A stretch of 64,000 bases of DNA from an uncultured Alphaproteobacteria bacterium. GTDB lineage: Bacteria; Pseudomonadota; Alphaproteobacteria; HIMB59. Position 1 is the first letter of the stretch. The number at the start of each line of letters is the position of its first letter. Under the pieces are notes generated by a model. The model did not search any database. It had not been told where the DNA came from and saw only the letters and a program-made list of their open reading frames with translations. Of the stretch, positions 1 through 64,000 are shown piece by piece. A program made the position numbers and the translations under genes. The stretch lies in contig CACKEA010000006.1 of NCBI GenBank assembly GCA_902599045.1, forward strand, positions 1 through 64,000. Reading direction: 5' to 3'.

Positions 1-1637
1 GAGGTTGAACTTCCATTTGTATTTTTTTTGGTATGGCCAAACATCCCTTCAAGTATAGTGTTTGGATTAATATCGTCTTTTTCAAAAGTTTCAAAGATAC
101 TTCCGTCTCTAAAAACTAATACTCTATGGCATAAACCAATAAATTCCTCCAGTTCACTAGATAAGAAAATAGCTGTTCCTCCATCACTTACAAAATTTCT
201 TAAGTGTTTGTATAAATCTCTCTTTGCCCCAACATCAATTCCTCTAGCAGGGTCATTAAGAATTAAAATTTTAGGAGTGGTTGTAAATGCGCGAGCAATC
301 ATTACTTTTTGCTGATTTCCCCCACTCAAAGATGTAATTAGATTATTCTTTGGGCCAGTTTTGATGCTTAGTCTCTCTACCTCCCAATCAAAAATCCCGT
401 TTAATTCCATCCATTTTATAAAACCAATAAAGCCTCCGGAGGTCTTAGCTTGCTTGCCCTTGTATAAAGGGATAACCATATTTTCATAGATACTCATGTT
501 TGGAAAAATTCCTTCTTTTTTTCTGTCACCAGAGACATACCCAATTCCACTTTTTTTTGCATCTAATAAATTTTCAACTCTTGAATAATCTTTTTTCGTT
601 CTTTCTCTTTCTTCATCAGATTGTTTAACTATTACATCACCGCTAATTGGTTGGTCTATGCCAGCAAGGGCTTTAACAAAATTATCTTGTCCTTGTCCAT
701 CAAGTCCTGTTACCCCAAGTATTTCTCCTTTGGGTAAATTAAAATTAATTTCATTTCCAGTCTCCCAAACTTTAAGGTCTTTTGATGAGAGAACAATTTC
801 ATCAGATACAGAATCCGGAGGGGTTGCTTTGATTTCGGATGCAGTAGATATTTTTTTATCTCCTGTCATTAATCCTAATAAATTTTTTTCAGTAATTTCA
901 TCACCAGCAAGTACACCAACATCTATACCGTCTCTCATAACTGTTGCACGATCACTTATTCTTACTAATTCTGCAATTCTATGAGTCACAATAAAAATTG
1001 CAGCACCTTCATCTCTTAAGGCTCTCATCTTTGCAAAAAGTCTTTCGGTTGAGTCAAAGTCTAGAGCAGCTGAAGACTCATCTAGAATTAAAACTTTTGG
1101 GTTTCTCAAAAAGGCTCGACCAATTGTAATCCATGCTTTCATACCCAGTGATAATTGGCTCGCAATAGTGTAGGGATCAACAAACTCTCCAGCTAGCTCT
1201 AACATTATAGAAGCTGCTTTCTCAACTCTTTCACGGTGGGCTAATTTTTTACCAAAAAAACTATCGTATCCAATGAATAGGTTTTCATAAACAGTTGCTT
1301 CTTCAGCAATCATTACTTCTTGAAAAACAGTTGCTATTCCAGCTCTTTGAGCCTCTATTGGTGAATTTGGGGATTGCCCCATAATTGAAACCTTACCTTT
1401 ATCTAAAGGTAAAACTCCAGATATTACTTTTGCTAAAGTGCTTTTACCACACCCGTTACCTCCAACGATTGCGTGTATCTCACCAAAATTAGCTTTGAAA
1501 TTTACCCCGTTTAAGGCTTTTGTTACACCGAAGGATTTAGTGGCATCTTGAACGTAAATGTCTCCCCCAACTTTAGAGGAGTTTGACTGCGCCCCATTTT
1601 TTTCTGGGGCGCTGTCTTGATTTTTTTCTTCATTCAT
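1..1637 (-). CDS. Sugar ABC transporter ATP-binding protein, RbsA/XylG type with two ABC domains (partial, runs off left edge)
   Basis: Reverse-strand reading from ATG at 1637: MNEEKNQDSAPEKNG...GGNGCGKSTLAKVISG...LILDESSAALD..., then a second domain with LSGGNQQKVMIARAF; no stop before base 1. Confidence 0.93.
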   Translation of the reverse strand, partial: MNEEKNQDSAPEKNGAQSNSSKVGGDIYVQDATKSFGVTKALNGVNFKANFGEIHAIVGGNGCGKSTLAKVISGVLPLDKGKVSIMGQSPNSPIEAQRAGIATVFQEVMIAEEATVYENLFIGYDSFFGKKLAHRERVEKAASIMLELAGEFVDPYTIASQLSLGMKAWITIGRAFLRNPKVLILDESSAALDFDSTERLFAKMRALRDEGAAIFIVTHRIAELVRISDRATVMRDGIDVGVLAGDEITEKNLLGLMTGDKKISTASEIKATPPDSVSDEIVLSSKDLKVWETGNEINFNLPKGEILGVTGLDGQGQDNFVKALAGIDQPISGDVIVKQSDEERERTKKDYSRVENLLDAKKSGIGYVSGDRKKEGIFPNMSIYENMVIPLYKGKQAKTSGGFIGFIKWMELNGIFDWEVERLSIKTGPKNNLITSLSGGNQQKVMIARAFTTTPKILILNDPARGIDVGAKRDLYKHLRNFVSDGGTAIFLSSELEEFIGLCHRVLVFRDGSIFETFEKDDINPNTILEGMFGHTKKNTNGSST

Positions 1638-1656
1638 TAATTACTAATAAACTAAA

Positions 1657-2817
1657 TTATAGTAATGCCTCACCATTATCGAAGAAATTATTTAGATATT
1701 CATCACTTGCCCAGTTTTCAATTCCAACAGTTCTAAACTCACTTGAGTTTCTGTCACAATCTTCAGGAACAAAAGACTGAATAGTCTCTACATCTTCTTC
1801 ATATGGAGGAACTAGGATAGATTGGATTTTTAGACCCTGACCTTTCATAGTTCTTAAAAGAACATTCATTGCAAATTCTGCATCATCTCCTGGAGGCCAT
1901 GCATAGACAGCTCTATCGATGAAGTCTGGATTATTTCTCCAGTAACAGAATGCTCCGATTTCTCCACCTAAAGCCATAGGCACCATAGGTCTACCTGATG
2001 ACTCGAGAGCGTTAAGTGCTCCTGACTCACCTGAAGACTGAACCGCAAAACCATCAACTTGTGTTGTGTTAGCTGATAGCCACTTTTGTAGTTCGGCTTG
2101 TGCTATTTGTGGAGTCCACATATGTGCAATTTCTGCAACAACTGTAATGTCTGGGTATTCCGCAAAACCGTCTAACATACCTTGGTGCTGTGAGTCGGAT
2201 GCTGATGTTCCTGGAATTCCTTCCATGATCACAACGTTACCTTCTCCACCAATGGTCTCTGCTAACCATGAAGCTATATAATAACCAGTTAATTTATAAT
2301 TAACTGATGTGCTGATCGCATACTCTGAAGTTAAATAACCTGTCATTGATGCAGTTGGAACACCTTTTCCATATGCATATTCAATTGTAGGATTTAAAGC
2401 GACAGGATTTGAGCAACAGACTATTAATCCATCAACTCCTTGATCAGTCAACTGTCTCATTTGTTGAATTTGAACTGCGTCTTTCAGGTTCGATTGGGTA
2501 ACAACGATATCGTTAAGAATACCTGCTTCCTTCATTTTAGGTAAGTAGTCACCATATAATCTCTCCATCACACCTTTTCTCCATAGATTACCTGCGTAAG
2601 AGCTTGCATAACCAATAGTCCAAGGAAGCGGTCTATCACTTTTCCAATCTCTGTATACACTTTCGCCAAGTGGCTGGTTGGGATCCATAAAGTCAGGATT
2701 ATAAACGAAGTCTCTTATGTCAGCTGGAATTTCGTCTAGGATGTCTGCATTTAAGTTACCTGCAACACCAACAAAACTAACAGCTAAAATAGCTATGAAC
2801 TTTTTAAGCAATGTCAT
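1657..2817 (-). CDS. Periplasmic sugar-binding protein of an ABC transporter (Peripla_BP_4-like)
   Basis: 386 aa, N-terminal signal peptide, periplasmic-binding-protein-like sequence (DQGVDGLIVCCSNPVALNPTIEYAYGKGVP), next to RbsA-type ATPase. Confidence 0.88.
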   Translation of the reverse strand: MTLLKKFIAILAVSFVGVAGNLNADILDEIPADIRDFVYNPDFMDPNQPLGESVYRDWKSDRPLPWTIGYASSYAGNLWRKGVMERLYGDYLPKMKEAGILNDIVVTQSNLKDAVQIQQMRQLTDQGVDGLIVCCSNPVALNPTIEYAYGKGVPTASMTGYLTSEYAISTSVNYKLTGYYIASWLAETIGGEGNVVIMEGIPGTSASDSQHQGMLDGFAEYPDITVVAEIAHMWTPQIAQAELQKWLSANTTQVDGFAVQSSGESGALNALESSGRPMVPMALGGEIGAFCYWRNNPDFIDRAVYAWPPGDDAEFAMNVLLRTMKGQGLKIQSILVPPYEEDVETIQSFVPEDCDRNSSEFRTVGIENWASDEYLNNFFDNGEALL

Positions 2818-2888
2818 AGTTTTATCCTCCTTACTTATATATAAGTAATATTATAATATCTAAATTATCAAAAAAGTTATCAAAATTG

Positions 2889-2903
2889 TTCCAACATGTG
2901 GAA
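2889..2903. promoter_or_regulatory. Candidate operator: inverted repeat TTCCA-ACATG-TGGAA in a divergent promoter region
   Basis: Perfect 5-bp arms with 5-nt spacer between divergent genes at 2817(-) and 2966(+). Confidence 0.4.
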
Positions 2904-2965
2904 AAGATTTTCACATAAAAGCCTTATTTTCTGTAAATTAGTCATGAGAAGGAATTTTAATAAGT

Positions 2966-3751
2966 ATGGTCGATTTGAACTGCGATATGGGAGAAGGCTT
3001 TGGTATTTACTCATTTGCTGATGATGAAGAAATAATGCCATTTATTGATGCCGCTAATGTGGCTTGTGGCTTTCACGCCTCAGACCCAAATACTATGAGA
3101 AAAACAGTCGAACTTGCAAAGAAATATAATGTAAAAGTTGGCTCTCACCCTGCTTACCCAGATTTAGTGGGTTTTGGTCGAAGACCAATGAAAATGAAGC
3201 GAGAGGAAATAAAAAATTTGGTTATGTATCAAACAGGTGCCATTAAAGCATTTTTAGATGAATTTGATATGCCGTTGAATCACATTAAACCTCACGGTTC
3301 ACTATATGGAGTATCTGCAAAAGAGGAGGATGTTGCAAATGGTATAGCTGATGCAGCAGAAATTTTTAATGTTGGAATTTTTGGGATGGTCAACACGTTC
3401 CATGAAAAAGTTTATAAAGAGAGAGGAGTAAAATTTTACGGAGAATTTTATTCAGATCTTGAATATGACGAGACAGGATATCTTGTAATCGCAAAAGGCC
3501 GAAACCAATATTATCCAACAGACCGTGCTGTAGAGAGATGTATGCGAGCCATTAAAGAAAATAAAGTTCAAACTATTCAAGGAAACGATGTTGATGTGGG
3601 ATGTGAAACAATTTGTGTCCATTCTGATACTCCTAATGCAATTGAGATACTTAAAGCCTTGAGAAATAACATTTCATCAAAAAAAAATTCTAGTGAAAAG
3701 TCAAAAAATGGTAACCATTCAAAAATGCCGTATATAATTGATAAGAAATGA
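2966..3751 (+). CDS. pxpA: LamB/YcsF family protein, 5-oxoprolinase subunit A
   Basis: MVDLNCDMGEGFG N-terminus; NVACGFHASDP; KPHGSLY motifs of the YcsF family. Confidence 0.93.
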   Translation: MVDLNCDMGEGFGIYSFADDEEIMPFIDAANVACGFHASDPNTMRKTVELAKKYNVKVGSHPAYPDLVGFGRRPMKMKREEIKNLVMYQTGAIKAFLDEFDMPLNHIKPHGSLYGVSAKEEDVANGIADAAEIFNVGIFGMVNTFHEKVYKERGVKFYGEFYSDLEYDETGYLVIAKGRNQYYPTDRAVERCMRAIKENKVQTIQGNDVDVGCETICVHSDTPNAIEILKALRNNISSKKNSSEKSKNGNHSKMPYIIDKK

Positions 3752-5250
3752 AAAAGATACTAATCGCTAATCGCGGAGAAATAGCAATACGTATTATTAA
3801 AAGTTGTAAAATCTTAGGACACAAATCTGTAGCAATTTATTCTGATGCAGATAAAAATTCTAAACATGTAAGATTAGCTGACGAAGCTCATTATCTTGGT
3901 CCAAGTAAGGCTCAAGAAAGTTATCTGTCTGTTCAAAAAATTATGGATGTAGCTATGAAATTAAAAGTAGATGCAATTCATCCTGGATTTGGTTTTTTAT
4001 CAGAAAATGAAAATTTTGCCCAACAAGTAATTGATAAAAATATTGTTTGGATTGGACCAAAACCAAATTTAATTAAATCAATGGGTAATAAGGATATAGC
4101 CCGTGAACTGGCACTTAAATCTAATATTCCAATATGCCCTGGTATTTCTAATATTACAAAACTTAACAGTGATGATTTGAAAAATAAGTGTGAAAACATT
4201 GGATATCCTCTGCTTGTTAAATCAAGTGCAGGTGGCGGCGGCATAGGTATGAGCGTGGTTCAAAATTTTAAAGATCTTTCAAAATCAATCGAAAAAACAA
4301 GTAATATGGCTGAAAAATCTTTTGGAAATGGAGATGTATTTATAGAAAAATTTATTACGAATGCTCGTCACATAGAAATTCAGATATTTGGTTTTGGAGA
4401 CAAAGGAGCAGTTCATCTTTATGAGAGAGATTGCTCAATGCAAAGAAGATATCAAAAAATTATCGAGGAGTCTCCGGCACCTGAAATAGATAGAACCCTA
4501 ATTGAAAGTATGGCCAATGCTGCGGTTAAGCTCTCATCTGATGTCAAATACCAAGGAGCGGGCACAGTAGAATTTATTTATGATGTGGAACAAAAAAAAT
4601 ACTATTTTCTTGAAATGAATACCAGAATACAAGTAGAACATCCAGTCACAGAGTTAGTCACAAACAATGATTTAGTCTCTATGCAAATAAATTTTGCTTT
4701 TAATAGGAAAAATAAATTTTTAAAGCAAGAAAAAATTTCTATATATGGTCATTCTATTGAATGTAGAGTTTATGCAGAAGATCCTAGTAAAAACTTTTTA
4801 CCATCTCCAGGTAAAATTTCTAAATTAACTTTTCCAAAAGTACCAAATGGCATTAGATTAGATTGGGGATATGATGAAAATGATGATGTAAGTTTTTATT
4901 ACGATCCTATGATAGGCAAAATCATATCTCACGACTTAGTTCGAGAGGACGCAGTCAGTAAATTAATAAATTTTTTAGAAAAAATTGTCCTTCAAGGAAT
5001 TAAAACAAATATTCCCTTCTTAATAAGTTTATTGAAAGATAAAATTTTTATAAACGGCACGCATAATACTAAGTATATCGAAAATAATTTAAATACTCTA
5101 ACTAGTGAGATAAATTCTGATAAAAATACATTATCTGAAGTTGCTATAGACAAAAAAAGAATTAAAATTGTTGAGACAGATAAATTAAAAATTGCGAATA
5201 ATAGATCTGAGACTGAAACGGGAGGAATTAAAGTCGTTTATTTCGATTAA
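3748..5250 (+). CDS. Biotin carboxylase (acetyl-CoA carboxylase AccC-like)
   Basis: KKILIANRGEIAIRIIKSCKILGHKSVAIYSDAD, SAGGGGIGM, EMNTRIQVEHPVTE; 4-bp overlap with pxpA. Confidence 0.92.
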   Translation: MKKILIANRGEIAIRIIKSCKILGHKSVAIYSDADKNSKHVRLADEAHYLGPSKAQESYLSVQKIMDVAMKLKVDAIHPGFGFLSENENFAQQVIDKNIVWIGPKPNLIKSMGNKDIARELALKSNIPICPGISNITKLNSDDLKNKCENIGYPLLVKSSAGGGGIGMSVVQNFKDLSKSIEKTSNMAEKSFGNGDVFIEKFITNARHIEIQIFGFGDKGAVHLYERDCSMQRRYQKIIEESPAPEIDRTLIESMANAAVKLSSDVKYQGAGTVEFIYDVEQKKYYFLEMNTRIQVEHPVTELVTNNDLVSMQINFAFNRKNKFLKQEKISIYGHSIECRVYAEDPSKNFLPSPGKISKLTFPKVPNGIRLDWGYDENDDVSFYYDPMIGKIISHDLVREDAVSKLINFLEKIVLQGIKTNIPFLISLLKDKIFINGTHNTKYIENNLNTLTSEINSDKNTLSEVAIDKKRIKIVETDKLKIANNRSETETGGIKVVYFD

Positions 5251-5256
5251 ACAAAA

Positions 5257-7530
5257 ATGGTTAATCAATTAATTACATCAATAAAACCCTCTCAAATTCC
5301 TGGTTCTGATCCTCAGTCCACAAAATACTTAATCGTACCTATATTTATATTTTTTGCCCTAATGGTATTTGCGATCATCAGAGGCCCTCAAATAATTTCT
5401 AGTTCGGGTATAGGAACAGCTATCATGGTTTCAACACCACTGATTTTAGCTACATATGCACTTACAGCTCTAGCTTTAGCAGGTAGAGTCACAGTTGACT
5501 TATCTATTGGTCCTTTAATAGGGTTTATTAATGTCACTACAATTCAACTTTATGCGGCGGGATATATCCAATCTCCTGTTGCCTACTTTATCTGTGCACT
5601 TGCCATAGGTGTGATTTATCAATTTTTATATGCACTAATTGTGATTTTTATCAGAGTGCAACCAATAATCGTTGCATTAAGCATGTTTTTGGCATTCTCA
5701 GGTATAAATCTTGTAATACTTCCGAGACCTGGTGGAAGAGCACCTGAATGGATGCTTTCTTGGAGTGCTGGTACGGAAGTTATTCAACCAGTCCTTATAT
5801 TATTAATTTTTTCTACTCTAATTTGGTATGCCTTAACACATACAGCATATTGGCAACATTTAAAATTAATGGGTTCAGATGAGAAATCAGCTTATACAAG
5901 TGGAGTTAGAATTTACCTAGTTAGAATAGGGGCACATATAATAGGTGGGGTCTATGCTGCTCTTGCTGCTATTGCCTTTACCGGCCTCATTGGATCTGGA
6001 GATCCTACACAAGGCACTACTTATACCCTTATGGCAGTAACCGCTTTAGTTTTGGGTGGTTCCAGTCTAATTGGTGGAAGAGGAGGAGCTTTTGGAGCTA
6101 TATTAGGATCTGTAAATATTTATTTAATCAATTTCATTTTATCAACATTCAGATTTGAAAGATTCCAGAGCTTTGTTACTGATCTCTCTTATGGAGCTGT
6201 TTTAGTAGCTTCACTATTAATACTTATAGCCCTTCCTTACATCCAAAAAGCTTTTAAAAATTTATCTGTATTTGTATTTTTTATTATAGGCACACTGAGC
6301 GCCACTGCAGTTTTAATTCATATGAAATACGACCAGGTCACAAGAGGAACAGTTGGAGGTTTTGGTGGTAAATCTAAGGATGCAGAAATTTTTGAAAAGG
6401 CTCTTGAGTCAGGGAGTGACTGCTTAATTACAGGTAAAGCATGTTCAGAGGGCGGTAACTCAACTGTTTGGATGTTCATCGCTATAGGCATAGCTGCATT
6501 AATTTATTTAGTCTATTTACTGGTTAAACATAGAGATGGTCCAACAGTATCTTTTATAATTGCTTCAATAGTTATTTTCTTTGGATGTGTTTGGAGTGGT
6601 ACAAGAGAGGTATACTTAGTCAATGCAGACTTAGGAACAAATTTACAATACATACTCAATTATGCACCACAATATTTTACATCAGAATATCTACGAGTAG
6701 GAGCTGGTTTACCAGACTTCTCCTCATCTTCTAGTGCTTTGGTTGGAATGGCATATGCTATCGCAACTTTAGGTGGGATAGTTTTTTTTACATCTGCAAT
6801 AGTTATTATTGCAATGCCTAGATTTAGAAGTGAAATCAAAACACAAACACTTGTGTTGTTTGCAATTGCTATCTCTATAGTTGTCTTTGCTGCAATATCT
6901 TATTATGGAATAGAGTCTAATAGACAAAGTTTCTTTGGCATAGACGGATACGCTGTCATACTTATTTGTTTCCTTCTTTTTTTACTCACCGCACCTACAT
7001 TTTTCTCTCAAGTAAATCTTAATAATGTCTTTATTGTTTTTCTTGGATTGTTGGCAATAATTGCAGTTTATTTTTTAGCCTCTCCTTCTGGAACAATAAT
7101 TTCTGATGATGGTAGTAGATATTACTCACCAATAATTACAGAATTAATAGTGGGAGATACGTCCTCAGTTTCTTATAATAGTCCTACACGCGGAGTGTTT
7201 ATATCTGAAAATATTAGTTGGTTAAAAGAAGCAGCACTTATTATACTCGCAATATTTATTTTTCAATTTTTTACATATTTAACTATGAGAGGAAGAATAA
7301 ATTTTAGTACTTTTAAACCCTATATTCCAATTTTAAGTATTGGCGCTTTAACATGGTCTGCAATGTTTTTTGCAATCGGTTACCCTTATTGGAAAATGAT
7401 TTTAATAACTGCGATTGGAATTGCAATTTCACCATTAAGTTGGCAAGCGTTTAGTGTTTATAAAGTAAAATTGAAATCTCAAGAAGGACTTGAAAAATGG
7501 GGAGGGTTATCAGAGGATAGAAAAGTTTAG
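5257..7530 (+). CDS. ABC transporter permease, RbsC-like N-terminal part with long additional membrane C-terminus
   Basis: 757 aa; N-terminal BPD_transp_2-like GGSSLIGGRGGAFGAILG motif; extra TM segments after about residue 340. Confidence 0.8.
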   Translation: MVNQLITSIKPSQIPGSDPQSTKYLIVPIFIFFALMVFAIIRGPQIISSSGIGTAIMVSTPLILATYALTALALAGRVTVDLSIGPLIGFINVTTIQLYAAGYIQSPVAYFICALAIGVIYQFLYALIVIFIRVQPIIVALSMFLAFSGINLVILPRPGGRAPEWMLSWSAGTEVIQPVLILLIFSTLIWYALTHTAYWQHLKLMGSDEKSAYTSGVRIYLVRIGAHIIGGVYAALAAIAFTGLIGSGDPTQGTTYTLMAVTALVLGGSSLIGGRGGAFGAILGSVNIYLINFILSTFRFERFQSFVTDLSYGAVLVASLLILIALPYIQKAFKNLSVFVFFIIGTLSATAVLIHMKYDQVTRGTVGGFGGKSKDAEIFEKALESGSDCLITGKACSEGGNSTVWMFIAIGIAALIYLVYLLVKHRDGPTVSFIIASIVIFFGCVWSGTREVYLVNADLGTNLQYILNYAPQYFTSEYLRVGAGLPDFSSSSSALVGMAYAIATLGGIVFFTSAIVIIAMPRFRSEIKTQTLVLFAIAISIVVFAAISYYGIESNRQSFFGIDGYAVILICFLLFLLTAPTFFSQVNLNNVFIVFLGLLAIIAVYFLASPSGTIISDDGSRYYSPIITELIVGDTSSVSYNSPTRGVFISENISWLKEAALIILAIFIFQFFTYLTMRGRINFSTFKPYIPILSIGALTWSAMFFAIGYPYWKMILITAIGIAISPLSWQAFSVYKVKLKSQEGLEKWGGLSEDRKV

Positions 7531-7534
7531 ATAA

Positions 7535-8926
7535 ATGGAAAAGAGAACTCATAATTTTTTAAAAGGCCTTGGAATATTTTTTGCAGTTGCAGCAGGTATA
7601 GGCACAGCTGTCCTTGGGTATGTTGACAGAACTGATTGGATACAAGTTGCATTTTATTCAGTAGCAGTTGTTGCTATAGTCCTTTGGGGATGGCACTTTT
7701 TTCTAGTTAGATGGTCTTATACCTCTGAAGAAAAAGACACAAATGTCTCGAGCATTGACGAAACAGAAAAAATAAACAAAAGAAGTTTATTTTGGGACTT
7801 AATAGCTAGAAACTGGATAGCAGTTACTGGATTTTTATTGTTATTGGGATTGTTTATTCTTCTATGTTTTCTTGTTCCAGGTTTCTTTTCTGGAAGAACT
7901 GTTGTCTCGGCAATTATTCTATTAGGATTTTTAATATTAGCTTTCATTGCGTATAAGTTTTTAAATATTAACAAAAGTGTCATCATTGGCGTTGCTGTTT
8001 TAGTTGGCCTTTTTATTATTGGCTCAGTTTCCATAGATGGTTTTCTTTCTCTACAGAATATAAAGTCAATGTTAGTCTTCGCCTCATTTCTAGGCTTAGC
8101 AACAATTGGTCAAACACTTGTTGTAATGTTAGGCGGCCTTGACTTATCAATTCCATTTTTAATAGGCGCTACAAATCTAGGTTTAATGTCACTAATTTCT
8201 CTGGGAGTTCCACCATGGCTTGCATTCATTGTAATACTGGCATTTGGAACTTTAGTCGGACTGTTTAATGGACTTATTAGTTTTAATCTGCAAGGACAAT
8301 CTTTAATAGTCACACTTGGTGTTGGCTTTATGGTAGTGGGCGGAGTTCAAATATTAGTTTCACTTCCAACTGTTACCGGAGGTACAGTTTTTGGTGTCGT
8401 ACCAGAATGGTTAAAGAATCTAGCTTCATTAAACGGAAAGTTTTTTGGTTTACCTATACCTCCTGTAATTTTAATTTGGATTCTTGTCTCTATCTTATTA
8501 ATTGTTGGTTTGAGACACACTAAATGGGGAAGAAATTTATATGCGGTTGGAGGTAAAAGGCTATCAGCTGATAGATTGTCTATATCTGAAAGAGCATATT
8601 GGGTTGGAGTTTTTGTTATTAGTGGATTTACATCCGCTGCAACAGGGGCGATGCTTCTTGGTTGGAGTGGAGGAGGCTTTATAGGCGTTGGAGATCAGTA
8701 TCTCTTTTTAACTGTTGCAGCAGTGGCTGTTGGGGGTACTTCTTTACTAGGAGGATACGGAGGCTATGGTTTTACTGTTATAGGTGTTCTTGCATTACAG
8801 GTAATTAGCACCTTTTTGGCAGGATTAGGTTTAAGTTTTGAGGGTCAACAATTCATTTTTGGATTGTTAATACTACCTCTAGTTGCTCTTTATTCCAGAG
8901 CTCCTCATATCAGGGAGCAAATTTGA
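7535..8926 (+). CDS. Sugar ABC transporter permease, RbsC-like
   Basis: 463 aa; QTLVVMLGGLDLSIPF and VGGTSLLGGYGGYGFTVIG motifs of RbsC-family permeases. Confidence 0.88.
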   Translation: MEKRTHNFLKGLGIFFAVAAGIGTAVLGYVDRTDWIQVAFYSVAVVAIVLWGWHFFLVRWSYTSEEKDTNVSSIDETEKINKRSLFWDLIARNWIAVTGFLLLLGLFILLCFLVPGFFSGRTVVSAIILLGFLILAFIAYKFLNINKSVIIGVAVLVGLFIIGSVSIDGFLSLQNIKSMLVFASFLGLATIGQTLVVMLGGLDLSIPFLIGATNLGLMSLISLGVPPWLAFIVILAFGTLVGLFNGLISFNLQGQSLIVTLGVGFMVVGGVQILVSLPTVTGGTVFGVVPEWLKNLASLNGKFFGLPIPPVILIWILVSILLIVGLRHTKWGRNLYAVGGKRLSADRLSISERAYWVGVFVISGFTSAATGAMLLGWSGGGFIGVGDQYLFLTVAAVAVGGTSLLGGYGGYGFTVIGVLALQVISTFLAGLGLSFEGQQFIFGLLILPLVALYSRAPHIREQI

Positions 8927-8970
8927 TGATATCTATCAACAACTATTTTAATTTTACAAATGAATATTTA

Positions 8971-8985
8971 TTTCAATATATGAAA
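8971..8985. promoter_or_regulatory. Candidate operator TTTCA-ATATA-TGAAA followed by CAAAAA, upstream of the rhodopsin operon
   Basis: Perfect inverted repeat about 60 bp upstream of ATG 9045; near copy at 15168. Confidence 0.4.
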
Positions 8986-9044
8986 CAAAAATTATTATTA
9001 AGCGAATTACATGGTTAATATAGTAATAAGAGGAATAGATTTAA

Positions 9045-9746
9045 ATGAATAAGATGCTACTTCCCTACGATATTGTAGGGGGGTCTTTTTGGTTAATATC
9101 AGTGGGTATGATAGGCGCCACGCTTTTCTTTTTTTTCGAGAGAAGTAAAGTAAGTCCAAGGTTTCACACACCCATGACTATGATTGCGGTAGTCTGTTTG
9201 ATGTCATCTATTCACTATTTTTTCATTAAAAATTTATGGGTTGTAAGTGGAACAGCTCCAACTCTTTTAAGATACATAGATTGGTTTTTAAACTTCCCAA
9301 TGCTCGTTTTAATTTTTTACGCGATGCTAATGTCAGTTGTAAAAGTCAAACAAGGAATGTTTTGGAGATTGTTAGTAGGCACACTTGTTTTTGTAGTAGC
9401 AGGATTTTTAGGTGCAGCAGGGTATATGAGTAAAACTCTAGGATTTATTGTTTGGTTAGTTGGTTGGTTATACATCTTAGGTGAACTTTATGTTGGAGAA
9501 GCTGGAAGAGCAAATGCAAGATGTGGAAATGAGAATATTCAAATGGTTTTCTTCTCTAATAGATTAATAATTACAATAGGATGGGCAATTTATCCAATGG
9601 GATATTTTATTGAACACTTAGGTGGTGGCATCGACTCCAACAGCGTTAATATAATTTATAATTTAGCAGATTTTTTAAATAAGATCGTTTTCGGTCTTAT
9701 TATTTACAAAGCAGCAATACAGGACATGAGAGTAAATGGACAGTAA
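9045..9746 (+). CDS. Proteorhodopsin-family microbial rhodopsin with non-canonical helix-C motif (D-N-I)
   Basis: Helix C RYIDWFLNFPMLVLIFYAML; helix G YNLADFLNKIVFGLIIYKAA with the retinal lysine; SIHYFF keeps the H75-equivalent His. Confidence 0.96.
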   Translation: MNKMLLPYDIVGGSFWLISVGMIGATLFFFFERSKVSPRFHTPMTMIAVVCLMSSIHYFFIKNLWVVSGTAPTLLRYIDWFLNFPMLVLIFYAMLMSVVKVKQGMFWRLLVGTLVFVVAGFLGAAGYMSKTLGFIVWLVGWLYILGELYVGEAGRANARCGNENIQMVFFSNRLIITIGWAIYPMGYFIEHLGGGIDSNSVNIIYNLADFLNKIVFGLIIYKAAIQDMRVNGQ

Positions 9747-9773
9747 CATCGATTTAGGAGGTGATATACAGGT

Positions 9774-11762
9774 ATGAACATTACTAGTGGTGCAGATATT
9801 ATTGCAGTTATAATTTTAATAGCTCTAGCAATAGCAATTATAGTTTACTTACTTCACTGGCTATACAGGCGCTCCTCAAAAGAAATAGCGTTTGTTAGAA
9901 CAGGTATGGGAGGTGAGAGAGTCGTGATAAGTGGTGGTGCCTTTGTTCTACCTATAATTCACAATATCACATCTGTAGGCATGAAGACTTTATGCATCGA
10001 AGTCCAAAGAAATGGTGGAAAATCTTTTATCACAAAGAACAGAATGCGTGCAGAAGTTACCGCAGAATTTTATGTCAGAGTTGCACCTACTAATGAAGCA
10101 GTATCAATAGCCGCTCAAACACTTGGAAAAAGGACCTTAGAACCTGATCACCTAAAAGACCTAGTTCAAGGAAGATTTGTAGATGGTTTAGGTGTTGTCG
10201 CTGCAAAAATGAGCTTAGATGAAATTCAAGAAAATCGTTCTGAGTACATAAAAAAAGTTGCAACCCACGTAGAGGAAGCTATCAAACACACAGGATTAGA
10301 GCTTGAGACTGTATCACTTACATCTTTGAACCAGGCTCCAGTTAGTGTTTTTGATCCTTCGAATACTTTTGATGCAGAGGGTTTGACTCAAATAACAGAA
10401 TTCACTCAGTCTAGAAAAAAGAAAAGAAACGATATTGAAAAAGATACCGAAGTGAGTATTAGAAATAAAAATCTTCAATCCATCAAACAAACACTTGAGA
10501 TTGAAAAGGAAGAGGAGTTTTCTAAGTACCAACAAAAACGAGAGATTGAGCAACAAAGAGCAATCGAAAATACTGAAACAATTAAAACAAAAGCTGATAA
10601 AGAGAAAGAGTCAGAGTTGGCAGAAATTGCATCTGAGAAAGATATTGAGATTGCAAAAATCAGTAAAAAAGATTTTGTTGAAATGGAAAAGAGCCTTCAA
10701 GAGACTATGCTTATTCAAGAAATTGAAAAAAGAAGAAAAGAACAAAATGAGTTTAGACAACAAACTTCTATAGAAATTAAGCAAAAAGACATCGAAACTG
10801 AAAAAACAATACTTGAATTAGAGAGAGATGTTGAATTTAGCAGGTTAGAAAAACAACGTTCAGTAGATATCAAACTAGCTGAAGAAAAAGCTCAGACTGC
10901 TAAAGAAGAGGCAAGAAAAAGATACGAGTCTGAAGAGGCATATATCATGGCTGAAGAACAAATTAAGAATGCTAAAACCGCTCAACAAAAAAATGTTGAT
11001 GCATTTAAGATTTCAGCTGAACAAGAGACCAGAGTCCTAGACATAGAAAAAGCTAAAAGAATTGAAATTGAGGAGAAACAAAAACAATTAGAAGTTCTTG
11101 AGAAATCTAAATCAGTGTTAAAGACCAAGATGGAAGAAGAAAATGCAAGAGCTAAAGCAGTTGAAGCAGAAGAAAAAGTAAACACTATTCGTGACGTAGA
11201 ACAGGCTGAAAAGGCAAAAGCTTTAGGTGTAATTGATGCGAGTAAAAATGCAGAACGTGAGAAATTAGCCTCTATGGCGGCGAAAATTAGATATGAAATT
11301 GAAGCTGCAGGTAAAAAAGCTCTTAATGAAGCTGAAAATGCAAGAAGCGATGCAAGTCGAAGAAGCGCCTTAAGACAAAAATTAGCCGAAAAGATTGAGG
11401 GTATTATAAGAGAATGGGTAAGACCTATGCAAAATATTGACTCCATAAAAGTAGTAGATGTGAATGGCCTTCCTGGTTTTAGCCAAGGCGGTGGTTCTGC
11501 TGAAGGTGGTGACAGTAGTGAAGGTGCATCAGCATCATCTGGGGGTTACTCCAAGAAAGGTTCATTAGCCGACAACGTCGTCAACTCTGCCCTAAGATAC
11601 AGAGCACAGCAGCCATTCTTGGATAGCTTGTTGAAGGAAATAGGAATGTCTCCAGGAGAAGCGAGTAACATAAGAAATATTTTAGGTGACTACGATGATC
11701 CTAAAAAAGACAAACATATGAGATTTGATGAAGATGCAAAAAAAAATCCAAAAAAGAAATAG
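9774..11762 (+). CDS. Flotillin/SPFH-domain membrane protein
   Basis: N-terminal TM helix, YRRSSKEIAFVRTGMGGERVVISGGAFVLPIIH (flotillin/YqiK-like), long Glu/Lys-rich coiled coil, Gly/Ser linker. Confidence 0.9.
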   Translation: MNITSGADIIAVIILIALAIAIIVYLLHWLYRRSSKEIAFVRTGMGGERVVISGGAFVLPIIHNITSVGMKTLCIEVQRNGGKSFITKNRMRAEVTAEFYVRVAPTNEAVSIAAQTLGKRTLEPDHLKDLVQGRFVDGLGVVAAKMSLDEIQENRSEYIKKVATHVEEAIKHTGLELETVSLTSLNQAPVSVFDPSNTFDAEGLTQITEFTQSRKKKRNDIEKDTEVSIRNKNLQSIKQTLEIEKEEEFSKYQQKREIEQQRAIENTETIKTKADKEKESELAEIASEKDIEIAKISKKDFVEMEKSLQETMLIQEIEKRRKEQNEFRQQTSIEIKQKDIETEKTILELERDVEFSRLEKQRSVDIKLAEEKAQTAKEEARKRYESEEAYIMAEEQIKNAKTAQQKNVDAFKISAEQETRVLDIEKAKRIEIEEKQKQLEVLEKSKSVLKTKMEEENARAKAVEAEEKVNTIRDVEQAEKAKALGVIDASKNAEREKLASMAAKIRYEIEAAGKKALNEAENARSDASRRSALRQKLAEKIEGIIREWVRPMQNIDSIKVVDVNGLPGFSQGGGSAEGGDSSEGASASSGGYSKKGSLADNVVNSALRYRAQQPFLDSLLKEIGMSPGEASNIRNILGDYDDPKKDKHMRFDEDAKKNPKKK

Positions 11763-11771
11763 GTTAGAAAA

Positions 11772-12161
11772 ATGAGTATTGATATAAAATCGTGGGCAAA
11801 AAAATATAAAGAGCTTACAGAAAAAGATGAAACGATCAAAGCAATGGCAAAGTACTACACTTGCTCTTTTCTATTTGATATGGGGAGTGCAAAGGTAATA
11901 ATAGAAATGCATGATGGTAAAGTTAAAAACATAAATACCAACCCTGGTGGACTTGATCCTTATGACTTTGCTTTAAGAGCTTCCGAACAAACATGGAGAG
12001 AATTCGCAAAACCAATTCCAAAACCAATGTTTCATGGTATTTATGCAGCATCATTTAGAGAAGATTTAAAGATTGAAGGAAACCATTTAGTCTTAATGCA
12101 AAATTTAAGAAACTTCACTGTACAGTTTGAGCTATTAAGACAATCAGGAGTGCCAGTATGA
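11772..12161 (+). CDS. Conserved small protein of unknown function, possibly SCP2-like
   Basis: 129 aa ORF in tight gene run; fold assignment is a guess from sequence. Confidence 0.6.
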   Translation: MSIDIKSWAKKYKELTEKDETIKAMAKYYTCSFLFDMGSAKVIIEMHDGKVKNINTNPGGLDPYDFALRASEQTWREFAKPIPKPMFHGIYAASFREDLKIEGNHLVLMQNLRNFTVQFELLRQSGVPV

Positions 12162-12186
12162 TATTTAATTTAGAAAGGATCAATTA

Positions 12187-13050
12187 ATGGCAGTAAAGCA
12201 TCACGACCCCATAGGTAGATATGTTACAATTGAAGTAGACGGTCAACAGTATAAAGTTTTTTATCTCTCAAACGGAAAAGGTACACCGTTAATTTGTCAG
12301 CACACTGCCGGTTGCCATAATCATCAATGGAGAGGCTTATTAGAAGACGAAGAAATTACTCAAAACTATCAAGTAATTGCTTATGACCTACCTAGGCACG
12401 GTAAATCAGATCCACCACATAATACAGAATGGTGGAAAGAAGAGTATAAATTAACTGCCGATCACTATTGTAATTTTATTATTGAACTATGTAAGGCGTT
12501 GGATCTTGATAACCCAATATTTATGGGTTCATCTTTTGGAGGAAATGTTGCACTTCAATTAGCTTTAAAATATCCAAATAAATTTAAAGCAGTTATCCCC
12601 GTCGAGGCAGCGCATTATTCACCAGGCTTTTATATTGATTGGTGGAGACATCCACATGCAAATGCAGCTCAAGTTTGCGGTAGTGGAGTTTGGGATTTAA
12701 TGGCCCCACAATCCCCAGATATGGATAGATGGCTTACTTGGCATTACTACACACAAGGATCGGAAGCATTCAAAGGTGATCTTCACTTTTACTCTGTCGA
12801 TCACGATCTAAGAGATGAACTTCAAAATATTGATGGCCATAAATGTCCTGTAATAATGTTAACTGGAACATATGACTATTTAACACCACCTGAAGCAACC
12901 GAAGATACGGCAAGACAAATTAAAGGAGGCGTTTATATTGAAATGAGAGATATTGGTCATTTTCCAATGAGTGAAAATCATGAAGTTTTTAGAGTATACC
13001 TACAAGAAGCACTCAGAATAATTAAGGAAAAGACTGACTTCAAATCTTAA
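12187..13050 (+). CDS. Alpha/beta hydrolase
   Basis: YDLPRHGKSDPP, nucleophile elbow FMGSSFGGNVALQLAL, late His in DIGHFPMSENHE. Confidence 0.9.
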   Translation: MAVKHHDPIGRYVTIEVDGQQYKVFYLSNGKGTPLICQHTAGCHNHQWRGLLEDEEITQNYQVIAYDLPRHGKSDPPHNTEWWKEEYKLTADHYCNFIIELCKALDLDNPIFMGSSFGGNVALQLALKYPNKFKAVIPVEAAHYSPGFYIDWWRHPHANAAQVCGSGVWDLMAPQSPDMDRWLTWHYYTQGSEAFKGDLHFYSVDHDLRDELQNIDGHKCPVIMLTGTYDYLTPPEATEDTARQIKGGVYIEMRDIGHFPMSENHEVFRVYLQEALRIIKEKTDFKS

Positions 13051-13064
13051 TTCAAAATTGAATT

Positions 13065-15119
13065 ATGGTCGCTAATCTATATTGGTTTTTTTTCTTTCTT
13101 TTACTTTATATTAGCTTTTGTCTTTTTTGGGGTGCGAGAACTCTAAGAAAAAATAAAACACCAGAGGCATACTATTTAGCTGATAGGAGTGTGTCACCTT
13201 GGGTATTCTTTTTTTCTGCAACTGTAGCAACGTTCGCAGGTATTACTATTATATCTTTTCCCTCTTTGGTCCATGCTGATGGATACTCCTTTCTTGCCAC
13301 TGCAGCTATTGTAATAACTATCCCACTTGGAAGCATATTATTTTTTAAACGTCAATGGATGTTAAGCAGGAAGTATAATTTCATTACACCAGGTGAAATG
13401 TATTTTAAATATTATCAAAGTAATACATTAAGAGTTGTTGTTTTAATTATTGGATTATTTTTTGCTGTTCCATTTTTAGGAATAATCATGGGTTCCACTG
13501 GTAACGTTGTTGAATTTATTAGTGGAGGTGACATTACTAGAGACTCTGCAATGTGGGCCTTAACTGCTGTTGTTCTTTTTTATGTTGTATCGGGTGGCTT
13601 TAAGCCAATGGTGAGTGTCGGAGTTTTGCAATCATGGTTATTTTTTGTGCTTTTTCTTACAATTGGTATCGGCGCTTTTAAATTTCTTGGTGGATTAGAC
13701 TTTTTTGAGGATTTATCTATTGCAAACAGTTTTATTTCTTTAGGAGCTTGGGGAAAAACAAATGGCTATGGCGGGGGTGATATGTCTGGATATTTCAATG
13801 TTCCAGGAGTAATTCAATGGATAGCTGGAATAGGTAAAAATAACCCCTCTGGAGGTCCTTGGACTTCTGTGATGATCTTGTCTTTTACTCTTTCTTATAT
13901 GGGTATTGTTCTTTCACCAACATTTTCAATGTGGAGCTACTCTGTAAAATCACCAAGATCATTTTATTTTTATCAGGTATGGGGCTCTGGGGCAGTAGTG
14001 GGTATATTTTTGTTTATTTTTGTGCCTTTGTTAGCAGTTGGTGCTCACTTACTTGGAGCTAACAATATTATTAATGCTAATGGATTTGCAATAAAACAAA
14101 TCTTTCCTGAGCTAAGTTTACAAAACATATCAAATTTAGTTTTAGTTTTTATAGAGAGTTTTAGTTCAATATCTCCAATCATTGTTGGATTTTTAGCAAT
14201 TTGTATAATCGCTGCTCTTCAGTCAACACTTTCAGCTTTCATAATGACATCAGGAAGTATGGTTGCAAGAGATTTATACCGACCTTACATAGACTCTAAA
14301 CCAACATGGAAAAGAGAATTACTAGTAGCTAGACTTGCTATGCTACTTATTAGTATTGCTGCATTATACCTTGCAACATATTTTGAAACTTCACTAATTC
14401 TCTTAGGGGGTTTAGCAATAGCATTTGGATTTCAATTATTTCCTGTTCTTCTTGGTATGTTATGGTTCCCTTGGATAACTAAAGGAGGGGCAATACTTGG
14501 TTTAATTACAGGATTATTGTTTGTAACTCTTGCAGAAACTTTTGGACAAAAATTAACAGGTAATTCACTCCCATGGGGAAGATGGCCCTTAACAATTTAC
14601 TCTGGACTATGGGGATTATTTTTCAATGTAATCGTTTGCTTTTTATCATCAATATTTTCAAGCAATGATCTTGATAAAGATCATAGAAAAAGCTTTCATG
14701 ATTTCTTAAACCAACATATGGGCATTCACCCCTCTAGAAAAAAAATTAAATCATTGGCATATGTCTTTTTTCTAATTTGGGCTTTTTTCTCCATAGGACC
14801 TGGTCTTATTTTCGGTAATTTAATTTTTGGAACATCTGATCAAAGTTATGATCAATGGGTGATGGGCGTGCCATCATTATGGGCTTATCAAATTATTTGG
14901 TGGGCTGCAGGTGTCTTTATGATTTGGTTCTTGGCAAATAAAATGGATTTATCGACATTGCCTAAAAAGCCGATTTTGAATGGAGATGAATATCTTTCAC
15001 CTGATGATGTTGAGGAACAAGGCAATTACATAGATAGAATGGGAGGAGGGTATGGTTGGCCATTGATTTTAATTGGTTTAGCTGTGGCAACAGTAATACT
15101 TTCGGTCTACGCATTATGA
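13065..15119 (+). CDS. Sodium:solute symporter (SSS family)
   Basis: 684 aa, about 13+ TM; KTPEAYYLADRSVSPWVFFFSATVATFAG typical of the SSS family. Confidence 0.88.
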   Translation: MVANLYWFFFFLLLYISFCLFWGARTLRKNKTPEAYYLADRSVSPWVFFFSATVATFAGITIISFPSLVHADGYSFLATAAIVITIPLGSILFFKRQWMLSRKYNFITPGEMYFKYYQSNTLRVVVLIIGLFFAVPFLGIIMGSTGNVVEFISGGDITRDSAMWALTAVVLFYVVSGGFKPMVSVGVLQSWLFFVLFLTIGIGAFKFLGGLDFFEDLSIANSFISLGAWGKTNGYGGGDMSGYFNVPGVIQWIAGIGKNNPSGGPWTSVMILSFTLSYMGIVLSPTFSMWSYSVKSPRSFYFYQVWGSGAVVGIFLFIFVPLLAVGAHLLGANNIINANGFAIKQIFPELSLQNISNLVLVFIESFSSISPIIVGFLAICIIAALQSTLSAFIMTSGSMVARDLYRPYIDSKPTWKRELLVARLAMLLISIAALYLATYFETSLILLGGLAIAFGFQLFPVLLGMLWFPWITKGGAILGLITGLLFVTLAETFGQKLTGNSLPWGRWPLTIYSGLWGLFFNVIVCFLSSIFSSNDLDKDHRKSFHDFLNQHMGIHPSRKKIKSLAYVFFLIWAFFSIGPGLIFGNLIFGTSDQSYDQWVMGVPSLWAYQIIWWAAGVFMIWFLANKMDLSTLPKKPILNGDEYLSPDDVEEQGNYIDRMGGGYGWPLILIGLAVATVILSVYAL

Positions 15120-15167
15120 TGATAAAACCCATATATATGAATAAATATAGCATTTATACGTATTCTG

Positions 15168-15182
15168 TTTCAGATAATGAAA
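15168..15182. promoter_or_regulatory. Candidate operator TTTCA-GATAA-TGAAA followed by CAAAAA, upstream of DMFase-like operon
   Basis: Perfect inverted repeat in 105-bp intergenic gap; matches motif at 8971. Confidence 0.4.
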
Positions 15183-15224
15183 CAAAAAACTGCTTGAAGG
15201 GGAAACAAGATTTAAAATAATTCG

Positions 15225-15653
15225 ATGTCTGATTACAGTTATAAACACCCGTCCAATGTTCAGCTCAACAAAGGTCACAAGCATACTGATAACTTCATAA
15301 CAAAAAAATACATTCTTAAAATGCTACGTGATCCTCAAAAATTAAAATCATTAATTGAAGAACACCGTGCGACCCCAATTGGAAGAGCCGCTACAAAAGA
15401 TCATGGTGTTATTCAACACAGCCAAGATCTTCAGACTTTACTTGATAAATTAAGAAGAGGTAGTAAAGAAAATGGTTTTGTTACTGTATGTTTAAGAAGA
15501 CATGAAGATTATAGAATAGGAATTACAACAGGTGTTAGAGGTGAACCTGTCGAAATTTTAGAAGACTCATATTCTTCTGAAGAAGCTTGTGAGCATGCAA
15601 TTTTTTTAAAAAGAATTAATAGATTACTAGAGGAGTATAGTGGAGAAGAATAA
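15225..15653 (+). CDS. N,N-dimethylformamidase-like small subunit
   Basis: 142 aa; C-terminal SSEEACEHAIFLKRINRLLEE resembles the DMFase small subunit; overlaps the large-subunit gene. Confidence 0.65.
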   Translation: MSDYSYKHPSNVQLNKGHKHTDNFITKKYILKMLRDPQKLKSLIEEHRATPIGRAATKDHGVIQHSQDLQTLLDKLRRGSKENGFVTVCLRRHEDYRIGITTGVRGEPVEILEDSYSSEEACEHAIFLKRINRLLEEYSGEE

Positions 15654-18007
15654 TGTTAAAAATTACTGGATATAGTGATAAATATTCTGCTCACCCAGGT
15701 GAGGAAGTTAAATTTTATATCAATGCTGAAAATAATGATAGCTATGAAGTTCAACTTGTAAGATTAATTCACGGAGATACTAATCCAGAAGGTCCAGGTT
15801 ACAAAGAGGCAGAAATTGATGCATCTTGTAACGGCAATTACCAAGGTAAAAATCAAAGAATACATGGTGGGTCATATATAGTGATACCCCAACATGATAA
15901 TTTAAATATTGAGAGCTTCACTATGCAAGCTTATATCTTTCCCACCACACCAGATAAAGGTAGACAAGGAATTTTTACAAAATTTAATGAAGAAGATAAA
16001 AAAGGATTTGGCTTATTTGTTGACGACCAGGGATGTTTATCAGTTGAAATAGGAGATGGTTCCCAAGTAACTAGAATATCATCTGAAAAAAAACTTCTAA
16101 GAAAAGTCTGGTATTTAGTGATTGCTACTTTTGACGCTAAAACCAGAAGACTTACACTTCATCAAGAACCAAGAGTGACATCAACGAATGGTGGTTTGGG
16201 AATGGCAATACTTAACCCTATTGAAGAAACCTCAGCTATTATTGAAACGACTAGCTCTGTTGTTCCTGCTGCAAATGACTCTCCACTTTTAATAGCAGCT
16301 TCGACACTTCATAATCGATCTGATCGACATATATCCGGAGGACACTTTAAAGAAGTTTTACATCCAATTGAATTACCAGAACAAACACTTTGTTTTAATG
16401 GAAAAATAGACCGTCCAAGACTATCAAATATTGCGCTGACCAAGGCAGAAATAGAGACATTAGCCTCAAGTTATGATGAGTGTAACACCACAATAAGATC
16501 AACTGTTGTAGGTGCTTGGGATTTTCACGCTAATATCGGGAAAAGTATTTCATCTACAAAAATTGTTGATACTTCGCCAAATAATCACCACGGTTTCATT
16601 ATTAATATGCCTAATAGAGGTATGACAGGACATAATTGGACAGCAGATGAGATGGTATTTCACCACAAACCTGAAGAATATGGAGCAATCCACTTTCATG
16701 ATGATGATATCGATGACGCCAGATGGGATGTTGATTTTACTCTAAAAATTCCAGAAGGTTTAAAAAGTGGAGTTTATGCTGCAAGACTCAGAGTTGACGG
16801 AAGAGAAGAATCTGAATTTGAAGATTACATTCCTTTTTGTGTTAAGCCACCTAAAGGCACAGCTACAGCAAAAGTATTGTTTCTTCTCCCAACAAATAGT
16901 TATATGGCTTACTCAAATGACAACCTTGGAACTAACTCGGTGGTGGCACAGTTATTAGCAGGTAAAGTGCCAGTCTTAGAACCAGCAGACTTGTATCTAA
17001 ATGAGCACAGAGAATATGGACTATCAACTTATTCTCTTCACTCTGATGGCCACGGTGTATCAATATCATCAAGATTGAGACCTATATTAAATATGAGACC
17101 AAAATATAGACATTGGCTATCACCATCATTGTGGCAGCTGAATGCTGATTTACATTTGACGGACTGGCTTGAAGAAAAAGGTTTTGATTTTGATGTACTA
17201 ACAGACGAAGATCTTGAACACGAAGGAATTAATTTGCTTAACAGATATAAAGTAGTGTTAACCGGAAGCCATCCTGAGTACTCCTCAGAAAAATATATGG
17301 ATGCACTTGAGTCTTATCAAATGCAGGGTGGAAGATGTTTTTACCTAGGTTCCGATGGTTTTTATTGGATCAGCGAATACCATCCTGATAATTCAAACAT
17401 AACAGAAGTTAGAAAAGGTGAGGCTGGGACAAGGGCGTGGACCTCTAATCCTGGAGAATACAATAATGCATTTGACGGTAAATACGGAGGTATGTGGAGA
17501 GCAAGAGGAAGAATACCATCTAAGGTATGTGGACTAACCTTTACATCATATGGTTTTGATGTTTCCTCATATTACAAACGAGAAGAGGATAGTTTCAAAC
17601 CTGAGTGCTCTTGGATATTTGAAGGAATTGGAGCTGATGAAGTTATTGGTGATTTTGGTCTTGTTGGAGGTGGTGCAGCAGGATTAGAACTAGATCGTTA
17701 TGATTTAGAGTTTGGTACCCCACATAATGCTTATTATCTCGCTAGATCACAGGATCATTCAAATATGATGCTTCAAGTTAATGAAGAGATACATTTTGCC
17801 GTAAGAGGTTATTATGGCGGCGGACACGAAAACCCAATGGTGCGTGCAGATATGATTTATTACAAAACACCAAATAATGGAGCTATGTTTGCACCTGGCT
17901 CACTTGCATGGTGCGGAAGTCTTTCACATAATAACTATAACAATAACGTCTCTAAAATTATGGAAAATACTCTTAAAGGTTTTTTAAAAGATGGACCGTT
18001 ACCGTAA
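15653..18007 (+). CDS. N,N-dimethylformamidase-like large subunit
   Basis: 784 aa; LamG-like N-terminal region, LLPTNSYMAYSND and TGSHPEYSS segments typical of the DMFase large-subunit family. Confidence 0.82.
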   Translation: MLKITGYSDKYSAHPGEEVKFYINAENNDSYEVQLVRLIHGDTNPEGPGYKEAEIDASCNGNYQGKNQRIHGGSYIVIPQHDNLNIESFTMQAYIFPTTPDKGRQGIFTKFNEEDKKGFGLFVDDQGCLSVEIGDGSQVTRISSEKKLLRKVWYLVIATFDAKTRRLTLHQEPRVTSTNGGLGMAILNPIEETSAIIETTSSVVPAANDSPLLIAASTLHNRSDRHISGGHFKEVLHPIELPEQTLCFNGKIDRPRLSNIALTKAEIETLASSYDECNTTIRSTVVGAWDFHANIGKSISSTKIVDTSPNNHHGFIINMPNRGMTGHNWTADEMVFHHKPEEYGAIHFHDDDIDDARWDVDFTLKIPEGLKSGVYAARLRVDGREESEFEDYIPFCVKPPKGTATAKVLFLLPTNSYMAYSNDNLGTNSVVAQLLAGKVPVLEPADLYLNEHREYGLSTYSLHSDGHGVSISSRLRPILNMRPKYRHWLSPSLWQLNADLHLTDWLEEKGFDFDVLTDEDLEHEGINLLNRYKVVLTGSHPEYSSEKYMDALESYQMQGGRCFYLGSDGFYWISEYHPDNSNITEVRKGEAGTRAWTSNPGEYNNAFDGKYGGMWRARGRIPSKVCGLTFTSYGFDVSSYYKREEDSFKPECSWIFEGIGADEVIGDFGLVGGGAAGLELDRYDLEFGTPHNAYYLARSQDHSNMMLQVNEEIHFAVRGYYGGGHENPMVRADMIYYKTPNNGAMFAPGSLAWCGSLSHNNYNNNVSKIMENTLKGFLKDGPLP

Positions 18008-18023
18008 AGTGAAAAAAGAAAAT

Positions 18024-18368
18024 ATGCAGGAAATACCATGGGGTAAAGAAACTCTTGGTGCGCTAGATACTCCCTTAAACGAATTAGAAAAGAAAGCTCT
18101 TCAAAATTTAGATGTAGACAAACTAAACGACATGGCAGAGTGTTTGTTTGCTCTTAATAATCGACATTATGGACCAATTCCAGGAACGTACATGGTTATG
18201 TGTATCGAACCCAATAAAACTTGGTGTGTGGGCCAACTTAGTGCTGATAGAGCTAAACCATTTGTGCTCTTTCCTGATCTAGTTTTTAACTCTGTTAAAG
18301 AAGCAACCGAAGCTGCTGAAGCTCTCAAGGCTGAAAAAGCTGAGGGCGTACCTTGTAGAAATATTTAA
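18024..18368 (+). CDS. Conserved hypothetical protein
   Basis: 114 aa from ATG 18024 (track start at 17991 overlaps the previous gene). Confidence 0.6.
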   Translation: MQEIPWGKETLGALDTPLNELEKKALQNLDVDKLNDMAECLFALNNRHYGPIPGTYMVMCIEPNKTWCVGQLSADRAKPFVLFPDLVFNSVKEATEAAEALKAEKAEGVPCRNI

Positions 18369-18372
18369 AGAC

Positions 18373-18648
18373 ATGGCTAAAGCCAATGTCATGATTGATA
18401 ATCAAAAAACACGTGTTACAGAATGGTCATTTGAAGTTGGTGATGAGACTGGTCAACATGTCCATGAATATGACTATGTCGTAGTACCCTTACTTGATGG
18501 GGAGCTTAAAATTGTGAACCATGATGGACAAGAAACAATATCAAAACTAACTAAAGGCGGCTCTTACTTTCGAGAAAAAGGAGTTAACCACAACGTTTTA
18601 AATAACAATGATTTTATTTACAAATTTATTGAGATAGAATTTAAATAA
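18373..18648 (+). CDS. Small cupin-domain protein
   Basis: 91 aa; HVHEYDYVVVPLLDGEL... and SYFREKGVNHNVLN cupin-like motifs. Confidence 0.75.
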   Translation: MAKANVMIDNQKTRVTEWSFEVGDETGQHVHEYDYVVVPLLDGELKIVNHDGQETISKLTKGGSYFREKGVNHNVLNNNDFIYKFIEIEFK

Positions 18649-18654
18649 GAAAAA

Positions 18655-19596
18655 ATGAGTGAAAGTTATAAGAAATCTGATTTAGATCAATTTGATAAAA
18701 TCATTGCTAACAAAAAAACTGACCTAAAAAAAGATGAATATTCTATTAAAGATGCTATAGAAAAATCCAAACAAGAACATCGACATCTAACTAACTCTCA
18801 AGCCTCTTCTGATATAAAGCTATATATGTTTCAAACTGGCGTTTTAAAAACAAAAATGAAATATATTAAAATGAACCAATCAAACGAGGACTTCGAAATT
18901 CCAGTACCATGGTTTTTAATTAGGCACCCAAAAGGTGATGTTGTTATTGACGGTGGAAATGCAAAAGAAGTAAGTGAGGATAAGCATGCTCACTGGGGCT
19001 CAGTAGTTGCAGCTTATGACCCAATCATGGGAAAAAGCGAAAACTGTATTGATCAACTAAACTCTATTGGTGTAAACCCAGCAGGCATTAGGTATGTCCT
19101 GCATTCTCATCTTCACCTCGATCATTCAGGTGGTGTTGGAAGGTTTCCAAACGCAACACACATAGTTCAGCAAAAGGAATATGATTATGCTTTCAATCCT
19201 GACTGGTTTTCAAAACCGGCCTATATTAGAAAAGATTTTGATAAGCCAGGAATAAACTGGAAATTTCTAAGAGATACAAATGATGATTTTTATGATTTAT
19301 ATGGTGATGGATCGATAATACTAATTTTTACTCCCGGACACGCACCAGGACATCAATCCTTCTTGGTTAATTTATCTAATTCCGGATACGTTCTTTTAAC
19401 TATTGATGCTGCATACACAATGGATCATTGGAATAACTTAACGCTTCCTGGTCTAGTTTGTTCAGCTGTAGATGTTGTAAATTCTGTTAAAAAATTAAAA
19501 AAGGTTGCAAAAGAAAAAGATGCCTTAATTGTTACAGGTCATGATCCTCATGCTTGGCAAGAGTTTAAAAAAGCTCCAATGTTTTATTATGATTAA
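18655..19596 (+). CDS. Metallo-beta-lactamase-fold hydrolase, N-acyl homoserine lactonase-like
   Basis: HSHLHLDHSGG metal-binding motif, FTPGHAPGHQSFLV, VTGHDPH. Confidence 0.88.
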   Translation: MSESYKKSDLDQFDKIIANKKTDLKKDEYSIKDAIEKSKQEHRHLTNSQASSDIKLYMFQTGVLKTKMKYIKMNQSNEDFEIPVPWFLIRHPKGDVVIDGGNAKEVSEDKHAHWGSVVAAYDPIMGKSENCIDQLNSIGVNPAGIRYVLHSHLHLDHSGGVGRFPNATHIVQQKEYDYAFNPDWFSKPAYIRKDFDKPGINWKFLRDTNDDFYDLYGDGSIILIFTPGHAPGHQSFLVNLSNSGYVLLTIDAAYTMDHWNNLTLPGLVCSAVDVVNSVKKLKKVAKEKDALIVTGHDPHAWQEFKKAPMFYYD

Positions 19597-19599
19597 TTA

Positions 19600-20907
19600 A
19601 TGTCTGACTATTTTAAAGATATTCCATCGATTAAATTTGAAGGTAAAGACTCTAAAAACCCTCTCGCGTTTAAATACTATCAATCAGATAGAAAAATTTT
19701 AGGAAAAACACTCGAAGAACATCTACGTATGGCAGTATGTTACTGGCATACATTTAACTGGCCGGGTGGAGATCCTTTTGGAGGCCAGACTTTTCTTCGT
19801 CCATGGATGGAGTCCGGGGATAAATTAGAGCAAGCAAAACATAAACTAAATAATGCTTTTACTTTTTTTGAAAAATTAGGAATCCCTTTTTTTTGTTTTC
19901 ACGATGTCGACGTAGCTCCTGAAGGAGATAATTTTTCAGAAACAGAGAAGTTACAAAAAACCATAGTTGATGAAATTTCAAAAAAATTAGAAACTAGTAA
20001 GGTTAAACTTCTTTGGGGAACTGCTAATCTTTTTAGTCATCGAAGGTATATGTCAGGAGCTGCCACTAATCCTGATCCTGAAGTTTTTCAATATGCTGCT
20101 GCTCAAGTGAAGATGTGTTTAGAAAATACTCAATTTCTTGGGGGCCAAAACTATGTTTTGTGGGGAGGTAGAGAGGGTTATGAAACAATTCTCAATACCA
20201 ATATGAAACAAGAATATGATCAGCTAGGTAGATTTTTGAACATGGTAGCCGAACATAAGCATAAAATTGGTTTCAAAGGTTTACTTTTGATTGAACCTAA
20301 ACCTCATGAACCAACTAAACACCAGTATGATTTTGACTCTGCAAATGTTTTTGCATTTCTCCAAAAATACGGTCTCGAGAAAGAATTCAAACTAAATATT
20401 GAGCAAAATCACGCTATTTTGGCTAAACACTCTTTTGAACATGAGATAGCCTACGCTCTTTCCAATAATATTCTTGGGAGTATTGACATTAATAGAGGTG
20501 ATTATTTAGTCGGTTGGGATACTGATCAATTCCCAAACAATGTTGAAGAACTTGTTTTGCCTTTTTATTACATTTTTAAGAACGGGGGTTTTTCATCAGG
20601 GGGGCTTAACATGGACGCTAAGATTAGAAGACAATCCATTGACCCAGAGGATCTTTTTTATGCTCACATTGGCTCCATGGATACATGTGCTAGAACGCTT
20701 ATTGCTGTTGAAAAAATGATAAACGATGGAAGCTATGAATTTTTTCTAAAACAAAGATATGAGTCTTGGAATGATAATTCCGAACTGATGAATAAATTAT
20801 CATTAGAGGATATTCATAATAAAGTCATTAAGGAAAATATTAATCCAGATCCTAAATCTGGTAGACAAGAATATCTTGAAAATCTAATCAACTCATTTGT
20901 TGAGTAA
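19600..20907 (+). CDS. xylA: Xylose isomerase
   Basis: [61 protein letters not shown]. Confidence 0.96.
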
Positions 20908-20911
20908 AACT

Positions 20912-21517
20912 ATGAAAGTAAATAAATTTTTATTTGATTTGGGTAATGTTTTTTTTGACTGGAGCCCACATCATGTGTTTAAAAAAATAATACCTGATGA
21001 CAATAAATTTAATTATTTCATAAATGAAATAGCATTTCCTCATCTTGATACAAGGTGTGATGCTGGTGTAAAAATAGATATTGCCGTTTCTGAGGCTGTT
21101 CAAAAGTTTCCTGACTATGAGAAAGAAATAAAACTCTATTATCCAAATCATAGAAATATGGTTAATGGTTCCTACCAAGATACTATTGATATATTTAAAA
21201 AGATTAAATCCCTAGGGTACCCTTGTTATGTACTCTCTAATTGGTCAGATGAAACTTATGAAGGTATGGAAGATCAATACCCTTTTTTAAAAGAATTTGA
21301 TGGTAAAATTATTTCTGGAAGAGAATTCTTAGTAAAGCCTGACCCAAAAATATATGAACTAGCTATTTCAAGGTTTGACTTAGTCAGTTCGGAAACTCTT
21401 TTTATAGATGATCGTGAAGAAAATATCGAAGCTGCAAAAGAATTAGGTTTTCAAACAATTCATTTAACAGATCCATCTTTGATAAAATCAGAAATCAGTA
21501 AATATTTATTTGTTTAA
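20912..21517 (+). CDS. HAD-family hydrolase (HAD-IA)
   Basis: FLFDLGNVFFDW, YVLSNWSDETYEG, LFIDDREENIEAAKELG. Confidence 0.87.
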   Translation: MKVNKFLFDLGNVFFDWSPHHVFKKIIPDDNKFNYFINEIAFPHLDTRCDAGVKIDIAVSEAVQKFPDYEKEIKLYYPNHRNMVNGSYQDTIDIFKKIKSLGYPCYVLSNWSDETYEGMEDQYPFLKEFDGKIISGREFLVKPDPKIYELAISRFDLVSSETLFIDDREENIEAAKELGFQTIHLTDPSLIKSEISKYLFV

Positions 21518-22463
21518 ATTAGACAATAAAATCGGGCTAGGCTTGGCCTCTTTAGGTAGGCCTGGTTACATTAATATAGGTCACGATGGTGATCTTGGAC
21601 CCAATAAAACGAGAGAAAATATGCAAACACAATGCCATGATGTATTAGACTATGCCTATAGCAATGGAATAAAATATTTTGACGTAGCAAGAGTGTACGG
21701 AGAGTCCGAACAATTTTTATCAAACTGGATTAGAAAACAATCGCAGTTTGATGGATTTGTTGGTTCCAAATGGGGCTATGAATATCTAGCTAATTGGGAG
21801 GTAGATGCTAAAACCCATGAAAGAAAAGACCATTCTTTAAAATTTTTAAAAGAGCAATGGATTGAAACAAGATTAAATTTGGGAAAAAGCATAGATCTAT
21901 ATCAAATTCATTCTGTTACAAATGATAGTCCTGTTTTAGACGACCCTACAGTATTAAAAGAACTTGAGGAGATGAAAAAAAAAGGAATTGAGATAGGAAT
22001 TTCTACTAGTGGACCAGATCAGGAAATAACAATAGAAAAATTTTTGAAAATTAATGAAAAGACTAAATTATTCACTTTTCTTCAAACAACTATTAATATT
22101 TTTGATCAATCTTGCACAGCAATCTTAAAAAATGCTTCAGAAAATAAAATTAATATCATAGCGAAAGAAATTTTTTCAAATGGAAGACTTACTAATGCTA
22201 ATAAAAAATTTCATCAAAATGAATTAATTGAATTAGTCACTATAGCAAAGAGTGTTAATTTAAACTTAGAAGAATTGTCTTACTTGTGGGTCTATCAATT
22301 ACCATTTATTAAAATCTGTCTTACTGGTGCCTCTACAATCACTCAGCTTGATACAAACTTAAAGTGTATTAAAAAAAAAGATTTAGAAATTCCATCTTTA
22401 GAGTCGTTTGCTTTGTCTACAGAGGATTACTGGTCAACTCGAAAATTATTAAACTGGAACTAA
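21510..22463 (+). CDS. Aldo/keto reductase
   Basis: IKYFDVARVYGESEQFLSNWI, IDLYQIHSV, GISTSG. Confidence 0.88.
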   Translation: MFKLDNKIGLGLASLGRPGYINIGHDGDLGPNKTRENMQTQCHDVLDYAYSNGIKYFDVARVYGESEQFLSNWIRKQSQFDGFVGSKWGYEYLANWEVDAKTHERKDHSLKFLKEQWIETRLNLGKSIDLYQIHSVTNDSPVLDDPTVLKELEEMKKKGIEIGISTSGPDQEITIEKFLKINEKTKLFTFLQTTINIFDQSCTAILKNASENKINIIAKEIFSNGRLTNANKKFHQNELIELVTIAKSVNLNLEELSYLWVYQLPFIKICLTGASTITQLDTNLKCIKKKDLEIPSLESFALSTEDYWSTRKLLNWN

Positions 22464-23618
22464 CTAAAAGTTTACCCAGCTTGAATTTGACGAGCTGGAT
22501 GCGATGGATCTTTCTATAAATTTAATACCCTCAAGACCATCCTCTACGCTTGGGAATTGATGATTATCGGGGTTAAATGTACCATTTTTCTTATCTATTA
22601 ACGCGTTCGCAACATCTGTATAGATATTAGCAAATCCCTCTAAATATCCTTCAGGATGTCCAGGAGGAATACGAGTTACTTCATTAGATACATTGAGCGC
22701 ACCTGCTCCACCTCTTGTAATTTTTTGTTTAGGTTCTCCATATTTTGTAAAGTAAAGATAGTTAGGATCTTCCTGACACCATTCAAGTCCTGCCTTTTCA
22801 CCATAAATTCTAATTTGCAAATGATTTTCATTTCCTGGTGCTATTTGAGATGACCATATTGTTCCTTTAGCACCCTCTTTAAAACGTAGAGAAATTTGTG
22901 CGTTATCATCTAAATTTCTTCCAGGAACAAAAGATGTTAATTCAGCTGAGATCTCTTGTGTATCAAGACCAGTGACATATCTAATTAAGTTATAAGCATG
23001 GGTGCCTATATCACCAATGCATCCTCCAGCCCCTGATTGACTGGGGTCAGTTCTCCAAGACGCTTGTTTGTTTCCCCCATCATTTATTTTATTTTCTAGA
23101 TCTTCAGTTAACCAATCTTGAGCGTACTCAGCTTGAATAACTCTAATTTTTCCAAGATCTCCATTATGACACAATGCTCTGGCATTACGTATCATTGGGT
23201 AACCAGTGTAATTGTGAGTCAGAGCGAATAATACATCATTATCTTGTTTACTTTGAACAAGCTCCTCACATTGTCTTAGGTTCATTGCTAGGGGCTTGTC
23301 ACAAATAACGTTGAAACCTTTGTTCATGAAAGCCATAGCAATAGGATGATGCATATGGTTAGGAGTAACGATGGCAACGGCATCGATTTTATCCTCTCTA
23401 GAACTCTCTGCCTCAATCATTTCATTGAAATTTTTATAATTTCTGTCGTCATCAATTCCAATTTCTTGACCGGAAGTGATAGCTTTTTCTGCATTTGAGG
23501 AAAAAGCTCCAGCTAAAAGCTCATATCTATCATCAATTCTCGAGGCAATTCTGTGTACAGCCCCAATGAAGGCTCCATGACCACCACCCACCATTCCTAG
23601 TCTAATTTTACGAGGCAT
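22464..23618 (-). CDS. Gfo/Idh/MocA family oxidoreductase
   Basis: IRLGMVGGGHGAFIGAVHR, AVAIVTPNHMHHPIAMAFMNKGFNVICDKPLA. Confidence 0.93.
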   Translation of the reverse strand: MPRKIRLGMVGGGHGAFIGAVHRIASRIDDRYELLAGAFSSNAEKAITSGQEIGIDDDRNYKNFNEMIEAESSREDKIDAVAIVTPNHMHHPIAMAFMNKGFNVICDKPLAMNLRQCEELVQSKQDNDVLFALTHNYTGYPMIRNARALCHNGDLGKIRVIQAEYAQDWLTEDLENKINDGGNKQASWRTDPSQSGAGGCIGDIGTHAYNLIRYVTGLDTQEISAELTSFVPGRNLDDNAQISLRFKEGAKGTIWSSQIAPGNENHLQIRIYGEKAGLEWCQEDPNYLYFTKYGEPKQKITRGGAGALNVSNEVTRIPPGHPEGYLEGFANIYTDVANALIDKKNGTFNPDNHQFPSVEDGLEGIKFIERSIASSSSNSSWVNF

Positions 23619-23620
23619 TT

Positions 23621-24676
23621 TTATTCAATTCCCAACATTTTTTTGTTAGCTGTTTCATCTGTTCCTGAGTCGGCAAAGTCATCAAATGCTTTTTCGGTTA
23701 CTCTAATCATATGATTTTTAATAAATTGAGATCCCTCTCTGGCGCCATCCCCTGGATGTTTGAGAGCGCATTCCCACTCTAAAACAGCCCATCCGTCAAA
23801 TCCATAAGTAGTCAATTTCGAAAAAATAGATTTAAAATCTACCTGCCCATCCCCTAGAGATCTAAAACGACCAGCTCTATCTTTCCACGGTTGAAAACCA
23901 CTATATACACCTTGTCTTCCAGTGGGATTTAGTTCTGCATCTTTTACGTGAAACATTTTTATTTTTTCATGATAAATATCTATATTTTGTAAATAGTCCA
24001 AATGTTGCAGCACATAATGACTAGGATCATACAACATGTTACATCGATGATGATTTCCCACACGCTCTAAAAACATTTCAAATGTAATGCCATCATGTAA
24101 ATCCTCACAAGGATGAATTTCATAACACAGGTTAATTCCACACTCATCAAACTGATCAAGTATTGGCTTCCATCTGCTTGCAAGCTCATCAAAAGCTGTT
24201 TCAATTAATCCGGCAGGTCTTTGAGGCCATGGATAGACATAAGGCCAAGCTAAAGCACCTGAAAATGTAACGTGATCAGTCAGTCCCAAATTTTTGGAGG
24301 CTTTGGCTGCCATCATGAGTTGCTCGACTGCCCATCTTTGTCTTTCTTGTGGATTCCCTCTTACTTCAGCAGCAGCAAACCCATCAAAAGCAGTATCGTA
24401 AGCTGGGTGAACAGCTACAAGCTGGCCTTGAAGGTGTGTTGACAATTCAGTCAATGTCAAATTAAATTTTGATAACGTGCCCTTAACCTCATCACAGTAA
24501 TCTTTACTTTCGGATGCTTTTTTTAAATCAAATAATCTATTATCCCAACTAGGTATCTGGACTCCAATATAACCCAATTCACTAGCCCACTTAGAAATAT
24601 TCTCTAAACTATTGAAAGGAGCTTCGTCTCCTGCAAATTGAGCTAAAAATATAGCTGGACCTTTAATTCCCGTCAT
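23621..24676 (-). CDS. Sugar phosphate isomerase/epimerase (xylose isomerase-like TIM barrel)
   Basis: CYEIHPCEDLHDG, NMLYDPSHYVLQHLDY, AVLEWECALKHPGDGAREG. Confidence 0.9.
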   Translation of the reverse strand: MTGIKGPAIFLAQFAGDEAPFNSLENISKWASELGYIGVQIPSWDNRLFDLKKASESKDYCDEVKGTLSKFNLTLTELSTHLQGQLVAVHPAYDTAFDGFAAAEVRGNPQERQRWAVEQLMMAAKASKNLGLTDHVTFSGALAWPYVYPWPQRPAGLIETAFDELASRWKPILDQFDECGINLCYEIHPCEDLHDGITFEMFLERVGNHHRCNMLYDPSHYVLQHLDYLQNIDIYHEKIKMFHVKDAELNPTGRQGVYSGFQPWKDRAGRFRSLGDGQVDFKSIFSKLTTYGFDGWAVLEWECALKHPGDGAREGSQFIKNHMIRVTEKAFDDFADSGTDETANKKMLGIE

Positions 24677-24709
24677 TCACTTATCCCCCAAGTCATATTA
24701 TTACAGTAT

Positions 24710-24738
24710 ATTGTTTTTTTAAATAGCTTAAAAACAAT
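24710..24738. promoter_or_regulatory. Candidate operator: inverted repeat ATTGTTTTT-N11-AAAAACAAT
   Basis: Perfect 9-bp arms between divergent 24676(-) and 24815(+). Confidence 0.35.
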
Positions 24739-24814
24739 GTAAAATCAGCATTTATCATTAACTAAAAAATTAGTATAATTTAAAAATTAGTTATTGAACT
24801 TAGGAGGAAATAAC

Positions 24815-26125
24815 ATGAAGAAAATACTATCTGTATTTCTAGTTCCTGTTTTTGCCTTACTTTTTTCTTTAAATGCAAAATCAGAGTCGTTGACTCTTGG
24901 TTGGGCCGCCTGGGATCCAGCTAATGCACTTCAAGAATTAAGTAAAGAGTTTACTGCAGAGACGGGTGTCGAAATGAACTTCGAATTTGTGCCATGGCCA
25001 AATTTCGCAGAGAGAATGTTAAACGAATTAAACAACCAAGGTAAAACATTTGATTTGTTAATCGGAGACTCTCAATGGATTGGACAAGGTGCTGAATATG
25101 GTCACTATGTGAAGTTAAATGATTTCTTTGATGCTAATGGCATTTCAATGGATGATTTTAACCCTGCAACTGTTTACGCATATTCCACATGGCCTAAAGG
25201 TACACCAAACTATTATGCCTTACCAGCAATGGGTGATGCTTTAGCTTGGGCTTACAGAAAAGATTGGTTTGATAGACCAGAACTACAAGCAGAGTTCAAA
25301 GGTAAACACGGTTATGATCTAGGTGTTCCAAAGACTTGGGATGAACTTTATGATATGTGTACTTTCTTCCAAGGAAGAGAAATTGACGGCCAAGTAAGAT
25401 ATGGTGCTGCAATTAACACAGAGCGTGGCTCTGAAGGTATCACGATGGGTGTTACAGCAGCTATGTATGCGTGGGGAATGGAATACGAAAATCCAGATAA
25501 ACCTTATGATATGGATGGCTACTTCAACTCCGATGCATCAGTTGAAGCTGTTGAATTCTACAGAAAGATGTACGAAGATTGTGCACCTCCAGGACACTCA
25601 GATGCTTACATGGTTGCAAATCTTGACGCTTATAAATCAGGACAAGTTGCATTCCAAATGAACTGGTATGCTTTCTGGCCTGGTGTTTCAAAAGAAGACA
25701 GCGACGGAAGAGTTTCTGGTTTCTTTGCAAACCCATGTCAAAATGTATGCGCGGCTACACTTGGAGGACAGGGTATTTCTGTTGTAAAATACTCTGATAA
25801 ACAAGATCTAGCTTTGGAATATATGAAGTGGTTTGCAAAACCTGATATTCAGCAAAAATGGTGGGATTTAGGTGGATATTCATGTCATATGGATGTTCTA
25901 GGATCTCCTGATTTTGTTGACTCCGCTGTATATGCTCAAGGTTTCTTAGACTCAATGGGTATAGTCAAAGACTTTTGGCAAGAACCAACATTTGTTGAGT
26001 TGATGCTACCTATGCAGGAGAGAATTCATGACTATGTTGTGAATGGAAAAGGCTCTGCAAAAGAAGCACTTGACAAAATAATTGACGATTGGACTGAAGT
26101 CTTCGAAGACGACGGTAAAATTTAA
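24815..26125 (+). CDS. Extracellular solute-binding protein (family 1) of sugar ABC transporter
   Basis: RBS AGGAGG then MKKILSVFLVPVFALLFSLNAKSES signal; 436 aa binding-protein-like sequence. Confidence 0.9.
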   Translation: MKKILSVFLVPVFALLFSLNAKSESLTLGWAAWDPANALQELSKEFTAETGVEMNFEFVPWPNFAERMLNELNNQGKTFDLLIGDSQWIGQGAEYGHYVKLNDFFDANGISMDDFNPATVYAYSTWPKGTPNYYALPAMGDALAWAYRKDWFDRPELQAEFKGKHGYDLGVPKTWDELYDMCTFFQGREIDGQVRYGAAINTERGSEGITMGVTAAMYAWGMEYENPDKPYDMDGYFNSDASVEAVEFYRKMYEDCAPPGHSDAYMVANLDAYKSGQVAFQMNWYAFWPGVSKEDSDGRVSGFFANPCQNVCAATLGGQGISVVKYSDKQDLALEYMKWFAKPDIQQKWWDLGGYSCHMDVLGSPDFVDSAVYAQGFLDSMGIVKDFWQEPTFVELMLPMQERIHDYVVNGKGSAKEALDKIIDDWTEVFEDDGKI

Positions 26126-26143
26126 TCAGTACATATATTTTTT

Positions 26144-26165
26144 AGGGTGGGTTTATTCCCACCCT
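26144..26165 (+). terminator. Strong hairpin AGGGTGGG-TTTATT-CCCACCCT after the binding-protein gene
   Basis: Perfect 8-bp GC-rich stem, 6-nt loop, between SBP and permease genes. Confidence 0.6.
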
Positions 26166-26189
26166 TTCACCCATACCTAAATTAGAAAT

Positions 26190-27092
26190 ATGAAAAGCGC
26201 TGTTAAAAAGTTTAAGGGATTGTCCGATAAGGCAATTGCTTGGATTTTTATAGCACCGACATTAATTTTACTTCTAGCTATAAACATTTATCCACTCATA
26301 TATGCCATAAGAATGTCTTTTACAAACTTCTATGCTAACAAGATTGGAAGAGAAGTAAAATTTGTTGGATTAAAAAATTACAAAAAAATTCTAGGAAAAG
26401 AAGAGATTTGGGAAAAGATGCAAATAACTGCCCATTTTGTTTGTTGGACATTAGTTATTCAAGCCTTGATTGGTTTAGGATTAGCATTGCTTCTAAATAA
26501 AAAATTTAAAGGTAATGAACTATTAACAACACTTATAGTCTTACCTATGATGTTATCACCTGCAGTTGTTGGAGTATTTTGGACGTACTTATATAACCCA
26601 CAAGTTGGATTATTTAATTACGTTGTGAACTTTTTTTACGATTTTGGTATTTTTGATATGATTGGCTCAAGTACGTTGGCTCCATGGTCTATTGTCATTG
26701 TTGATACATGGATGTGGACACCCTTTACGATGCTAATCTGTCTTGCTGGTTTAAGGTCAATTCCTAACTACCTTTATGAAGCCGCAGAAGTAGACAGAGC
26801 TAGCAAATGGCAGCAATTTATTCATATCACCTTACCTTCTGTTCTCCCTTTTTTATTACTTGCTCTTCTTTTCAGAGGTATTGAAAATTTCAAAATGTTC
26901 GATTTAGTTGCTGAACTCACTTCCGGTGGTCCTGGATCGGCAACAGAGTTGGCATCAATAAATTTAAAACGAGAGGCATTTGAGAAATGGAAGACGGGAT
27001 ATAGCTCAGCATTTGCGGTTATATTGTTTGTAACAATATTCGGTTTTGGAAACGTCTATGTGAAAGTGATGAATAAAATTAAGGATAGATGA
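26190..27092 (+). CDS. Sugar ABC transporter permease (MalF-like)
   Basis: EAAEVDRASKWQQFIHITLPSVLPF EAA motif. Confidence 0.9.
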   Translation: MKSAVKKFKGLSDKAIAWIFIAPTLILLLAINIYPLIYAIRMSFTNFYANKIGREVKFVGLKNYKKILGKEEIWEKMQITAHFVCWTLVIQALIGLGLALLLNKKFKGNELLTTLIVLPMMLSPAVVGVFWTYLYNPQVGLFNYVVNFFYDFGIFDMIGSSTLAPWSIVIVDTWMWTPFTMLICLAGLRSIPNYLYEAAEVDRASKWQQFIHITLPSVLPFLLLALLFRGIENFKMFDLVAELTSGGPGSATELASINLKREAFEKWKTGYSSAFAVILFVTIFGFGNVYVKVMNKIKDR

Positions 27093-28036
27093 TGGATACT
27101 TCAAGATCACCCTCAGAAGCTAGCGGATTTTCACGAAAATTAGCAGCCACAATTATTATTGTGTATATGGTTGTTACACTTATTCCAATCTCCTGGATGG
27201 TAGCAACAAGCTTTAAAAGTGTTGATAGTGCTATCTCATATCCTCCTGAGGTTTTTTTTGAGCCATCATTAGAGGGCTATGTTAATCTTTTTACAAACCG
27301 TTCAAGACAACCTAAGGATTATTTAGACACTCTTCCCCCGCCTGATACCTGGTACGAGGAATTAGTCAGAAGTAGAGAGATGGTAATAACAGGACCTTCT
27401 AAATTCTTACCAAGATATTCTAATTCTTTAATTATCGGATTTGGAGCTACATTCTTTTCTGTATTTTTAGGTTCCCTTGCAGCATATGCATTGTCAAGAT
27501 TTAAAGTTCCTTTAAAAGATGACTTATTATTTTTTATTTTGTCGACAAGAATGTTTCCTCCCATAGCTGTGGCTGTTCCAATTTTCATTATGTATAGGAA
27601 ACTTGGTTTAGGAGATACCCATGTAGGAATGATAATTTTATATACGGTTGTAAACTTAAGTTTATCTGTATGGTTATTAAAAGGTTTCATGGATGAAATA
27701 CCAAGAGAGTATGAAGAGGCAGCTATGATTGATGGATATTCTCGAATGCAGGCATTTTTCAAGGTAGTGCTTCCACAGGCAACCACAGGTATTGCCGCCA
27801 CTGCCATTTTTTGCATGATTTTTTCTTGGAATGAATATGCATTTGCCGTTTTACTTACACAATTTAATGCCCAAACAGCTCCACCATTCATTCCTACTAT
27901 AATAGGAGAGGGAGGTTTAGACTGGCCCGCTATTGGAGCAGGCACAACTTTGTTTTTAATACCTGTAATGATATTTACTGTGGTGCTAAGAAAACATTTA
28001 CTCAGAGGTATAACATTTGGAGCAGTAAGAAAATAA
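27089..28036 (+). CDS. Sugar ABC transporter permease (MalG-like)
   Basis: EEAAMIDGYSRMQAFFKVVLPQATTGI EAA motif; 4-bp overlap with previous. Confidence 0.9.
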   Translation: MMDTSRSPSEASGFSRKLAATIIIVYMVVTLIPISWMVATSFKSVDSAISYPPEVFFEPSLEGYVNLFTNRSRQPKDYLDTLPPPDTWYEELVRSREMVITGPSKFLPRYSNSLIIGFGATFFSVFLGSLAAYALSRFKVPLKDDLLFFILSTRMFPPIAVAVPIFIMYRKLGLGDTHVGMIILYTVVNLSLSVWLLKGFMDEIPREYEEAAMIDGYSRMQAFFKVVLPQATTGIAATAIFCMIFSWNEYAFAVLLTQFNAQTAPPFIPTIIGEGGLDWPAIGAGTTLFLIPVMIFTVVLRKHLLRGITFGAVRK

Positions 28037-28227
28037 TGAGTGAGAAAAAAAGTTTATTAAGAAGAATATTCAGAAGATCTATTTGGGAGAATGCATCTAC
28101 TGTTTTGATTTTGGTGGGTGTTTTTATGTTAATGCAACCTTTTGCAATGTGGATGTATACCTATTCCTTTATTGTAATTCTTATTGGGACCATAGGATTT
28201 GTTATCACAAGTCATTTTCCAGATTAG
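28036..28227 (+). CDS. Small two-TM membrane protein inside ABC transporter operon
   Basis: 63 aa, hydrophobic, start overlaps permease stop. Confidence 0.65.
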   Translation: MSEKKSLLRRIFRRSIWENASTVLILVGVFMLMQPFAMWMYTYSFIVILIGTIGFVITSHFPD

Positions 28228-28229
28228 CC

Positions 28230-29312
28230 ATGGCAGAGATAGAAATTAAAAATTTACATAAATCTTTTGGTGACTTTGTTGCAGTAAAAAACTCTAATCT
28301 TGTAATTGAAAATAAAGAATTCTTTGTGCTATTAGGTCCCTCAGGTTGTGGGAAAACGACAACTCTAAGGATGATAGCAGGATTAGAACTACCAACCTCA
28401 GGAAACATATTACTTGATAAAGAGGATGTGGGTTATTTGAGAGCCTCTCAACGTGATATAGCCTTTGTTTTTCAGCTTTTTGCATTATATCCACATATGA
28501 ACGTTAGAAATAATTTAGCTTTTCCTCTTAAAATGCAAAAGTTTTCCAAAACAGAGGTTGATGCAAAGGTTATGGAAGCAGCAAAGCTATTAAGAATTGA
28601 TCATTTATTAAAATCAAAAGTATCCTCATTAGCTGGAGGAGATCGTCAACGAGTTGCTTTAGGTAGAGCGCTTGTTCGAAGACCTAAAGCATTTTTAATG
28701 GATGAGCCTTTAGGCACACTTGATGCTGAATTTAGAGAATTAATGTGTTTAGAACTACGAAAACTTCATGATGATATAGATGCCACTACAGTTTACGTAA
28801 CCCATGACCAACAAGAAGCAATGTCAATGGCAGATCGAATAGCAGTAATGAATGAAGGAGAGGTTTTACAAGCTGACTCCCCAAAAATTATTTATAATAA
28901 GCCAAAAACTAAATTTGTAGCCAATTTTATTGGATCACCGGGTATGAATTTTATCCCAATTAAAGAAAAAATTACTCCAAATCAATCAAGTATCAAATTA
29001 CTAGACTCATCTTTAAAAATACCTGAACAAAGAGAAGGCACAAATTCAAATGAGAATTTTTTAGGAGTAAGACCAGAAAATTTAAGGTTAGTATCCGAAA
29101 ATGGAGTAAAAGGAAATATCTTTGGTGTTGAGTATTTAGGTTCTAGAAAAATACTTACTGTTGAAACTCAACTAGGAAATATAAAGATAAGAGTAGATAG
29201 TGACACGAAAGTTAAAATTAATGAGCAAATTCAATTTGATACATTGAATAATAATCAAATAATTTTTGATGGTTCAAATGATATGGCACTTCAAAGTGAG
29301 TTTATGAGTTAA
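28230..29312 (+). CDS. ABC transporter ATP-binding protein (UgpC/MalK type)
   Basis: From ATG 28230: GPSGCGKTTTLRMIAG, LAGGDRQRVALGRALVR, MDEPLGTLDA, VTHDQQEAM. Confidence 0.92.
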   Translation: MAEIEIKNLHKSFGDFVAVKNSNLVIENKEFFVLLGPSGCGKTTTLRMIAGLELPTSGNILLDKEDVGYLRASQRDIAFVFQLFALYPHMNVRNNLAFPLKMQKFSKTEVDAKVMEAAKLLRIDHLLKSKVSSLAGGDRQRVALGRALVRRPKAFLMDEPLGTLDAEFRELMCLELRKLHDDIDATTVYVTHDQQEAMSMADRIAVMNEGEVLQADSPKIIYNKPKTKFVANFIGSPGMNFIPIKEKITPNQSSIKLLDSSLKIPEQREGTNSNENFLGVRPENLRLVSENGVKGNIFGVEYLGSRKILTVETQLGNIKIRVDSDTKVKINEQIQFDTLNNNQIIFDGSNDMALQSEFMS

Positions 29313-30322
29313 TGTCTAAAGTAGAATTAAAAAATATTACAAAAATATACGATAAAACAATCAAAGCTTTAGATGACATAAGCTTTACAGTAAAAGATGG
29401 CGAGTTTTTTATTTTACTAGGACCAACAGGTGCGGGGAAGACAACAACGCTTAGATCAATTGCAGGTCTTGAAAAAATAGATCAAGGAAAAATTTTTTTT
29501 GATGATGAGGATGTTACCGAGGCTCAGCCAGCCGCAAGGGACACAGCGTTTGTCTTTCAACAGTATTCCTTGTACCCACACTACAAAGTATATGATAATT
29601 TAGCTTTCCCACTTCGATCTCCTTTAAGAAAAGTCCCCGAGTCTGAAATTAATGAAAAAGTCACAAAAATAGCGGAAATGTTGAAGATTTCTGGAAAATT
29701 AAATAACAAAGCAACAGAGCTATCGGGTGGTGAAATGCAAAGAGTTGCTATTGGTAGAGCTTTGGTCAGAAATCCAAGCATTTATTTGATGGACGAACCA
29801 CTATCTTCTCTAGATGCAAAACTTCGTGAAAGCTTAAGGGTAGAGTTAAAAAAAATTCAGTTAAACTTGGGCTCAACTATTCTTTACGTAACTCACGATC
29901 AAGCTGAGGCCACAACTATGGCTGATCAAATTGGTGTTTTGGAAAATGGAAAGATAGCCCAAATAGGAACACCTGAAGAAATATATAATAATCCTAATTC
30001 TATTTATGTAGCAAACAGACTAGGATCCCCTAAGATTAACATTTTAGATAAAACTTCAATTAATACCTCATCACCAAATCAGGCTAGTCAGTTAGGATTA
30101 AGACCTGAGCATATTAAATTAGGTCAAGGAGAGCTTATCGGTTCTATTAAAACAATTGAGTCCTTAGGAGCTGAAACAGTAGTGGAGTTAGAATATAATG
30201 GTTTAGAAATTTTATCTTTATATCAAGGATTATTTCAAGGAGAACGTGGAGATGAAATAAATTTTGCCATCGATAATAGTAAAGTTCTATTTTTTAATGA
30301 TAAAGGAGTGAGTGTTCAATGA
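29312..30322 (+). CDS. ABC transporter ATP-binding protein (second MalK-type)
   Basis: GPTGAGKTTTLRSIAG, LSGGEMQRVAIGRALVR, MDEPLSSLDAKLRE, VTHDQAEA. Confidence 0.92.
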   Translation: MSKVELKNITKIYDKTIKALDDISFTVKDGEFFILLGPTGAGKTTTLRSIAGLEKIDQGKIFFDDEDVTEAQPAARDTAFVFQQYSLYPHYKVYDNLAFPLRSPLRKVPESEINEKVTKIAEMLKISGKLNNKATELSGGEMQRVAIGRALVRNPSIYLMDEPLSSLDAKLRESLRVELKKIQLNLGSTILYVTHDQAEATTMADQIGVLENGKIAQIGTPEEIYNNPNSIYVANRLGSPKINILDKTSINTSSPNQASQLGLRPEHIKLGQGELIGSIKTIESLGAETVVELEYNGLEILSLYQGLFQGERGDEINFAIDNSKVLFFNDKGVSVQ

Positions 30323-30948
30323 GTGTAGATTTTCTTATTGAAACTGCAAAAAAAATTCAGGTTGTCATTAATGATAATTCTTCTGAAATTGAAAAATTAG
30401 ATCAAGAAATAGGTGACGGTGATCATATTTTTAATATTCAAAGAGGAATTAAACTCGTTATAGAATTAGAACCAACCATAAAAGATTTAATAATGTCTAA
30501 GGCATTAAATCAAATTGCGATGAAGGTCCTTTCTGGCATAGGTGGTTCATCAGGAGCATTATTTGGAACGTTATTTATGACTATGGCTAAAGGTAATGCT
30601 ATTGATGAGGGTGTTGATTATAAAAAAGCTATAGAAATTTTTGCAGAGGGTGTGGAAGCTGTTAAACAAAGAGGTAAAGCTGATGTGGGAGAAAAAACAA
30701 TGATGGACGTTTTAATACCTGTCTCTAATTGTCTTAAAAAAGGTGTTGAGGACGATAAAGATCTTAAAGAAATACTAAAAGAGGCCGTAGAAGTAGCGGA
30801 AAAAGGGATGTTTTCGACAAAAGATCTCTTGGCTACTAAAGGTAGAGCTTCTTTTTTAGGAGAGCGAGCAAAAGGCCATATTGATCCTGGCGCCCGTTCT
30901 TCACAATTAATGATAAAAACTGTCTGTGAGTCAGTTATAAATAGTTAG
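30319..30948 (+). CDS. dhaL: Dihydroxyacetone kinase L-subunit-like protein (DAK2 domain)
   Basis: LDQEIGDGDHIFNIQRG, GGSSGALFGTLFMTMA, DVGEKTMMDVLIPV, GRASFLGERAKGHIDPGARSS. Confidence 0.92.
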   Translation: MSVDFLIETAKKIQVVINDNSSEIEKLDQEIGDGDHIFNIQRGIKLVIELEPTIKDLIMSKALNQIAMKVLSGIGGSSGALFGTLFMTMAKGNAIDEGVDYKKAIEIFAEGVEAVKQRGKADVGEKTMMDVLIPVSNCLKKGVEDDKDLKEILKEAVEVAEKGMFSTKDLLATKGRASFLGERAKGHIDPGARSSQLMIKTVCESVINS

Positions 30949-30957
30949 GAGGAAACT

Positions 30958-31950
30958 ATGAAAAAATTTATGAATTCAGCAGATGACTTTTTAAAGGAGA
31001 GCCTACAAGGTTTTGGTGCTGCACACCAAGACGTTGTTAGTTGTCATTACGACCCCAACTTCATCACCAGAGCCACTCCCACAAAAGAGGGAAAAGTAGC
31101 ATTGATAAGTGGAGGAGGCAGTGGTCACGAGCCGATGCATGGTGGATTAGTTGGACACGGAATGCTCGATGCAGCTTGCCCAGGATTTGTATTCTCATCA
31201 CCGACACCAGACCAAATGTTAGCTGCTGCTGAAAAAGTAGATAGTGGAGCAGGTGTCCTTTTTATTGTTAAAAATTACTCAGGTGATGTTATGAATTTTC
31301 AAATGGCTGCTGAAATGATGCAAGGCCCCAATGAGTCTGTATTAACAAATGATGATGTTGCTGTTGAAGACTCTTCATTCACAACTGGTAGAAGAGGTGT
31401 TGCTGCTACTGTTGTTGTTGAAAAAATAGTTGGCTCTCTAGCTGAGCACGGAGGTAGCTTACATGAGTGTAAAGCTTTAGGAGATAAGGTGAATAAAAAT
31501 TCAGGTTCTATGGGAGTTGCCTTCTCAAGCTGTACAGTCCCAGCAGCAGGAAAACCAAACTTTGATATTGGTGATAATGAAATGGAATTTGGGGTAGGAA
31601 TTCATGGTGAGCCCGGAAGAAGAAGAGATAAAATGAAATCTGCTCAAGAAATTACAAATGAATTATTGGAAGCAATTAATGAGGATTTAAAACCCGAGGC
31701 TAACGAAGAAATATTATTATTTGTAAATGGTATGGGTGGAACTCCTCTAACAGAGTTATACCTAATTTATGATAATGCTAAAAATATGTTAGATAAAAAA
31801 AATATAAAGATTTCAAGGTCTTTGGTTGGAAATTATTGTACTTCTCTTGAAATGCAAGGAGCGTCAATTACACTTACTAAACTTGATGAAGAACTTGTTA
31901 AGCATTGGGATTCAAATGTTCACACCGCTGCGATGCGTTGGGGAATGTAA
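30958..31950 (+). CDS. dhaK: Dihydroxyacetone kinase K-subunit-like protein
   Basis: ALISGGGSGHEPMHGGLVGHGMLDAACPG, EFGVGIHGEPGRRRD (substrate-binding His region), VNGMGGTPL. Confidence 0.93.
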   Translation: MKKFMNSADDFLKESLQGFGAAHQDVVSCHYDPNFITRATPTKEGKVALISGGGSGHEPMHGGLVGHGMLDAACPGFVFSSPTPDQMLAAAEKVDSGAGVLFIVKNYSGDVMNFQMAAEMMQGPNESVLTNDDVAVEDSSFTTGRRGVAATVVVEKIVGSLAEHGGSLHECKALGDKVNKNSGSMGVAFSSCTVPAAGKPNFDIGDNEMEFGVGIHGEPGRRRDKMKSAQEITNELLEAINEDLKPEANEEILLFVNGMGGTPLTELYLIYDNAKNMLDKKNIKISRSLVGNYCTSLEMQGASITLTKLDEELVKHWDSNVHTAAMRWGM

Positions 31951-32056
31951 TAAAGGTTCATAAAATTTAAATAATTAATTCAAACAATTTTCATAATTGG
32001 AACTGAAAATTCATATAAAATTAAGGACTATCAAATTGAATAGAAAGGAAACAAAT

Positions 32057-32935
32057 ATGAAACTATTTTTAAAAAATATATTAATACTATCCCTAACACT
32101 AGGTATTAGTTCGGCAGTTTCAGCAAAAACTTACAATATGGCTGTTACCGACATTGAAGGAATGGATGCTCTTATCGCTGAGTGGGGACCATTTAAGGAA
32201 GCTTTAGAAAAAGCTACTGGAGATACTTTTGAATTTTTTGCTGTAAGTAATCAAACAGCAACAGCAGAGGCCTTAAGAGGAAAAAAATTAGATTTTGCAA
32301 TAACAGGGCCTGCAGAATATGTTGCGATTAATAAGCTTACAAATGCCCAAGCAATGATTGCGATTGCAAGACCAGATTATTACTGCGGAATTGTCGTTAA
32401 GACGGGGGTAGGAATAATGAGCATGGAGGATTTAAAGGGTAAAGCTGTCTCTTTTGCTAAACCTGGGTCGACATCTGGACATTTTTGTCCAATGCAAGTA
32501 ATGATGGATCATGGAGTAGACCCAATGAAAGACATCAAAGTAATCCATACAAAGAAATCATTGCAACATGCTGGGCTGGAGAGAGATGATACTGCAGCAA
32601 TTGGTGTAAGAATTAGCTCTTGGATCAAGTATAACAGAACACCCGAAAATCAAGGTCAGTTCAAGGTGTTAGCCAGATCGGGTGATCTGCCGTACGATAT
32701 GATGATGGGTGCAGGTCATTTAACGCAGGCTGAAATAGACAAAGTAACCAAGGCAATGAAAGATAACGAAGATGCCTTGATTGCTGGTATTTTAGCTGGG
32801 CTTGATGATAAAGGTGAACCAGCCAATGATAAATACATCGGTACAAGGTTGCTTGAGGTGGATGATTCTGATTATGATATAGTAAGAGCCATGTACAGAA
32901 CAGCTGGCTTGCCTGAATTCGATATTCAAGATTAA
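32057..32935 (+). CDS. phnD: Phosphonate/phosphite-type ABC transporter substrate-binding protein (first copy)
   Basis: Signal peptide from ATG 32057; RGKKLDFAITGPAEYV, DLKGKAVSFAKPGSTSGHFCP; followed by PhnC- and PhnE-like genes. Confidence 0.88.
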   Translation: MKLFLKNILILSLTLGISSAVSAKTYNMAVTDIEGMDALIAEWGPFKEALEKATGDTFEFFAVSNQTATAEALRGKKLDFAITGPAEYVAINKLTNAQAMIAIARPDYYCGIVVKTGVGIMSMEDLKGKAVSFAKPGSTSGHFCPMQVMMDHGVDPMKDIKVIHTKKSLQHAGLERDDTAAIGVRISSWIKYNRTPENQGQFKVLARSGDLPYDMMMGAGHLTQAEIDKVTKAMKDNEDALIAGILAGLDDKGEPANDKYIGTRLLEVDDSDYDIVRAMYRTAGLPEFDIQD

Positions 32936-32952
32936 TAATAATAATATATTGA

Positions 32953-32976
32953 AGCGCTCTATCTCATTAGAGCGCT
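32953..32976 (+). terminator. Hairpin AGCGCTCT-ATCTCATT-AGAGCGCT between phnD-like and phnC-like genes
   Basis: Perfect 8-bp stem, 8-nt loop, no T-tract. Confidence 0.5.
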
Positions 32977-32984
32977 CGATCTGT

Positions 32985-33752
32985 ATGATTGATTTAGAAA
33001 TAAAAGATTTAAAAAAAAGTTTTGGTAGTGAGTTTGTATTAAAAGGTCTTTCTTTTAGTGTTAATTCGCAAAGTTTATTAGCAATCATCGGTTCTAATGG
33101 AGCAGGTAAATCTACCTTGCTGAGATGCTGCAGCCGCTTAATTGAACCATCGAGTGGAAGTATTAAAATTTTTGACAAGGAAATAACAACTTTAAATAGT
33201 CATAAGCTAGGTCAAATACGAAGAGACGTAGCGTTTATTTTTCAACGGCATAATTTAGTTCCTCGACTAAGTGTGTTATCAAATGTTATTCATGGAGATT
33301 TTGGAAATATCACTAGCGGTATAATTCGAGTAACACGATGGTTTCATTTTCTGGCTCCTCAAAATTCTAGATCAAGGGCAATGGATTGCCTTCGGAAAGT
33401 AAATTTATCTCATCTTGCCATGAAACGAGTTGATAGCCTTTCTGGAGGACAATCTCAAAGAGTTGCGATAGCTAGAGCTCTCATGCAAAGACCCAAGTTA
33501 TTACTTGCTGACGAGCCTGTTGCTAGCCTTGACCCAGTGGCTGCAAAAACGGTTATGGAGCTTCTCACAGAACTATGTAAAAAAGAAAAAATAACAGTTA
33601 TATTTACCTCTCACAATGTTGAAGATGCTGTAAAATATTCCGACAAAGTTTTAGCTTTAAAAGAGGGTGAAATAAGCTTCTTGAAAGCAAGTAAAGCGAT
33701 AGATCCAACAGAATTAATTGAGCAATACGACAGCTCTGTAAGAAATGTTTAA
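32985..33752 (+). CDS. phnC: Phosphonate-type ABC transporter ATP-binding protein (first copy)
   Basis: GSNGAGKSTLLRCCSRLIEPSSG, LSGGQSQRVAIARALMQRPKLLLADEPVASLDP. Confidence 0.9.
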   Translation: MIDLEIKDLKKSFGSEFVLKGLSFSVNSQSLLAIIGSNGAGKSTLLRCCSRLIEPSSGSIKIFDKEITTLNSHKLGQIRRDVAFIFQRHNLVPRLSVLSNVIHGDFGNITSGIIRVTRWFHFLAPQNSRSRAMDCLRKVNLSHLAMKRVDSLSGGQSQRVAIARALMQRPKLLLADEPVASLDPVAAKTVMELLTELCKKEKITVIFTSHNVEDAVKYSDKVLALKEGEISFLKASKAIDPTELIEQYDSSVRNV

Positions 33753-33769
33753 TTGGTAGGAACAAGATA

Positions 33770-34603
33770 ATGAAACCCCCAAAAAGATTTGAGCATATTT
33801 CATCCTTTCATTATATTTCTATTATCGTTTTCTTTTTGATTTTGGTGTGGGCTTTTGATGGTGCTGGTTTTTCCTTCAGCAAATTATTTGGAAGCAGTGA
33901 GTACATTGGTAGGTTTCTTAGTGAAGCCTTTCCTCCTATCAGTGAGCATAGATTAAGCTTGAGCGATTTTAACAGGTATATTTTGCTCTTAATAGAGACC
34001 GCCCAAATGGCAATCTTTGGTACATTTTTAGGTATAATTATAGGTTTTTTGTTTGCGCTAATGGCCTCAAGAGGACTACTTGGAAATAGCATCCCAGTAA
34101 GAATGCTTCAAGTATTTGCAAAGTTTCTAATAACATTTATGCGAACAATACCTGATTTAGTATGGGCAATTATATTTGTAATGGTTGTAGGGCTTGGAGC
34201 TTTTGCAGGCACATTAACGATTGCGATAGATACAATAGGATTTGTAGGTAGATTTTTTGCTGAAGAGATGGAGGATGTTGAAAGGAGTGCAGCCGAAGGT
34301 ATAGAGAGTAGTGGAGCGTCAAAGCTAGACAGTACTTTTTCAGCAATCATTCCTGCTGCTATGCCCGGCTTTATAACAACATCGCTTTTCGCCTTAGAAA
34401 AGTCCGTAAGAGGATCAGTAGTGTTAGGGTTAGTTGGTGCTGGTGGAATCGGAATGGAATTAAACAGTCTTTTTAACTGGATGGCTTATGATAGAGCAGT
34501 TATAGTAATAGGCTTAATGTTTATTTTAATATTGTTCGTAGAACAAATTAGCAGCTATGCTCGCTCAAAAATACTCGATGGATCGTTCAAGAGCAGGAAA
34601 TAG
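33770..34603 (+). CDS. phnE: Phosphonate-type ABC transporter permease (first copy)
   Basis: ETAQMAIFGTFLGIIIGF, GLVGAGGIGMELNSLFNWM. Confidence 0.9.
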   Translation: MKPPKRFEHISSFHYISIIVFFLILVWAFDGAGFSFSKLFGSSEYIGRFLSEAFPPISEHRLSLSDFNRYILLLIETAQMAIFGTFLGIIIGFLFALMASRGLLGNSIPVRMLQVFAKFLITFMRTIPDLVWAIIFVMVVGLGAFAGTLTIAIDTIGFVGRFFAEEMEDVERSAAEGIESSGASKLDSTFSAIIPAAMPGFITTSLFALEKSVRGSVVLGLVGAGGIGMELNSLFNWMAYDRAVIVIGLMFILILFVEQISSYARSKILDGSFKSRK

Positions 34604-34629
34604 TGCATAAAAAAGAGAAAGGTAGTCGG

Positions 34630-35295
34630 ATGTCAAAAACAGATACGGCGTATCAGTATTGGAATACTGAATGGGATAATAAAAATGTTAGTGAGAAATG
34701 GACTTTAGCTGAGCCAGAGGTGCTCGCAACTTTCGAAAAAATTGGAAAATTTAAAAAAATTTTAGACCTCGGTGCTGGAGTAGGTCGTCATAGCCTTCCT
34801 TTTGCACAAAACGATTGTGAGGTTACTGCTTTTGATGCAGCAGAAAGTGGACTTGCGTCTATTGAGCAGTTAGGAAAAAAAAATGGTGTTTTTATAAAAA
34901 CTGTACTTGGTAAAATGGATCAATTACCTTTTGCTAATGACTACTTTGAACATGTGTTATCATGGAATACGATTTACCACGGTAACCATGATATTTTAAT
35001 TCATACCGTTAATGAGATAAAAAGAGTACTTAAACCTGGAGGCACGTTTCATGGAACCATGCTCCCCCAGAGAAGAATTGAGCTTTTAAAAAATGAATAT
35101 GATTGCAAAGAGATTTCAAAGAACACTTGGATTGTAAATTCGGACTCTGAAAGCGATAAGGCTCATCCTCATTATTATTGTTCTGCTAATGAATTAACGG
35201 CTATATTTAAGGATTTTGAATTTAATTGGCTTACTATGAAGGAACATGATACTCCAAACTCATGGCACTGGCATTTCATAATCGAAAAGCTATAG
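34630..35295 (+). CDS. Class I SAM-dependent methyltransferase
   Basis: ILDLGAGVGRHSLPFAQNDCEVTAFDAAESGL motif I; 4-bp-scale spacing to phnE. Confidence 0.87.
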   Translation: MSKTDTAYQYWNTEWDNKNVSEKWTLAEPEVLATFEKIGKFKKILDLGAGVGRHSLPFAQNDCEVTAFDAAESGLASIEQLGKKNGVFIKTVLGKMDQLPFANDYFEHVLSWNTIYHGNHDILIHTVNEIKRVLKPGGTFHGTMLPQRRIELLKNEYDCKEISKNTWIVNSDSESDKAHPHYYCSANELTAIFKDFEFNWLTMKEHDTPNSWHWHFIIEKL

Positions 35296-35368
35296 CTCAA
35301 CAAGAAGAACATCAAAAAATTAAAGAGTACGGAGAAAGCATAAACGAAGAAACTAGAAATAAGGATAG

Positions 35369-35416
35369 ATGAAAAAACTTTTAGGGATCTTGGTTCTGGG
35401 TTATAGGATTTTATAG
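35369..35416 (+). pseudogene. Orphan signal-peptide stub MKKLLGILVLGYRIL*
   Basis: ATG 35369 gives a SAR11-like signal start then stop after 15 aa, upstream of a truncated 5'-nucleotidase C-domain. Confidence 0.45.
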
Positions 35417-35458
35417 GATAACTCGATAACGAAGAGATAAAACAAGAAATAGGACAGT

Positions 35459-35968
35459 GTGAATAAAGAAAACGCAATTAAACTGTGGAAAATGATACAG
35501 GAAGCTGGCGATTATACTCTAGGGGATGCTTACACACTTCTCCCTTTTAACAACACTATTGTAGAATTATCAATGACAGGTCAAGAAATTAAAAATGTTC
35601 TTGAAGATGCTTTGGACTACGCTCTTTCTCCTGATGGCTCTACCGGTGCATATCCATATGCGGCGGGTCTACGATGGGATGTCGACTCCTCAAAAGCAAA
35701 GGGGGATCGAATTTCTAACTTAGAATTTAAGGGTAGATCAGATAGCTCTTGGTCATCACTGAATATGTCTCAAATGTATACAGTGGCGACGAATAATTAT
35801 ATTTCCAGTGGAAAAAATGGATACCTAACCTTTGGTGATATATCGAAAGAAGGACGAGTTGTGGATACCTATCTAGGTTACGCACAGTCTTTTGTCGACT
35901 ACGTTAAGAAAGTAGGAACAATTAAGAAACTTCCTCTATCCGAGTATTCCACTCAATCTTTCAAGTAA
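35459..35968 (+). pseudogene. 5'-nucleotidase C-terminal domain fragment, missing the metallophosphatase N-terminal domain
   Basis: YTLGDAYTLLPFNNTIVELSMTGQEIKNVLEDAL...YPYAAGLRWDVD...YTVATNNYISSGKNGYLTF; no upstream catalytic domain or GGxR segment. Confidence 0.75.
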
Positions 35969-35974
35969 ATTAAT

Positions 35975-36661
35975 TTATTTTAGCCCGTGATTTTCACGGG
36001 CTACACTCTTATTGAAATTAAGTAAACTTTTATAATCTCTCAATTTGACTTCATTATAAATAAATGAATTTGAGTAATTTTTATTTTTATAGGTGTATCG
36101 GAATATTTTTTTTACTCCTGCGGCTTTAGCTGATTTGATACCGGCATCAGAGTCTTCAATGACCACCACATCTGTCGGTTTGAGGTTAAGTTTTTTGCAA
36201 GCCATTTTATAGCCATCAGGGCTAGGCTTTGGTTTCACTTTATTTTTACAAGAGACAATAAAAGAAAAATATTGATTGATATTGTGATATTTTAACACTT
36301 TAAGGACACGTTCTTTTTTTGCATTTGTAACAATCGCTTTTGGCTGACTAATCATCCCAAGAGTTTTTTTTAGGTTTGGAAACAAAGAGGGAGTATTTTC
36401 AAAATATTCGTCCACTAAAAAATCGTATTCTCTGAGTATTTCATTTATTAATTTCTTAGATTTTATATGTGGAAAATGTTTACTAAGAATATTAACAACT
36501 GGGGTTCCGATAAGGTAGTGATAGGTGATAAATTTTTCGAATCTTAGATTAAATTTTCGAAGGCATTTTTTTAAAATGTGAAAGCGTTTGGGTTCAGAAT
36601 TGATCATTACGCCATCAAAATCAAATAAATAAGCTTTAAAAGTCTTTTTTTTATTCATCAA
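35975..36661 (-). CDS. HAD-family hydrolase (beta-phosphoglucomutase-like)
   Basis: AYLFDFDGVMINSEPKR, AIVTNAKKERV, VVVIEDSDAGIKSAKAAGVKKI. Confidence 0.87.
   Translation of the reverse strand: MMNKKKTFKAYLFDFDGVMINSEPKRFHILKKCLRKFNLRFEKFITYHYLIGTPVVNILSKHFPHIKSKKLINEILREYDFLVDEYFENTPSLFPNLKKTLGMISQPKAIVTNAKKERVLKVLKYHNINQYFSFIVSCKNKVKPKPSPDGYKMACKKLNLKPTDVVVIEDSDAGIKSAKAAGVKKIFRYTYKNKNYSNSFIYNEVKLRDYKSLLNFNKSVARENHGLK
35982..36002. terminator. Perfect 9-bp hairpin AGCCCGTGA-TTT-TCACGGGCT between convergent genes
   Basis: Lies in the last codons of the 35975 HAD gene; weak T-tract. Confidence 0.5.
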
Positions 36662-36720
36662 AATAAAATTGATATTTGCTATTTAACATTAATTTAAAGT
36701 ATCTTCTCTATATTAATTAA

Positions 36721-37146
36721 ATGTTAAGATCAGAGTGGATTTCAATTTTTTCGAAGACAAGTGAAGATCGCCTCAAAAACACACTTGATCATATAAACTT
36801 TAAAGAGAACTATGATGTTTTATATGGCCCAGATATCGGCTCAATTATGATCCAAGGTAGAGCAGGAGGATCTGGTGATAAATTTAATTTGGGAGAGGCT
36901 ACACTTACTAAATGTATTGTAAAATTTCAGGAAAAAACTGGCTATTCTTATCATTTAGGTAGAAATCTAATCAAAAGTGAGTATGGGGCTATTCTTGATG
37001 CATTGATGCAAATTGAAAGTTACCACTCACAATTGTTGATTTTCGTCAAAGAATTTCAAGAGGAAATACAAAAAGAAAAAATTAAAATTATTGCAGACTC
37101 AAGTGAGAGTAAAGTTGATTTTTTTACTATGGTTAGAGGGGACTAG
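36721..37146 (+). CDS. phnG: C-P lyase subunit PhnG
   Basis: FNLGEATLTKCIVKF...GYSYHLGRN, first gene of ordered phnGHIJKLM. Confidence 0.92.
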   Translation: MLRSEWISIFSKTSEDRLKNTLDHINFKENYDVLYGPDIGSIMIQGRAGGSGDKFNLGEATLTKCIVKFQEKTGYSYHLGRNLIKSEYGAILDALMQIESYHSQLLIFVKEFQEEIQKEKIKIIADSSESKVDFFTMVRGD

Positions 37147-37152
37147 TTTTTT

Positions 37153-37725
37153 TTGGAACACGTCGGCTTTAAAAATAAAACATTTGAGTCCCAGGGGGCA
37201 TTTCGTCTAATCTTACAGGCTACCTCAAATCCTGGAAAAAAAGTTAAATTTATGAATGATAATTATTCTCAGAAGGATCTACACACCTCATCTGTTAACA
37301 TCATCTTCACACTATTGGATCTTGACACAAATGTATTCATTCAAAGCGCTCAGGAAAACACTATTTCTAACTTTATTAAATTACATACCGGCTCACCAAT
37401 TACTAAAAATAAAGTGGAGTCTGATTTTGCTGTTGTTACCGATGGAGATTTAGATTTTGACTCTTTTAATGAGGGTTTAGACCAATACCCTGATAAGGCA
37501 ACTACATTAATAATTCAAATTCAAAGCATGAGCCAAGGAGAAGATTTTGTTCTCTCGGGGCCAGGCATTAAAAATTCAAATCGTATCACCTTAAGAGGTA
37601 TTCCTCATAATTTTAAAGAGAAGGTAAACGCCAACTCCTCAAAATTCCCATTAGGTGTTGATATTTTTTTAACGTGTAAGAATGAACTTATCTCCTTACC
37701 CCGAACCATTAAAATAATTAACTAA
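37153..37725 (+). CDS. phnH: C-P lyase subunit PhnH (TTG start)
   Basis: SQGAFRLILQATSNPGK, TLIIQIQSMSQGEDFVLSGPGI; position. Confidence 0.9.
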   Translation: MEHVGFKNKTFESQGAFRLILQATSNPGKKVKFMNDNYSQKDLHTSSVNIIFTLLDLDTNVFIQSAQENTISNFIKLHTGSPITKNKVESDFAVVTDGDLDFDSFNEGLDQYPDKATTLIIQIQSMSQGEDFVLSGPGIKNSNRITLRGIPHNFKEKVNANSSKFPLGVDIFLTCKNELISLPRTIKIIN

Positions 37726-38816
37726 TGTATGTAGCTGTTAAAGGGGGAGAAAAGGCGATAAAAAGTTCGATTGATCTTTTAGAGCAAAAAAGAAAACATA
37801 TTTCAGCTAATCAAGATATTCAAATAAGCCAATTAATAGAACAACTCAGTTTTGCTGTTGACCGTGTGCTCTCGGAGGGGTCTTTGTATGATAAGAACTT
37901 ATCCGCTCTTTCCATCAAGCAGGCTCAAGGAGATTTGGTAGAGGCAATATTTATTTTAAGAGCTTATAGAACAACGTTGGAGAGATTTTCTTACAGTGTT
38001 CCGATTGATACCAGTTCAATGACTTTAAAAAGGAGGATATCTGCAACATATAAGGATATTCCTGGAGGTCAGATATTAGGACCGACATTTGATTATACAC
38101 ATAGACTCCTCGATTTTTCGCTGCTTAATGGGAAAGAAACATCCAACAAAAAAAATACTCCCAAGAGTGACGATAATGTTTTTTTCCCAAGAGTAATGGA
38201 ATTTTTGAACAATGAGGGATTGATGGAAAAAGAAATAGAAAAATTAAAGTCTAAGCCTTTTGATATTACCCGAGAGCCGATGAAATTTCCTGCCGCAAGA
38301 GATCAGTGGCTTCAAATCTTATCCAGAAGTGATGAGGGATTTTTGTTAGGGTTATCGTATTCTGCAATCAGAGGGTTTGGCAGTAAAGGAACCCATCCTT
38401 TTGTTGGTGAAATACGATACGGTTTTGTTGATGTAAAAATATTTCCTGAAGAATTAGGATTTGAAATTTGCGTTGGTGAAATTGAAGTGTCGGAATGTGA
38501 AATGGTTGATCAATTTGAGGGAAGTAAAAAAAAAGCTCCCCAATTCACTCGAGGTTACGGCCTTACTTTTGGTTACAACGAGAGAAAAGCTATGTCTATT
38601 TCTATTATTGATAGAGCCCTTAAAAGTCAGGAATACGGTGAGGAGATTAGATTTCCAATCCAAGATCAAGAATTTGTGCTTTATCACTCCGACAATGTGG
38701 AGGCACAAGGATTTGTCTCACACCTCAAACTACCCCATTATGTGGATTTTCAAGGAGAGTTAAATCTTATCAGAGAATTAAGAAAAAAAATTTTGAAAAA
38801 AAACAAAGATGATTGA
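37725..38816 (+). CDS. phnI: C-P lyase subunit PhnI
   Basis: MYVAVKGGEKAI, LLGLSYSAIRGFGSKGTHPFVGEIR, GYGLTFGYNERKAMSISIIDRAL. Confidence 0.96.
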   Translation: MYVAVKGGEKAIKSSIDLLEQKRKHISANQDIQISQLIEQLSFAVDRVLSEGSLYDKNLSALSIKQAQGDLVEAIFILRAYRTTLERFSYSVPIDTSSMTLKRRISATYKDIPGGQILGPTFDYTHRLLDFSLLNGKETSNKKNTPKSDDNVFFPRVMEFLNNEGLMEKEIEKLKSKPFDITREPMKFPAARDQWLQILSRSDEGFLLGLSYSAIRGFGSKGTHPFVGEIRYGFVDVKIFPEELGFEICVGEIEVSECEMVDQFEGSKKKAPQFTRGYGLTFGYNERKAMSISIIDRALKSQEYGEEIRFPIQDQEFVLYHSDNVEAQGFVSHLKLPHYVDFQGELNLIRELRKKILKKNKDD

Positions 38817-39639
38817 TGGTTTTAATTTTGCCTACTTAGATGAGGCCACTAAAAGAATGATCCGAAGGACTATACTAAAAGCTATTTGCATCCCTGGTTA
38901 TCAATGTCCATTTGGAGGAAGAGAAATGCCCCTCGCTTATGGTTGGGGTACGGGAGGCATTCAAGTGACCGCTTCAATCATTGGTATGAATGACACCCTA
39001 AAAGTCATTGATCAGGGAGCAGACGATACTACCAATGCTATATCCATTAAAAATTTTTTTAAAAAAGTGTGTAAAATTAAAACAACAGAAGTTACGGAGA
39101 ACGCTACCATCATCCAAACAAGACATAGAATTCCAGAAAAAAAATTATCAGAACATCAAATTCTTGTTTATCAAGTCCCCCAACCAGAACCTTTACGGCG
39201 TTTAGAACCCAAGGAACAAGAAACCCGCAAGTTGCACGCATATGAAGAGTATGCCTTGATGCACGTGAAGCTTTATGAAGAAATATCTCATTATGGATCT
39301 GTGATAAAAACATATGCCTATCCAGTGAGAACAAACCGACGATACATCACTGACCCCAGCCCGACACCTAAATTTGATAATCCCAAGATGGACTTTATGG
39401 AAGCGCTTCAACTGTTTGGTGCAGGTAGAGAGAGAAGAATTTATGCTATTCCTCCCTACACGAGCGTTAAAAGTTTAGATTTTGAAGATCATCCTTTTGA
39501 AATACAAACTTGGGACGAGCGTTGTGATATTTGTGGCTCAAATAATAGTTATCTGGATGAGATTATCGTAAACGACAAGGGAGAGAAAAAATTTATTTGC
39601 TCTGATACCAATTACTGTGAAAAAAATATAAAAACATAG
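38809..39639 (+). CDS. phnJ: C-P lyase core subunit PhnJ (Fe-S)
   Basis: CIPGYQCPFGGREMPLAYGWGTGGIQVTAS; C-terminal Cys motif CDICGSNN...CSDTNYC. Confidence 0.97.
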   Translation: MIDGFNFAYLDEATKRMIRRTILKAICIPGYQCPFGGREMPLAYGWGTGGIQVTASIIGMNDTLKVIDQGADDTTNAISIKNFFKKVCKIKTTEVTENATIIQTRHRIPEKKLSEHQILVYQVPQPEPLRRLEPKEQETRKLHAYEEYALMHVKLYEEISHYGSVIKTYAYPVRTNRRYITDPSPTPKFDNPKMDFMEALQLFGAGRERRIYAIPPYTSVKSLDFEDHPFEIQTWDERCDICGSNNSYLDEIIVNDKGEKKFICSDTNYCEKNIKT

Positions 39640-40422
39640 ATGATTATTAAAGATAAAATTTTAGAAGTAAAAAATTTAACTCACTATTATGGGGAACAGG
39701 TGGGCTGTGAAGATATTTCTTTTGATTTATACCAAGGAGAAATACTGGGCATAGTTGGTGAGTCGGGCTCTGGTAAAAGTACACTTTTAAAATGTCTTTC
39801 AGGACAGATTTCTCCATCTCAGGGAATAATAAATTTTTGTATTGATCAAAATCAACCATTGCAGGACTTATGTAAAATTTCAGAACAGAAAAAAAGAGCA
39901 CTCATGAGAAAGGAATGGGGAATAGTTCAACAAAACCCAAGAGATGGCCTGAGATTGAGGGTGAGCGCTGGGGGAAATATTGCTGAGAGAATTATCAATG
40001 AGGAAATTAAGAACTACTCCAACATTCGTCATAAAGCCTTGGATTGGATGGATAAAACAGAAATGGAAAAATCTCGTATTGACGATTTTCCCTTAAATTT
40101 TTCTGGAGGGATGCAGCAAAGACTTCAGATTTCTAAAATTTTATCCTCCAATCCTAAGCTTGTATATATGGATGAGCCGACGGGCGGATTAGACGTTTCA
40201 GTACAGGCAAAATTGCTCGATACTATCACTATTATTGTCAGAGACTTGAACGTCTCCATGATAATTGTCTCTCACGATCTAGCGGTGGTGAAGTTTTTAA
40301 CCGATAAGCTATTAGTAATGAAAAGTGGGATGGTCGTTGAAAGTGGTTTAACTGATCGAGTGCTGGATGATCCCCAACATTCTTACACACAATTACTGAC
40401 TTCTTCAATTTTGCAAGTATGA
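39640..40422 (+). CDS. phnK: C-P lyase ATP-binding protein PhnK
   Basis: GESGSGKSTLLKCLSGQ, FSGGMQQRLQISKILSSNPKLVYMDEPTGGLDVSVQAKLLD; position. Confidence 0.94.
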   Translation: MIIKDKILEVKNLTHYYGEQVGCEDISFDLYQGEILGIVGESGSGKSTLLKCLSGQISPSQGIINFCIDQNQPLQDLCKISEQKKRALMRKEWGIVQQNPRDGLRLRVSAGGNIAERIINEEIKNYSNIRHKALDWMDKTEMEKSRIDDFPLNFSGGMQQRLQISKILSSNPKLVYMDEPTGGLDVSVQAKLLDTITIIVRDLNVSMIIVSHDLAVVKFLTDKLLVMKSGMVVESGLTDRVLDDPQHSYTQLLTSSILQV

Positions 40423-41114
40423 ACCCCTCGATCAAAACAACAAATCTGCAAAAAACTTTTACACTGCACAATCAAAACTCAACGGAGTTGAAAGTTTTAA
40501 AAAATATTAATTTTTCCATTTCACCTGGTGAGTGCGTTGCGTTGACGGGTAAATCGGGAACAGGAAAATCTACTTTTTTAAGAATGCTCTATGGTAACTA
40601 TCTGCCAACTGCTGGCACAATTGAGGTTTTGTATCAGGATACTTATTACGATTTGGTTCATAGTTTAGAACATCAAATCATCTATCTAAGAAAGCATGCC
40701 ATCGGATATGTAAGTCAATTTTTAGTTGTTATTCCCAGGGTGTCGACGTTTAACATTATTTCAAACACTCTCAAACAACAAGGCACATTGGAAGATGGCT
40801 CCAACGAAAAAATCTCCCACTTATTGGAAACACTCAATATTAAAAAAAATATGTGGCATCTCGCTCCAATGACATTTTCGGGAGGCGAACAACAAAGGGT
40901 GAATATTGCTAAAACATTTATCGGAGACTACCCGATACTTTTTTTAGACGAGCCCACATCAGCTCTGGATAAAGAAAATACAGAAATTGTCTTAGAATTA
41001 ATTAAATCTAAGCTTAATAAAAATGTAGCAATAATCACTATCATACATGATGCAACCATTAGAAATCAAATTTGTACCAGGGAGTTTAATTTAGAAAATT
41101 TTACAGAAGTATGA
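40419..41114 (+). CDS. phnL: C-P lyase ATP-binding protein PhnL
   Basis: GKSGTGKSTFLRMLYGNYLPTAG, YVSQFLVVIPRVS, FSGGEQQRVNIAKTF. Confidence 0.94.
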   Translation: MNPSIKTTNLQKTFTLHNQNSTELKVLKNINFSISPGECVALTGKSGTGKSTFLRMLYGNYLPTAGTIEVLYQDTYYDLVHSLEHQIIYLRKHAIGYVSQFLVVIPRVSTFNIISNTLKQQGTLEDGSNEKISHLLETLNIKKNMWHLAPMTFSGGEQQRVNIAKTFIGDYPILFLDEPTSALDKENTEIVLELIKSKLNKNVAIITIIHDATIRNQICTREFNLENFTEV

Positions 41115-42247
41115 TCATCACGAACGCAAATATTGTAACACCAGAAAACAATTTTATTGGCTCGTTGGAGTTTGAAACCGATTTCATGAATATATCAGAC
41201 AGCAAGCACCATGGATTGGGAGCATTGGATTTCGAAGGGGACTATCTTTTGCCTGGTTTTATTGAATTACATACTGATAATCTCGAAAAACACTTTGTTC
41301 CAAGACCCAAAACTTTCTGGCCAAACAAACTCTCTGCAGCCTTAGATAATGATCGAGACATTATCGGCTCGGGTATCACAACTGTGTATGATGCAATCTC
41401 CATAGGAAGTTATACCCGTGCTAAGAACGAAATTGTGCATGATGTGATTAATGCAGTTGATGAGGGCATCAAAAAAAATATTTTTAAAGCAGATCATTTC
41501 ATCCATTTGCGATGCGAGCTATCAGACCCTGATTTATTAGAAAATATTGAAAAATATAGTGATAACCAAAATGTTCATTTTGCTTCTCTGATGGACCACA
41601 CGCCTGGTCAAAGACAATGGCAAAATAAAGAAAAAATGATCGAGTTCTACAAGAAAGATAATGTTGTTATTTCTAGTGGAAATATTGGAATTGACGAGGA
41701 TTTGATCCGTTCCAATGATATAGCCATGAAAGCAGAAAGAGAAAACAGACCTAAGGTTGTGGATATTTGGAAATCTCGAAAAATTTTAATGGCAAGCCAC
41801 GATGACACAACGGAAGACCATGTAATCGAAGCTAATGACTACGGTATCAAAATTGCAGAATTTCCTACAACTATGACTGCCGTTAAAAAAGCGAAAGATT
41901 TAAAAATGACTAACATTCTTGGTGCGCCAAATTTTATTCGCAACATGTCTCATTCTGGAAATGTTTCAGTGACTGAAATTTTCCAACAAAATCCATATTT
42001 TGTGGACGCTTTATCATCCGATTATGTGCCATCTAGTTTACTTCAAGCTGTTTTTAAGCTTTTCAATCAAGGGCATAGCATTAGTAAAGCTGTTAGTTAT
42101 GTCACTAAAAATCCTGCTTTGATTTTATCTTTGGAGCACCTAGGTGAAATTAATGAGAAAAAAAAATCTGATTTTTTAAGAGTCGCTCTTATTAATAATA
42201 CCCCATTGATTAAAGAGGTTTATAAATCAGGAAAAAGAGTCGCCTAA
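41111..42247 (+). CDS. phnM: Alpha-D-ribose 1-methylphosphonate 5-triphosphate diphosphatase PhnM
   Basis: LLPGFIELHTDNLEKHFVPRP, HLRCELSDP, SLMDHTPGQRQW, SSDYVPSSLL. Confidence 0.96.
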   Translation: MIITNANIVTPENNFIGSLEFETDFMNISDSKHHGLGALDFEGDYLLPGFIELHTDNLEKHFVPRPKTFWPNKLSAALDNDRDIIGSGITTVYDAISIGSYTRAKNEIVHDVINAVDEGIKKNIFKADHFIHLRCELSDPDLLENIEKYSDNQNVHFASLMDHTPGQRQWQNKEKMIEFYKKDNVVISSGNIGIDEDLIRSNDIAMKAERENRPKVVDIWKSRKILMASHDDTTEDHVIEANDYGIKIAEFPTTMTAVKKAKDLKMTNILGAPNFIRNMSHSGNVSVTEIFQQNPYFVDALSSDYVPSSLLQAVFKLFNQGHSISKAVSYVTKNPALILSLEHLGEINEKKKSDFLRVALINNTPLIKEVYKSGKRVA

Positions 42248-42275
42248 GTTTGTAACACAAACTTAACTTTTTTTT
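42245..42275 (+). terminator. Rho-independent terminator after phnM
   Basis: TAAGTTTGT-AAC-ACAAACTTA followed by ACTTTTTTTT. Confidence 0.75.
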
Positions 42276-42336
42276 AATCAAAAATATTTATTTGAAATAT
42301 ACGTTTTTGCCATAGCCCTAATTGAGGCGTTTCAAA

Positions 42337-43140
42337 ATGATTGAAATAAAAAATTTAAACAAATACTTTGGCTCAAATCATGCGGTTAAAAATTTAAATA
42401 TTACCATTCAAGAATCAGAAATGATTGGCATCATTGGCCGGTCCGGTGCAGGAAAATCCACTCTTCTTCGAATTATGAACCGCCTAACTGAGGAGAGTTC
42501 TGGTGAGATTATCGTTGATGGTCAAGATATAACTAAACTTAACAAAAAAGATAAAAGAGCATGGCAAAAAAGCTGCGCGATGATATTTCAACAGTTTAAC
42601 CTTGTTCCAAGACTAGATGTCCTGACAAATGTTGTTTTGGGAAGACTGAATGTTCAACCAACCTTTAAAGGAGCCCTTAAGTTATTCACTAAAGAAGAAA
42701 GAGTAGACGCTCTTCTCGCTCTTGATGAACTCGGAATGTCTCAAACTGCTCTTCAAAGAGCTGAAACGCTATCAGGCGGACAACAACAACGAGTAGCAAT
42801 TTGTAGAGCGATGATGCAAGACCCAAAAATGATTCTGGCAGATGAACCTATCGCTTCCCTCGATCCTTTAAATGCTCGTCTGGTAATGGAGTCTCTTAGA
42901 AAAATTCACGAAGAGAAAAAAATGACTGTAATAGCAAACCTTCATACTCTCGATACGGCCAAACACTATTGTGACAGAATTATTGGGATGAGTTTAGGAG
43001 AAGTAGTTTTTGACGATGTACCCTCCAAGCTGACAGATCAACTTGCAAAAGAGATCTATGGCGCTGAGGCTGATGAAGCCTTTGAGGCCTCACTTACATC
43101 AACAAGTTTGGGGACTACCCAAAAGGCAGAAGCAAGTTAA
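42337..43140 (+). CDS. phnC: Phosphonate ABC transporter ATP-binding protein (second copy)
   Basis: GRSGAGKSTLLRIMNRLTEESSG, LSGGQQQRVAICRAMMQDPKMILADEPIASLDP. Confidence 0.93.
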   Translation: MIEIKNLNKYFGSNHAVKNLNITIQESEMIGIIGRSGAGKSTLLRIMNRLTEESSGEIIVDGQDITKLNKKDKRAWQKSCAMIFQQFNLVPRLDVLTNVVLGRLNVQPTFKGALKLFTKEERVDALLALDELGMSQTALQRAETLSGGQQQRVAICRAMMQDPKMILADEPIASLDPLNARLVMESLRKIHEEKKMTVIANLHTLDTAKHYCDRIIGMSLGEVVFDDVPSKLTDQLAKEIYGAEADEAFEASLTSTSLGTTQKAEAS

Positions 43141-43187
43141 TGCTTTTGTCTCAAAGCCTTAGGGCAAAATTTATTAAGGAGAATAAC

Positions 43188-44141
43188 ATGACACTTATAA
43201 GAACCGTGATCACAATGTTTGCTATCTTTGTGGGTAGTAACGCATTTGCTGGTGGTCACTACGAAGGTCCAAAAATGGACTTAAACGCAATGACTGGGAA
43301 GACGTCATTCAACCTTGGTCACCTAGGTGATGAAGCGGCACAAGACATTATTGCAAGAAACCAATGCTTAGACTACTACGTCGAATCTGCATTTGGTGTC
43401 CCAGCAAAAACTTTTACATTTAAAGACTATGCCGGAACTATGCAGTCTATGCTTGGGGGTAACCTTGACTGGACATGGTTTGGTGCATCCGGGTACGCTG
43501 GAATGTATCTAGAAGACCCATCAGCTGTCGTTCCAATTATGACTAGAATGCAACCTACAGGTGATCTTGGTTACTACTCTGTAATGGTAGCAAGAACTGA
43601 CTCTGGTATCACATCTATCGAAGATCTAAAAGGAAAACACTTAGGTTTCGCAGATCCTAACTCTACTTCCGGTTACTTAATTCCTTCAATCGAACTACCT
43701 GAGCAAGGTATTGATATGGACTCTTATTTCTCAGAGACCTCTTTTAATGGTGGACACGAGAACAATGTTCTAGCAGTGTTAAACGGTGACGTTGACGCTG
43801 GTGTAACATGGGTATCTGGTGTTGGTGAATGGGAAGAGGGTTACTCATCAGGTAATTTAAGAAGAATGGTTGAGAAAGGTATCTTAAATATGGATGATAT
43901 CGTTCAAATTTGGTCATCAAAACTTATCCCTAACGGTCCGCTTGTCATGCCTACTAATCTTCCAGTAAGAGCTCACCAGGTTTTTGTTGGAATGATGCAG
44001 TGGATGCATGAAAATGATCCTGAGTGTTCAGAAAACGTTGCAAACGGCGTTGTTAGAGCATGGGTTCCTGTTGACCACTCTTTCTACGAGACAATTGTGG
44101 CTGCAAGAAAAGCAAAAATTGAGGCTCAAAAAAGTAATTAA
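43188..44141 (+). CDS. phnD: Phosphonate ABC transporter substrate-binding protein (second copy)
   Basis: Signal peptide from ATG 43188; DLKGKHLGFADPNSTSGYLIP; next to PhnC and PhnE genes. Confidence 0.92.
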   Translation: MTLIRTVITMFAIFVGSNAFAGGHYEGPKMDLNAMTGKTSFNLGHLGDEAAQDIIARNQCLDYYVESAFGVPAKTFTFKDYAGTMQSMLGGNLDWTWFGASGYAGMYLEDPSAVVPIMTRMQPTGDLGYYSVMVARTDSGITSIEDLKGKHLGFADPNSTSGYLIPSIELPEQGIDMDSYFSETSFNGGHENNVLAVLNGDVDAGVTWVSGVGEWEEGYSSGNLRRMVEKGILNMDDIVQIWSSKLIPNGPLVMPTNLPVRAHQVFVGMMQWMHENDPECSENVANGVVRAWVPVDHSFYETIVAARKAKIEAQKSN

Positions 44142-44152
44142 ATAATTATTTA

Positions 44153-44190
44153 AATAAGGTGGGATATTTACATCTCACCTTATTTTTTTG
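44153..44190 (+). terminator. Terminator-like hairpin between phnD and phnE genes
   Basis: AATAAGGTGGGAT-ATTTAC-ATCTCACCTTATT (13-bp stem, one G-U) followed by TTTTT. Confidence 0.8.
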
Positions 44191-44192
44191 AT

Positions 44193-45098
44193 ATGAACTC
44201 AACTAAATCCATACCCGATCATATTCAAAAAATAGACAATGATCTGTTAAAGCTGGAGAGAGCAAAAAGAAACTACTCTTTTATCTCTATTGGGATAGTG
44301 ATTTTAGTTTGTTATTTAGGTATCAGCGTTTCGGAAAATAGTAACGCTGGGAGTTTCGCAAGGGGTATCAGCAGTTTTTTTGACTACCCAGTTGATATTA
44401 TATCTGAAGCGTATCAATCTGGATTTAGTTTCTACGGATTAATCATCAAATACATTCCTGTTTTAATTGAAACCATCAATATGGCCGTATTTTCTACTAC
44501 CGTCGGTTTTATTGGTGGTTTAATTTTTAGTATATTTTCTGCAAGAAATTTAATTAAAAACCCGACTGTTATCTTTTGGGTCCGCAGACTCATGGACGTT
44601 TGTAGAGCGTTTCCTGAGCTTGTGATCGCTTTATTATTTTTATATTTGATGGGAAAATCAGCTCTGCCAGCCGTTATTGCAATCTCCATCCATACCGCTG
44701 GCGCGCTGGGCAAGCTCTTTTCTGAGGCTGTGGAAAATTGTGATATGAAACAAATAGAAGGGCTAGAGTCTGTTGGAGCAAAATGGATTATGCGAGTAAG
44801 ATTTGGCATCATCCCTCAAGTATTTCCCATCCTTTTATCCTACACTCTCCTTCGTTTAGAGATCAATGTTCGTGCTTCAACTATCCTTGGTTTTGTGGGG
44901 GCAGGAGGAATTGGTGAAATTTTATCGAAAAATATTCAATGGAAATATGGTGCAGATATTTGTGCTGTAATTCTCATACTAGTACTTACCATCACAGCAA
45001 TTGATTATCTCTCTAGGTATTTTCGAGGGATCTTGATTGGCGACGGAAAAAAAGGTTTGGGTTTCGGTACAAAAATTTTACCAGGAAAGAATGAATAA
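44193..45098 (+). CDS. phnE: Phosphonate ABC transporter permease
   Basis: IETINMAVFSTTVGFIGGLIFSIFSARNL, TILGFVGAGGIGEILSKNIQW. Confidence 0.93.
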   Translation: MNSTKSIPDHIQKIDNDLLKLERAKRNYSFISIGIVILVCYLGISVSENSNAGSFARGISSFFDYPVDIISEAYQSGFSFYGLIIKYIPVLIETINMAVFSTTVGFIGGLIFSIFSARNLIKNPTVIFWVRRLMDVCRAFPELVIALLFLYLMGKSALPAVIAISIHTAGALGKLFSEAVENCDMKQIEGLESVGAKWIMRVRFGIIPQVFPILLSYTLLRLEINVRASTILGFVGAGGIGEILSKNIQWKYGADICAVILILVLTITAIDYLSRYFRGILIGDGKKGLGFGTKILPGKNE

Positions 45099-46498
45099 TG
45101 AGTGATGTATCAATTCCTTTAAGAGATAAAATTTATCAAGATAACATTCACGTCTTTGAAACCGCTTCCAAAAAAGCAAAACAAACCGGTATTATTTTTA
45201 CTGTAGTCGTCCTTTACTTTCTTTTTGCCTTTTTTTCATTGGGCGTCGACAAGATTGCAGAGAAATGGAATCCTGAACGAGCGAGCTTCCTTGCTTTGGA
45301 TATTTATGCGCATAAAGATCACTTTAAAATGCCTTGGAAAAAAACTGAAAATAAACTCCAAATAACTTTAGAGGGCAATCTTCGCCAAGAGTATAAAGTT
45401 ACCCCAGAGTGGGCTGAGAAATCAGATGACAATAAATGGACAGTAACTCTTAAAAATGGTGGCAAAGTTGATGCCTACTATTTTCCTGATAATCCTTTAG
45501 CAGGTTACGCTGTTATGTACGATTTCCCTGGAGTGGAAGAAATATTCACTTTCAGAATTAATGAGGATAAACGACCTTATGTGGAAGGATATGAGGACCG
45601 AGTTGAAGAATTACCAGAATTTATTCGACAAACCAAAAATAAGCTTGAGGTAAGACCCTCTCTTTTTTCAAGAATTCAATTTACAAAATCAAAAATTGAA
45701 ATTCATCGTTTTAGTAGAGGATGGAAATATTTTTGGTTTGATAACAAAGGCCCACTCGACGGATACTCACTATTTGGGGCTCTGAGTAAAATCTTTAGTG
45801 GAGATAGAATTGTTGAAGAGATGTCTAACGCTAAGTTGATTTGGGTAGAGTTCACAGAAAATGAATTATGGCAACATGGTAAGGCCTGGTACGCACTGCT
45901 TGAGACGATTATCATGGCCTTCATGGGAACACTTATTGCTATGTTAGTGGGTTTTCCCCTCGCTTTTTTAGCAGCTTATAATATTACCCCTTTGGCAGGT
46001 GTAAGGTTTGCGGTAAGAAGACTTTTTGATTTTTTAAGAGGAATAGACTTTTTGGTTTGGAGCTTAATTTTCTTAAGAGCATTTGGCCCAGGGCCCTTTA
46101 CTGGTATCTTTGCCATCGCCTTTACAGATACGGGCACTCTTGGAAAATTAATGTCTGAGGCTATTGAGAATACAGAAAAAAATCAAAAAGAAGGTGTTGA
46201 GTCAACTGGTGCTAATAAGACCCTTCAAAATAGATTTGGTATTATTCCACAGATTCTTCCAGTTTTCATATCTCAATCTCTATACTATTTGGAATCAAAT
46301 ACTAGAGGGGCGGTTATTATTGGTGCGATGGGTGCTGGTGGTATTGGCTTACAATTTTTAGGGGCATTACAAACAGGTACTGATTTTGAAAATGTAGCTT
46401 ATTACACCGTCCTTGTTGTTGGCGTTGTAATTGCCATGGATATGTTTTCAGCTTGGCTTAGAAAAAAACTCATCGTTCCTTTCGGACAATTTGGATAA
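45098..46498 (+). CDS. phnE: Phosphonate ABC transporter permease with extended N-terminal periplasmic region
   Basis: C-terminal LLETIIMAFMGTLIAMLVGFPLAFLAAYNI, IGAMGAGGIGLQFLGAL; about 200-aa soluble insert after first TM. Confidence 0.92.
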   Translation: MSDVSIPLRDKIYQDNIHVFETASKKAKQTGIIFTVVVLYFLFAFFSLGVDKIAEKWNPERASFLALDIYAHKDHFKMPWKKTENKLQITLEGNLRQEYKVTPEWAEKSDDNKWTVTLKNGGKVDAYYFPDNPLAGYAVMYDFPGVEEIFTFRINEDKRPYVEGYEDRVEELPEFIRQTKNKLEVRPSLFSRIQFTKSKIEIHRFSRGWKYFWFDNKGPLDGYSLFGALSKIFSGDRIVEEMSNAKLIWVEFTENELWQHGKAWYALLETIIMAFMGTLIAMLVGFPLAFLAAYNITPLAGVRFAVRRLFDFLRGIDFLVWSLIFLRAFGPGPFTGIFAIAFTDTGTLGKLMSEAIENTEKNQKEGVESTGANKTLQNRFGIIPQILPVFISQSLYYLESNTRGAVIIGAMGAGGIGLQFLGALQTGTDFENVAYYTVLVVGVVIAMDMFSAWLRKKLIVPFGQFG

Positions 46499-46544
46499 AC
46501 ACATGTTTAATAATTTTTTAATAATTAAAAATTATAATATACTT

Positions 46545-46961
46545 ATGAAAAAATTAACTTTGTTATTCCTTTTATTTTCTTTTAACTCTTTTGCAAACGA
46601 TCATGGTGAAAAAACAGATGAGGGTTTGATTATTCTAGATGAAAAAACTGCAGAAAATCAAATGGCTGGTTCTGCTGAGGATACCGACGCTGTCTTTGAA
46701 AAAAACTTGGCAAATTGTACTGACCTAAAAGTCGCCATGCTAAGAGGCAAACTACTTTTAGATATGAATAAAGCCTGCACCCAGGCTAAAGATGTTGCTT
46801 TGGAAAAGTTGGAAGAAGGTATTAAGCTTTGCTCAGAGGGTAATAGCTTTATGGCTCAAATGACGTTACAAGAAGGTATCGACGCAGCTGTTAAGGGAAA
46901 TATATCCGGAAGAGATTTAACTGGGAAAGATTGTTCCGAGTTTGATATTACAATTAATTAA
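46545..46961 (+). CDS. Small secreted/periplasmic protein of unknown function at end of phn operon
   Basis: From ATG 46545: MKKLTLLFLLFSFNSFAND signal peptide, four Cys in mature part. Confidence 0.7.
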   Translation: MKKLTLLFLLFSFNSFANDHGEKTDEGLIILDEKTAENQMAGSAEDTDAVFEKNLANCTDLKVAMLRGKLLLDMNKACTQAKDVALEKLEEGIKLCSEGNSFMAQMTLQEGIDAAVKGNISGRDLTGKDCSEFDITIN

Positions 46962-46968
46962 GAATTCT

Positions 46969-47856
46969 TTACTGAAGATTTAATAGTTCTAGAACTTTTT
47001 GAACACTTCCCTTATGGTAGGAGGCGTGCTGAGGCTTCAATTCCAAATTTAAATTTAGATGGTCGGGAAAACTATTGTCAGTAAAAATTTTGTCAAAATT
47101 AATATCACCCCATCCCAAAGGTAAATGCAGGTCGCCTAATCCATAAGAAACTTCCTCGGTGGAGTAATAGGGCTGAAACGTTTTTAATTTCCCAAAAGAG
47201 TCATGAATATGAACGTGTTCGGCATAAGGAGCAATCGCATTAATTTCAGAGAAAAAATCTAAATTTAGCCAATTGGAATTAATATAAGCATGAGAGATGT
47301 CTAAACAGGCACGAAGATTTTTGTGATCAATTTTGCTAATTTGGTTGGAGAGTTCTGAAGGGGTGGGGGCGTAATGTTTAGGGGTTACACAAAATATGTT
47401 TTCTGTTGCAATTACAACATTATGTTTCTCGGCGTACTCAGCTAATTCACTATACGCATCTTGCTGTTGTGACATCAAAGATTGGTAAACGTCTTTATTT
47501 TCAAAATCCTCAATCTTACAAATCCCAAAATGAGTAACTAGGTGTGAGGCATTAATTTCTGCTGAAACCTCGATATCTCTTTTAATAATTTCTTTGTGCA
47601 TTTCGAGATGGTCCGTATCAAATAAATTGGCGGAGAGTTCACCATGAACGCTGTAATCTAATTCTTGGGATAACAGTGATTGCTTCAGTAATCTGAGTTC
47701 ATTTTGATTGATTTTTTGTCCGACAATCACATTAGTTGAACAGATGGGCACCTCGATCGAGGTCACACCGAAACTTCTAACTCTTTCTATTTGTGAGTTA
47801 AAGGAGAGTATATTTTCTTTTTCACATTGAATCGTAAAACCTGCTTTTTTAACCAT
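46969..47856 (-). CDS. Sugar phosphate isomerase/epimerase-like TIM barrel
   Basis: LRACLDISHAYINSNW, HVHIHDSFGK, LNLELKPQHASYHKGS. Confidence 0.82.
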   Translation of the reverse strand: MVKKAGFTIQCEKENILSFNSQIERVRSFGVTSIEVPICSTNVIVGQKINQNELRLLKQSLLSQELDYSVHGELSANLFDTDHLEMHKEIIKRDIEVSAEINASHLVTHFGICKIEDFENKDVYQSLMSQQQDAYSELAEYAEKHNVVIATENIFCVTPKHYAPTPSELSNQISKIDHKNLRACLDISHAYINSNWLNLDFFSEINAIAPYAEHVHIHDSFGKLKTFQPYYSTEEVSYGLGDLHLPLGWGDINFDKIFTDNSFPDHLNLNLELKPQHASYHKGSVQKVLELLNLQ

Positions 47857-47915
47857 TTAACAATGTTAATCAGTAATGTTAAATTAGTGTGAATTTTCAA
47901 TGAACTAAAAAAAAA

Positions 47916-49088
47916 TTATTTTTTTTTCTGATAAATAATGCTTATTAATTTATAAGTTCCAAGTGATGCGATAATTGTTAAACACATCATCAATACGATT
48001 GTAATGTTGTATCCAAAAAATCCCCATAAAATAGATACAAGAAAAGGCCCCATCGCATAGGTGCTTATTCTTATGCTGCTCATGTAGAGAGCCGTCTTTC
48101 CAAAATTTGTTGTTCCAAATATTTCTTTTTGAATGAGAGGAGATATAATGGAGTCGATACCCAATATGGCCCCTTGAAGACATATATACAATATTGGAAA
48201 AAAAATAGCGGTTTCTGAAAATAGTAACATAATCAAACAAGCCACTAAAATAAATTCCCCAAAAAATCTAATATGGAGGTTTTTGATTTTTTTTGGAACA
48301 ATATTGATAAGGACCCTCCCGGCCACTTGAGAGGGACCGAGTAAAGACATTATAAAGACTCCAAAGCTATTAGAATAATTTTTTTCAATTAGTATAGGGA
48401 TCGTATGAGTTACAAGTGCAGCATGATTAAAGCCGATAAAGGTAATAGGGATCAAAATTAAATAAAATCGATAGTCTAAGTAAATTTTTTCATAATTGAC
48501 ATTCTCTACTCTTGTCACCTCAGGGAGTTTATTTTTTCGAATAAAATAGATACCCAAAAAATTACAAGGAATTCCAATTAATAAAGCTATTAAAAAAAAT
48601 ATTTCGACTACAAATTTCCAGTCCCCCATTGTTAAAAGAAAACTACTTAACGGAAAGGTAATAGTACTTGCAAATCCAGCGATGAGCGTAACAATCGTAA
48701 TGTATTTTCTTGGATTATTTTGAATTCTAATCGTGAGAAACGAAAAACAAATATCATACCCAAGCCCCGCAGAACTCCAACCAATTAATATCCAAGAAAG
48801 AGCAAAAATATAAAAATTATCAAATGTAATTTGAAGAAAAAGCCCTATTAATAAAACAAATCCAGATATTGTCATTAAGATATGAGTTTTATCTCGATCG
48901 AGGTATTTCCCAAGAAAAGGGCTAGTTACCGCATGTAATAATAAACCAAAGGTAAAAATCATAGTGAGAGTAGAAATAGGTTGAGTTAGAACGCTATTCC
49001 ACTCCAATAGTAAAGACGGGAAGAGATACCACGTACATCCATAGAAAACTGTTTGGGCAACGCCCAATAATAGAGCAGGTAGAATCAT
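47916..49088 (-). CDS. MFS transporter
   Basis: 390 aa, 12-TM pattern, TSPFLGKYLDRDKTHILMTISGF loop 2-3 motif. Confidence 0.85.
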   Translation of the reverse strand: MILPALLLGVAQTVFYGCTWYLFPSLLLEWNSVLTQPISTLTMIFTFGLLLHAVTSPFLGKYLDRDKTHILMTISGFVLLIGLFLQITFDNFYIFALSWILIGWSSAGLGYDICFSFLTIRIQNNPRKYITIVTLIAGFASTITFPLSSFLLTMGDWKFVVEIFFLIALLIGIPCNFLGIYFIRKNKLPEVTRVENVNYEKIYLDYRFYLILIPITFIGFNHAALVTHTIPILIEKNYSNSFGVFIMSLLGPSQVAGRVLINIVPKKIKNLHIRFFGEFILVACLIMLLFSETAIFFPILYICLQGAILGIDSIISPLIQKEIFGTTNFGKTALYMSSIRISTYAMGPFLVSILWGFFGYNITIVLMMCLTIIASLGTYKLISIIYQKKK

Positions 49089-49134
49089 GGGATGTAATAA
49101 AAATTTAACTAATGTATGTGAATGTAATATTAAA

Positions 49135-49434
49135 ATGGTACCAAATATTTCCAGATTAACAAAAAATATTTTTGCCCTAGTTGTTTATCTAAAAAAAAGA
49201 AATGCCTTTTTAGGAATTGATGATCCTATTTATCATCAATTTAATGAAAAATTCATTCAAGACTTAATTAATAAGGACCAATTTAATTTTCATAATTTAA
49301 TATGGAATAAGCATGCAATTTTATTAAAAGATTTAAATCACCCTCAATACTTTATAAAAGAATATTCAAATACGATGATATCTGTAATGACCGATGTATA
49401 CTTATCAGGCTACAGACTTGATACAAAAACTTAA
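49135..49434 (+). CDS. Hypothetical protein
   Basis: ATG 49135 preferred because ATG 49087 overlaps the divergent start codon. Confidence 0.45.
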   Translation: MVPNISRLTKNIFALVVYLKKRNAFLGIDDPIYHQFNEKFIQDLINKDQFNFHNLIWNKHAILLKDLNHPQYFIKEYSNTMISVMTDVYLSGYRLDTKT

Positions 49435-49565
49435 TGATTTTTATTTCCCTAGCTCTTATTTTAGTTGGATTTGTATTAATGGAAATTATGTCAAGAAGAA
49501 TAACTAAAATGGAGCTTGAAATGAGGAAGAACATGCAAAATCAAGAAAAATTAAATAAAAAATAG
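49434..49565 (+). CDS. Small single-TM protein (MIFISLALILVGFVLMEIMSRRITKME...)
   Basis: 43 codons, start overlaps stop of previous ORF (TAATG). Confidence 0.35.
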   Translation: MIFISLALILVGFVLMEIMSRRITKMELEMRKNMQNQEKLNKK

Positions 49566-49637
49566 AAATTATTTAATTTCATAAAAATTAAAACATTTGT
49601 AAATATTTTCTTAATATTTCAGTGTTAAGTATAATTT

Positions 49638-49991
49638 ATGCTTAATTTTATAGATTATATTAAAGCATGGGTAGAAGCGATGGAGAACAAGAATCCTGAA
49701 CAACTTGAATCTATTTTACATGACGAATTTCAATGGACTTCACATCACAAATCCTCCCTCCCGATGCAGGTCAGATCTAAAAAAGAAACCATTGCATGGT
49801 GTTTAGAAACAAAAGCAAAATTCCTCGATACGAAACCACTTTACACAAATGATGACGTATTCGTATTTGTGCAAGATATCATCCCACCTGAAGAAAAAAA
49901 TTCTAAATTTGTGACTATGGATCTTGTAAAAATCAAAAACGATAAAATTCTCTCACATAATCATGTTCGTGGGATTCATCCTGAGAGTTAA
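49638..49991 (+). CDS. NTF2-like/SnoaL-type small protein
   Basis: IKAWVEAMENKNPEQLESILHDEFQWTSHH. Confidence 0.7.
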   Translation: MLNFIDYIKAWVEAMENKNPEQLESILHDEFQWTSHHKSSLPMQVRSKKETIAWCLETKAKFLDTKPLYTNDDVFVFVQDIIPPEEKNSKFVTMDLVKIKNDKILSHNHVRGIHPES

Positions 49992-50006
49992 AAATATTAA
50001 AAATTT

Positions 50007-50239
50007 TTAAGATTTCTTTTTTTGGGTAGCCTTAGATGAAGACTTCTTTTTTTTTGTCACTTTTTTTTTGGGAGATGGGACTTTTGTTTTTTTCTTTTTG
50101 GCTTTTTGTTCTTTTGGTTTTTCTTCTATTTGGGTATTACTGGGGGAAGAAACCTTTGGAGTTGACTTTCTATTTTTAATAAAAATCCAAAAACGAAACC
50201 TACCAAGCCAAATATAACAATTAATAATAAAGGATCCAT
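50007..50239 (-). other. Possible frameshifted small gene: TM anchor plus Lys-rich tail
   Basis: MDPLLLIVIFGLVGFVFGFLLK in one frame, then -1 frame KNRKSTPKVSSP...EEKPKEQKAKKKKTKVPSPKKKVTKKKKSSSKATQKKKS*. Confidence 0.4.
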
Positions 50240-50465
50240 AGATTTAGTTATGTAGCTTTAAATTGAAAGAAATTATTTTTTTGAAATGTGGTGCAATGTA
50301 TTTTTTAAAAGCTTTATAAGCAAAAAATCCAAGCATACATGCAGAAATTAAGGCTAGTGTTGTTCCGATACACATTCGCTGAATTTATCATAATTAAAAT
50401 TATTAAAAAGTTTAAGTGATGCTTTTAATAAAAAATTCATAAAAAAAATTATATTAAATACAACC

Positions 50466-51107
50466 ATGACTAAGATAATAAAGAAAAAAGGCAATATTCA
50501 TAAATTAGCTAAACTTACCAAAGTCAAACTCGGTCAATGGAATGAGGTATGCGAGAGATCAGTAATTACTGACTCAGAAATTGGTGACTACTCTTATATA
50601 ATGGAAGACTGTGATATTGCCAATACGATCATTGGCAAATTTTGCTCTATCGCAAGAAATATTAGAATTAATGCAAGTAATCACCCCACATGGCAAATTA
50701 GTCAACATCATTGGACCTATCGAACGGAGTCTTACAAGCTTGGAAAAGACGACAAGGATTTTTTTCAATGGAGAAAAAAAAATACTGTAATTATTGGCAA
50801 TGATGTATGGATTGGTCATGGCGCCATTATTCTACCAGGGGTAAAAATATCTGATGGGGCGGTAATTGCGGCCGGTGCTGTCGTCACTAAAGATGTTCCA
50901 GCATATAAAATAAGTGGCGGCGTTCCATCTAAAATTATCAAAGATAGATTTAGCCCGAAATATGTAAAAAAACTTCTCTCAATCGCGTATTGGGATTGGG
51001 ATCGAAAAATGCTCAAAGCCAGATTGGCTGATATAAGAAAATTAAATGTAGAGAGTTTTATTGATAAATATTACTTTCCAACAGATAAAGATATTAAGAA
51101 AACCTAA
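50466..51107 (+). CDS. Hexapeptide-repeat acetyltransferase, phosphonate-metabolism (phn_thr) family
   Basis: [70 protein letters not shown]. Confidence 0.88.
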
Positions 51108-51168
51108 TGATTGTTTTCATGGACTTAAGAAATTGAATTTAATCACAATCTTTTTTGATTAGTTCTTA

Positions 51169-51489
51169 CTAACGATTGTCACCGGAACCTGAGAGTTTCC
51201 CACGGTTCACTCTGTCTTGTAATTTGTCTATGTTTAATTTAGCAATAGACTCCAAATCCCAACCAATATCATCAGCCAATAAGCTGATATACCAAAGACA
51301 ATCGCCAATTTCAGAGGCGATATCTTTACTAACATCTTTAATTTCTGTTCTATCACGGAGCACTTTTTTTACTTTGTTTGCAACCTCTCCTGCTTCACCT
51401 GCTAAACCTAGTGCCGGGTAAACCACTGCTTTATCTTTTGGGTATATCGCGGTGTTCTTCGCTTGAATTTGATAATCATTTAATTTCAT
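51169..51489 (-). CDS. MazG-like nucleotide pyrophosphohydrolase
   Basis: LGLAGEAGEVANKVKK, EIGDCLWYISLLADDIG. Confidence 0.88.
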   Translation of the reverse strand: MKLNDYQIQAKNTAIYPKDKAVVYPALGLAGEAGEVANKVKKVLRDRTEIKDVSKDIASEIGDCLWYISLLADDIGWDLESIAKLNIDKLQDRVNRGKLSGSGDNR

Positions 51490-51573
51490 CTATTTAACTC
51501 TCCCTACATTGCTAAGACACTTGTTTTTGTATCTTCCCAATTCATATAGATAATATCATCATTTTACTCTTAG

Positions 51574-51600
51574 AAGCCTGTGATAATTTCACAGGCTTTT
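51574..51600. terminator. Perfect 10-bp hairpin AAGCCTGTGA-TAATT-TCACAGGCTT
   Basis: Followed by TT on + strand; lies between two minus-strand genes. Confidence 0.6.
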
Positions 51601-51613
51601 ATATATAATTTAC

Positions 51614-51952
51614 TTAGTTGGTAGTCTTTAATTCTGTGGCGCCAGTTTCAGATCTCCACAAAAGACCATCTTTTTTCAAACTCACCATCAATAAGGCTTC
51701 TTTGTCACCCGATTTATATGTATTAAATGAATGCGTCACTAAGATATCATCATTCTCATATATACATCTGTGATTCTCTTGGACTAAGACCTCCATGAAC
51801 TCTTTAAATTCCTCATCTGGCAAGTCGTCTGCGCGAGTTATTACTTTACCTGAAGAATGAAAAACAAACTGCCAATCATCATGAAAACATTCTCTATGTC
51901 CCTTTACATCTTTATTTATCCATGTTTCTCTCATTTTTGCGTATAAAGTCAT
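51614..51952 (-). CDS. NTF2-like/SnoaL-type small protein
   Basis: TWINKDVKGHRECFHDDWQFVFHSSGKV. Confidence 0.65.
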   Translation of the reverse strand: MTLYAKMRETWINKDVKGHRECFHDDWQFVFHSSGKVITRADDLPDEEFKEFMEVLVQENHRCIYENDDILVTHSFNTYKSGDKEALLMVSLKKDGLLWRSETGATELKTTN

Positions 51953-51976
51953 AATTATTTCTCCTTTTATGTTTAT

Positions 51977-52261
51977 TTAATTTTGATGATTTAAGGTTAC
52001 TTGACCCACAAATGTTTCAACTGAAACCCTATTATCTTTATTAGTGTCTAGTCTTTTTTCCCTTGCTGCATCTGCATCTTTCATAGCTTTCTCATCAGGA
52101 TAAATCGTAACTGCCATCAAAGTATCATCGCTAATTCGCACACCAATCAATTGACTCGCTTGCGGAAATTCAGATGGTGCATTCTGCGTATATCCTTCTG
52201 ACTGTTTGTCAGCAGCCTCTTTTGAAGCCATTTTAACAGTTGTTATTCTTGCTATACTCAT
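51977..52261 (-). CDS. Small protein, possibly dimeric alpha-beta barrel type
   Basis: 94 aa, KMASKEAADKQSE...GVRISDDTLMAVTIYPDEKAMKDAD. Confidence 0.55.
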   Translation of the reverse strand: MSIARITTVKMASKEAADKQSEGYTQNAPSEFPQASQLIGVRISDDTLMAVTIYPDEKAMKDADAAREKRLDTNKDNRVSVETFVGQVTLNHQN

Positions 52262-52442
52262 TTAAAGCTCCTCCTTTATCTTGAACTGAATTATCTAACT
52301 AATATTTCAATATTACATTCTCATATCACTTTTATTAAATATTTAATTTCATGATTAACTTGAGCATTTTGCATATCATAAAGTTATAATTATAATTATA
52401 CTCTAACATATTAAGTTATTTCTATATGAAAGGAGTAGATTT

Positions 52443-52979
52443 ATGAGAATTAACAAAGGTGATAAAATAGAAGATATAGAATTACCTGACTCTTACGGAA
52501 ACATCTTTAAACTTTCTAGTACAAAAGGTAAAAAAGTATTATTAACTTTTTATAGACACGCTTCTTGTGCTGTGTGTAATTTAAGAATTAACGAGTTTGT
52601 AAAAAAATATCAAGAATTTGGAAATAACTTTACAATGGTAGGGATTTTTCATGCACCAGTTGATTTTTTAAAGAAAAATATGGATAGACATAATTTGCCA
52701 TTTACTGTTCTTGCAGATGAAAGTTTCAAATATTTTATAAAGTATGATGTTGAGAGATCTTACGGAAAACTTTTTTCTGCTTTTATTTTTAAAGTTCATA
52801 AATTTTTTTTAGCAGGAATAAAAGGTTATTTACCTGTTCAGTTTAAAGGGTATGTAGATATTGTTCCAGTTGATGTTCTAATTAACGAGAATGGGGTCGT
52901 TGAGGATGTGTATTATGGAAAAAGTGATATTGCTGATCACATGCCTTTCGATAAAATTAAGGCTTTTTCAATAGCCTAA
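52443..52979 (+). CDS. AhpC/TSA-family peroxiredoxin-like protein
   Basis: RINKGDKIEDIELPDSYGNIFKLSS, FYRHASCAVCNLR. Confidence 0.8.
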   Translation: MRINKGDKIEDIELPDSYGNIFKLSSTKGKKVLLTFYRHASCAVCNLRINEFVKKYQEFGNNFTMVGIFHAPVDFLKKNMDRHNLPFTVLADESFKYFIKYDVERSYGKLFSAFIFKVHKFFLAGIKGYLPVQFKGYVDIVPVDVLINENGVVEDVYYGKSDIADHMPFDKIKAFSIA

Positions 52980-52990
52980 AATTTTAATAA

Positions 52991-53200
52991 TCAGTTATAA
53001 AAATAGATTGCAAAACCAAGTATAAATATTCCTATCAGAAAATAACTAATTGCAGATTTTTTAAAATATATTTCCGATCTAAAAATAATATTAAAGATTT
53101 TGTATGATGCATAAACTATAAATGCAATAATTAATAAAGTGATTAGCCAAGTCCCTAAAAATTCTAGCGAAAAAAGTTTATCTAAAACACCCTCGTTCAT
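52991..53200 (-). CDS. Small membrane protein, unknown
   Basis: 69 aa with two hydrophobic segments. Confidence 0.5.
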   Translation of the reverse strand: MNEGVLDKLFSLEFLGTWLITLLIIAFIVYASYKIFNIIFRSEIYFKKSAISYFLIGIFILGFAIYFYN

Positions 53201-53318
53201 TATAAAATAATATATTAATAAATTTTTGAACCAAGACCCTTTGCCGTGACAAAAAAGGATTATTTTAAATAAACAAATAAATTCTATTGATTAATTGTCT
53301 TTAGATTAACAAAGGTAA

Positions 53319-53394
53319 TGGTGGAGCCAAGGGGGATCGAACCCCTGACCTCTACGCTGCCAGCGTAGCGCTCTCCCAGCTGAGCTATGGCCCC
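53319..53394 (-). tRNA. tRNA-Ala, anticodon GGC, CCA encoded
   Basis: Reverse strand GGGGCCATAGCTCAGCTGGGAGAGCGCTACGCTGGCAGCGTAGAGGTCAGGGGTTCGATCCCCCTTGGCTCCACCA folds as a cloverleaf. Confidence 0.98.
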
Positions 53395-53580
53395 AAGTCG
53401 ATTTAGCGAGAGAACTCTCCGATAATCTGACATTGATTCTAGGAAATTAATGAATCCATAGCAATATTTTTATTATTTTGTAATACCTCTAGCTATGCAA
53501 TTTGCAGGGGGCTATATATACCTTATGTAAATGCAGTCATGCTAAAAACTAAAATTTAGTTTTGAAAGTACTTATAACTT

Positions 53581-54108
53581 TCATTCAGACTTTAATTTTG
53601 CTTGGTCCTCTAAATATTGTGCAAGAAGTCTAGCATGTGCTCCTTTAGCTTCGGTAAATGCATCATCTATAATCTCGCAAAAATGACTATTATAAATATA
53701 ACCAAAAGTTTTTAACTCTAAGCTAGCTCTGTCTATATAAAAATAATTTCTTTCTGTTAAATCAGGTAAATCAAAATTAATATTCAAATCATCAACTGTA
53801 TAATTTCCATCAAATTTATTTAATTCCGGACCTCTATCAGTCATTTTAATACGGAATGCATCTACTATAAAATTTTCTCCCCCATATATTTTTAACCACC
53901 AAGCATGTCTATTAACAAGTGGATAGTCACCTATTTGAACATGGGGTTCTAGTAAACAAAATAAACTTGTGTCTTTCTCTGGATGTGTGTCTCCCCAACT
54001 CAAAGTTGGGATTAATAACAATATGGTTAAGAGGATTTCTTTAAATAGTTGGATTAGCCCCTTACTTAAATTGAGTCGAGTAGGTGGCTTTTTTTTATGC
54101 TCCAACAA
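53581..54108 (-). CDS. Exported hypothetical protein
   Basis: N-terminal EILLTILLLIPTLSWGD signal peptide, 175 aa. Confidence 0.6.
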   Translation of the reverse strand: MLEHKKKPPTRLNLSKGLIQLFKEILLTILLLIPTLSWGDTHPEKDTSLFCLLEPHVQIGDYPLVNRHAWWLKIYGGENFIVDAFRIKMTDRGPELNKFDGNYTVDDLNINFDLPDLTERNYFYIDRASLELKTFGYIYNSHFCEIIDDAFTEAKGAHARLLAQYLEDQAKLKSE

Positions 54109-54118
54109 TTTTATAAAA

Positions 54119-54487
54119 TTATTTTTTCATTGCGTTAAACGCACTTAAAGTGTCATCATAGGCTACAAACTTAAACAACTTATCATCTTTTACCTCCATG
54201 TAATGTCCAAAAATTGTATCCATGCCATCAGCGGTTGCTTTTGTATTTACAAAAACTTTATCACCTTCGCTGATCATCGACTCTACGGTAAGATGAAAAT
54301 TGCTCCAGAGCTCAGGGACTTTCATTAATTGTTTTTGATAACCCTCTTTATTATGAGTTCCTGAAAATGGGTGTTTATCACCTGGGTATATGAAAGTAAA
54401 ATCTTCATGTACCAAATTCATGAAACCCTCCATATCCCCTTTCGCAAAGAGATCATAACCTTGTTGTACTAATTCTTTTGAGTCCAT
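54119..54487 (-). CDS. NTF2-like protein (paralog A)
   Basis: MDSKELVQQGYDLFAKGDMEGFMNLVHEDFTFIYPGDKHPFSG; near-identical to 55741..56109. Confidence 0.85.
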   Translation of the reverse strand: MDSKELVQQGYDLFAKGDMEGFMNLVHEDFTFIYPGDKHPFSGTHNKEGYQKQLMKVPELWSNFHLTVESMISEGDKVFVNTKATADGMDTIFGHYMEVKDDKLFKFVAYDDTLSAFNAMKK

Positions 54488-54607
54488 AATTTATCCTTCC
54501 CTATTAGAAGTTTATAACATGTCACACAAAAATTAATTATTACAAATAACTAATAAATAAATTAATAATTTTAATTAATAGATAAGTATAAATACAATCG
54601 AAGACAA

Positions 54608-54667
54608 CTAATTGTTCGCCAAACTCAAACTAGGGATTAATAACAATAGGGCTAAGAGGGTTTTCAT
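54608..54667 (-). pseudogene. Orphan signal-peptide stub MKTLLALLLLIPSLSLANN*
   Basis: Reverse-strand ATG at 54667; DNA resembles the signal-peptide region of the 53581 gene. Confidence 0.5.
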
Positions 54668-54691
54668 TTCTCTAAAACATTAGTAGCATCA

Positions 54692-55081
54692 CTAAATAAA
54701 TTTTTCTTTTCTAATGTAACCCACTTTAGTTGTTTTAAAATATTTGAAAGGAACATTTAGATCTTCAATTGCTTTAATTGTTTCATCTGTAATATTACCG
54801 TAAACTTCTATTTCAAATTTATCTGCTATTTCTTGATGTTTTTCTACATATGCTACAACAGGAGGATTATTAATGTGGTGAACCATTGCTTCACTGGTAC
54901 GGTAGACTTCACTCCAGGTAAATTCTAATGGATCTGTTGGATCTTGATCGAAAGTATGGATCAACATATCTGGTTCTGAGGCATTAACAGAGTCATCAGC
55001 TTCTTTAGCTATCTTGAGATACTCTTCAACCTTACCTTCTTTTACACGTATTCTCGCTATTAAAATAAAAGGATTAGACAT
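54692..55081 (-). CDS. Antibiotic biosynthesis monooxygenase (ABM)-like small protein
   Basis: FILIARIRVKEGKVEEYLKIAKEADDSVNASEPDMLIHTF. Confidence 0.75.
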   Translation of the reverse strand: MSNPFILIARIRVKEGKVEEYLKIAKEADDSVNASEPDMLIHTFDQDPTDPLEFTWSEVYRTSEAMVHHINNPPVVAYVEKHQEIADKFEIEVYGNITDETIKAIEDLNVPFKYFKTTKVGYIRKEKFI

Positions 55082-55090
55082 TTTATAATA

Positions 55091-55366
55091 CTAATTTCCA
55101 CCTTCTAACATAATGAATGTTTGAGTTTCAAGATCTACTCCTGCTTCTGTTCTTAATTTTAACATTGAAGGCAAATTAAGCATTTCTTGCATTCGCTCCA
55201 TAGACTCAACCTGAAGAACTGTATAAATTTCATCTTTATTATCTTTGGGATGTCCATAAGCTAATACAGTAACCCCATATTCTTGCCTTAAACTGTCGTT
55301 TTCATCAAACGCTTGTTTCCAATGCTCATAATCTTTAGTTATTTTTGCGTGTGATATGATTTTCAT
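55091..55366 (-). CDS. Small protein, paralog of 57059..57328
   Basis: MKIISHAKITKDYEHWKQAFDENDSLRQEYGVTVLAYGHPKDN. Confidence 0.7.
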   Translation of the reverse strand: MKIISHAKITKDYEHWKQAFDENDSLRQEYGVTVLAYGHPKDNKDEIYTVLQVESMERMQEMLNLPSMLKLRTEAGVDLETQTFIMLEGGN

Positions 55367-55387
55367 TATTAAACTCCTTAAAATTTA

Positions 55388-55705
55388 TTAAACTAAAGTA
55401 TCTGTTTTTGCACCGGCTATAATGGAAGGCCCATCAATAACTTCGTGCTCTTTAGTTGTAAAATTAATAAAGTTTTCATGTGTAGATAAAAACTCAAAAA
55501 TTGCGCCTTTTTTATAATTATCAAGACTTTCTGAGTCTTTAAATATGTATACCCCACCAAATAAATTATCTTTTTCATCGCCTAAAAAATATTTTGATAT
55601 TAGGCCTTCTACACCTCTAAAATCCATTGCATCGATATGGGCTTGTGATTTAAAAGAGTCAACATCCAAGCCACTGAGGTTAAAATTTATTATCAAAATT
55701 TTCAT
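55388..55705 (-). CDS. YdhR-like putative monooxygenase
   Basis: FRGVEGLISKYFLGDEKDNLFGGVYIFKDSESLDNYKKG. Confidence 0.7.
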   Translation of the reverse strand: MKILIINFNLSGLDVDSFKSQAHIDAMDFRGVEGLISKYFLGDEKDNLFGGVYIFKDSESLDNYKKGAIFEFLSTHENFINFTTKEHEVIDGPSIIAGAKTDTLV

Positions 55706-55740
55706 TTTTTTTTATCCTTTCTAATTATTTTTTATAACTT

Positions 55741-56109
55741 CTATTTTTTCATTGCATTAAACATACTTAAGGTGTCATCATAAGCTATAAACTTTGACAT
55801 TTTACCATCTTTAACTTCCATGTAGTGTCCAAAAATTGTATCCATGCCATCAGCGGTAGCTTTTGTGTTCACAAAAACTTTATCACCTTCACTAATCATT
55901 GATTCTACCGTAACTTGAAGATTACTCCAGAGCTCAGGGATTTTCGTTAATGTGCCTTGAAAACTCTCTATGTTATGAGTTCCTGAAAATGGGTGTTTAT
56001 CACCTGGGTATATGAAAGTAAAATCTTCATGCAACATATTCATGAAACCTTCCATATCACCTTTTCCAAAGAGGTCATAAACTTTTTGTACTATTTCTTT
56101 TGAGTCCAT
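55741..56109 (-). CDS. NTF2-like protein (paralog B)
   Basis: About 101 of 122 residues identical to 54119..54487 by manual count. Confidence 0.85.
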   Translation of the reverse strand: MDSKEIVQKVYDLFGKGDMEGFMNMLHEDFTFIYPGDKHPFSGTHNIESFQGTLTKIPELWSNLQVTVESMISEGDKVFVNTKATADGMDTIFGHYMEVKDGKMSKFIAYDDTLSMFNAMKK

Positions 56110-56138
56110 AATTTAACCTTTCCTATTCAAATCTATAC

Positions 56139-56609
56139 TCAGTCCGGCATAGTTATATTAATTTTTCCTGCGTATGTACCACCATGTAAGTGAGCACCTG
56201 TAACTTTCCATTCAGAGGTACCCTTAATACCCTCAAATTTACCAGTTCCGGCCTGAATAATATTTTGTCCTCCACCAAGAGCTGGATTGAAACTTCCAGA
56301 CAACATAAAAGTATCACCACTCATATCGGAAATATGACAATTTATGTTTACCCAGATAAGTGATGTGTCTTCGTTTAACATAGCTTTAGAAGTACAGTCA
56401 GATGATGTAAGTGATGGAAAAAATTCTGGTTGATTGGTGTATTGGACCACATGAACATCACGAAAATCTGCTAACACTTTACCAGATGCTAAATTTTTTG
56501 TCACATTTGGCTCTGCTTCAAGCCAACTTCCCTCAAATTCAAAACTATATTCTGCTGAAATAGAATTTGTTGCGTAAAGTAAAAAAATAAAAATAAAGAA
56601 TTTTTTCAT
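56139..56609 (-). CDS. Exported hypothetical protein
   Basis: Signal peptide MKKFFIFIFLLYATNSISA; 156 aa. Confidence 0.65.
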   Translation of the reverse strand: MKKFFIFIFLLYATNSISAEYSFEFEGSWLEAEPNVTKNLASGKVLADFRDVHVVQYTNQPEFFPSLTSSDCTSKAMLNEDTSLIWVNINCHISDMSGDTFMLSGSFNPALGGGQNIIQAGTGKFEGIKGTSEWKVTGAHLHGGTYAGKINITMPD

Positions 56610-56695
56610 TTTTAATCTCCTTTTTTAAATATTATAAAAAATTTATTAAATTTTGATTAACTTCTTCAATGTTTTTATTGCATGATAACCATGTA

Positions 56696-56714
56696 CCAGC
56701 TGAGCTATGGCCCC
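56696..56714 (-). repeat. 19-nt exact copy of the 5' end of tRNA-Ala (GGGGCCATAGCTCAGCTGG)
   Basis: ccagctgagctatggcccc at 56696-56714, identical to 53376-53394, same orientation. Confidence 0.95.
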
Positions 56715-56733
56715 GCTTTTAAAACGAGTATAG

Positions 56734-56988
56734 TTACATTTTTTCTAATTTATATACAACATCTACGTTATTAAATTTGGCATCAAATTCTTTAGATCTC
56801 GGATCATCAAAAATTGCATAAAATTTCTCTTCATCTGTAACATTTGCAACAACTATAACTTTTCCATCTCTAACAAAGCCCATTTCAAATCCATCCGTAA
56901 ACTTCGCAATATCATCCTTAAATGATTCATATAATTTTAAATAATCTTCCTTCGTCCCATCAAAGGTGGATACAACACATATATTCAT
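56734..56988 (-). CDS. Small protein, possibly dimeric alpha-beta barrel type
   Basis: 84 aa, MNICVVSTFDGTKEDYLKLYESFKDDIAKFTDGFEMGF. Confidence 0.6.
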   Translation of the reverse strand: MNICVVSTFDGTKEDYLKLYESFKDDIAKFTDGFEMGFVRDGKVIVVANVTDEEKFYAIFDDPRSKEFDAKFNNVDVVYKLEKM

Positions 56989-57058
56989 TTTATTTTTCTC
57001 CTTTATTTTATTATAAATTAGTTTTATGAATGTTAAATTAAAACTTAAGGAGGAATAT

Positions 57059-57328
57059 ATGAAAATAATTATAAGTGCAAAAATAACCGAAGGTTATCCA
57101 AAGTGGAGAGACGCTTTTGTTAGTGCAGATGGTTTAAGAGAGAAACATGGTTTGAAAGTTTTAGCTTGGGGTCATCCTAAAGGTGATGAAAATAAGGTTT
57201 ACCAAGTTGTTGAAGTCGAGTCGATGGAGAAAATGCAAGAGGCTATTAAAGATCCAGAAATTGAAAATCTAAGATCAAATGCAGGTGTTGATTTTGAGTC
57301 TCAAGAAGTAATTGTCTTGGAAGAGTAG
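57059..57328 (+). CDS. Small protein, paralog of 55091..55366
   Basis: RBS AAGGAGG then MKIIISAKITEGYPKWRDAFVSADGLREKHGLKVLAWGHPKGD. Confidence 0.75.
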   Translation: MKIIISAKITEGYPKWRDAFVSADGLREKHGLKVLAWGHPKGDENKVYQVVEVESMEKMQEAIKDPEIENLRSNAGVDFESQEVIVLEE

Positions 57329-57373
57329 AATTGTAAAAAAATTGATCATAATAATTTTTGATTAGCAATTATT

Positions 57374-57562
57374 TTAATAATTTGTAAGCATAAGATATAA
57401 ACCAATAATACAAAATATTATTGTTAAAGATAAAGTTAATTTGAAAACTTTATTAATTAAAGAAAACTCTTTTTTGTTAATATACCTCTTTTTTAATATG
57501 TAAATCGCTGCTGTGAAAATTGAAAGAAACCAAAATGTATTTACAATGAATTCTGCGTTCAA
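57374..57562 (-). CDS. Small membrane protein
   Basis: 62 aa, two hydrophobic segments. Confidence 0.4.
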   Translation of the reverse strand: MNAEFIVNTFWFLSIFTAAIYILKKRYINKKEFSLINKVFKLTLSLTIIFCIIGLYLMLTNY

Positions 57563-57577
57563 TTTATAATCTTTCTA

Positions 57578-57985
57578 TCATAATTCCTGATTAAATTTTG
57601 TCGGCTTCCAGTTTTTTGGGGCAAGCTCTAAATCCTCAAATTCAAATGCTGGGGCTACTGTACAACCAATTAGACTAAACGATCCAGTTGATTTCATGGC
57701 AAACCAAGTATTCTTTTCAATGGTGAACATATACTTATTTTGAGATCCAATAGCATTTGTCTCAAATTCCTCACCATTTTTTGATGTAAATATGTTCAAG
57801 GGGCTTCCTGTATAAAAGTGTATTGTTTCGTTTTTGGTTATTCGATGCCAATGGGAATGTTCATGTTCCTCTAGCAAAAAATATATGTGACTGACATCCT
57901 TGTTTTTATAGACTTCGACGAAATGCCCTCCTTCTGGGTGGGGTATCATTTTATGATCTTCAATAAGCGATTTTACTAAGTTCAT
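57578..57985 (-). CDS. Cupin superfamily protein (DUF985/Cupin_5)
   Basis: MIPHPEGGHFVEVYKN, EHSHWHRITKNETIHFYTGSPL. Confidence 0.88.
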   Translation of the reverse strand: MNLVKSLIEDHKMIPHPEGGHFVEVYKNKDVSHIYFLLEEHEHSHWHRITKNETIHFYTGSPLNIFTSKNGEEFETNAIGSQNKYMFTIEKNTWFAMKSTGSFSLIGCTVAPAFEFEDLELAPKNWKPTKFNQEL

Positions 57986-58121
57986 TTATTTAATGGGTAT
58001 ATTCTTAGATTTATTCCATAAAATTAAAAATAGTTATATAAAAACATTGTATTTATTATCTTTTTTTACTTTTTAGGAATGTATTTCATTCTTCATCTAA
58101 AAATGTATTATAACAGTACAA

Positions 58122-58307
58122 ATGGCAATGGAAAATTTACAAACAATATCATGCCCAAAGTGTGACTTATCTGTTTCATCAATTTGTTCTAAATGTAACA
58201 AAGAAGTTGAAGTATCTCAGCTAGCTGATGGATGTGTAGTTCAAATTACTAAATGTGTTGAATGCACTAATACACCAGTTATTAGAGATGTCTGCTTAGA
58301 AAATTAG
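58122..58307 (+). CDS. Small Cys-rich (zinc-ribbon-like) protein
   Basis: SCPKCDLSVSSICSKCNKEV...CVVQITKCVECTNTPVIRDVC, eight Cys. Confidence 0.55.
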   Translation: MAMENLQTISCPKCDLSVSSICSKCNKEVEVSQLADGCVVQITKCVECTNTPVIRDVCLEN

Positions 58308-58401
58308 TCAGTACTTTATAGGCACCATAAATCCTTAAATTATTCAGGTAAGATCTAAATATTACTTTGAACATAAAAAGTAGTATTGGAGAATTAAATA
58401 T

Positions 58402-58593
58402 ATGAAAATATTGAAAATACTGGATAGCGCAGAATTAATTATTGTTGATTTAGAAGTTAATTTAGGAAAGGAAGTTAGAAATGCTCCCACTTTGTGTGTC
58501 AGATATCAGGGTAAAATCATCCCTTTAAATACAGCGCATGACGGTAGACCCATCTTGATGAGAGAAGAAAATGCCCTTCCAAGTGAAAATTAA
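58402..58593 (+). CDS. Hypothetical small protein
   Basis: 63 aa ORF with upstream GGAG. Confidence 0.5.
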   Translation: MKILKILDSAELIIVDLEVNLGKEVRNAPTLCVRYQGKIIPLNTAHDGRPILMREENALPSEN

Positions 58594-58599
58594 AATTAT

Positions 58600-58686
58600 A
58601 TGTTCACTGGAACTCTTTGGATAGATTTGACTATATCTCTTATTCTTTTAGCCACATTTTTTATGTGGATAATGAGAGGGGATTAA
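58600..58686 (+). CDS. Candidate 28-aa single-TM microprotein
   Basis: MFTGTLWIDLTISLILLATFFMWIMRGD*, not in ORF track. Confidence 0.3.
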   Translation: MFTGTLWIDLTISLILLATFFMWIMRGD

Positions 58687-58704
58687 ATAAAATCACTATC
58701 CTAA

Positions 58705-58992
58705 ATGGAGATATTAATCAGCAAAGCTGAAGTTAGAGAAAAACTAAAAAACAACCCTTTACAAGCAGCCCACTTACTTAGACTTAATGGTTACGGGTCT
58801 ATTAAATACATATGTGCCTGCGGTGAAACCCACGACGCAAATGGAAAAGATGTAAGCTGCAAGGGATCTGCAAAGCCATTCAAAGCTCTTCTTAAATGCG
58901 CCAATGACTTTATGACAATGATTAAAATTGAAGGATTTTTTCGAAAAAAAGCTATCTCTGAGTATGGATTTAAAGCAAGTATAATGGATTAA
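58705..58992 (+). CDS. Hypothetical protein
   Basis: 95 aa; YICACGETHDANGKDVSCKG. Confidence 0.5.
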   Translation: MEILISKAEVREKLKNNPLQAAHLLRLNGYGSIKYICACGETHDANGKDVSCKGSAKPFKALLKCANDFMTMIKIEGFFRKKAISEYGFKASIMD

Positions 58993-58994
58993 CT

Positions 58995-59390
58995 ATGAAG
59001 CTAATTTATATTTTAATATTTATTCCTTCACTAGTATTTGGCCAAAATATTAAATTAATATGTGAGGAAAATTCCTTAATTGATTATGTTGATGATAAAT
59101 TTATAAATTTTGAAGAGTCTAACATCAGTGAATTTGAATATACTTTTAATAAAGAATTATCTTTTCTGAAAGAGAGTTATCAAGATTTAAATTATGACTA
59201 CATGGGAGAGGATAAAGTGAGTTATCATTTTAGAATTGAGACTGATTTTTCTTTTAATACACTAATCCTTTATAAAAATATCTATCGCTATGAGAGAAAT
59301 ATTTTTTTCCCGAATAGTACTAGTGTAAAAAAAACTTTTTATGGTAATTGTAATAAATTAGATGATTTATTAGCATTTAATACTTTATAA
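58995..59390 (+). CDS. Exported hypothetical protein
   Basis: Signal peptide MKLIYILIFIPSLVFG. Confidence 0.55.
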   Translation: MKLIYILIFIPSLVFGQNIKLICEENSLIDYVDDKFINFEESNISEFEYTFNKELSFLKESYQDLNYDYMGEDKVSYHFRIETDFSFNTLILYKNIYRYERNIFFPNSTSVKKTFYGNCNKLDDLLAFNTL

Positions 59391-59410
59391 AATTTTTACG
59401 TCTCAAATTT

Positions 59411-59770
59411 TCATTTACCAGCTGAACATTTGTAGCTCACACCACTTTTTAAATATTGATACAAATATCCAACATTTTTGTCTAATTCAAAAAAAACTGC
59501 ATTATTTATGTCTGAATAGCCTTTGGATCCAATTTTTAAGTCAAAATCATGATCAAAAAGTATTTCAAAATGCATTTCAATTTTTTGTGAGTCCCAAATG
59601 AAAGATTTCAGAATATTATCTTTAATTTCTAATTCAATAACACTGGGAGAGGTATTTTTAATGGGAGACTTTTCAGTAATTTCATTAAATATCTTATTAC
59701 AAATCAGTTCATCAGATTGTGCCTGAACACAAAAAGTAAATGTAAGAATGAATAAAATTATAAATTTCAT
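59411..59770 (-). CDS. Exported hypothetical protein
   Basis: Signal peptide MKFIILFILTFTFCVQAQS. Confidence 0.55.
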   Translation of the reverse strand: MKFIILFILTFTFCVQAQSDELICNKIFNEITEKSPIKNTSPSVIELEIKDNILKSFIWDSQKIEMHFEILFDHDFDLKIGSKGYSDINNAVFFELDKNVGYLYQYLKSGVSYKCSAGK

Positions 59771-59811
59771 AAGTTTTTTTTATAACAATAATGATACTTT
59801 AAAAATAATAA

Positions 59812-60009
59812 ATGTTAGATAAATTTATCGAAATGCCCATATGGGCACATATTCTCATCAACTTATGGGGTGTACCTCTTTACTTCTTACTTATTTATTT
59901 AATTGATAAAAAAAAAATAAGACTAAACAAAAGGATCAATAATAAACAGACGCTATTTATATACTGTATGATAATTGTGGCATTTGGATATGTTGTTTTT
60001 ATGGATTAA
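59812..60009 (+). CDS. Small membrane protein
   Basis: 65 aa, two TM segments. Confidence 0.45.
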   Translation: MLDKFIEMPIWAHILINLWGVPLYFLLIYLIDKKKIRLNKRINNKQTLFIYCMIIVAFGYVVFMD

Positions 60010-60029
60010 TCAGTTAAAAATTTAGAATT

Positions 60030-60248
60030 ATGAATATTAGTTTTATATTGGCATTTATAGCAATCTTCATTGTCTCTTATTTTGTTGGTAATTATATAGC
60101 TATTGATGGAGATGAGTTAAGTAAATCTAAAAAACTCTACTATAAAATTATTTCAATTTTATCCGTATTTGTATTTCTGGGAAGTTTTGTGTTTTTTATG
60201 TTTCTTGTAAATAATGGAAACTTTGGTTCAAATATAAAAGTATTTTAA
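60030..60248 (+). CDS. Small membrane protein
   Basis: 72 aa, two TM segments. Confidence 0.45.
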   Translation: MNISFILAFIAIFIVSYFVGNYIAIDGDELSKSKKLYYKIISILSVFVFLGSFVFFMFLVNNGNFGSNIKVF

Positions 60249-60350
60249 ATTTATTTGTAACACAATTCAGAAAAAAGATTATTTAATTAATTTTGGCGGC
60301 AAATATTTGAGTCACTAGACAATTCTATTCTTTTTATATAATTTTTTCTT

Positions 60351-60566
60351 ATGTCCAGCATTCATAGTTTAATGAAATATTTAACTCCATATGAGTTAGA
60401 TCATATAAAATTTTTAGCTCATAACAATGAGATCCCCTATGGCGCAATCAATACCCAGTATAGAATTGATAAAAATGACGTAAAAAATCTGATGAGATTT
60501 ATGCTAAATGATAATGACTATTTGAATTGGAAAAAAATTTATAATAAAAATTCTCAGCAACACTAA
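60351..60566 (+). CDS. Hypothetical small protein
   Basis: 71 aa ORF. Confidence 0.4.
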   Translation: MSSIHSLMKYLTPYELDHIKFLAHNNEIPYGAINTQYRIDKNDVKNLMRFMLNDNDYLNWKKIYNKNSQQH

Positions 60567-60589
60567 CTGAGGCAAAATTCATATAAATA

Positions 60590-61570
60590 CTAATGTTTTA
60601 GGCTATTTTCTGTAAAGTCCTGAGCTAATTTTTTACCTGAAAGCCAAGCATCTTGCATACTTGGACCTTCACACCAGTCACCAAAGGAATATAAACGACG
60701 ATCAATAGACTCAATATATCTTTTTGACTTAATATCCCTTAAACTTTTTTTAGTATAAGAATACCTCCATCTGTGTGATTTTTTAAATACTGCACCAGCA
60801 TCAGATTGAAAAGACTGTTTCATCTTATTAATCACATAATCTTCGAGCACATAGTTTTCTATATTATAATATTCTTTAGTCCACTCTGCTCTCATATTTA
60901 TAACCCAGCACTCCTCATTAAAAAATTCATGTTTAAAATTCTGGTTCATTAAGAAACTTATTTCAGGTGTTAAGTGATATCCAAATTGAAATGGAACACC
61001 TAGTCGCTTATTAAAGGCCACCATGATGGTCCAAATAGCATCAAACTCGATGTCAGGCATGTCACTATAATCGATATATTTTTCTAATAGCGTCTTAGAC
61101 TGTTCAAAGGGCATGCTGCAAAAAATATAATCAAATGGTCCAAATTTCTCTTCACCTGCCATTAGATAATATTCCTTATTTATAGTCTCAATACTAGTTA
61201 TTTGCTTTGAAAAATAAGTTGGATAGTGAAGTGATTTATGAATGTTAATTGGAATTGATTCATTCCCCTCTTTCCCCACTATAATTTCTTTATCTTCAAT
61301 GGGTGAATTTTGTGAAATATTTGAACAAAATTGCCCTTTTAAAATTTTAATCGCATCAATTTTATTTAAGTATTCATTAAGACCTATAATACCATGATCT
61401 AATTTTAAATAATGCGCGCCATGATCGAAAGCATATTGATTATGCTTTCTAGTACTTATTCTACCCCCAGGCCTCCAAGATTTTTCAAAAAAAGTTATAT
61501 CCAGAGCGGGTAGGTGGTAAGCTAAAGAAAGCGCACTAAGCCCAGTTCCAATAACTGCTATCTTTTTCAA
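60590..61570 (-). CDS. FAD/NAD(P)-binding amine-oxidase/renalase-like oxidoreductase
   Basis: IAVIGTGLSALSLAYHL, FFEKSWRPGGRISTRKHNQYAFDHGAHYLK; C-terminal YSFGDWCEGPSMQDAWLSGKKLA. Confidence 0.9.
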   Translation of the reverse strand: MKKIAVIGTGLSALSLAYHLPALDITFFEKSWRPGGRISTRKHNQYAFDHGAHYLKLDHGIIGLNEYLNKIDAIKILKGQFCSNISQNSPIEDKEIIVGKEGNESIPINIHKSLHYPTYFSKQITSIETINKEYYLMAGEEKFGPFDYIFCSMPFEQSKTLLEKYIDYSDMPDIEFDAIWTIMVAFNKRLGVPFQFGYHLTPEISFLMNQNFKHEFFNEECWVINMRAEWTKEYYNIENYVLEDYVINKMKQSFQSDAGAVFKKSHRWRYSYTKKSLRDIKSKRYIESIDRRLYSFGDWCEGPSMQDAWLSGKKLAQDFTENSLKH

Positions 61571-61575
61571 TGTTA

Positions 61576-61992
61576 TTACTTTTTTATATTTCTAGGTTTA
61601 ATTTCATCGACATCTTCTACAGGACGAAGTATCGGTACATATCTTAGTCGAAGAATTATGACAGCAATAGCTACTAGGACTATGGCACCAGCTTCGTATA
61701 AAAGAAGTTCAGGATTTGAGTCTTTACCTTGAAGTATAATAAGTCTTGATAAAGCGGTAATAGCAATAAATAAGGGATAAGTCATTCTCACCCGATTAGA
61801 CACATAATAAACTCTTACCATTCCGATTACCTCAACGTAGATAAATAATAGAAGTAAATCAGCTAATTCTACATATTGTACGTCTATCATTCTCAGTATT
61901 TCAAAGAGAATGGCAGTTATCGTAGCTACTAAAATGACACCAATTACTGCTTTTTCTACAAAACCAACAAAATTTTCAACGGTAGACTTCAT
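61576..61992 (-). CDS. PsiE-like phosphate-starvation-inducible membrane protein
   Basis: ELADLLLLFIYVEVIGMVRVYYVSNRVRMTYPLFIAITALSRLIIL. Confidence 0.85.
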   Translation of the reverse strand: MKSTVENFVGFVEKAVIGVILVATITAILFEILRMIDVQYVELADLLLLFIYVEVIGMVRVYYVSNRVRMTYPLFIAITALSRLIILQGKDSNPELLLYEAGAIVLVAIAVIILRLRYVPILRPVEDVDEIKPRNIKK

Positions 61993-62669
61993 TACCACTC
62001 AACCATATCAATTTGTTTTGATTTAAGAAAGGCATTTGTCTTAGAAAAAGGTTTGCTTCCAAAAAAACCGCGATGAGCGGATAAAGGAGATGGATGAGGT
62101 GCAATTAAAATTAGATGCTTACTCGAATCAATATACTCTTTTTTTGATTGAGCAAATGATCCCCACAATATGAAAACGATATTTTCTAATTCATTACTAA
62201 TTACAGAAATGACTTTATTAGTAAAAATATCCCAGCCAATTTTTTGATGTGAAAGGGGTTTTGATCTCTCCACTGTTAATGTTGTATTTAACAAAAATAC
62301 ACCCTGTTTGGCCCAATTTTCTAGGTTGCCATTATTAAAGTTAACTTCTTTTTTTAAATCATCCTGTAATTCTTTATAAATATTTATAAGAGAGGGCGGA
62401 GGTTTGACAGAGTCTGGGACAGAAAAACTAAGTCCGTGGGCTTGACCAGGGCCATGATAGGGATCTTGACCTAAAATAACTACTTTAACATTATTTAGAG
62501 GTGTTAAATTAAAAGCATTAAAAATTTGTTTTCCTGGAGGATAGTAAATAATTTTATTTTGTTTTAATTCTAAAAGTTTTTTTTTGAGATTAACCATATA
62601 GTCTTGGTCAAACTCATCTTTTAAATGATTAAGCCATATTTCAGGGAGTTGAATGGTAGGTTTTTCCAC
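61992..62669 (-). CDS. ung: Uracil-DNA glycosylase
   Basis: VVILGQDPYHGPGQAHGLSFSVP, WAKQGVFLLNTTLTVE, HPSPLSAHRGFFGSKPFSKTN. Confidence 0.98.
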   Translation of the reverse strand: MEKPTIQLPEIWLNHLKDEFDQDYMVNLKKKLLELKQNKIIYYPPGKQIFNAFNLTPLNNVKVVILGQDPYHGPGQAHGLSFSVPDSVKPPPSLINIYKELQDDLKKEVNFNNGNLENWAKQGVFLLNTTLTVERSKPLSHQKIGWDIFTNKVISVISNELENIVFILWGSFAQSKKEYIDSSKHLILIAPHPSPLSAHRGFFGSKPFSKTNAFLKSKQIDMVEW

Positions 62670-62680
62670 TCAGGTGTATA

Positions 62681-62926
62681 TTAGTTTAAGGTTGCGTCTT
62701 TACTTCGACCGTATTTTTCAAGTTTATAAATAATTTTTTCTTTAAGATCATGATTTTCTTCTAAGGCCATTACCAATGCTTGTGTGTAGAAGAAACAAGC
62801 TGCTTCAATATCAGCTTTGTTTTCAAAGTAATTTGCTGCCTCGTAGTACAAAGAGCATACTTTGTCCATTTGCTTTTTTTGAAAAGCATCAGTTATATCG
62901 TTATCTAATTGAAATGCGTCTTTCAT
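62681..62926 (-). CDS. Hypothetical protein, possibly TPR-like
   Basis: 81 aa helical ORF. Confidence 0.55.
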   Translation of the reverse strand: MKDAFQLDNDITDAFQKKQMDKVCSLYYEAANYFENKADIEAACFFYTQALVMALEENHDLKEKIIYKLEKYGRSKDATLN

Positions 62927-62979
62927 GATTAATTTAAAATTAGCACATTTACCTAAAACACCAAGATTAAAATAAATTA

Positions 62980-63741
62980 CTAAAAATTATCCTTTGCAGA
63001 GCGTATTTTAGCAAAAACTTCTATTGCATTTTGAGACTCATAAAGTTTCATAAATTGATCTTCATCGCACCTTAGAAATGGATTACATAGTAATTGATCT
63101 GAGAGCATTGTAGGTATTGTTGGGCGGAGTTCTTTTTCTTGATGTGAGACCCACTTAGAATAATGTTGAAGTTCCTTGTTATTAGGATCAATGCTCAAAG
63201 CAAAATTAACATTTGCCAAAGTATATTCATGCCCACAATATATTTTTGTATCCTTTGGTAATTGTTTGATTTTGCACAAACTGTCCCAAAAAACTTCAGG
63301 TGTTCCCTCAAACATTCTCCCGCAACCTATGCTAAAAAGAGTATCTCCGGAAAATAAAATATTATGTTGAGGCATAAAGAAATTTATATGTTGAAGTGTA
63401 TGACCGGGAGTATGAATAACTTTATATTCATTCCCTAATATCACAAAAGTCTCATGATCTACAACTTCTTTATCTGGTTTAGGAATTTTAGAATCATTTT
63501 TATATCCTATAATTAAAGAATTAAATTTTGATTTAATCTCACTTACAGCAGCTATATGATCATCATGATGATGGGTAATTAAAATATGACTTGCTACGCA
63601 GTCATTCAGTTCAAGAATTTTTAAACACATACTCAGATCAGAGGGGTCTACTAGTACCCCTTTAGTTTCATGAGGATTTTTTATTAAATATCCATAATTA
63701 TCTTCTAATTGGGGAAATAAATAGACATTAGGTTTTTGCAT
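62980..63741 (-). CDS. gloB: Hydroxyacylglutathione hydrolase (glyoxalase II)
   Basis: ILITHHHDDHIAAVSEIK, FSGDTLFSIGCGRMFEGTPE, YCGHEYTLANVNFAL. Confidence 0.96.
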   Translation of the reverse strand: MQKPNVYLFPQLEDNYGYLIKNPHETKGVLVDPSDLSMCLKILELNDCVASHILITHHHDDHIAAVSEIKSKFNSLIIGYKNDSKIPKPDKEVVDHETFVILGNEYKVIHTPGHTLQHINFFMPQHNILFSGDTLFSIGCGRMFEGTPEVFWDSLCKIKQLPKDTKIYCGHEYTLANVNFALSIDPNNKELQHYSKWVSHQEKELRPTIPTMLSDQLLCNPFLRCDEDQFMKLYESQNAIEVFAKIRSAKDNF

Positions 63742-63781
63742 AAGAAATAGAATGTTAAGTAAATCTAGTTAAAATACAACT

Positions 63782-64000
63782 ATGGATATTAACGCATCAG
63801 ATATTTACAGTTTTTACCAGTCAAAGTTAGGCACACTTGTTAAACGAAATATTCGTCATCAATTATACAGTCATTTAAATTCTATCAATGACAGTGTTGT
63901 CTGTGGATATGGATACACAAATCCCTACCTTTCTTTTTTAAATAAACAAAATAAAAATTTACAAATATCTGCAATGCAGCCAGAATTTTTAGATGGTAAT
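63782..64000 (+). CDS. SAM-dependent methyltransferase-like protein (partial, runs off right edge)
   Basis: MDINASDIYSFYQSKLGTLVKRNIRHQLYSHL...CGYGYTNPYLSFL; divergent from gloB. Confidence 0.65.
   Translation, partial: MDINASDIYSFYQSKLGTLVKRNIRHQLYSHLNSINDSVVCGYGYTNPYLSFLNKQNKNLQISAMQPEFLDGN

Follow-up and report, generated by a model that had tools for sequence, protein, structure and literature searches.

Integration at tRNA genes is textbook knowledge, and the 5' end of such a gene is not the part usually duplicated by it. In the window analysed here, a stretch of 64,000 nt from an uncultured alphaproteobacterium of the HIMB59 lineage, 3.3 kb of DNA lie between an intact tRNA-Ala gene and an exact copy of its first nucleotides, which raises the question of how this segment came to be bracketed in such a way. 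The genome of the window is designated G000 and other G numbers denote sister genomes, 52 genomes of the genus having been compared. The segment is very probably what remains of a small integrative cassette inserted into the 5' half of tRNA-Ala(GGC).

The repeated tRNA 5' end

The single tRNA identified in the window by ARAGORN and Rfam is tRNA-Ala with the anticodon GGC. As stated in the original prediction, an exact 19-mer occurs twice in the same orientation: GGGGCCATAGCTCAGCTGG is found on the minus strand at 53376-53394, where it forms tRNA nucleotides 1-19, and at 56696-56714, with 3,301 nt in between and a copy-to-copy offset of 3,320 nt. These are the only matches in the window with up to three mismatches, and no third exact copy is present across the entire assembly. 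Since tRNA and fragment share the minus strand, the fragment is located upstream of the 5' end of the tRNA, an orientation that had not previously been spelled out.

The prospect that the repeat reflects chance similarity, a coding sequence or an assembly error is extremely remote. Many of the sister genomes are draft assemblies, and in G064 and G004 a signal-peptide repeat precedes the 19-mer and its reading frame runs on into it, which indicates that rearrangement has acted at this site. Against such an origin, 100 dinucleotide shuffles of the window gave 0 matches, as the earlier judgement on chance would lead one to expect, and the same arrangement is seen in assemblies that are independent of one another. 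The G000 19-mer begins with tRNA nucleotide 1, after the true tRNA flank; a coding sequence is ruled out there by the match of this flank to an empty site.

The empty site and the displaced flank

The comparison of sister genomes that had been proposed as a check revealed this empty site in G012, from which both the segment and the fragment are missing. With coordinates counted from the 5' end of the tRNA along its own strand, G000 -4498 to -3302 (flank plus 19-mer) aligns at 92.5% with G012 -1186 to +18, while G000 0 to +1185 aligns at 92.8% with G012 0 to +1186. G012 is uninterrupted at the point of the G000 insert, and the flanks are collinear. The spacing between the end of a resident 84-aa gene (Table 1) and the tRNA sequence is 18 nt for the intact tRNA of G012 and 19 nt for the G000 fragment and, as the flanks align, the 19-mer is the displaced 5' end of the original gene.

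Table 1. Features of the tRNA-Ala(GGC) locus in the window
Feature	Position	Strand	Basis or remark
Intact tRNA-Ala(GGC), presumed rebuilt gene	53319..53394	minus	ARAGORN, Rfam; same 76 nt without variation in 34 sister loci
Inserted cassette, 3,301 nt	53395..56695		Missing from G012
New upstream region of the intact tRNA	53395..53470	minus	Common to G031 and G021 only (three-genome upstream family)
ORF, 175 aa, probably secreted, with signal-peptide repeat	53581..54108	minus	ORF list, domain search
ORF, 122 aa, SnoaL-like	54119..54487	minus	PF12680, E=5.6e-12
Signal-peptide repeat, 19-codon remnant	54610..54673	minus	Repeat comparison
ORF, 129 aa, ABM-type monooxygenase domain	54692..55081	minus	PF03992, E=5.1e-10
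ORF, 91 aa, no assigned function; relative outside the cassette at 57026-57328	55091..55366	minus	ORF list
ORF, 105 aa, YdhR-like	55388..55705	minus	PF08803, E=1.5e-11
ORF, 122 aa, second SnoaL-like copy	55741..56109	minus	PF12680, E=2.8e-12
ORF, 156 aa, probably secreted; also before tRNA-Thr in G004	56139..56609	minus	ORF list
Displaced 19-nt 5' end of the original tRNA-Ala gene, truncated left att copy	56696..56714	minus	Preceding flank is the flank of the intact tRNA in empty-site G012
Orphaned original tRNA upstream region; candidate -10-like TATACT at 56727-56732 (by eye)	56715..56760	minus	Precedes the intact tRNA in G012
Resident 84-aa gene marking the left flank	56734..56988	minus	ORF list; homologous gene in G012

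The upstream sequence switches precisely at tRNA nucleotide 1. To judge from these alignments, a single-copy tRNA gene has acquired a new upstream region through integration, and this region presumably serves as its promoter; the weak promoter-like match found in it is no better than those in shuffles. The 19-mer pattern yields no other copy of the tRNA-Ala gene in the G000 assembly, and therefore the cell must rely on the rebuilt one.

Tandem duplication at the tRNA was also raised in the original prediction. With later decay of one copy it would explain a tRNA 5' end that occurs twice in direct orientation, but it is highly improbable, as the intervening genes are not a duplicated flank and do not occur at the empty site, and the two copies have unrelated upstream regions. 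The prediction that integration at the tRNA left an att-type direct repeat is instead supported by the exact empty site and by independent examples at the same and at other tRNA genes. A fragment without an insert occurs in no genome examined. G031 has the segment and no fragment, but its homology begins exactly at the last base of the fragment, which fits fragment loss. The locus also shows the features of an Islander-type island, namely an intact tRNA, an end fragment in the same orientation on the correct side and an empty site in a relative; an integrase inside the island is absent from the window cassette and present in elements of G069 and G031.

In the proposed course of events, a tyrosine integrase that is now gone from G000 would have recombined an att site of the cassette with the tRNA gene, the anticodon loop being the most likely crossover point. 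The cassette would have brought its own tRNA 5' half, yielding a gene composed of a cassette 5' half and a resident 3' half that should be transcribed from upstream DNA of the cassette. The original 5' half and its upstream region were pushed 3.3 kb upstream, and the former would later have been trimmed to 19 nt.

Contents and state of the window cassette

The cassette contains seven ORFs (91-175 aa), each on the same strand as the tRNA, which encode two SnoaL-like proteins (85% identical at the DNA level), one ABM and one YdhR-like protein, two probably secreted proteins and one protein of no assigned function. Its G+C content (~0.30-0.33) matches that of the surroundings, and thus it has no foreign look. 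The predicted lack of an integrase gene between the two copies was confirmed by ORF and domain searches of the segment, and the integrase N-terminal profile described below detects no remnant in it. Paired arm repeats of the kind seen in sibling cassettes are not visible at either end. Six of the seven cargo proteins were compared with PHROG and NCBIfam, giving at most one weak PHROG match of unknown function and no pointer to phage. Phage satellites of the PICI or PICMI-like type are not matched by the cassette, in which no integrase and, among the six proteins scanned, no phage-interference or packaging gene was seen.

The left att copy is truncated in the window cassette and intact in many sibling cassettes. 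The sequence that follows the 19-mer is common to G000, G064 and G004, and G031 homology starts at the last base of the 19-mer, so the truncation predates G000. The window copy is probably a degenerate cassette, a relic rather than a working satellite, and is likely to be immobile now. Of the two terms originally suggested, minimal island is apt, whereas satellite, taken to mean an element that still moves, is unlikely to apply to the window copy.

Accordingly phrased as a rival, a live satellite or mobilizable cassette served by an integrase in trans is quite unlikely here. Units that lack an integrase and keep their ends are common across the genus, and part of the window cargo is found, together with the tRNA-Ala 19-mer (one mismatch), in a 1.4-kb unit before tRNA-Thr in G004 that has its own 37-nt tRNA-Thr fragment, which implies that cargo moves between tRNA sites. 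The truncated att copy, the lack of visible arm repeats and the lack of phage or packaging genes among the window cargo proteins scanned speak against present mobility, as does the finding that the G069 integrase has no relative in G000.

The cargo and right end of the cassette are shared with G031 at ~93% over 2.9 kb. This likeness would fit homologous exchange in place of site-specific integration: the fragment, cargo and tRNA of a relative would have recombined into G000 via conserved flanks or shared repeats. Signal-peptide repeats that could have served in this way recur in the cargo genes and stand at both cargo ends in G004. Moreover, the only PF00589 genes of G000 encode two proteins of 329 and 286 aa, sizes that recur across the genus, and are probably XerD and XerC. 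Exchange is a possible but on balance doubtful explanation, since it accounts for spread among relatives and not for the origin of a fragment starting at tRNA nucleotide 1, and it leaves the fragment lengths and matched arms at other tRNA genes unexplained. Some features of the locus also stand against cassette integration: the window fragment ends at nt 19, in the D loop and short of the anticodon loop, arm repeats and an integrase remnant are lacking, and the site is rearranged in G064 and G004.

Recurrence in sister genomes

Exact tRNA-Ala 5' fragments are found upstream of the tRNA and in the same orientation in G064 (19 nt, 2.0 kb from the tRNA), G069 (41 nt, 4.7 kb), G006 (52 nt, 2.2 kb) and G074 (38 nt, 5.0 kb). 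A 40-nt fragment occupies the equivalent gene-order position in G032, on a short contig that stops before any tRNA. The inserts differ among genomes, except that G064 and G000 have cargo in common. In the 34 loci at which the 76-nt tRNA is identical, the 60 nt before the gene form seven sequence families and the 60 nt after it eleven, so that each side is an insertion boundary.

A search for other tRNA 5'-end repeats, likewise proposed at the outset, extended the pattern to tRNA-Thr, -Arg and -Met, so that 5'-half fragments are found upstream of four tRNA genes across the genus and are stacked in some genomes. At tRNA-Met, G031 carries a 6.9-kb integrase-bearing element with a 40-nt 5' fragment and the layout seen in G069. 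Fragments of tRNA-Thr (37 nt) are present in G004, G064, G066, G072, G003 (two) and G071 (three, one of them exact for only 32 nt), and those of tRNA-Arg (39 nt) in G014, G018, G025, G066, G068 and G073, with two each in G005, G028 and G035; shorter exact matches at tRNA-Arg occur in G000, G004, G006, G010 and G012. The Thr and Arg units measure ~1.1 to 3.8 kb. The tRNA-Arg insertions are partly common by descent, the genomes not all representing independent events, and many of the comparison genomes are fragmented draft assemblies.

When the sequences were read directly, well-preserved fragments were found to end 0 to 3 nt beyond the 7-nt anticodon loop. The loop ends at position 38 in tRNA-Ala (fragments of 38, 40 and 41 nt in G074, G032 and G069), 37 in tRNA-Thr (37 nt), 38 in tRNA-Arg (39 nt) and 39 in tRNA-Met (40 nt). 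On this sequence evidence, the endpoints are those of the classic anticodon-centred tyrosine-integrase crossover, with the polarity reversed.

Paired end repeats and integrases

In most units, two short direct repeats spaced 10-12 bp apart form a pair within the left end, typically ~70-90 nt from the end of the fragment, and a second such pair precedes the next tRNA copy by ~60-80 nt (by ~115 nt in G006 and G074). Among the repeat words are GCCCGTAAT, TGTGTACTGAG, CCGGTA, TGCATAA, TGTAGAATG, CGTCGGT and TGTTATCAC. A pair was present at the left end of 20/26 and at the right end of 20/26 non-redundant units, counts that are descriptive because the search windows were set after viewing the sequences; for comparison, other spacings gave 0 to 3 units and interior windows 47/603. 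The stronger test is the match within cassettes: left and right words agree more within than between cassettes (p ~5e-5, the floor of 20,000 permutations). The end repeats may be read as putative integrase arm-type sites, and their variation among cassettes at one tRNA target suggests the action of several integrases that differ in arm specificity. Among the tRNA-Arg cassettes, the ~60 nt that directly follow the fragment are nearly identical despite different cargo.

An integrase gene starting beside the tRNA 5' end is kept in two elements, those at tRNA-Ala in G069 and at tRNA-Met in G031, and is missing from most cassettes, none having been found in Thr or Arg units. The G069 insert encodes a 327-aa tyrosine integrase (PF00589, E=6.6e-19), which starts 99 bp from the tRNA 5' end and is transcribed away from the tRNA. 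Both G000 and G004 have a tRNA-Arg cassette in which the place of the integrase is taken by a reading frame that matches an N-terminal profile built from related integrases with the remnant itself left out (E=5e-5 and 4e-4, respectively), while a Pfam search of the remnant gave no match. Given this remnant, loss of the catalytic part of an integrase-bearing element probably gave rise to at least one cassette type. Related integrases also occur in G035 and G060, where two complete copies of tRNA-Gly flank them, and in G001, where the site is tRNA-Thr and the polarity 3'. IMG/VR contained no relatives of the G069 integrase and no attP candidates with the tRNA-Ala or tRNA-Met 5'-half patterns; three contigs with the tRNA-Thr pattern were rejected as other tRNA-Thr genes without a matching integrase.

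The window block is a worn example of the small, mostly integrase-less cassettes that stack before tRNA genes across this genus of streamlined ocean bacteria. A broader proposal, whose chances of being correct appear about even, is that the genus has a form of tRNA 5'-end cassette capture, in which integrase-less cassettes with their own arm-site pairs would insert successively at the anticodon loop by means of integrases supplied in trans from rare complete elements, replacing each time the upstream region of an often single-copy tRNA, with the window cassette as a worn member. If the genus-wide pattern holds, streamlined ocean bacteria trade 1-5-kb gene packets via tRNA 5' ends, every such exchange leaves a tRNA gene with a rewired control region, and the integrase that moves a given cassette can be predicted from matching arm sites. 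The movement of integrase-less cargo islands in the open ocean would then become a directly testable question.

Relation to known systems

The original description of a 5'-end repeat as atypical agrees with the Islander collection, in which 3,760 of 3,919 islands have 3' fragments and 159 have 5' fragments (PMC4383910). The latter resemble the cassettes described here in that an intact tRNA and a displaced 5' fragment, upstream and in the same orientation, bracket foreign DNA, and in a crossover close to the anticodon loop. However, Islander needs an integrase and at least 2 kb (PMC4383910), and most cassettes of the genus would fail; cassettes like these are rejected by tools that demand an integrase or a minimum size. 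Archaeal pTN3-like integrases use the tRNA 5' half, after which the tRNA is expressed from the integrase promoter, and a comparable situation is described as rarely met with in bacteria (PMC8371274). Those elements are archaeal plasmids or viruses with their own integrase, whereas the cassettes of the genus are bacterial, short, mostly integrase-less and stacked. Tycheposons of Prochlorococcus, reported to span 4-200 kbp (as cited in PMC10872708), are, by that citing description, similarly cargo-carrying, tRNA-associated elements of streamlined marine bacteria, with a tyrosine recombinase.

A literature search covering few subscription journals turned up no account of arrays of integrase-less cassettes at tRNA 5' ends with matched arms, which is not proof of absence. 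Cis-mobilizable elements (CIMEs) are att-flanked elements without an integrase that are known beside conjugative elements at tRNA 3' ends. The better-preserved cassettes of the genus resemble them in att sites at both ends, the lack of an integrase and tandem stacking at a tRNA, but no conjugation genes were seen in the genus cassettes, and the arms vary between cassettes.

In 'Ca. Methylopumilus', the additive island fGI-2 is marked by repeats of ACCAGCTGAGCTAATCCCCC, described as the last 20 nucleotides of tRNA-Lys (PMC10872708). The reverse complement of ACCAGCTGAGCTAATCCCCC is plainly a tRNA 5' end, and for this reason the 5' polarity of the window may also exist in fGI-2. Both cases involve variable islands of a streamlined aquatic bacterium marked by tRNA end repeats, although fGI-2 belongs to a beta-type lineage and to tRNA-Lys, and the likeness is one of repeat sequence. 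The repeat stops at the D-arm position at which the window 19-mer ends, and this shared 19/20-nt endpoint might represent a second crossover point.

A shared signal-peptide start among cargo genes

A DNA repeat of approximately 50 nt, coding for the signal-peptide start MKTLLALLLLIPSLSWG, forms the beginning of cargo genes that are unrelated in their remainder. The repeat was found in 21 of the 40 genomes searched. All 21 belong to the genus of the source genome (G000), and none of the 15 genomes of other genera carries it. The sites listed in the table, including those in the cassette upstream of tRNA-Ala, are part of a larger set. This repeat may serve as a point of homologous recombination for the exchange of cargo.

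Two small, mutually related proteins of unassigned family are encoded in this region, one by a resident gene outside the cassette and the other by a cassette gene.

Insertions at tRNA genes

The source genome contains a second 5'-type unit, in which an intact tRNA and a displaced, equally oriented copy of its 5' end bracket the insert. Its presumed integrase arm-type repeats match well (GCCCGTATAGAGCCCGTA at the left and right ends), and an N-terminal integrase remnant is present. The published fGI-2 island of 'Ca. Methylopumilus' may have the same polarity, as judged from its repeat: the publication assigns it to the final 20 nucleotides of tRNA-Lys (PMC10872708), whereas its sequence is the reverse complement of a tRNA 5' end.

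The gene blocks between the 3' end of tRNA-Ala and a conserved 68-aa gene differ among loci (L067, L069, L073, L080, L090, L091, L094 and L095), which makes the 3' side a hotspot of insertion too. Downstream of tRNA-Ala, these loci showed no clear 3' tRNA fragments.

Two full, identical tRNA-Gly copies lie approximately 6 kb apart in L110 (G035), L111 (G060) and L133 (G011), and in G035 and G060 an integrase lies between the copies, with its start adjacent to the 5' end of one of them. In L115, a tRNA-Met-like copy adjoins an integrase. Its 5' end is degraded and its anticodon is CTT, and ARAGORN calls it tRNA-Lys; an intact tRNA-Met is located 3.3 kb upstream of this copy, which is probably a duplicate in decay.

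Coordinates of the repeats, genes and tRNA-associated features
Feature	Location	Context
Signal-peptide repeat	window 54610-54673	
Signal-peptide repeat	window 53994-54038	
Signal-peptide repeat	G004:C1:7830-7880	
Signal-peptide repeat	G005:C1:106-110 kb	
Signal-peptide repeat	G000:C4:30-39 kb	
Small-protein gene	window 57026-57328	resident
Small-protein gene	window 55091-55366	cassette
Second 5'-type unit	G000:C1:245924-247649 (L221)	tRNA-Arg; outside window
tRNA-Met-like copy and intact tRNA-Met	G022:C2 (L115), 7042-7111 and 10349-10425
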